Below, one piece after another: positions 1-21,911 of a stretch of 21,911 bases of DNA. Position numbers and translations under genes: made by a program. The notes below the pieces were generated by a model. It saw only the letters and a list, made by a program, of their open reading frames with translations. It was not told the origin of the DNA and ran no database searches. Source of the stretch: a virus. Where the stretch lies: positions 1 to 21,911 of IMG/VR virus record IMGVR_UViG_3300012000_000140; one strand, 5' to 3'. How positions within the stretch are numbered: position 1 is the stretch's first letter; every line of letters starts with the position of its first letter.

Positions 1-10
1 TTTCAATCAT
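1..10 (-). CDS. Start of a gene running off the left edge (partial)
   Basis: Only the first three codons (M-I-E) lie in the window. An ATG at 10-8 follows a GAGGGGA ribosome-binding-like stretch. Just upstream, an ATG at 24 opens a five-codon ORF (MFRGE) whose TGA overlaps this ATG, so that one is either a coupling minigene or a false start. No function can be assigned. Confidence 0.3.
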
Positions 11-58
11 TCCCCTCGGAACATTGTTATCCCTCTAAGAAGATAATTAAAGCAGAAG

Positions 59-271
59 TTACATTGGTTTTCTGCGTTTATTAATAATTTGTTTTGAACC
101 TAAGTCTTGTGCATTTGTTGATTCACCCTGCACACCTTTACCACGACTAGCCCATGACAATACTGATGCACGTGCAGCAGATTTAACTTTTGGTTCTGCA
201 TATTGAAAAATTTGTTTAATACCTGTTCTGTTATTTACTTTTAAAATTTTACGATTTAACTGATTACTCAT
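59..271 (-). CDS. Small basic phage protein, unknown function
   Basis: This 70-residue protein is rich in Lys and Arg (for example the C-terminal NKRRKPM) and has no transmembrane segment or recognisable domain. Its ATG overlaps the TGA of the upstream gene by the ATGA pattern, so the two are probably translationally coupled. It is the last complete gene of the minus-strand run that includes the lysis genes. The N-terminus MSNQLNRKIL is a weak variant of the LSxxQF motif found in neighbouring proteins. The basic character would suit nucleic-acid or virion contact, but that is speculation. Confidence 0.6.
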   Translation of the reverse strand: MSNQLNRKILKVNNRTGIKQIFQYAEPKVKSAARASVLSWASRGKGVQGESTNAQDLGSKQIINKRRKPM

Positions 272-564
272 GCTGGTGAACCGCCTCCATCACCAACTGC
301 AGTTCCACCTTCTCCCATACCTGTAGCATCTCCTGCAGTATCTCCCGTATTTTGTCCTAAATCTTGAACTGGGTTTTGGTAATGCTCTGATTGTGTTTGA
401 GTAATTGTTCCTGCTCCATAAGCACCCATCATGTATGGATAACTTCCAAACCAGTAGCCATTACCAATAAATCCAGTAACTCCTTTTTTACGAGCATAAC
501 GACGTCGTTGCATATCTTCATACGCCTCTATTGCTCCATCAAATTGGTGGCTTAAATTACTCAT
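268..564 (-). CDS. Phage protein with Gly-rich tail and N-terminal LSHQF motif
   Basis: A 98-residue protein in two parts. Residues 1-30 are charged and probably helical (MSNLSHQFDG, then an Arg/Lys cluster RRRYARKK). The rest has low complexity, rich in Gly, Tyr, Thr and Gln, and ends in GDGGGSPA. The LSHQF at residues 4-8 belongs to the motif shared by many left-arm proteins. Its ATG overlaps the TGA of the gene at 561-707 (TCATGA), and its own stop overlaps the next start, so it sits in a tightly coupled operon. Composition suggests a minor virion or flexible linker protein. No family was recognised. Confidence 0.65.
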   Translation of the reverse strand: MSNLSHQFDGAIEAYEDMQRRRYARKKGVTGFIGNGYWFGSYPYMMGAYGAGTITQTQSEHYQNPVQDLGQNTGDTAGDATGMGEGGTAVGDGGGSPA

Positions 565-707
565 GATGTTTTTTCCAAATTCTCTTTGTCGTATTTACCC
601 ACGTCTTGTTTACTTGAGCCGTACATACCAAGCCCACCAAATTGTTGCCCAGAAATTGGTTGCCATAACTTGTAGTAATCAACCATTGTCATTGGATTAC
701 TTTCCAT
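561..707 (-). CDS. Tiny protein (48 aa) with ISGQQF motif
   Basis: A 48-residue ORF reading MESNPMTMVD and ending KENLEKTS. An AAGGAG ribosome-binding site lies about 10 nt upstream of the ATG, inside the end of the DUF7455-like gene, giving an 11-nt overlap. Its stop overlaps the next start (TCATGA). Residues 18-23 read ISGQQF, followed by a Gly/Tyr stretch, matching the short motif near the N-termini of other left-arm proteins. The good ribosome-binding site and coupling on both sides make it convincing despite its size. The function is unknown. Confidence 0.7.
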   Translation of the reverse strand: MESNPMTMVDYYKLWQPISGQQFGGLGMYGSSKQDVGKYDKENLEKTS

Positions 708-897
708 AGTTAAAGACTCCTTCTGGGTCATAGACCTTTATTGAAGCTTGTACTAAAGGGGTGCCAATTTCACGGGCATGGTGTCCACAAAAGTAAAGTT
801 CTCCAGTTGTTAACTTTGCACGAACCATTGCCTGTGCAGCGCACTTATCACAGCGGTCTTTTGCTGTTATAGGGACGTGCATGTCCAAGGTATTCAT
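697..897 (-). CDS. DUF7455-like small zinc-binding protein
   Basis: A 66-residue protein with DRCDKCAAQA at residues 14-23 and LYFCGHHAREIG at 34-45. The C-x2-C ... C-x-HH layout, after an N-terminal segment like PITAKDRC, matches the actinobacterial and actinophage DUF7455 family as I remember it. The Cys and His residues probably bind one zinc ion. The family's role is not established; its members are small and common near phage structural genes. The start overlaps the previous stop as TAATG, so translation is coupled. The family match is from memory and was not searched. Confidence 0.75.
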   Translation of the reverse strand: MNTLDMHVPITAKDRCDKCAAQAMVRAKLTTGELYFCGHHAREIGTPLVQASIKVYDPEGVFNYGK

Positions 898-1064
898 TAG
901 TCACTAAACCCTGGCTTTGGTAAAGCAGCGTTAGAGTTAGCAGCAAGATGATTTTGAGTTCCAGGTGTAGGAATTCCAGCTTTCCCATCAAACTTAAGAT
1001 TCTCTGGCATGGCTTGTTTACTAACAGTCATTGCTTGTTGACCAAACTGAACCTGAGATATCAT
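897..1064 (-). CDS. Small protein (55 aa), first gene of the leftmost minus-strand operon
   Basis: A 55-residue ORF starting MISQVQFGQQ and ending LPKPGFSD. ISQVQF near its start is another copy of the LSxxQF-type motif. The remainder is rich in Pro, Gly, Asn and Ala and looks disordered. A TAAACT hexamer, which fits a -10 box, lies exactly 6 nt upstream of the ATG, so the mRNA may be leaderless. A possible AAAGGGG ribosome-binding site also exists but is rather distant. The stop overlaps the DUF7455-like start (TAATG). No function is known. Confidence 0.7.
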   Translation of the reverse strand: MISQVQFGQQAMTVSKQAMPENLKFDGKAGIPTPGTQNHLAANSNAALPKPGFSD

Positions 1065-1112
1065 ATTAGTAGTTTACCCCTTTCTGCCGTTGTGTAAGGA
1101 CATAATTGGTCT
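1065..1112. promoter_or_regulatory. Divergent promoter pair with leaderless-type spacing
   Basis: This 48-nt gap separates two divergent genes. On the minus strand TAAACT lies 6 nt before the ATG at 1064. On the plus strand CATAAT (1101-1106) lies 6 nt before the GTG at 1113. In actinobacteria a -10 box about 6-7 nt from a start codon typically gives a leaderless transcript. Matches to a -35 consensus are poor on the plus side and moderate (CTTACA, 16-nt spacer) on the minus side. The promoters are inferred from spacing only. Confidence 0.5.
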
Positions 1113-1223
1113 GTGGAGTCTAAGGAGTTTTTGGAACGTTACACTTGTGCCATCTGCAATAAACGATTTGTAGTACCAGACCTAGCACGTGGATGCGAAA
1201 AGAAACATTTACAAAAGGATTAA
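1113..1223 (+). CDS. Tiny zinc-finger-like protein (36 aa)
   Basis: A 36-residue ORF starting at GTG (VESKEFLERY) with Cys at 12 and 15 and a second pair, Cys28 and His32. This C-x2-C-x12-C-x3-H arrangement could hold one zinc ion. Only four bases separate its TAA from the FmdB-like ATG, so the two form a small plus-strand operon inside a minus-strand region. The GTG is favoured because a CATAAT box lies 6 nt upstream; an in-frame TTG at 1131 has AAGGAG too close to it. The function is unknown, with DNA or RNA binding possible. Confidence 0.6.
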   Translation: MESKEFLERYTCAICNKRFVVPDLARGCEKKHLQKD

Positions 1224-1227
1224 AATA

Positions 1228-1404
1228 ATGCCCCAATATCAATATGCATGTATAACGTGTGATTTAGACTACGAAAAAGAGCGTAGCATTCATGAAGCAG
1301 AACCTGAATATATCTGCAACAAATGTGGCTACGCTCTTCAACGTGTGTATAACTCTTTTGGCCTTCAATTCAAAGGCTCAGGTTTTTATAAGACTGGCGG
1401 TTAG
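1228..1404 (+). CDS. FmdB-like zinc ribbon protein
   Basis: A 58-residue protein starting MPQYQYACITC, with C-x2-C pairs at CITC and CNKC and the typical ending FKGSGFYKTGG. This is the classic layout of the FmdB/CxxC_CxxC_SSSS zinc-ribbon family: the MPxYxYxC start, two knuckles, then RVYNSFGLQFKGSGFYKT. These proteins were called putative regulators, but their biochemical role is unclear. The ATG at 1228 is chosen over an in-frame upstream ATG at 1189 because it gives the conserved N-terminus and has AAGG about 9 nt upstream. Its stop overlaps the convergent holin stop by 4 nt. Confidence 0.85.
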   Translation: MPQYQYACITCDLDYEKERSIHEAEPEYICNKCGYALQRVYNSFGLQFKGSGFYKTGG

Positions 1405-1745
1405 TTGTAGTTAGGGTCGTCTTCTTTAGCAGTCTTTGCTGCTGCTTGTGCAGCTTCTGCAGCTTGACGTTCTTCAACCTTTACATCTGCAACAGTCTTT
1501 GCGCCCTTATCAACAGTGGCAAATGCTGCGTTGATTTCATCAAGAGTAAGTTTTCCGTCATCCATAAATGCACGAGCCAACTTCTCTACAACTGCTGCTA
1601 CTGCTGTAAGACCAGCAACAAACATTGCTTTAGCAACTGAAATACCAGCAACTGCACCAGCACCAATAACACCAAGACCGCTTGCTGCAAATACCGCAAC
1701 AATACGCATCAATACGTTTTTTAAACTTGCCATTACATTACCCAT
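1401..1745 (-). CDS. Putative holin
   Basis: A 114-residue protein with a hydrophobic Ala/Gly/Val-rich N-terminal half (about residues 10-60) that can form two membrane helices. It is followed by AFMDDGKLTLDEINAAF and an Ala/Lys/Glu-rich charged tail ending EDDPNYN. Small size, two membrane segments, a charged C-terminus and position in the same run as the endolysin all fit a phage holin, which opens the inner membrane for the lysin. The DGKLTxDEI segment resembles holins I recall from actinophages. AAAGGA lies 5-6 nt before the ATG. It could instead be another small membrane protein. Confidence 0.7.
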   Translation of the reverse strand: MGNVMASLKNVLMRIVAVFAASGLGVIGAGAVAGISVAKAMFVAGLTAVAAVVEKLARAFMDDGKLTLDEINAAFATVDKGAKTVADVKVEERQAAEAAQAAAKTAKEDDPNYN

Positions 1746-1825
1746 CTGTGTCCTTTGCGGTCTTGTATTCGTATGGGAGAACCTATTTTACGTTTTTGCC
1801 CTCACGCTTGGACATTTTACATCTT

Positions 1826-1903
1826 TTACAGGCCAAGTAAGGCCTGTAATAAAGCAAGGATTGCTGCTAATTGGACTTGAAAAAACATAAAGATAAATTC
1901 CAT
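1826..1903 (-). CDS. Tiny hydrophobic peptide (25 aa), possible second lysis protein
   Basis: A 25-codon ORF reading MEFIFMFFQVQLAAILALLQ then ALLGL, almost entirely hydrophobic and long enough for a single membrane helix. AAGGA lies about 6 nt before its ATG, within the stop region of the coiled-coil gene. It sits directly upstream of the holin, and single-helix mini-proteins beside a holin are often regulators or helpers of lysis. A perfect 7-bp inverted repeat (ACAGGCC and GGCCTGT, 1829-1848) overlaps its last codons and could fold in the mRNA. Its size keeps confidence moderate. Confidence 0.5.
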   Translation of the reverse strand: MEFIFMFFQVQLAAILALLQALLGL

Positions 1904-1912
1904 AAGGGTTCC

Positions 1913-2227
1913 TTAATCTGCTTGTATTCCCATTGCTTCTAGGTATTGGTCTTTTTTTGACATGAGGTATTCCCTGATGTCCTTTTGGCGTTCCTCTATT
2001 TTTTCTTCTACTTGTTGTTGCATGTCTTTATCTAACTCATCCTTATGTTCATTGTATTGTTCTATAAAATAATCTAGCGCTGATTGAATTCCAGCGGCTT
2101 TTATCTGTGCTTCTTCCCATGCTTTTACTATAGGGGCTGTTTTCTTTTCTTCTAGAAACTGCTCTTGTTCTAGCGCTCTAGCAAGACGCTTCTTTTCTCT
2201 ATTTGATTTGTATAGTACTTCGTCCAT
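1913..2227 (-). CDS. Charged coiled-coil protein, unknown function
   Basis: A 104-residue protein made almost wholly of Glu, Lys, Gln, Asp and Ala. It is very likely alpha-helical with coiled-coil stretches (for example residues 10-40 and 55-95, with EEKIEERQKDIREYL). It has no Cys motif, signal peptide or membrane segment. It lies between the HslV-like gene (17 nt apart) and the tiny hydrophobic peptide, all on the minus strand. A scaffold-like or substrate-adaptor role beside a peptidase is possible but unproven. No family was recognised. Confidence 0.65.
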   Translation of the reverse strand: MDEVLYKSNREKKRLARALEQEQFLEEKKTAPIVKAWEEAQIKAAGIQSALDYFIEQYNEHKDELDKDMQQQVEEKIEERQKDIREYLMSKKDQYLEAMGIQAD

Positions 2228-2244
2228 GCCCTCACCCTATCAGT

Positions 2245-2793
2245 TTATTTAAATTGTTCTACTATCTGAATTGGCCCTGAAGTATTAACATCTAACTTAC
2301 AGGCAATCTCTACAGCCCTTTTAGGCTTTGCACCTGCGTAGAGTGCTCCAATTGCATAACTAGAACCTGAACCAACGCCATACACACCATCTGCAGAGCG
2401 ACAAACCGATAAGTCATCTGCTACATCAAAGACCTCACCACAGACGGCTATAAGGAAACTAAAGCGGTTTTCATCCGCTTTTCCATCTCCTTTGCCCTCA
2501 TTAAAGTCATAACCATTATCCGTTAAACACTTACGAAGAGATGGCATCACCTTAGTAATCATGAAATGATAGATGTCATCACAATCTTTTGTTGTTACTT
2601 TTGGCGGTGTCCACTGGTGTTGAATCACATCGCATGGTTGAACTTCACCACTACCTGCAACTAAAAACTCACCTCGTTGTACAATTTTTTTCATATCAGG
2701 ATGGTTGTAGCGACGTCCGTTATCGCCAGTTACCTGATTATCTGCAGCAAAAATTACTTTATCGTCGTATTGCACCGCTACGATTGTTGTCAT
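2245..2793 (-). CDS. HslV/proteasome-beta-like Ntn hydrolase
   Basis: A 182-residue protein starting MTTIVAVQYDDKVIFAADNQ. This aligns by eye with the HslV start TTIVSVRRNGHVVIAGDGQ: the Thr exposed after Met removal, the Asp at HslV position 17, and MKKI matching the VKKV segment that holds the catalytic Lys33. GVGSGSSYAIGAL near residue 144 matches HslV's GSGGPYA, and the length is near HslV's (about 175). It is therefore probably a self-compartmentalising threonine peptidase subunit. No HslU ATPase is next to it, so any partner must come from elsewhere. ATG 2793 is preferred over GTG 2799 because it puts Thr at position 2 and has AAGGGG upstream. Confidence 0.8.
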   Translation of the reverse strand: MTTIVAVQYDDKVIFAADNQVTGDNGRRYNHPDMKKIVQRGEFLVAGSGEVQPCDVIQHQWTPPKVTTKDCDDIYHFMITKVMPSLRKCLTDNGYDFNEGKGDGKADENRFSFLIAVCGEVFDVADDLSVCRSADGVYGVGSGSSYAIGALYAGAKPKRAVEIACKLDVNTSGPIQIVEQFK

Positions 2794-2813
2794 GACCACC
2801 CCTTATGAAAGAA

Positions 2814-2845
2814 CCCCCCTAGATTACCATCCAGGGGGGCTTTTT
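2814..2845. terminator. Intrinsic terminator between lysin and HslV-like genes
   Basis: A 7-bp G/C stem (CCCCCCT 2814-2820 with AGGGGGG 2833-2839) has a 12-nt loop. On the plus strand it is followed by CTTTTT, on the minus strand by TTCTTTC. The neighbouring genes run on the minus strand, so it probably ends or attenuates lysin transcription, although the better T-run is on the plus strand and it may work both ways. Confidence 0.75.
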
Positions 2846-2859
2846 GTGGAATGTCCAAT

Positions 2860-3603
2860 TTATAGGAATTTGACCAATTCAGCCCATGTCTTAGGTCCGA
2901 TGATGCCGTTTGAGTCCACTACGTCGTGATTGTCCTGAAATGCGATAACTGCCTTCTTTGTCGCTGGGCCGTAATCGCCGTCTGCAGCCAATCCTAGAGC
3001 TTTCTGTACAATCTTGACAGATTCACCCTTAGCACCTGGCTTAATCTGTCCAGGAAACGCTGGAACCTCTGGTGCAGGTACATCTACATTTACTTCGTTA
3101 CCCTTGTAGTTAGGACGACCCCAACCAACAATGCTTACAAGAACCTTCTTCTTGTTTGGCTTGTATGCACGAATCTGCTCACATACTTCGCCACCATTGC
3201 GTTGGTCACCCTTCTTCTTACCAGAGGTGTTTCCTTCAATAGTAAGCACAACTCCATCGGAGTCAATACCTGTGCAGATACCTACGTGAGAGATACGGTC
3301 TACGCCATCTCCTGGAAAGTCAAAGTACAAAACGTCTCCTGGTTGTGGTGACTGACCGCAATCTGCGTCAAACCATGTGCCCATCTTCTTAAATGCTGCT
3401 GCTCCTGCAACTGTAGAGACAGTGTTAGGAACCTTTACACCTGCCTGATGAGCGCACCACATAACGAAAGAACCACACCAAGCAAGATAATTAGCTTTTG
3501 TAAACGCACCGTACTTTGTTTCATTGTCTTTAGGCCCTTCTATCGTTCCAACTTCTTTTTTAGCAATTTCAATAATTGCAGCTACTGTACCTTGTTCAGC
3601 CAT
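2860..3603 (-). CDS. Endolysin: CHAP amidase/peptidase plus peptidoglycan-binding domain
   Basis: A 247-residue cell-wall hydrolase. Residues about 10-165 form a CHAP (Cys/His) domain with Cys43 in AWCGSFV, His106 in ISHVGIC and Glu123 in IEGN as likely catalytic residues. A Pro-rich linker (about 172-187) leads to a peptidoglycan_binding_1 domain at about 190-246, with GESVKIVQKALGL, DGDYGPATKKAVIAFQ and a final GPKTWAELVKFL. CHAP domains cut the amide or peptide bonds of peptidoglycan, and the C-terminal domain anchors to the wall. There is no signal peptide, so release would need the holin. Its ATG overlaps the stop of the HNH gene (TAATG), and a terminator follows. Confidence 0.92.
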   Translation of the reverse strand: MAEQGTVAAIIEIAKKEVGTIEGPKDNETKYGAFTKANYLAWCGSFVMWCAHQAGVKVPNTVSTVAGAAAFKKMGTWFDADCGQSPQPGDVLYFDFPGDGVDRISHVGICTGIDSDGVVLTIEGNTSGKKKGDQRNGGEVCEQIRAYKPNKKKVLVSIVGWGRPNYKGNEVNVDVPAPEVPAFPGQIKPGAKGESVKIVQKALGLAADGDYGPATKKAVIAFQDNHDVVDSNGIIGPKTWAELVKFL

Positions 3604-3887
3604 TATTTTTTCTTCTTTCTATGTTGGTTACCCTTGCCAATATTCTTTGATGCGCTCATGACCTGCAAGTTATTTGCGGACCCATTGTGCTTATTGTTGT
3701 CTTTGTGGTCTACGTGCTCGTCCTTAGATAAAGTGCGCCCAAGAGATTTTTCTTTCTTGTAACGGGCGGTATTAGTACTAGATGTCTTCTGTGTCTTAGG
3801 GTCGTAGATAACGGTCTTCTCACGTCCACCTTTAGACTTGTCTTTATAGGGGCCGTACACTTTCTTTTTCTTAGATGCTAGAGTCAT
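3603..3887 (-). CDS. Small HNH-type endonuclease
   Basis: A 94-residue, very Lys-rich protein. Its C-terminal half holds DEHVDHKDNNKHNGSANNLQ, a short HNH core of the HNH_3 kind: the DH pair, Asn residues, then a NLQVMSASKN-like end. Such small nucleases nick or cut DNA using one metal ion; in phages they act in packaging or as free-standing homing enzymes. A strong GGGAGG lies 6 nt before the ATG. The start lies inside the Cys-rich gene upstream, and the stop overlaps the endolysin start. Location beside the lysin rather than the terminase suggests a mobile enzyme. Confidence 0.8.
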   Translation of the reverse strand: MTLASKKKKVYGPYKDKSKGGREKTVIYDPKTQKTSSTNTARYKKEKSLGRTLSKDEHVDHKDNNKHNGSANNLQVMSASKNIGKGNQHRKKKK

Positions 3888-3975
3888 CTACTACCTCCCA
3901 AACACAGATGCACTTGCACGTATCCACAAGACAGGCACCGCCCACCAAGTCGTGTTCACATTCAACGCATTTCAT
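3871..3975 (-). CDS. Tiny Cys-rich protein (34-36 aa)
   Basis: A short ORF reading MKCVECEHDL then VGGACLVDTCKCICVW, with six Cys in about 25 residues, probably a metal-binding or disulphide-rich mini-protein. Three ATGs in a row (3981, 3978, 3975) could start it. The third is chosen because a TACACT -10-like box lies exactly 6 nt upstream, the leaderless spacing seen at other operon starts here; no Shine-Dalgarno sequence is visible. It overlaps the HNH start by 17 nt in another frame, and the HNH ribosome-binding site sits inside it. The function is unknown. Confidence 0.5.
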   Translation of the reverse strand: MKCVECEHDLVGGACLVDTCKCICVWEVVDDSSI

Positions 3976-3981
3976 CATCAT

Positions 3982-3987
3982 AGTGTA
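3982..3987 (-). promoter_or_regulatory. Candidate -10 box (TACACT) for the HNH-lysin operon
   Basis: The minus-strand TACACT lies 6 nt before the third of three tandem ATGs (3975). It overlaps a plus-strand TAGTGT (3981-3986) that could serve the divergent HNH gene at 3999. The call rests on spacing and the TANNNT pattern only; no convincing -35 box was found. Confidence 0.35.
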
Positions 3988-3998
3988 AGGTGTCGCCT

Positions 3999-4373
3999 AT
4001 GCCATTTAAGGACAAAGTACAACAAAGAGAAGCCGCACGTAGACATTACGCACGTAACGCAGAGTCCATTAAAGAAAAGACAGCCGTTAATAATCGCCTC
4101 ATTAGACGACGTAATAAGGCGTACATTGATGAGGTGAAGGGGACGAACCCTTGTGTGGATTGCGGTGTCTCATACCCATCTTACGTAATGCAATTTGACC
4201 ACATCGTAGATGGCAAGCGAGGCAACGTTGCTGATATGGCACGTTCAGGTTTTTCCCTTGAGAACATTCAAGCTGAGATAGACAAGTGTGAACTCGTCTG
4301 CGCTAATTGCCATGCAGAGCGCACACACGGACTCAAAGATGAATTAGAAGAAGACTTTCCTAACGAGGCCTAA
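3999..4373 (+). CDS. HNH endonuclease on the opposite strand to its neighbours
   Basis: A protein of about 124 residues with a basic helical N-terminus (KDKVQQREAARRHYARN). Its C-terminal HNH domain has C-x2-C (CVDC), the FDHIV core containing the catalytic His, and a second zinc pair in CELVCANCHAERTHG. This resembles free-standing phage HNH homing-type nucleases and the C-terminal domain of the protein at 19682-20278. ATG 3999 is favoured over GTG 3990 because AAGG lies at a proper distance. It stands alone on the plus strand between minus-strand genes, as expected of an inserted mobile endonuclease gene. Confidence 0.85.
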   Translation: MPFKDKVQQREAARRHYARNAESIKEKTAVNNRLIRRRNKAYIDEVKGTNPCVDCGVSYPSYVMQFDHIVDGKRGNVADMARSGFSLENIQAEIDKCELVCANCHAERTHGLKDELEEDFPNEA

Positions 4374-4385
4374 ACGCCGAGGGCG

Positions 4386-4874
4386 CTATTTTCCCAATAG
4401 TTCTTCTACTAATGAAGACCACGTAGTTAAGTGCTTCTTATCAATCTTATAGAAGGTCTCTGTTATCTTGCGGTACGGGTCTTGTGTGGTGTGCTTAAAC
4501 CAATGCTCTTTCGTATTAGAGTGAACAACCACCATATTGCCTGACTTCTGACTGACCATTACATATGCGTATGGCTTTACCTCTTTGGCCTCATATCCTG
4601 AGACTGTATCTACATAGAGATTAGATTGCCAGAATAACTTTGGGTCTTCGGAGAATCCTAGGTTTCTACTTTTGACCTCTAGTACTAAGCCATTATCTAG
4701 GATGATATCTTTTTCTTCTTTAGTAAGGCGCCGAATATCTTCATCCTTTGTTACTAACTCTAACTCTGGAACGGTACAACCAATACCTGCATCCCGTAAT
4801 CGTTGGGCGACTAATTCGTTGTAGGAGTGACCCTCTGTCATTGCGGCGTGATAGTCAAACTCTACGACGTCCAC
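4386..4874 (-). CDS. PD-(D/E)XK-type nuclease candidate
   Basis: A 162-residue protein. Residues 18-70 fit the PD-(D/E)XK fold: a helix with Glu20 (YNELVAQRL), then DIILDNGLVLEVKSR with Asp60, Glu66 and Lys68 as the D-ExK metal-binding set. The fold is used by Holliday-junction resolvases, recombination nucleases and restriction enzymes. The rest (YAYVMVSQ, VVHSNTKEHWF) looks like core strands and a substrate-binding tail. The GTG start has GGAGGAGG just upstream and lies inside the end of the previous gene, a 13-nt overlap. The exact role is unknown; recombination or host DNA degradation are options. Confidence 0.6.
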   Translation of the reverse strand: MDVVEFDYHAAMTEGHSYNELVAQRLRDAGIGCTVPELELVTKDEDIRRLTKEEKDIILDNGLVLEVKSRNLGFSEDPKLFWQSNLYVDTVSGYEAKEVKPYAYVMVSQKSGNMVVVHSNTKEHWFKHTTQDPYRKITETFYKIDKKHLTTWSSLVEELLGK

Positions 4875-5029
4875 AGTTCCTCCTCCAGTTGTAACTCTGC
4901 CTCTACTGTAGCAGGGTCTGGTTTACTATGACGACGTTTAAGTTTTTGGTGTTCTTCTGTATATTTAATACGTTCTTCTTCATAGGCATTGGGATTATGC
5001 CACTGCTCAGAGTTTATAAGAGTGCTCAT
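4862..5029 (-). CDS. Small charged protein (55 aa), unknown
   Basis: A 55-residue protein starting MSTLINSEQWHNPNAYEEER, Glu- and Lys-rich and probably helical, ending LQLEEELWTS. ATG 5029 is chosen over an upstream in-frame ATG because GAGGAGAG lies directly before it and the overlap with the previous gene is then only 23 nt. The nuclease gene downstream starts within its last codons, so the pair is probably co-translated. It has no motif. Its size and linkage would allow a partner or inhibitor of the nuclease, but nothing shows that. Confidence 0.6.
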   Translation of the reverse strand: MSTLINSEQWHNPNAYEEERIKYTEEHQKLKRRHSKPDPATVEAELQLEEELWTS

Positions 5030-5180
5030 GCTCTCCTCGTGCAATTGCTGCTGCCCAGTTACGTGCCATGAGATGTCCTGCTTTGACATCATCTATATTG
5101 GTAGATGGCTCTATCTTCTCAATTGCTTGGGCGATTTCTTCACGGAGTTCTTGCTCACGAATTTCCCATGTCTTTTCCAT
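5007..5180 (-). CDS. Small helical protein (57 aa), unknown
   Basis: A 57-residue ORF reading MEKTWEIREQELREEIAQAI and continuing EKIEPSTN, then GHLMARNWAAAIARG. It is probably two helices, acidic then amphipathic. Its ATG shares one base with the TAA of the cupin gene (TAATG), strong evidence of coupling, and it overlaps the next gene by 23 nt. No known family was recognised. It looks like a typical small accessory gene of actinophages. Confidence 0.65.
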   Translation of the reverse strand: MEKTWEIREQELREEIAQAIEKIEPSTNIDDVKAGHLMARNWAAAIARGEHEHSYKL

Positions 5181-5518
5181 TATGCTCTCCCAAAATCATC
5201 TTCAAGGCGAATAATGTCATCTTCGCCAAAGTAGATACCTAATTGCACTTCAATAAAAACTAAATCATCTTCGCCAATGTTAGAGATGCGATGTGGGATG
5301 TTCTGTTCAATAATGAATGCGTCCCCTGCAATGGCCATTGTCTGAATGCCATCTAACATTACGGTGCCAGTACCTTGCACAATAACCCAATACTCACTGC
5401 GCTTTTCATGTGTTTGATAGGAAAGGCGCTTGCCTGGTAATACAGTTAACTTTTTAACTTGAGTATTGTTATCGGATAAAATTACATCGTATGACCCCCA
5501 TGGTCTCTCTTCGGTCAT
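5180..5518 (-). CDS. Cupin resembling the type II phosphomannose isomerase domain
   Basis: A 112-residue single cupin. RPWGSYDV at the start, LSYQTHEKRSEYW (Gln35, His37, Glu42), IPHRISN (His76) and EVQLGIYFGEDDIIRLEDDFGR at the end closely follow the isomerase half of ManC/AlgA-type bifunctional enzymes. The Gln-His-Glu-His set would bind the metal that interconverts mannose-6-phosphate and fructose-6-phosphate. There is no GDP-mannose pyrophosphorylase domain, so it is a stand-alone isomerase or a cupin recruited for another sugar. A phage could use it to make nucleotide-sugar precursors or alter host glycans. AGAGGAAG precedes the ATG. Confidence 0.85.
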   Translation of the reverse strand: MTEERPWGSYDVILSDNNTQVKKLTVLPGKRLSYQTHEKRSEYWVIVQGTGTVMLDGIQTMAIAGDAFIIEQNIPHRISNIGEDDLVFIEVQLGIYFGEDDIIRLEDDFGRA

Positions 5519-5574
5519 GTTCTTCCTCTCAGTAACGGCTCACGGGCTACATTACTCTATAGAGGCGCTAAATG

Positions 5575-5742
5575 CTAAATAGACCACCAGGATGAGGGGG
5601 CGTTATAAAAATACCCGTGAATCTCACGGTGCTCATCTTGTTCTCTATGAGTTAAGCTCCAGTCAATATCGTGTGTTGGTTTTAGACACGTAGGACACTC
5701 ACCTATTTGGGTTTTTTCATAAACGTGCGTGCAAGTGCTCAT
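5575..5742 (-). CDS. Small Cys/His protein (55 aa)
   Basis: A 55-residue ORF reading MSTCTHVYEKTQIGECPTCL and ending NAPSSWWSI. The Cys4, His6, Cys16 and Cys19 positions could form a zinc knuckle, and the C-terminal half is rich in His, Asp, Glu and Trp. The ATG overlaps the TGA of the preceding gene (ATGA), so it belongs to that operon. A 56-nt gap follows before the cupin, which has its own ribosome-binding site. The function is unknown. Confidence 0.65.
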   Translation of the reverse strand: MSTCTHVYEKTQIGECPTCLKPTHDIDWSLTHREQDEHREIHGYFYNAPSSWWSI

Positions 5743-6017
5743 TTCATACTCCTACGAATTTGGTCCATCTTATATTGAGAGTGCGGATTACTCTGAATCC
5801 TACCCCAGTTTTTACGAGCAGTTTTTATCGCCTTCTTATCTGCTTTCGGCCAGTTAAATGCTTCCCCATTTTCAGGTGTCACAATAGACCAGCGCTTTGG
5901 ACTATCTGGAAGTACTTCACCCGTCTGAGCATCTGTTGCACGTCCCGATGGGGTTTTTACAATGCGAAATGACTTACCGTGCTCTTTGCCAAATTGGATA
6001 TAGGAGAGTTTACTCAT
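5739..6017 (-). CDS. Small basic protein (92 aa) with LSYIQF motif
   Basis: A 92-residue protein starting MSKLSYIQFGKEHGKSFRIV, carrying the shared N-terminal motif as LSYIQF. The middle has a possible small beta-rich core (PSGRATDAQTGEVLP, then RWSIVTPENG), and the C-terminus is strongly basic and helical (KKAIKTARKNWGRIQ, then DQIRRSMK). No known domain was recognised. It is the next gene after the first ADP-ribosyltransferase-like protein, 6 nt away, and is coupled to the next gene by ATGA. The shared tag suggests it shares a destination with the enzymes of the cluster. Confidence 0.65.
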   Translation of the reverse strand: MSKLSYIQFGKEHGKSFRIVKTPSGRATDAQTGEVLPDSPKRWSIVTPENGEAFNWPKADKKAIKTARKNWGRIQSNPHSQYKMDQIRRSMK

Positions 6018-6023
6018 TGGCAG

Positions 6024-6347
6024 TTACTTTTTTTTCCGTGATTTACGTTCACCTAATACGGTAAACCCTTTAGTGCTTACAACTTCCCAAGTGTTACCCG
6101 CAGCACGCATGGGACGTGACCACGTATGTTCTGGGTCTTCACTTACTGGAGCCACCTTATACACACGTCCACCTTCCCCAGCAAATTTAGCGGCAATTTT
6201 ATGGCTTCGTGTTGCATAGGATGCTTGACGAGCAGGAGTACGAGAAGCGTTTTCATGACTAATGATATCTCCAGGTTTTAACTCGCTTTGAGTACCGTGA
6301 TACAAAACCCCAAATTGATTTTTATTTAGGTTGTTGGAAGCACTCAT
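6024..6347 (-). CDS. Arr-like ADP-ribosyltransferase-fold protein 1, LNKNQF-tagged
   Basis: A 107-residue protein. After the tag MSASNNLNKNQF it reads LYHGTQSELKPGDII, SYATRSHKIAAKFA and GRVYKVAPVSEDPEHTW. This follows the order in Arr (rifampin ADP-ribosyltransferase): YHGTxxxLxxGD, then xATxxxxxAxxxA, then GRxYxVxPxxxFxxDP. In the fold His17 of HGT would bind NAD and Tyr44 belongs to the second motif. The length is slightly below Arr's (about 140), and the acidic catalytic residue is not obvious. Such enzymes move ADP-ribose from NAD to a target, here probably a host protein or nucleic acid rather than an antibiotic. Its start overlaps the upstream stop (ATGA). Confidence 0.7.
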   Translation of the reverse strand: MSASNNLNKNQFGVLYHGTQSELKPGDIISHENASRTPARQASYATRSHKIAAKFAGEGGRVYKVAPVSEDPEHTWSRPMRAAGNTWEVVSTKGFTVLGERKSRKKK

Positions 6348-6661
6348 TTGTGTTTACCCGTTACCTTAAAGCCTGAGCGAGAGTTGACGGTAGCTACAAA
6401 GTTTCTCACAGTGTGCATATCCTCATTGTCTTCAGGATTCCAATTTACATCTTTGAGCCACGCATGATTAGCCTTGGTGGTCTGTGACATCTCCTTGGCA
6501 TCTATTGGTTCCACCTTGTAGATGTGCTTACCCCATTGACCTGCGTGGTTGGGGTCAATACTTGCATATGCATGGGCATGGTTACGTGGAGTAATGACAT
6601 CTCCCACTTTGAACTCTGTATCAGATGCGTGGAATAGCTGTTGAGATAGTGGAGCGCTCAC
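6344..6661 (-). CDS. Arr-like ADP-ribosyltransferase-fold protein 2 (divergent)
   Basis: A 105-residue paralogue of its neighbours. The tag MSAPLSQQLF is followed by HASDTEFKVGDVITP, AYASIDPNHAGQWG and KHIYKVEPID. The HGT motif has become HAS, which keeps the His. The second motif is short, and the core ends in a 50-residue tail (NHAWLKDVNW, then SRSGFKVTG). It may be inactive or have another specificity. The start is GTG, overlapping the upstream stop. The same HxS/T-x(4-6)-GD and VYxVEP signatures recur in four adjacent genes, which argues for tandem duplication and divergence. Confidence 0.6.
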   Translation of the reverse strand: MSAPLSQQLFHASDTEFKVGDVITPRNHAHAYASIDPNHAGQWGKHIYKVEPIDAKEMSQTTKANHAWLKDVNWNPEDNEDMHTVRNFVATVNSRSGFKVTGKHK

Positions 6662-6870
6662 TCTAAGCCTAGATAGCTAACTAACTTGTTGTATGGTGAC
6701 TTTTTCTGAAGAATAGGATTTCCTTGCGCCATTGCTTCATTGGCGTGTTTTTCAAAGTCCGCTGACTCTGGGCTCTTTGCCATAGGCACAGCTGCAGCAC
6801 GACCAGTACGAGCCTTGACCTTCTTAGCTGCGTTGAAATCTAGTACTTTAAATTGATTGTTATTTAGCAC
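6658..6870 (-). CDS. Small LNNNQF-tagged protein (70 aa)
   Basis: A 70-residue protein. The start is placed at GTG 6870 because AAAGGAG lies 5 nt upstream; the longer reading from TTG 6897 has no such site. With this start the protein begins M-LNNNQFKVLDFNAAKK, so the shared motif is right at its N-terminus. It continues with a basic stretch (KKVKARTGRAAAV) and ends PYNKLVSYLGLE. No enzyme motif is visible. It overlaps the previous gene by 11 nt. It could be a partner or structural peptide of the tagged cluster. Confidence 0.6.
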   Translation of the reverse strand: MLNNNQFKVLDFNAAKKVKARTGRAAAVPMAKSPESADFEKHANEAMAQGNPILQKKSPYNKLVSYLGLE

Positions 6871-6997
6871 GTTTCTCCTTTGGAGGCCAGGTATCAAGTA
6901 TGGCCTTGACAGTGCCGTTCTTATCTAAGCGGACAATGTGACCATCTTTAATCTGGGTCTTATTAAAGCCCACTTTGGTCTTGACGTACTTTCCCAT
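6860..6997 (-). CDS. Tiny basic protein (45 aa) behind a repeated promoter-like element
   Basis: A 45-residue ORF reading MGKYVKTKVGFNKTQIKDGH, then a probable beta-hairpin (IVRLDKNGTVKAIL) and a basic end PPKEKRAK. There is no Shine-Dalgarno sequence. Instead the element AAGGCAGTAGCC lies 13 nt before the ATG, and TACCAT lies 6 nt before it, the same spacing as at the GNAT gene. It probably starts a leaderless transcript for the genes at 5575-6997. The function is unknown. Confidence 0.6.
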   Translation of the reverse strand: MGKYVKTKVGFNKTQIKDGHIVRLDKNGTVKAILDTWPPKEKRAK

Positions 6998-7022
6998 GTG
7001 TAAATGGTAAGGCTACTGCCTT
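6998..7022 (-). promoter_or_regulatory. Promoter-like element, copy 1 (GGCAGTAGCC, TANNNT, N6, ATG)
   Basis: On the minus strand AAGGCAGTAGCCTT is followed by TACCAT and then 6 nt to the ATG at 6997. The same GGCAGTAGCC occurs 13 nt before the ATG at 8124. The 12-mer can also fold as a 5-bp hairpin (AAGGC/GCCTT). Fixed spacing suggests a phage-specific promoter or activator site. This is inferred. Confidence 0.5.
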
Positions 7023-7060
7023 GCTTTTACTGAATAAAAAAATATTAAATAGGGGAGGTA

Positions 7061-7348
7061 CTAGGCTTTTTTGAGAACCCGAAACCCTTTAGTACTAATG
7101 TGGATATCTGAAGACATTTCGTGTTTTTTATTAGTTGCTTTAACTTCTGTGTGGTCTACTGGTTCAACAATAAAGACCTGTGGTTTACCGCCTTTAGTGG
7201 AACGTTCCGCTGCCCAACCTTTTGCAAAAGCCCTGTCTGTGGTAGCCCAAGCAACTCCCCCTTTCTTAGGTAGCACAATGTCTCCCTTTTTAAAGGGATG
7301 AGTACTTCCGTGAAACAAAACTTTAGAGAGGTGGTCTGAGGCTGCCAT
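7061..7348 (-). CDS. Arr-like ADP-ribosyltransferase-fold protein 3, LSKVLF-tagged
   Basis: A 95-residue protein. The tag MAASDHLSKVLF runs straight into HGSTHPFKKGDIVLP, then AWATTDRAFAKGWA and PQVFIVEPVDHTEV, the Arr-like motif order. His13 would be the NAD-contacting residue. The C-terminus STKGFRVLKKA matches STKGFTVLGE of protein 1. Its first seven codons are identical at DNA level to those of the GNAT gene at 8124, so the tag has moved as DNA. The start is coupled to the upstream stop (TAATG). The substrate is unknown, and it is short for an ADP-ribosyltransferase. Confidence 0.7.
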   Translation of the reverse strand: MAASDHLSKVLFHGSTHPFKKGDIVLPKKGGVAWATTDRAFAKGWAAERSTKGGKPQVFIVEPVDHTEVKATNKKHEMSSDIHISTKGFRVLKKA

Positions 7349-7761
7349 TAGATTCGTCTTCCGCCATCTCGTCCATTTTTAACATAAGACTCTTTGCTAG
7401 GGTCAAACTCTGGAAAACTTCTTTTGATAGCTGCGTGGTTATCGGGTTGACCAAGAACAGATGCAACTTGGTTCTTTACTTTGAAAGCGCTGCCAGCAAA
7501 AATAGTCTTATCTTGTCCGTCTTTAAAGTGGCCTATAGGCTCTACTTCGTAAACATTGCCGTGGTGTACTGGATACTCTCCACCTTCGTTTGCTCCAAAG
7601 CCAGTGCGTGCTCTTTCATGAGCATGAGCAAGGGCATAGTTCAAATCGCTAGTAGCCCATGCTGTGCCATATTGGGTTCTTGGCTTAATGACATCCCCAG
7701 GCTTGAGGGTCTCAATAGTCCCATGGAACAATTGGTGGGATAGGTTGTCTGAGGCTGCCAT
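7348..7761 (-). CDS. Arr-like ADP-ribosyltransferase-fold protein 4, LSHQLF-tagged
   Basis: The largest of the four paralogues at 137 residues, close to Arr itself. The tag MAASDNLSHQLF is followed by HGTIETLKPGDVIKP (His13), AWATSDLNYALAHAHERA (motif two, about 34-51) and GNVYEVEPIGHFKDGQD (about 68-84), which corresponds to Arr's YVVEPTGPFEDDP. It has an extra C-terminal tail ending in a basic GRDGGRRI. Of the four it is the best candidate for an active NAD-dependent transferase. Its ATG directly follows the GNAT stop. Arr proteins modify rifampin, but here a host macromolecule is the more likely target. Confidence 0.75.
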   Translation of the reverse strand: MAASDNLSHQLFHGTIETLKPGDVIKPRTQYGTAWATSDLNYALAHAHERARTGFGANEGGEYPVHHGNVYEVEPIGHFKDGQDKTIFAGSAFKVKNQVASVLGQPDNHAAIKRSFPEFDPSKESYVKNGRDGGRRI

Positions 7762-8124
7762 TTAATGAATCTCTTCAGGCGGAAAATAATGAGACTTACC
7801 TGTGGACTTAGCCCAAGCTTCTCCTTGACGAGTGCGGTGCGCTGAGTGCTCTGCGTGGGGAACTGTAATGCCTGATGCTTTATCAACGGTTCCACCTAGG
7901 GATAGTGCGTGATTCCACATACCTGTAGCTACACCTTTACGTTGATGTGCTTTGGCGACCCCTATATCAATGACCCCACCAGAGTGTCCCCATGTCATAA
8001 AACCCACACTGTCACCCTTATGTTGAGCAGTTACTGTGTGCTCAGTCCAAGGTTCCTCACCAGTGTTCTTGTACGAGAACGTGTAAGGAAACTGAGCCTT
8101 ACTGAGGTGGTCTGAGGCTGCCAT
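7762..8124 (-). CDS. GNAT-family N-acetyltransferase, LSKAQF-tagged
   Basis: A 120-residue protein. After the tag MAASDHLSKAQF it has a small GNAT core: a strand pair (SVGFMTWG) and motif A with the acetyl-CoA loop VIDIGVAKAHQRKGVATGMW at residues 51-70, where QRKGVA is the pyrophosphate-binding signature. The C-terminal part (PHAEHSAHRTRQGEAWAKS) resembles other phage GNATs I recall. It would transfer acetyl from acetyl-CoA to an amine, target unknown. It is the first gene of the minus-strand arm, reading out of the central intergenic region, and shares its tag with the ADP-ribosyltransferase-like proteins downstream. Confidence 0.8.
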   Translation of the reverse strand: MAASDHLSKAQFPYTFSYKNTGEEPWTEHTVTAQHKGDSVGFMTWGHSGGVIDIGVAKAHQRKGVATGMWNHALSLGGTVDKASGITVPHAEHSAHRTRQGEAWAKSTGKSHYFPPEEIH

Positions 8125-8150
8125 ACGCCTAGTTTAGGGCTACTGCCTTG
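8125..8150 (-). promoter_or_regulatory. Promoter-like element, copy 2 (GGCAGTAGCC, TANNNT, N6, ATG)
   Basis: On the minus strand CAAGGCAGTAGCC is followed by C, TAAACT and 6 nt, then the ATG at 8124, the same layout as copy 1. A recognisable -35 box is absent at 17 nt, so an activator or phage factor may bind the repeated 12-mer. A partial third copy (GCAGTAGCC, 8353-8361) lies further upstream without a start codon at this distance. Confidence 0.5.
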
Positions 8151-8439
8151 GCTCCACACCCTCAACCATGGCTGTCACCTGGCTATGGTTATGGATAATT
8201 ACGCTTAAGGGTGGGGTACTTAATAATTTTCTTTAACGATTACACTTACAACTTGTTTCATAAAGAAGTATTTATTGTTCTATCTTCGCATAAATAATTA
8301 AATTAACTATTGTTTGATAGCGGTTTTGATAGCGTGATTAAATAACTATTGGCTACTGCTTATTTTTATTTAATTCTTTGTGCGAATAACACCAAGTCAA
8401 ACAGTTACCTTGCAAGTTGTTATCAGGTAATTAACAATA

Positions 8440-8554
8440 GATACACATGGTAATTAGCATTGTGTATCACTAACTATTTACTATGTGTATGCAAGTGTTA
8501 TGTATCAGTAGTTATGTAGATACATTCAACAATCACTACACATAGGTGTATCTA
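8440..8554. repeat. Cluster of GATACA/TGTATC words in inverted pairs
   Basis: GATACACA (8440-8447) pairs with TGTGTATC (8461-8468), and TAGATACA (8517-8524) pairs with TGTATCTA (8547-8554). TGTGTAT and TGTATC also occur between them. Repeated short words of one kind in AT-rich DNA suggest binding sites for a repressor or replication initiator. Confidence 0.5.
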
Positions 8555-8606
8555 TCTATTACTTATCTTCTTATGTATTAGTTAATAACTATTCTTCTTT
8601 TGGTAT

Positions 8607-8625
8607 TAGGGGGCTTCGCCCCCTA
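8607..8625. terminator. GC-rich hairpin, possible terminator
   Basis: An 8-bp stem (TAGGGGGC with GCCCCCTA) closes on a 3-nt loop TTC. It is followed by a second C-run (AACCCCC) rather than a clear T-run, although a T-rich stretch lies on its left. It may stop transcription entering the minus arm or simply be a structural element. Confidence 0.4.
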
Positions 8626-8792
8626 GAACCCCCAATCATTCCGCACTAATAATTAACACTTGCGTACTTTGTTTTTTATTGTTACTAAACAATAAACAAT
8701 TAAATAACAATAACTAATCTTCTTTTGTATCTATTATTTCTGGTGATTACTGAAAATAAATAACACTAAATAACTTTGCGTTTATTCTTTTG

Positions 8793-8955
8793 GTGCGCTG
8801 GGTCGCACTCTTCAATCTACGGACAGCGTGGGTCAATTCCGACACCTACTCACGCTCAAAACACGCTCACTTTGACAGGAGTTGCGCCCTTGACCCCGTA
8901 TCGGCTATCCTTGCGTTAGCAAGTTGCTCTCCTTAATCGGACAGGCGGTTAGCGA
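8793..8955. other. Less AT-rich island with several hairpins
   Basis: This stretch stands out from its AT-rich surroundings. It holds GTGCG/CGCAC (8793-8797, 8804-8808), AGCGTG/CACGCT (8825-8830, 8851-8856) and TTGC/GCAA near 8920. It has no ORF of interest and no tRNA-like T-loop. It may be a structured RNA, an origin or a remnant. Confidence 0.35.
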
Positions 8956-8993
8956 AATAAACAAAAAGTTTTTTGTTTTTTGTTTTTGTATGC

Positions 8994-9011
8994 AACGCAA
9001 TCGTGTGCGTT
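8994..9011. repeat. Short inverted repeat AACGCA/TGCGTT
   Basis: A perfect 6-bp inverted repeat with a 6-nt loop directly follows a T-rich tract. Its function is unknown. Confidence 0.4.
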
Positions 9012-9075
9012 ATTTAGTAAAACAAAAATAAATTGCAAACTTCTTTAGTGCAAACTCGCTACGAAAATAAATAAT

Positions 9076-9106
9076 TTGTATGTATTACATACAACACTTC
9101 AAGTGT
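9076..9106. promoter_or_regulatory. Two adjacent perfect palindromes, operator candidate
   Basis: A 19-nt palindrome has 9-bp arms around one central base (TTGTATGTA-T-TACATACAA, 9076-9094). It is followed at once by a 13-nt palindrome with 6-bp arms (ACACTT-C-AAGTGT, 9094-9106). Perfect odd palindromes of this size are typical sites for dimeric helix-turn-helix proteins. They lie about 200 nt upstream of the first right-arm gene. The two-HTH protein at 17657-18322 is one candidate binder. Confidence 0.55.
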
Positions 9107-9211
9107 GCAAGTTATTTATCTTGTAATAGAAAACAATAACTACGCAATCAGCGACAAACTACATTGGTTATTGTTCGTGACATTCTATTTATTTATTTAA
9201 TTTCATTCTGT

Positions 9212-9244
9212 CACTCACTAATTGTTATGAGCAGTTAGTGAGTG
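9212..9244 (+). promoter_or_regulatory. Long hairpin upstream of the first right-arm gene
   Basis: Arms 9212-9224 and 9232-9244 pair over 13 bp (one G-U) with a 7-nt loop; the outer 10 bp, CACTCACTAA with TTAGTGAGTG, are perfect. There is no T-run after it, so it is more likely an operator or a 5' UTR stabilising structure than a terminator. Confidence 0.55.
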
Positions 9245-9270
9245 GCGGTGTGCAATTAACACTTGCACTA

Positions 9271-9303
9271 TTAACTAATAACAACTATGAAACGGAGTAA
9301 CAC
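9271..9303 (+). promoter_or_regulatory. Repeated gene-start leader, copy 1
   Basis: TTAACTAATAACAACTATGA is followed by AACGGAGTAACAC and the ATG at 9304. It contains the GGAG ribosome-binding site. Related leaders occur at 9733, 10661, 11063 and 14497. Confidence 0.6.
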
Positions 9304-9690
9304 ATGACAACTACAACAACACTAGATAACAACACAATCACAATCACAACAACACATACTCTTAACGCAAATGAGTTTTGGGAAGCAATTACTGGTTCTG
9401 ATTTTTATGGTTGTGATGATTTTGTTGCACCTCGTTCATTATCAACTGATGAAAAAAACAAGTCAATTACTCTTGATTACTATGATGTAAATAATGGTGT
9501 TGATGAGAATGGTTATTACAAAACAATTCGTGAAGTAATAACTTTGGAAAAACTTGTTATTGCTTACCAAACTTTACTTAATGACAATCAAACTCATTGT
9601 GGCGGTCATTCACTTAACTATCACGATTATGATGGTTGCTTTGGTTATCTTGTTTTGCAACAGGCTTGTTACGGCGAAATTATGTTTTAA
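9304..9690 (+). CDS. Unknown early protein (128 aa)
   Basis: A 128-residue acidic protein. The N-terminus is Thr/Asn-rich (about residues 1-20), which partly reflects the ACA/AAC-rich DNA of this arm. The middle is a mixed alpha/beta core with many Asp and Tyr (SDFYGCDDFVAP, YDVNNGVDENGYY). It ends with HCGGHSLNYHDYDGCFGYLV, rich in Cys and His, which could bind metal. It is the first gene of the right arm, behind the hairpin and the repeated leader. No family was recognised. Confidence 0.65.
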   Translation: MTTTTTLDNNTITITTTHTLNANEFWEAITGSDFYGCDDFVAPRSLSTDEKNKSITLDYYDVNNGVDENGYYKTIREVITLEKLVIAYQTLLNDNQTHCGGHSLNYHDYDGCFGYLVLQQACYGEIMF

Positions 9691-9732
9691 CTTCTTTTAC
9701 AACTTAATAACAACTAAATAATTACTTGCACA

Positions 9733-9765
9733 CTTAACTAACAACTAATACGAATGGAGTAACAC
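9733..9765 (+). promoter_or_regulatory. Repeated gene-start leader, copy 2
   Basis: CTTAACTAACAACTAATACG is followed by AATGGAGTAACAC and the ATG at 9766. It shares ACAACTAATA and GGAGTAACAC with the other copies. Confidence 0.6.
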
Positions 9766-10203
9766 ATGACAACAACAATCAGCATTAACGACCTAGTTGG
9801 AAAACTTGATGAAAACTTACAATGGGTTAATGAAAACAAATTAACACTTACAGATAAAACAATTACACAAAACAATCGCACACAAAAATTAAAACTTACT
9901 TACAATAATAAGTATCGTGTTGTTGTATCAACTACTCACGACAAAGAACGCAAGTGTTATCGCACTTATGTATCACTTGTTGAAGTTGAGTTTCGTAACA
10001 ACTTTGTTATTGAAAAGTCAATCGGTTCAATCTTTAGTGACTTGTACGCAAAAGTAATTCGCACTACTGAGTGCAATCGCTTCTCTCAATCTTCTTTTGA
10101 AATTGAGTGTGCAAATGCTCGCAACGATTACAACGCAATTAGTAATCACTATGAAACAACAATCACACACCTACTAAACGGAACTGGAGTAATCACAAAT
10201 TGA
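9766..10203 (+). CDS. Unknown early protein (145 aa)
   Basis: A 145-residue protein beginning MTTTISINDLVGKLDENLQW. Predicted strands follow (TQKLKLTYNNKYRVVVSTTH, RTYVSLVEVEF), then a helical, Asn-rich C-terminus. It has no motif, signal or membrane segment. Its TGA overlaps the TTG start of the next gene (TTGA), so the two are coupled. It is probably an early takeover or regulatory protein by position, but nothing in the sequence shows its activity. Confidence 0.65.
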   Translation: MTTTISINDLVGKLDENLQWVNENKLTLTDKTITQNNRTQKLKLTYNNKYRVVVSTTHDKERKCYRTYVSLVEVEFRNNFVIEKSIGSIFSDLYAKVIRTTECNRFSQSSFEIECANARNDYNAISNHYETTITHLLNGTGVITN

Positions 10204-10502
10204 AAATAACAATCACTTACAAAGCGTTCAGTAACGAAACTAACAATCGCCCTATCACTTCTGCAACTATTGAAATTAACGGAATGTTTGTTGAACCTGC
10301 TCGCTATGAACAACTATGCGATTTATTGTTTCAAGAAACTAATCTTCAACAAGGTACATTGTGGAATAAGTTGCAACCTGTGTTACCTGCTAATCGCACT
10401 CATACTTCTTTATCAGTTGGTGATGAGATAACAATTAACAACACAACTTATCGGTGCGCTGATTTAGGTTGGGAATTGTTGGAGAGTGCGGAAACTAAAT
10501 GA
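10200..10502 (+). CDS. Unknown early protein (100 aa)
   Basis: A 100-residue protein starting at TTG (MKITITYKAFSNETNN). It has a beta-rich N-terminal half and a C-terminal segment with SLSVGDEITINNTTYRCADLGWELL, which looks like a small barrel or SH3-like strand pattern. The TTG overlaps the upstream TGA; a GGAG lies about 13 nt before it. Its stop overlaps the next ATG (ATGA). No family was recognised. Confidence 0.6.
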   Translation: MKITITYKAFSNETNNRPITSATIEINGMFVEPARYEQLCDLLFQETNLQQGTLWNKLQPVLPANRTHTSLSVGDEITINNTTYRCADLGWELLESAETK

Positions 10503-10645
10503 AACACAAAACAATCCGCAAGTTATTTATTGCACTTGCAATCGTTGGTGTTGTTTGGTTTTTGTTTGATGTAACAACACCTAAACAATGCAAAGTACCG
10601 ATTGAACAAATGACTCAATGGTGCAAGGACTTTCGTTATCCCTAA
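10499..10645 (+). CDS. Tiny membrane protein (48 aa)
   Basis: A 48-residue ORF reading MKHKTIRKLFIALAIVGVVW, then FLFDVTTPK and a tail with two Cys (QCKVPIEQ, QWCKDF). One hydrophobic helix (about residues 9-24) behind a basic N-terminus suggests an inner-membrane protein with its C-terminus outside, where the two Cys could form a disulphide. ATGA coupling to the previous gene supports it. It may alter host membrane function or superinfection, which is speculative. Confidence 0.65.
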   Translation: MKHKTIRKLFIALAIVGVVWFLFDVTTPKQCKVPIEQMTQWCKDFRYP

Positions 10646-10660
10646 TCACTTGCAATCTTT

Positions 10661-10689
10661 ACTAACAACTAATAAGAAACGGAGTAATC
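10661..10689 (+). promoter_or_regulatory. Repeated gene-start leader, copy 3
   Basis: ACTAACAACTAATAAGAAAC is followed by GGAGTAATC and the ATG at 10690. It is the same ACAACTAATA ... GGAGTAA layout as the other copies. Confidence 0.6.
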
Positions 10690-10800
10690 ATGTCAGTACC
10701 TACTGCAACAATAGATGAACAAGGCGTAACTGTTTTCTTTGATGAAGATGTTACTTCTTACTTTCAACTCGTATCTTTACTGAATAAAAAAGGAGAATAA
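10690..10800 (+). CDS. Tiny acidic protein (36 aa)
   Basis: A 36-residue ORF reading MSVPTATIDEQGVTVFFDED and ending SLLNKKGE. It is preceded by the repeated leader, and its 3' end holds the AAAGGAG ribosome-binding site of the next gene, 4 nt away. Gene-start signals on both sides support it being translated. The function is unknown. Confidence 0.6.
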   Translation: MSVPTATIDEQGVTVFFDEDVTSYFQLVSLLNKKGE

Positions 10801-10804
10801 ATAA

Positions 10805-11065
10805 ATGCGTATTTCAATCCGCAAAGATAATCACCCAAACAATGAAGAGTTGATAACTTCTTTATTAGTTGCAATTCAATTCCTTAATCCTGAACACGAT
10901 AAAGAAGATGTGTTAATGGGTGTTCTTAATTTACTTTCTGATGTAGCAGATAGAAAGAAACTTCTTTTGCTTACTGATGAAGTATGTAATTCTGCTCAAT
11001 CTAAGTTTGATGAAGTTAAATCTCTTTATGAGATGTACCAATTAGAAACTGAAATAAATAACTAA
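10805..11065 (+). CDS. Unknown small helical protein (86 aa)
   Basis: An 86-residue protein, mostly helical: LITSLLVAIQFL, VLMGVLNLLSDVADRKKLLL, then an acidic coiled-coil-like end (SKFDEVKSLYEMYQLETEIN). No transmembrane stretch is long enough to be convincing. It has a strong ribosome-binding site in the previous gene's tail. It precedes the AAA+ gene and could be co-expressed with it, although a separate repeated leader lies between them. Confidence 0.6.
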   Translation: MRISIRKDNHPNNEELITSLLVAIQFLNPEHDKEDVLMGVLNLLSDVADRKKLLLLTDEVCNSAQSKFDEVKSLYEMYQLETEINN

Positions 11066-11094
11066 CAAACAACTAATAGAAAACGGAGTAACAA
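11063..11094 (+). promoter_or_regulatory. Repeated gene-start leader, copy 4 (AAA+ gene)
   Basis: TAACAAACAACTAATAGAAA is followed by ACGGAGTAACAA and the ATG at 11095. It shares ACAACTAATA and CGGAGTAACA with the other copies. Its first three bases are the stop codon of the upstream gene. Confidence 0.6.
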
Positions 11095-12450
11095 ATGTCA
11101 TACGCAATACTCGTAAGTGGTCAAGTAAGTGCAACAAAAACAAAACAAATTATTATCGCAAGTATGAACAACTCTCATCACGCATGGACTCGTGTAACAG
11201 ACGGCGGGCGTGGTGAAAGTAATGCATGGGCAGTTGATAACTATGCAGACTTAATTGCATACGCAAACTTCAATGAACACATTATTGGTGAAGTGTTATC
11301 AACACCTTTGTCTAGTGTTGATGTAGAAGCAATTACTAATAATGAAATACCTAATGTGTTAATACAAAAACTAACTAAGCAGTATCGCTTACGCCATACA
11401 CAAGTTGATAACACACGCACTATGAAAGATGTTATTGACGAAGTAGATAAGTTAATTAACACAGACTCACAGTTATTAAGTAAGTATCGCTCAGACGGCA
11501 GAAGCGATAAAAACGCAACAGTTAAAACAACTATCACCGAAGGAAAAAATCCTATGCAAACAATTAACCCAATCGCTAATGAACCTATTGTTATTAACAG
11601 GGTCGTTCGTGATGAAGCAACAAGCACACTTGCGTTTGTACCTTCTTTAACAAGTGAAGCAGTACGCACTTATGTACCACGCAAGTTTGCTGGTGGTTTA
11701 ACAGAAGAGCAGATTTACACTTACGCACTTAAATCTAAAAAGAATGTATCGGTACAAGGTCATGCAGGTACAGGCAAAACAACTTCATTCATGACATTCT
11801 CCGCAAAGCATGGTTTGGAGTTTGGTTCAATGAGTTGTAATGCAGGTGTTGAACCTTCACAATTCTTTGGTCGTTATGTACCTAACGCAGAAGGCAAGTT
11901 GGAATGGCGTGACGGATTATTTACACACTTCTTTCGTCATGGTGGCGTACTTGTAATTGACGAAGCAAACTTTCTTCCACAGAAAATTGCTTCTGTATTG
12001 CATGGCGCACTTGACGATAGAAGAGTATTAACTTTGCTTGACCATGACGGCGAAGTTATTCATGCACACGAAAACTTACTTATCGCTATGTGTTGGAATG
12101 ACGGATACAAAGGTACAAGTCGTTTCAATGAAGCGTTTTCAGATAGGTTTTGGGTCAAACTTAATTTTGAGTATGACACCGAAATTGAAAAGAAGTTTAT
12201 TCCGTCTGCAACTTTGCTTGAACTTGCTAAGTCAATGCGTGCAGACACAATCGCAGGTGTTTATGAAACACCTGTATCAACTCGTTTGCTAAAGCAGTTT
12301 GTTGATTTAACACAGAACCTTAACTACGACTTTGCAGTTGAGAACTTTGTTAATAACTTCCGAGATGATGAACGCAATAGCGTGAAACTTCTTTTGGACT
12401 CACAACGCCACAACTTAGAACTAGAACTTACTGGAAAGGTGAGTGAATAA
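11095..12450 (+). CDS. AAA+ ATPase of the MoxR/CobS type
   Basis: A 451-residue protein. Residues about 1-145 are an unrecognised N-terminal domain, and a linker with TEGKNPMQT follows. The AAA+ core has Walker A GHAGTGKT (222-229), Walker B VLVIDE (285-290), a sensor-1-like Asn in AMCWNDGYKG and a likely arginine finger in AFSDRF (about 351). A helical C-terminal domain completes it. This fits the MoxR/CobS branch, whose members remodel proteins together with VWA partners; such a partner is the next gene, overlapping by 8 nt. Despite the name it need not act in cobalamin synthesis. A second start is possible at the internal ATG 11554 behind GAAGGA. Confidence 0.88.
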   Translation: MSYAILVSGQVSATKTKQIIIASMNNSHHAWTRVTDGGRGESNAWAVDNYADLIAYANFNEHIIGEVLSTPLSSVDVEAITNNEIPNVLIQKLTKQYRLRHTQVDNTRTMKDVIDEVDKLINTDSQLLSKYRSDGRSDKNATVKTTITEGKNPMQTINPIANEPIVINRVVRDEATSTLAFVPSLTSEAVRTYVPRKFAGGLTEEQIYTYALKSKKNVSVQGHAGTGKTTSFMTFSAKHGLEFGSMSCNAGVEPSQFFGRYVPNAEGKLEWRDGLFTHFFRHGGVLVIDEANFLPQKIASVLHGALDDRRVLTLLDHDGEVIHAHENLLIAMCWNDGYKGTSRFNEAFSDRFWVKLNFEYDTEIEKKFIPSATLLELAKSMRADTIAGVYETPVSTRLLKQFVDLTQNLNYDFAVENFVNNFRDDERNSVKLLLDSQRHNLELELTGKVSE

Positions 12451-14455
12451 CTTGTTAGCGAACCCCTTTATCATTGAAGATGAAGAAGATACACAAAAGA
12501 AAGAAACACTAAAGCGCAATCGTGTTGGTGCGCTTGCTAGTGTGTTTTCTAAAGCACTTTCTGTTTTAACAACTCACAAAATTAGTGTCAATGTTGTTGA
12601 TAGAAAAGAGATGAACGCACCTGCTTGGTCAAGCACAAAAGAAGTTTGGCTTAACCTTGCACAAATCAAAGATGATTTTACTGCTCGCAGTATTACTTCA
12701 CTTAATGGTTTGTCATTCCATGAGTTAGGACACTTGCGATACACACCACGCAACGGAAGCAATCTTGTTCAGAAGATTAAAGAAGAACAAGAACAGAATG
12801 AATTGTGGGAAGCGTTTAACTGTTTAGAAGATAGTCGCATAGAGTTTCTTCTTACAGGTTGGTTGCCTTCTATCAAGTCATGGCTTACTGCAACAATGTG
12901 TGATTACTTGCTTAGTGATGATGAAGCAATTAGTCGTGCGTTTCCACTTGTTTATGGTCGCAAGTATTTACCTATTGAATTGCGACAACTTGCAAGTGAC
13001 AAGTTTATTAAACCTGAGATACAACAAGAACTTGCAGATGTAATTGACGAATACAACTCACTTGTATTTACTGGTAATGATGAATACACAGAGCAAGTGT
13101 TTAATCTTATTAAGAAGTTTAGTGAACTTCTTAAAGAGTTACCTTCAATTACGCAAGAAGTACCTAATGGTGAAGGTGAAGGCGGTACAACAATCATTCG
13201 TGTTCGTATTAAGAGTCCACATGGACACGAAGGTAGACCGACACAAGGTTATGAAAGCAGTAGCAATCGCCCTGCTAGTGCAAGAGAACAAGAACGCAAT
13301 CGTCAAAGTGCAAAGCGTAATGTTGTTGAAGTTGTTATAGATACAACACCAAAAGAAGAAAAGAAAGAAAGTGTGTCCGAAGGAAAAAATCCTAGCGACA
13401 CACAATCACAACAACAATCACAATCACAATCAGAGTCAAAAGATAATTCTTTTGGTGATGTAAGTGATGATGAGTTTGGTGACTTGTTTGATGATAGCGA
13501 CCTTGATGATTTTCAATCACCCAATGACACACCTGCACAAAGCAAGAAGGCTGGTAATACAAAAGGTGAAACAGGTACTAATCAACAAGTAACTAGCACA
13601 CTCAATGACATTCTTTCTAATGTTATTGACTCACTATCAAAAGACATAAACTCAATCGCAAATCAAATCGGTGTTAATCCCGAACTTGACGGCGGTAATG
13701 CCAAGACACCTGACAAAGCAAATTACAATGAAGTGCGTATTCCTGATGAACTCGCAATTCTTTCTAAGCAGTTTGGTGTTGAACTAGAACGCTTGCGAGC
13801 AGATTACGACCCTGCATGGCTCAATGGTGAACGAAGTGGCAAACTCAATGTAACTCGTTACTTGCGTGGTGATGAGTTAGAAACTGTGTTTGATGAATGG
13901 ACAGAAGGGCGTGATGATGTTACTTCTATTGAAGCAGTTATTCTTTTAGATAGAAGTGGCTCAATGAGTGGCAACAACGCAGACAACGCTTACAAATCTA
14001 TGTGGGCGATTAAAAAAGCGTTAGAGCGTGTAGAAGCACGCACAACTGTTGTGACTTTTGATTACGGCACTTATCTTCTTTATGGTGCTGATGAAAAAGC
14101 AGGTACAACTATTCGTGATAGTGGTGCGAGTGGTGGTACTAATCCTGAGAAAGCAATCTTGTACGCAAAGAATGTTCTTGCTAATAGTGACAAAGCAATC
14201 AAACTTCTTTTCATGATTACAGACGGCGCATGGGATACAACAACAGGTGAACAAGCAGTTAAGGACATGAAGAGTGCTGGCGTATTAACTTGCCAAGCAC
14301 TTATTACAGGTCGTGACCAAGTAAGTGCAGAAACACTAAATCAGTATCGTCATGGGTTTGAGTTAATGACTTCAATGAAGTCTGCAAAAGACATTCTCAT
14401 TCTCGGAAAAGATTTAGTGCGACTTGCGGTTGGTCGCAATCTACTTAGTGCATAA
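12443..14455 (+). CDS. CobT-like VWA protein with an HEXXH metallopeptidase-like domain
   Basis: A 670-residue protein. Residues about 30-230 form a helical domain with HELGH (93-97) and EDSRIE (129-134), the layout of a zinc metallopeptidase (HEXXH plus a distant Glu). An acidic, Gln/Ser-rich disordered linker spans about 240-425. The CobT-like segment (SGKLNVTRYLRGDELETVFD) and a VWA domain (about 495-660) follow, with a complete MIDAS: DRSGS (503-507), Thr566 and Asp594 in MITDG. It is the expected partner of the AAA+ ATPase. It may unfold, cut or assemble a phage or host target. The start is GTG 12443 or TTG 12452, both just after AAAGG. Confidence 0.85.
   Translation: MNNLLANPFIIEDEEDTQKKETLKRNRVGALASVFSKALSVLTTHKISVNVVDRKEMNAPAWSSTKEVWLNLAQIKDDFTARSITSLNGLSFHELGHLRYTPRNGSNLVQKIKEEQEQNELWEAFNCLEDSRIEFLLTGWLPSIKSWLTATMCDYLLSDDEAISRAFPLVYGRKYLPIELRQLASDKFIKPEIQQELADVIDEYNSLVFTGNDEYTEQVFNLIKKFSELLKELPSITQEVPNGEGEGGTTIIRVRIKSPHGHEGRPTQGYESSSNRPASAREQERNRQSAKRNVVEVVIDTTPKEEKKESVSEGKNPSDTQSQQQSQSQSESKDNSFGDVSDDEFGDLFDDSDLDDFQSPNDTPAQSKKAGNTKGETGTNQQVTSTLNDILSNVIDSLSKDINSIANQIGVNPELDGGNAKTPDKANYNEVRIPDELAILSKQFGVELERLRADYDPAWLNGERSGKLNVTRYLRGDELETVFDEWTEGRDDVTSIEAVILLDRSGSMSGNNADNAYKSMWAIKKALERVEARTTVVTFDYGTYLLYGADEKAGTTIRDSGASGGTNPEKAILYAKNVLANSDKAIKLLFMITDGAWDTTTGEQAVKDMKSAGVLTCQALITGRDQVSAETLNQYRHGFELMTSMKSAKDILILGKDLVRLAVGRNLLSA
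13397..13437 (+). repeat. CAATCA-type microsatellite inside the VWA gene
   Basis: Tandem CAATCA/CAACAA units encode the Gln/Ser-rich linker (QSQQQSQSQSES). They are probably prone to length change by slippage, altering linker length without affecting the two domains. Confidence 0.6.
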
Positions 14456-14467
14456 AGAAGAATGACA

Positions 14468-14494
14468 TGGGGGCAATCAAATCGGTTGCCCCCA
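14468..14494 (+). terminator. GC-rich hairpin after the VWA gene
   Basis: A 9-bp stem (TGGGGGCAA with TTGCCCCCA) has a 9-nt loop. No T-run follows, so it may be a weak terminator, a processing site or a 3'-end stabiliser that sets the AAA+/VWA transcript apart from the genes downstream. Confidence 0.5.
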
Positions 14495-14496
14495 AT

Positions 14497-14522
14497 AACT
14501 AAAACGAAACGGAGTAATACAA
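14497..14522 (+). promoter_or_regulatory. Repeated gene-start leader, copy 5
   Basis: ACTAAAACGAAACGGAGTAA precedes TACAA and the ATG at 14523. It is the most divergent copy but keeps GAAACGGAGTAA. It restarts expression after the hairpin at 14468. Confidence 0.55.
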
Positions 14523-15110
14523 ATGAAACTATCTGAAATCAAATTGAATGGCGAGTATGCAATCGTTCCTTCATGGACATACAACAATAAATCTGCAAGA
14601 GATGTAGATACTGTTAGAGAGAATGATGTTGTTAAAGCAACAGTTATCTCACTTGATAAGTATGACTATGAACCTTCACAACGAAAGGGTGACCCTTCTT
14701 CTTTTAGAAAAGCAGATGCAGGTAATCGCTCAATCGGAATTATTGTTAAAGCAACTGATACCAATGGCAAAGAGTATTACTGGACTTCACGCCTTGCAGA
14801 TGTTGTTGCAGAGTGGAGTGTGCTTGAACCTAAGTGGAACTCACAGAAGTCTAAAGAACAAGAAGAACGCAGAGCGCACGAAGAACGCCAACGCAAAGAA
14901 CAAGAGTTGCGTAAGCAAGTAGAAGAAGAAGTAGAACGCTCACGCAATTCTATTATCACAAGTGCTAAAGAACTCTTAGGTGATAACACAACAGTAGAAG
15001 TATCTACTAAAGGTTACGGAATAGATTACAAAGCGACAGTTGAAATCTCACTCGCAGAGTTTGAGCGACTAATGGAACTCTCTTATGAAGGGAAGGCAAT
15101 CAACGCATGA
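14523..15110 (+). CDS. Unknown protein with coiled coil (195 aa)
   Basis: A 195-residue protein. Residues 1-95 look like a compact beta-rich domain (LNGEYAIVPSWTYNN, ENDVVKATVISLDKYDYEP, SIGIIVKATD). Residues about 100-140 are a highly charged coiled coil (EQEERRAHEERQRKEQELRK). A small C-terminal alpha/beta part ends SLAEFERLMELSYEG. The N-terminal pattern is one I recall from actinophage hypothetical proteins, function unknown. It has its own repeated leader, and its stop overlaps the next start (ATGA). Confidence 0.7.
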   Translation: MKLSEIKLNGEYAIVPSWTYNNKSARDVDTVRENDVVKATVISLDKYDYEPSQRKGDPSSFRKADAGNRSIGIIVKATDTNGKEYYWTSRLADVVAEWSVLEPKWNSQKSKEQEERRAHEERQRKEQELRKQVEEEVERSRNSIITSAKELLGDNTTVEVSTKGYGIDYKATVEISLAEFERLMELSYEGKAINA

Positions 15111-15250
15111 CACTAGAACTAACTAATACAGAACTTGCAGTAATCCTTGAAGCGTTAGGTAGACAGAAGGTTTATCTCAACGCACAGGGTCACAGAGAGT
15201 CTGCACATGAAGTAAGTAAGTTACAAGCAAAGATAAAGAACGGAGAATGA
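15107..15250 (+). CDS. Tiny helical protein (47 aa)
   Basis: A 47-residue ORF reading MTLELTNTELAVILEALGRQ and ending KLQAKIKNGE. It is probably a two-helix hairpin, a kind common among phage small proteins (ELAVILEAL ... ESAHEVSKLQAKI). ATGA coupling joins it to the previous gene, and its own tail provides the CGGAG ribosome-binding site for the next gene. The function is unknown. Confidence 0.7.
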   Translation: MTLELTNTELAVILEALGRQKVYLNAQGHRESAHEVSKLQAKIKNGE

Positions 15251-15251
15251 A

Positions 15252-15668
15252 ATGGGTCAAGAACTATTAGATTATCAAGGCTATGTTAGAAAGCCACGAA
15301 AGTATTTCGTGGCTACTAATAGCAACGGAGATAAATTAGTAAGGGGTAGTGCTGATAGAGATTATTCTTATTGTGTAATCCTTAAAACGCATAGTGAAAT
15401 GTGTTTTGTTTGGGGTTCATGGTCAGCAACAGAACACAATGCTAAAAGGTATTGCAAGACATGGAATAACCAAAATAATGGAGAACTATACGAAGTTGTT
15501 AAGGCTGAGTTGGTATCTGCTAAAGAAGCAAGAGCAATTAAAAAGAAGAGTCTTGAAATCTATCGCTTACGCAAAAAAGCGTTAGAAAAAGAGTACGGCA
15601 TGGAAGCCATGCTCAAAGGAAAAAATCTACAACAAGAAACGGAGAATGATAATGACAACACTAACTAA
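15252..15668 (+). CDS. Unknown protein (138 aa) with GKN repeat site
   Basis: A 138-residue protein with a mixed N-terminal domain (YFVATNSNGDKLVRGSADRD, CVILKTHSEMCFVWGSWS), then a basic helix (AKEARAIKKKSLEIYRLRKK) and an acidic, Asn-rich tail. The tail begins at LKGKNLQQ, encoded by one of four copies of the recurring AAGGAAAAAATC string. It overlaps the next gene by 17 nt. No family was recognised; single-strand DNA or RNA binding is conceivable from its charge. Confidence 0.6.
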   Translation: MGQELLDYQGYVRKPRKYFVATNSNGDKLVRGSADRDYSYCVILKTHSEMCFVWGSWSATEHNAKRYCKTWNNQNNGELYEVVKAELVSAKEARAIKKKSLEIYRLRKKALEKEYGMEAMLKGKNLQQETENDNDNTN

Positions 15669-16368
15669 ACACCGCAAAGGTGGTTCAAGGGGTGCTAATG
15701 GTTACGGCGAGTACCAAGTACGCCATGCAAGTCCACGACAACAACAATTCATAAAGACCTTACTGGAAACAAAAGAACACTCTTTTAACGGCATAGATGT
15801 AGAGCAGTTAAATGTTCAAGGTGCTGGTGACTTAATTACTGAACTGCTAAAGTTACCAAACAAAGTAGGAGTTGTTATTGCGCCAAGTGAAAAACAACTT
15901 TCTTTTGCAATCGCACTAATACAAAAGAAGGAAGAAGGATTAGAAACCCTTAATCACTATCTGTTCAATCGCAAAGTTACTTCTATTGAACAATTAGGTC
16001 GTGCAGATGTATCTGAAATTATTAACACGCTAAAGAACTCTGCAAACAAAGTTGCGCCATGCAAACTAACTTCTAAAGATGTTGGTGCGTATCTTCTTAA
16101 TGGAGTTATTTATTCAATCCGAGAAGGTAAGCATAGTGGCAAGTTGCAAGTCTATTCATACTCTGATGTTGCTAAAAAGTATGTTCGTGACATGAAGAGT
16201 GAGCAACAAGTGTTATCTAAGGTTGAATTAACAGACCGCTTAACACTTGAACTAGCAATTAAATACTCAGCACAAACAGGCAGTTGTGTCCATTGTGGTC
16301 GCACACTTACTTTATTAAAGAGTGTGGCAGGTGGTATGGGTGCGTGGTGCGCTAAAAAGTATCACTAA
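15652..16368 (+). CDS. DUF6011-like protein with helical repeats and a C-terminal zinc knuckle
   Basis: A protein of about 238 residues. Two helical modules start with similar phrases (SPRQQQFIKTLLETKEH and PSEKQLSFAIALIQKKE), each followed by a segment that ends in an L-I-x-x-L-type helix. The C-terminus is CVHCGRTLT ... GGMGAWCAKK, matching the DUF6011-type motif (CxxCGRxLT then GxGxxC) of actinobacterial phages. The Cys residues probably bind zinc. The role is unknown, perhaps nucleic-acid binding. ATG 15652 is preferred over 15646 because the CGGAG spacing is 7 nt rather than 1. Confidence 0.75.
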   Translation: MTTLTKHRKGGSRGANGYGEYQVRHASPRQQQFIKTLLETKEHSFNGIDVEQLNVQGAGDLITELLKLPNKVGVVIAPSEKQLSFAIALIQKKEEGLETLNHYLFNRKVTSIEQLGRADVSEIINTLKNSANKVAPCKLTSKDVGAYLLNGVIYSIREGKHSGKLQVYSYSDVAKKYVRDMKSEQQVLSKVELTDRLTLELAIKYSAQTGSCVHCGRTLTLLKSVAGGMGAWCAKKYH

Positions 16369-16382
16369 GAAAGGAATAACAA

Positions 16383-16568
16383 ATGAGAATTGTATTAAAT
16401 AAAAAGACTATTGCCTTTATTCAATCACTTAGTCATGACGATTTAATCTGTTTCTTACAAGTTTATGGGAAAGCAAATAATCCTTTAGACATAGCACAAT
16501 GCAACGCAATAAAAGAAGAACTACAAAATAAAGCAAAAGAAGATACACACTTATGGGATAAGGAGTAA
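16383..16568 (+). CDS. Small protein ending LWDKE, tandem member 1
   Basis: A 61-residue helical protein starting MRIVLNKKTIAFIQSLSHDD and ending DTHLWDKE. The last codons, TGGGATAAGGAGTAA, also hold the ribosome-binding site for the next gene, whose ATG follows after CAC. AAAGGAATAACAA precedes its own ATG. It is not clearly homologous to the two genes after it except for the shared ending. The function is unknown. Confidence 0.65.
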   Translation: MRIVLNKKTIAFIQSLSHDDLICFLQVYGKANNPLDIAQCNAIKEELQNKAKEDTHLWDKE

Positions 16569-16571
16569 CAC

Positions 16572-16898
16572 ATGGCAACAGTAGAAAGTATTATTCAAGA
16601 CTTATCTAAACACGACCCTAAAGAACACTTACTTGTTATTTATTGGGATAAAAAGTTGTGTAAAAACTGGGTGACAGAAACACTAGAGTCACTTAAAGAA
16701 TTGCATAACTTAACTGATGATGAAACTCAAAAGATGTTTGATGAGTGTTGGGAGTATGTAACTGATGATAGTTACGAAACTGGTGAAGTAGGTGACGCAA
16801 TCATTACTTCATTAAAAGAAGGAATGTTGGAATACGCTAGAGATTTATCTTCTGAGTTAAATCAAGATGATGAAATCTCATTATGGGATAAGGAGTAA
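16572..16898 (+). CDS. Small acidic protein ending LWDKE, tandem member 2
   Basis: A 108-residue acidic protein. The N-terminus TVESIIQDLSKHDPKEHLLV resembles TVKEIINLLSELNQDDEIWA of the next gene, so the two are paralogues of the small phage family that starts TVxELIxxLxxxxxDxxV. Its C-terminus, SSELNQDDEISLWDKE, repeats the SELNQDDEI of the next gene's N-terminus. This looks like the relic of another paralogue fused on by a deletion. Its start follows member 1 after three bases. The function is unknown. Confidence 0.65.
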   Translation: MATVESIIQDLSKHDPKEHLLVIYWDKKLCKNWVTETLESLKELHNLTDDETQKMFDECWEYVTDDSYETGEVGDAIITSLKEGMLEYARDLSSELNQDDEISLWDKE

Positions 16899-16901
16899 CA
16901 C

Positions 16902-17228
16902 ATGAGAACAGTAAAAGAAATTATTAACCTTCTTTCTGAACTAAATCAAGATGATGAGATTTGGGCAATTTGGGTTGATAAGAATGAGTTAATAGACATA
17001 CTTGTAGAAACTGATTACACAGATAACTTAGGCAATTCCATTGAAGTAGATAAGAGTTTAATTACTAATTCTTTTCTGCATGATGTTATGGCAAATGTTG
17101 ATAGTGCTGATTATGTGTGGGATAGGTTTCATGAAGAACTTACAGAGTCCACAAGAGATAAGTATGAAGTCTTAATTCAAGACAAAATGGAAGCAACAGA
17201 AGATACAGAACTATGGGATAAGGAGTAA
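16902..17228 (+). CDS. Small acidic protein ending LWDKE, tandem member 3
   Basis: A 108-residue acidic protein with the N-terminal phrase MRTVKEIINLLSELNQDDEI. A middle domain is rich in Asp, Val and Ser, and it ends ATEDTELWDKE. The start codon lies three bases after the stop of member 2, in the AAGGAGTAACACATG junction that is also present between members 1 and 2. The identical junction DNA suggests that cassettes were duplicated or exchanged there. The function is unknown; a role as a small host-interaction protein is only a guess. Confidence 0.65.
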   Translation: MRTVKEIINLLSELNQDDEIWAIWVDKNELIDILVETDYTDNLGNSIEVDKSLITNSFLHDVMANVDSADYVWDRFHEELTESTRDKYEVLIQDKMEATEDTELWDKE

Positions 17229-17235
17229 AAGAAGA

Positions 17236-17691
17236 ATGAGTATGACAATTAAAGAAGAAACAAAAGTAAATACAAATAGCAATTTATCTTTTCATTGTTA
17301 TGTAACACTAAAAGATAGTGAACAAATAATTATTGACATAGAAGAAAAAGATTATCAAACTGTCAATGGCAATTACACACTTGTAAAAACTGGTGTTGTA
17401 AAGAAGGTTAGATTAGAAGAACTTATTTACCAATCTGATTATGCTGACGGAATAGTAAAACTATCTGCAATAGAAGTGCGTGGGTTTAAGAAAGACATGG
17501 GCTTGCGTTACAGAAGCGATAGATACTTTTCAGTAGACCAAGAAGTAATTGACCAAATCCCTGACGAGTATCACAACTACGCAAGGGAAGCGTTTGCAAA
17601 AGAAGTTATAGAACTACAACAACGACTAACAAAAATGACTAACAAAGGAGTAAAAATTGGAAGCAAACAATACATACCAATCACACTTTAA
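17236..17691 (+). CDS. Unknown protein (151 aa)
   Basis: A 151-residue protein. The first half is strand-rich (LSFHCYVTLKDSEQIIIDIE, GNYTLVKTGVVKKVRLEELI) and the second half helical (QIPDEYHNYAREAFAKEVIE). Its end is overlapped by 35 nt by the next gene, whose ribosome-binding site AAAGGAG it contains. No motif or family was recognised. The start is ATG 17236, with a second ATG two codons on; the AGAAGA before it is a weak ribosome-binding site. Confidence 0.65.
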   Translation: MSMTIKEETKVNTNSNLSFHCYVTLKDSEQIIIDIEEKDYQTVNGNYTLVKTGVVKKVRLEELIYQSDYADGIVKLSAIEVRGFKKDMGLRYRSDRYFSVDQEVIDQIPDEYHNYAREAFAKEVIELQQRLTKMTNKGVKIGSKQYIPITL

Positions 17692-18322
17692 CGCCAAAGG
17701 AAAAAATCCACACAAGCGTATTAAAGGTGTACCGCTAGAGAAAGAACAAGTGCTGGTTGGCACTAAGCAAGTTAAACAAGATTTAACTTTAACTACTGAA
17801 CTTGCAGAAGCCTTAAGAAGTTTGCCACTTGCAGAACGCAAGGCGTATGCAACTCAGTTGCGTAATGCTGGTTGGACACTTCAATCTATTGCTAATGCAG
17901 TTAATCTCACTAGAGAAGCAATACGCCTTTACACACTTGTTGAACACACAGGAGAAGTGTTAGCAAAGATTGGTCACTTACCTATTCAAGAACCGCCAAC
18001 AGTAGAAGTCTTTAAGAGCGTGGTAAAGCGTGTAATGCCTGACCCACAGGTAATTGCACAACTAAAAGAACTTCAACCTAAAGCAACTTCTATTCGTGGC
18101 AAAACAAAGAAAAATCGTGAAGAAGCAGAACTCTATACAAAACTTATTTATGAACTTATGGAAAGTGGTGTATCGGGTTATCGCATAGCAAAAGAACTTA
18201 ATGTGACACATAGTGCGCTGGCGTTTCGTTTAGTGCGTTATGGATACACAACAAGTAAGGGAACTTCTAGGTCATACAGACCATTGACACATAGAAAAAC
18301 AGGAGAAGAAACAAATGCCTAA
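17657..18322 (+). CDS. DNA-binding protein with two helix-turn-helix regions
   Basis: A 221-residue basic protein starting at TTG, with AAAGGAG 6 nt upstream. The first HTH lies at about residues 64-93 (YATQLRNAGWTLQSIANAVN then LTREAIRLY), the second at about 160-196 (LIYELMESGVSGYRIAKELN then VTHSALAFRLV). Both have the repressor/resolvase-like pattern of a short helix, AxxxxVT/NLTxxAI-type turn and recognition helix. It may be the arm's transcriptional regulator; the palindromes at 9076-9106 are possible targets. KGKN near residue 14 comes from a recurring AAGGAAAAAATC site. Confidence 0.75.
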   Translation: MEANNTYQSHFNAKGKNPHKRIKGVPLEKEQVLVGTKQVKQDLTLTTELAEALRSLPLAERKAYATQLRNAGWTLQSIANAVNLTREAIRLYTLVEHTGEVLAKIGHLPIQEPPTVEVFKSVVKRVMPDPQVIAQLKELQPKATSIRGKTKKNREEAELYTKLIYELMESGVSGYRIAKELNVTHSALAFRLVRYGYTTSKGTSRSYRPLTHRKTGEETNA

Positions 18323-18953
18323 TTGGTGTACGAACGAGTTAATCATTGAAGGTAAGCCAAAAGAACTTAGCAAACTAATGAAGCAAGTTGAAATTACTGC
18401 AAGTGAAGAAACAGATGAACACAATAAATCGGTGTTCTCTTGTCACCGCATAATTCCACGACCTGCAAGTGCTAGTAGCGATTGGTATAACTGGAACATA
18501 ACTAACTGGGGAACTAAGTGGGATACAAACGACCCTTACCTAGACAACTCACAATGGGAAGAAGGAATAATTCGTTATTCTTTTTCTACGGCGTGGAGTT
18601 CTATTAACTCTGTGATTGAAGAACTCGCACGACAAAACCCTAAAGTAACTATCACTTACAACTATTACGAAGGTGGTAGTGATTTTTGGGGCGAGTTAGA
18701 GTTAAAGAAGGGTAAGGTAACTTCTTTTGATGAAGGTTGTTTATCTGACGCTGGTTGCGAACGACTTGAATACTTAATGGGGCAACACCATAACTGTTCA
18801 GAGTGTTGGAATGAAATGGAGTGTCAAGGAGAAGCAACACCGCAAATCTGCCAAGAGTGCGATAAAGAACAATCAGAAGCAGATGAAGAACTGTGGGAAG
18901 GGGAAACACATGGAAGAGAAAGAAGTGTTCTTGCAGTTGTATCAAGTGTCTAA
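18315..18953 (+). CDS. YubB/Api92-like protein with zinc ribbon
   Basis: A 212-residue protein. The start MPNWCTNELIIEGKPKEL and the phrase WYNWNITNWGTKWDT match the YubB ferredoxin-like/Api92 (DUF1281-type) family found on phages and plasmids, whose biochemical role is unknown. A C-terminal zinc ribbon follows (NCSECWNEMEC, then ICQECDKE). The last part, from EELWEG on, is read through the ribosome-binding site and start of the next gene, which it overlaps by 44 nt. That tail may be an unselected extension. ACAGGAGAAG lies before the ATG, which sits inside the HTH gene's end. Confidence 0.8.
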   Translation: MPNWCTNELIIEGKPKELSKLMKQVEITASEETDEHNKSVFSCHRIIPRPASASSDWYNWNITNWGTKWDTNDPYLDNSQWEEGIIRYSFSTAWSSINSVIEELARQNPKVTITYNYYEGGSDFWGELELKKGKVTSFDEGCLSDAGCERLEYLMGQHHNCSECWNEMECQGEATPQICQECDKEQSEADEELWEGETHGRERSVLAVVSSV

Positions 18954-19146
18954 AGGTATCTATCACACTAAAGACGATAGGTTCAGAATAAAAAAAGAAA
19001 ATAACACATGGAGTTGGTTCATAAAGAGTGGTTCTTCATGGGTAGCAAAAGATAAAAGAAAATACAACACAAGGTCGTGGTGTAAGAAGTGCATTGTTTT
19101 AGAAATGGACAACTTGTATGACGATTTACAACTATGGGAAGGCTAA
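18910..19146 (+). CDS. Unknown small protein (78 aa) ending LWEG
   Basis: A 78-residue protein, MEEKEVFLQLYQVSKGIYHT, with a beta-rich middle (FRIKKENNTWSWFIKSGSSW), a C-x2-K-C pair and the ending LQLWEG. ATG 18910 is chosen because GAAGGGGAAACAC precedes it. The longer in-frame reading from 18811 lies inside the Api92-like coding sequence and has no such site. The ending comes from CTATGGGAAGGC, a variant of the LWDKE junction, again overlapping ribosome-binding-like DNA. The function is unknown. Confidence 0.6.
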   Translation: MEEKEVFLQLYQVSKGIYHTKDDRFRIKKENNTWSWFIKSGSSWVAKDKRKYNTRSWCKKCIVLEMDNLYDDLQLWEG

Positions 19147-19152
19147 AGAAGA

Positions 19153-19341
19153 ATGGCAATTAAATCGTATAAAGTAGAAGTGACAACTGCGGTTGCAGTA
19201 ACACTAGACAATGACCAACACAACGCTAATAACTTGTGGGAAGTCATTGTTGGAAAAGCAAAAGAACAACTAATAGAACAAGACATGAACGACAAGTCGT
19301 ATGTATTAAAAGTCGTATCAGAAGTAACAGAAAGGGAATAA
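19153..19341 (+). CDS. Unknown small protein (62 aa)
   Basis: A 62-residue protein, MAIKSYKVEVTTAVAVTLDN, with an alternating strand-like start and a helical centre (NNLWEVIVGKAKEQLIEQ), ending in a strand (SYVLKVVSEVTERE). A beta-alpha-beta fold is plausible. The ribosome-binding site is weak (AAAGAAGA). It lies in a run of small genes with short gaps. No family was recognised. Confidence 0.6.
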   Translation: MAIKSYKVEVTTAVAVTLDNDQHNANNLWEVIVGKAKEQLIEQDMNDKSYVLKVVSEVTERE

Positions 19342-19343
19342 GA

Positions 19344-19511
19344 ATGGGAGAAATCTTCATGCGCTCACTTACAGAAGCAGACCAACTATGGATTTGTGAT
19401 TATTGTGAGCAACAAGGTGTCAGAGCAAACGGCAAAGACATTGTTCATAATGGCGAAACTATTATGTGGTATTGCTATAACTGTGTGCAAAAGGGTAAAA
19501 ATGAAGTGTGA
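19344..19511 (+). CDS. Small zinc-ribbon protein (55 aa)
   Basis: A 55-residue protein with C-x2-C (WICDYCEQQG) and a second C-x2-C (WYCYNCVQKG), the usual two knuckles of a zinc ribbon. ATG 19344 is chosen because AAAGGGAATAAGA precedes it; longer in-frame readings run inside the previous gene. An ATG five codons further on is also possible. It overlaps the next gene by 11 nt. It may bind nucleic acid or a protein partner. Confidence 0.7.
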   Translation: MGEIFMRSLTEADQLWICDYCEQQGVRANGKDIVHNGETIMWYCYNCVQKGKNEV

Positions 19512-19698
19512 AGAGAAAACTGCGTATCCCACTAAAGATAAAGCAGAAAGAGCCATGACACTTATTTGGAAAAATCATTGGCTCAACAACACTAGGAAAA
19601 AGCCATGTGCTAGTTACAAATGCAACATCTGTGGCAAGTGGCACTTAACAAGCCAAGCACGAAGGAGTAAAGCAAAAACAAATGGCACAAAGAACTAA
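19501..19698 (+). CDS. Small zinc-finger protein with GKWHLTS motif (65 aa)
   Basis: A 65-residue protein: MKCEEKTAYPTKDKAERAMT, then YKCNICGKWHLTSQARRSKA. The C-x2-C-x3-WHLTS phrase after an Arg/Lys region is a recurrent small phage zinc-finger type that I have seen in many actinophages; its job is not known. AAAAGGGTAAAA precedes the ATG. The longer in-frame reading from 19396 overlaps the zinc-ribbon gene and is less likely. Its tail overlaps the HNH start by 17 nt. Confidence 0.75.
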   Translation: MKCEEKTAYPTKDKAERAMTLIWKNHWLNNTRKKPCASYKCNICGKWHLTSQARRSKAKTNGTKN

Positions 19699-20278
19699 AA
19701 CTTGTATCGGTTGCTACAACGCACTACCAATTAGCAAGTTTAATAAGTATCCGCAAGGTACATACGGCAGACGAGCAAGGTGTAAGTCATGCCAAGCAAT
19801 ACAACGCAAAGGCTCAGCAGATAGAACTGCTAAGCGATTAGCACTAGAGTTACAAGGCAAAAGACAATGCAGTAAGTGTGGAAAAAAGAAAGCCTTATCT
19901 TCTTTTCAACTTGCCAAGCGACAAGGGTGTAAGCCAAGTCGTAGTGGTATCTGCAAACCTTGTGAGTCACAAAGCAAAAGAACTTATCACTTGACTAAAA
20001 ATCAAGAGATTAGATTATTTATTTACAACTACAAAAAGACTCACCCATGCAAAGTGTGTGGAGAAACTGATGTAGAAGTGCTGGAGTTTGACCATGCACA
20101 CTCAAAGAAGTTTGACATTAGCAACGGCATAGCCAAAGGTGTAAGTATGCACCTGCTAAAGAAAGAACTTGCCAAGTGTGTAGTGTTATGCTCAAATCAT
20201 CACCGCAAGAAAACGCACGCTGAACGCAACACATGGTTGCACAGACTTGCTAAAGAAGATACAAAAGTTAATAGATAG
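19682..20278 (+). CDS. HNH endonuclease with two N-terminal zinc ribbons
   Basis: A 198-residue protein. Two treble-cleft-like ribbons come first: TKTCIGCYNALPISKF ... RCKSC (residues about 6-38) and RQCSKCGKKKALSSFQ ... CKPC (about 61-96). The HNH domain follows with CKVCG, LEFDHAHSKKFDIS (catalytic His) and KCVVLCSNHHRKKTHAE. It is probably a metal-dependent DNA nicking or cutting enzyme, with the ribbons helping site recognition. Its HNH part resembles the stand-alone protein at 3999-4373. It is the last right-arm gene before a strong terminator. It may be a homing endonuclease or a packaging/recombination nuclease. Confidence 0.88.
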   Translation: MAQRTKTCIGCYNALPISKFNKYPQGTYGRRARCKSCQAIQRKGSADRTAKRLALELQGKRQCSKCGKKKALSSFQLAKRQGCKPSRSGICKPCESQSKRTYHLTKNQEIRLFIYNYKKTHPCKVCGETDVEVLEFDHAHSKKFDISNGIAKGVSMHLLKKELAKCVVLCSNHHRKKTHAERNTWLHRLAKEDTKVNR

Positions 20279-20281
20279 ACT

Positions 20282-20324
20282 AAAGGGGGATAGGTTGCCA
20301 AGTGCAATCTATCCCCCTTTTTTT
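20282..20324 (+). terminator. Very strong intrinsic terminator at the end of the right arm
   Basis: Arms 20282-20298 (AAAGGGGGATAGGTTGC) and 20304-20320 (GCAATCTATCCCCCTTT) pair over 17 bp with one G-U around the loop CAAGT, followed by T-rich sequence. It separates the early arm from the integrase. Confidence 0.93.
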
Positions 20325-20357
20325 GCGTCATAAGTTACTCGCTGGTAGGGTGTCCTT

Positions 20358-21659
20358 ATGGCTTACGCAGTTAAACGCAAAGGGCGATTTACCGCCTATT
20401 ACCGCCAAGACGGAAAAGTCAAATCCGTAGGCACATTCTCATCTAGGGCTAAAGCACTCAACGCTGGATTACTTGCCGAAGAAGGCGAGTTTAATCTCAT
20501 GCCCGAAAATCAAAAAACATTCAATTCATACCTTCAGCAATTAGCCACTTCAGCAGACATCAGAGTCATAACCCGTAAGACTTATTTAACCTTGCTAAAG
20601 AAGTATGCCCAACCCTCTTTGGGTCATAAGCGCATCTCCGCCATTACCAAGAAAGACATTAAGACATTGTTTGATAATCTCGCAAGTCAAGGGATTAGCC
20701 CAAGCACAATCTCTCACCTAAAGACTTCTTTAGGTTCTCTTTTTAGGCTCGCTGTTGATGACGAAGCGATAGCCACCAATCCCACCCACCGCATACGCAT
20801 AGCCAATCCCAAGCCTGACCCCACCTACACGCTTGAACCGCAGGACTTCCACAAGATACTAAAGAACTTGCCTACAGACGGCAGTATTCTTTTGGCTCGT
20901 TTTCTCATAGCCTCTGGCTGCCGATACGGAGAAGCCACAGAACTCCGAGTAAAAGACTTTAACTTTCAATCTAAAGAAGTCTACATTCGCAGAACAGTAA
21001 GTGATGTTGGTTGTAATTATCATTCCGAGGGAAAAAGATTTCTCGTTGTGCCAGCCACAAAGAATGGCAACAAACGAACTGTAGTCCTATCAAAAGCGTT
21101 ATTAGCAGAAATAAAAGCGTTTGTAAAGGCAAAAGCCTTAGCAAAAGAAGACCTAGTATTCTCAAAGCACTTGGTTGAGAAGCCTAGTAAACTAGGAAGC
21201 CCTACTAAAAGCGTAGGGAAGCCTTACACCATTGGGAGCAGAACATTCCAACACGCAACGGCGTATTCATACAATGTCGGCGGTTGTCGGTGTGAGGCGT
21301 GTAAACAAGCGGTTAGGGAGTACCGCAATCACTATAGAAAGGACAAGGGAAACGGCAAAGTAGAAAGCCTTAGCAAAAGCGAAAGCCATAGCAAAAGCAC
21401 TAGCGAAAGCCATCTACCTCGTGACAAGTGGCGAGCCATTTGGAACGAAGCCATCAACAAGTCAGGGATTGGTTGGTATCCCACTACTCACGACCTACGG
21501 CACGCTAACGCTACCCAGTTATTAAAAAATGGGGTAGATGTGCATGAAGTCAAAGAGCGGTTGGGTCATCAGTCAATCGTAACGACGGAAAGGTATCTGC
21601 ACCGAATCCGTCACCAGCAGTCAAACGCAGCCGAGGTTGTGAATGACTATTTGGAGTGA
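20358..21659 (+). CDS. int: Tyrosine recombinase (phage integrase) with a GCRCxxC insertion
   Basis: A 433-residue integrase. It has an N-terminal arm-type DNA-binding segment (about 1-45), a SAM-like core-binding domain (about 52-145) and a catalytic domain with Arg189 (GCRYGEATELR), Lys235 (ATKNGNKR), His378-Arg381 (HDLRH), His404 (LGHQS) and Tyr413 (TERYLH). All six key residues are present, so it should be active in attP x attB recombination. Between Lys235 and His378 lies an unusual insert of about 65 residues (285-355) with H299, GCRCEAC (309-315), YRNHYR and a Ser/Lys-rich repeat. No attP or excisionase was identified. Base composition is less AT-rich than the right arm. Confidence 0.93.
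   Translation: MAYAVKRKGRFTAYYRQDGKVKSVGTFSSRAKALNAGLLAEEGEFNLMPENQKTFNSYLQQLATSADIRVITRKTYLTLLKKYAQPSLGHKRISAITKKDIKTLFDNLASQGISPSTISHLKTSLGSLFRLAVDDEAIATNPTHRIRIANPKPDPTYTLEPQDFHKILKNLPTDGSILLARFLIASGCRYGEATELRVKDFNFQSKEVYIRRTVSDVGCNYHSEGKRFLVVPATKNGNKRTVVLSKALLAEIKAFVKAKALAKEDLVFSKHLVEKPSKLGSPTKSVGKPYTIGSRTFQHATAYSYNVGGCRCEACKQAVREYRNHYRKDKGNGKVESLSKSESHSKSTSESHLPRDKWRAIWNEAINKSGIGWYPTTHDLRHANATQLLKNGVDVHEVKERLGHQSIVTTERYLHRIRHQQSNAAEVVNDYLE
21361..21412 (+). repeat. AGCAAAAGC/AGCGAAAGC tandem repeat inside the integrase gene
   Basis: Imperfect 9-12 bp units encode LSKSESHSKSTSESH, the flexible end of the integrase insertion just before the HxxR part of the active site. Confidence 0.6.
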
Positions 21660-21661
21660 TT

Positions 21662-21911
21662 ATGAAACTAACAAACAAAATAAGGTTGGTTGTTGGAACA
21701 GTTTCAATAACCCCCCTTACATTGGCGCTCATGGTAGGTGTAGCAACACCAGCCGTAGCACCAACGAAAGCAGAAGCAATAACAACTAAAGAGAGTATGC
21801 AGGTTCGCACACTAGCCAAGTATGTGAACGCCGATAGTCTGACTGACCATCAACTCGGAGAGGTGTTGAGTGCAGGTGGCTTCCAAGGGCAAGACCCTAA
21901 AGAAGCATGGG
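21662..21911 (+). CDS. Secreted protein, N-terminal part (possible muralytic enzyme), cut by window edge
   Basis: The first 83 residues are visible: a signal peptide (MKLTNKIRLVVGT, a hydrophobic core ending MVGVATPAVA, probable cleavage near PTKAEA). A helical segment with LTDHQLGEVLSAGGFQGQDP and KEAW follows. In actinobacterial phages and hosts I recall such a LxEVLxxxGFxGxxLKxAW phrase just before the catalytic Glu of a lytic transglycosylase/lysozyme-like domain, but that part is outside the window. The ATG comes two bases after the integrase stop, so it may be co-transcribed. Phage or host origin is open. Confidence 0.6.
   Translation, partial: MKLTNKIRLVVGTVSITPLTLALMVGVATPAVAPTKAEAITTKESMQVRTLAKYVNADSLTDHQLGEVLSAGGFQGQDPKEAW

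Follow-up and report, generated by a model that had tools for sequence, protein, structure and literature searches.

The window, by which we mean the whole 21,911-nucleotide stretch of DNA that was analysed (positions 1 to 21,911 of IMG/VR virus record IMGVR_UViG_3300012000_000140), contains two overlapping genes that share 8 bp; these genes, and all of the features described below, are on the plus strand. The first gene (positions 11095 to 12450, ATG start) encodes a 451-residue AAA+ ATPase that is assigned to the MoxR/NorQ/CobS group by its match to the Pfam profile AAA_5 (E 1.2e-17), its match to phrog_249 (a family named 'porphyrin biosynthesis'; E 7e-41), an alignment, and a tree. In particular, the protein has a lineage-specific N-terminal domain (approximately residues 1 to 150) and an AAA core (approximately residues 200 to 445), and it has the hallmarks of a MoxR AAA+ protein, being an AAA_5-type ATPase with intact Walker A (GHAGTGKT, residues 222 to 229; positions 11758 to 11781) and Walker B (VLVIDE, residues 285 to 290; positions 11947 to 11964) motifs. 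G222, G225, K228, and T229 of the former and E290 of the latter are invariant in the alignment of the ATPases.

The second gene (positions 12443 to 14455, GTG start) encodes a 670-residue protein that, as judged by its open reading frame, its blastp relatives, and an AlphaFold model, combines a zincin-like domain with a VWA domain. The N-terminal, gluzincin-like domain (residues 8 to 236; positions 12464 to 13150) was delimited from the model and from structure matches. It contains the motif HELGH (residues 93 to 97; positions 12719 to 12733), which is predicted to bind zinc and to be catalytic and lies in a predicted helix (residues 81 to 100), and the motif EDSRIE (residues 129 to 134; positions 12827 to 12844), which is predicted to lie in a glutamate helix (residues 120 to 140) that provides the third ligand. 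An acidic, Gln-rich linker (positions 13148 to 13597) appears flexible, with a pLDDT below 50 at residues 308 to 377 and a sequence that varies across the alignment. The Midasin/NorD-like VWA domain (positions 13730 to 14452) was identified from Pfam and fold matches (both VWA_2 and VWA exceed their Pfam cut-offs, whereas CobT_C falls below its own), and its MIDAS consists of DRSGS (D503, S505, and S507; positions 13949 to 13963) completed by T566 (positions 14138 to 14140) and D594 (positions 14222 to 14224).

The original prediction, made from the DNA letters and a list of open reading frames, had described this overlapping AAA+ gene with its GHAGTGKT and VLVIDE motifs and a partner combining HELGH and EDSRIE with an acidic linker and a full MIDAS, and all of these elements are present at the positions given above. 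It had also credited the pair with a leader of its own and with a hairpin after it. The leader was not borne out, as no promoter-like site was found on the plus strand upstream of the pair, only a possible RBS. A stable RNA hairpin does lie 3' of the second gene (positions 14468 to 14494; −20.7 kcal/mol, z −4.8), but a role for it as a terminator is unsupported, given that it has no U-tract and no match to an intrinsic terminator.

Conservation and predicted fold of the N-terminal domain

An HExxH motif appeared in 0.2% of 5000 shuffles of the second protein, so that chance does not account for it. In an alignment of divergent homologues of this protein, H93, E94, and H97 of the HELGH motif and E129, D130, R132, I133, and E134 of the EDSRIE motif are invariant (58/58), as are D503, S505, S507, and D594 of the MIDAS, with T566 present in 57 of the 58 sequences. 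Similarly, H93, E94, and H97 together with LED-RIE occur without exception in 15 aligned homologues with identities down to 23%, a set that takes in annotated Gordonia phages and Brevibacterium phage Cantare. Note that in one scan HELxH and LEDxRIE served as the search patterns, making the 100% conservation in that scan circular; it was replaced by a search for loci with patterns that came from the ATPase alone and contain nothing of the partner. A VWA partner was present at 77 of the 79 loci found in this way, and HExxH and ED.R[IM]E are kept in every one of these 77 partners, four of which are cut by contig ends. (The VWA domain offered no conserved stretch that could have served as the pattern for a similar scan.) No partner was seen at the other two loci (L188 and L197), which may be contig-edge or diverged cases. 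The original prediction had staked its metallopeptidase reading on homologues lacking the motif not being the norm, and the opposite of such a norm is what we see in these 77 partners.

More distant relatives from other phages and from plasmids carry variants of the two motifs. These include a 'CobT'-type protein of Microcystis phage Mae-Yong1326-1 (HETLH..LEDVRIE), proteins of the actinophages DSL-LC01 (HEALH..LEESRIE) and GMA2 (HETGH..LEELRCE), the 'peptidase' of cyanophage P-HM2 (HEVGH..TEDIRIE), and proteins of Rhizobium phage N1_15 (HEVGH..IEDTMIE), an SSU5-type phage-plasmid (HEVAH..LEDVFIE), a Rhodanobacter plasmid (HETGH..VEDIRME), and roseophage CRP-810 (HEAGH..LEDIWLE). In Vibrio phage ICP2 the first motif is kept as HECYH and the second is degenerate, and HExxH is altered in Stenotrophomonas phage BUCTxx99 (DREVST) and in a P. 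veronii plasmid (HEIICH).

Searches with sequence and with the whole-protein fold recovered the VWA domain. Specifically, a sequence-only PDB search with the second protein returned VWA relatives and no peptidase relative, and Pfam PF13203 (DUF2201_N metallopeptidase plus DUF2201 VWA) was absent from the matches of 15 family members at E 1. Because the whole-protein fold search likewise gave VWA matches only, the N-terminal domain was folded and searched separately. AlphaFold modelled this domain with confidence (pLDDT 92.1, pTM 0.87) as a long helix and three short strands, after which come the HExxH helix, a short helix, and, last, the ED-R-IE helix. Thus, in the model, HExxH falls inside one helix (residues 81 to 100) and the conserved Glu in the following one (residues 120 to 140), which is the arrangement seen in gluzincins. 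Foldseek returned no significant match for the domain (E >1). With VIA, nearly all of the best 50 matches among solved structures were zincins, with M48 peptidases and minigluzincins at the top (Ste24, an M48-like peptidase, selecase, jannalysin, and abylysin) and also including DPP III, BlaR1, IRAP, LTA4H, ArdC, and Wss1. As each of these matches is individually weak (Z at most 6.2), it is the agreement among them that points to a zincin. These findings suggest a gluzincin-like N-terminal domain that carries HExxH and ED-R-IE on two helices, and at the level of these helices the model agrees with what had been anticipated. The domain resembles M48 peptidases such as Ste24, selecase, jannalysin, and abylysin in its predicted HExxH helix followed by a conserved-Glu helix, and it differs from these gluzincins in having no sequence-level match to them, in being fused to a VWA domain, and in being paired with an AAA+ motor.

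The best fold matches of the VWA domain were the MIDAS of Rea1/Midasin (Z 21.3) and the VWA of NorD (Z 17.7), each of them the partner of an AAA+ ring. The VWA fold is thus the point of likeness to NorQ-NorD, RavA-ViaA, and Midasin; to our knowledge, no zincin domain has been reported in the partners of these systems.

Since MoxR-VWA pairs are chaperones elsewhere, we entertained the idea that the pair does no more than chaperone a complex of the phage or the host, the zincin domain being a binding module that is stabilised by metal and carries out no proteolysis. The altered HExxH motifs of BUCTxx99 and the P. veronii plasmid favour this idea, and suggest that a non-catalytic role can suffice somewhere in the family. 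However, all 58 aligned homologues and all 77 partners found through the ATPase have the catalytic Glu of HExxH, which argues against a purely structural role, for which that Glu would not be required. We therefore regard the chaperone-only reading as unlikely.

Relationship to CobS and CobT

The pair resembles cellular CobS and CobT in the domain order of the partner protein (N-terminal domain, acidic linker, VWA) and in the adjoining AAA+ gene. Moreover, when full-length profiles were compared with hhalign, the window family aligned with cellular CobT collinearly over 531 columns (probability 97.4, E 3.8e-11), and profile comparisons also connected the window family with mobile CobT (E 4e-32) and mobile CobT with cellular CobT (E 2.4e-71). 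For the N-terminal domain alone, mobile and cellular CobT matched at E 4.8e-7, and a direct hhalign comparison of the window family with cellular CobT gave no match (E 0.47), which is why the comparison had to go through full-length profiles and intermediate families. In a midpoint-rooted ATPase tree with long branches, in which the direction of change is inferred, cellular CobS forms one clade (support 100/99) that is sister to the ATPase of CRP-810 (99/96).

This homology and the position of the true CobS clade are what one might expect if the pair were a viral cobaltochelatase, with phage CobS and CobT joining the CobN of the host and so raising cobalamin synthesis, as proposed by Liu et al. 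2021 (PMC8651126) and as stated in many phage annotations. Several observations make this very improbable. CobN was found in none of 30 phage and plasmid records (0/30, a set that includes the window's own record, the window being a fragment), the CobT equivalog model TIGR01651 had no match in the window at E 10, and the CobS equivalog model TIGR01650 scored 18.3 bits against a cut-off of 558.55. In addition, all six cellular CobTs that we examined lack HExxH in the N-terminal domain, whereas the window protein and nearly all mobile relatives keep it. At the aligned position the cellular proteins have DSMAL, DAFAL, DASAL, or DAAAL (DxxAL), and they retain the later E..R.E helix. (The six are from alpha- and betaproteobacterial plasmid records that were located with an approximate CobT fragment as query, and the comparison applies to the records retrieved.) The cobaltochelatase reading was accordingly rejected on the failure of the equivalog models, the lack of CobN in the 30 records, and the differing active-site pattern; that a chelatase was unlikely had already been argued in the original prediction.

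When HExxH is mapped as present or absent onto a VWA-region tree, three changes are needed, which are most simply read as three losses, in BUCTxx99, in the P. veronii plasmid, and in cellular CobT, with the direction again inferred from midpoint rooting and long branches. Cellular CobT looks like a catalytically dead relative of the HExxH-bearing mobile family.

Pairs of this kind have been read in different ways. Iyer et al. 2021 (PMC7824862) reported that jumbo phages have a paired MoxR and vWA-metallopeptidase and suggested that the pair acts in virion assembly, Liu et al. 2021 named the viral pair cobST, a cobaltochelatase, and called the 'peptidase' label mistaken, and the authors of the Hardycor1 study (PMC7911831) noted an AAA/vWA pair and made no mention of a peptidase. 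The metallopeptidase and cobaltochelatase readings of the first two studies are in conflict. The AAA+/VWA-metallopeptidase pair had thus been described as a kind by Iyer et al., and the pair in the window is a further member. As compared by published description, the jumbo-phage group 2.2 pair (ASV44729.1/ASV44728.2) likewise joins a MoxR-type ATPase gene to a vWA protein with an N-terminal metallopeptidase domain, and the window pair differs in belonging to an actinophage-like family whose ATPase has an extra N-terminal domain. Judging from its name and gene arrangement, viral cobST probably belongs to this broad family too (a likeness drawn from the P-HM2 'peptidase' and the Gordonia, Rhizobium, ICP2, and CRP-810 CobT proteins). 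It is annotated as a cobaltochelatase, whereas the active-site evidence presented here points to a metallopeptidase. What is new here is evidence that the mobile 'CobT' keeps a putative peptidase site that is absent from cellular CobT; we found no paper comparing the two active sites in the open literature (subscription journals lay outside the search).

A putative AAA+-driven metallopeptidase and its possible clients

We think it probable that the pair is a two-part, AAA+-driven, VWA-docked metallopeptidase or remodelling machine rather than a chelatase. A protease is favoured over a chelatase by the invariance of HExxH and ED-R-IE, the absence of HExxH from the six cellular CobTs, and the failure to find CobN in the 30 records, and the idea of an ATP-driven, VWA-guided metallopeptidase with which the analysis began is thereby supported in substance, by conserved motifs and by a predicted fold. 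By analogy with its family, the ATPase would form a MoxR-type ring, on which the VWA domain of the partner would dock through its MIDAS, as in NorQ-NorD and Midasin. The flexible acidic linker would keep the N-terminal gluzincin-like domain close to the ring, and this domain would bind zinc and carry out proteolysis. Remodelling of a client by ATP might then be coupled to its cleavage, or the ring might gate cleavage.

The gene neighbourhood bears on what the client could be. A survey of the neighbours of homologues by blastp identified the AAA and VWA genes as the conserved core (168 and 167 loci, respectively, counts that include redundant contigs); the next best gene, at positions 14523 to 15110 downstream of the pair in the window, is found at 61 loci. 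Among a small sample of annotated relatives, the pair is often near replication or recombination genes: DnaB helicase, primase, and SSB in Gordonia phages; DnaE in Cantare, a Rhizobium phage, a Stenotrophomonas phage, and an SSU5-type plasmid; gp46/gp45/gp44 in P-HM2; and primase/helicase in ICP2. On this basis our first guess, a weak one, is that the client may be among phage or host DNA-bound proteins.

The role proposed by Iyer et al., by analogy with the Acidianus two-tailed virus, is that of a machine for virion assembly that folds and cleaves structural proteins. Set against this proposal are the surroundings of the pair, which in the annotated relatives retrieved are replication, recombination, or nucleotide genes and not structural ones, and the lack of a structural gene among the window genes scanned; we consider the proposal quite unlikely for the pair studied here. 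Note that it amounts to the metallopeptidase machine with a different client, and that the two are not mutually exclusive.

The pair may matter well beyond the window. With one ATPase as the query, CobS-like ATPases turned up in 505 phage records, most of them from cyanophages, and a scan of genome contigs found one relative, on a MAG contig. CobS and CobT are often cited as an 'auxiliary metabolic' function of phages. It is possible, although we put it forward tentatively and think it may well prove wrong, both that the 'CobST' found in hundreds of phage and plasmid records is a mobile protease with AAA+, VWA, and zincin parts whose targets during infection are protein-DNA or replication complexes, and that the CobST of the aerobic B12 cobaltochelatase is a domesticated, catalytically dead offshoot of this protease family. 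If the pairs do work as metallopeptidase machines, there would no longer be a basis for claiming that they let phages boost B12 synthesis in the host, and an unstudied protease that is widespread in phages would become a tractable target. Furthermore, with the site intact in mobile proteins and apparently dead in cellular CobT, a possible origin of part of the cobaltochelatase would become open to test.

Other genes of the window

To the left, the minus strand encodes an HslV-family peptidase-like protein (2245-2799; phrog_1040, 'peptidase HslV family', E 1e-31), which also matches the Pfam proteasome family, weakly, and an endolysin (2860-3603, minus strand). The product of a further minus-strand gene (7348-7761) resembles the rifampin ADP-ribosyltransferase Arr-ms, in a weak match that falls below the cut-off (E 1.5e-4), and it may possibly adopt an ADP-ribosyltransferase fold. 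At the right end, the plus strand encodes an HNH endonuclease-like protein (19682-20278) and a tyrosine-type phage integrase (20358-21659).

A repeat common to the ATPase and VWA genes

Each gene of the pair carries, within its linker, one copy of an exact 18-bp repeat, CCGAAGGAAAAAATCCTA (11537-11554 and 13377-13394), for which shuffles gave a chance expectation of 0.00. The variant CCGARGGGACAAA occurs as a matching pair at the same places in two related loci (L003 and L011); in another, L002, the second copy is partial. An in-frame ATG lies near 11554, after the ATPase-gene copy of CCGAAGGAAAAAATCCTA. This copy is a candidate internal ribosome-binding site that could give rise to a short ATPase.

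Plasmid relatives and candidate third partners

On the IncC plasmid pAPEC1990_61 (L111), ssb, bet and exo genes lie near a CobS-like AAA ATPase, for which a VWA partner was not found within the stretch examined. A DUF3150 gene accompanies the pair on a Rhodanobacter plasmid (L112), and a protein found with the pair on a P. veronii plasmid (L114) resembles the Rhodanobacter DUF3150 product, as judged by eye. A protein of this DUF3150 or similar-looking kind is a possible third component on plasmids.

In the window, the gene at 14523-15110 (plus strand) encodes a 195-aa protein whose C-terminal half is coiled-coil-like. This gene is the one most often retained after the pair (61 loci), and its product is a candidate third partner or client of the pair.
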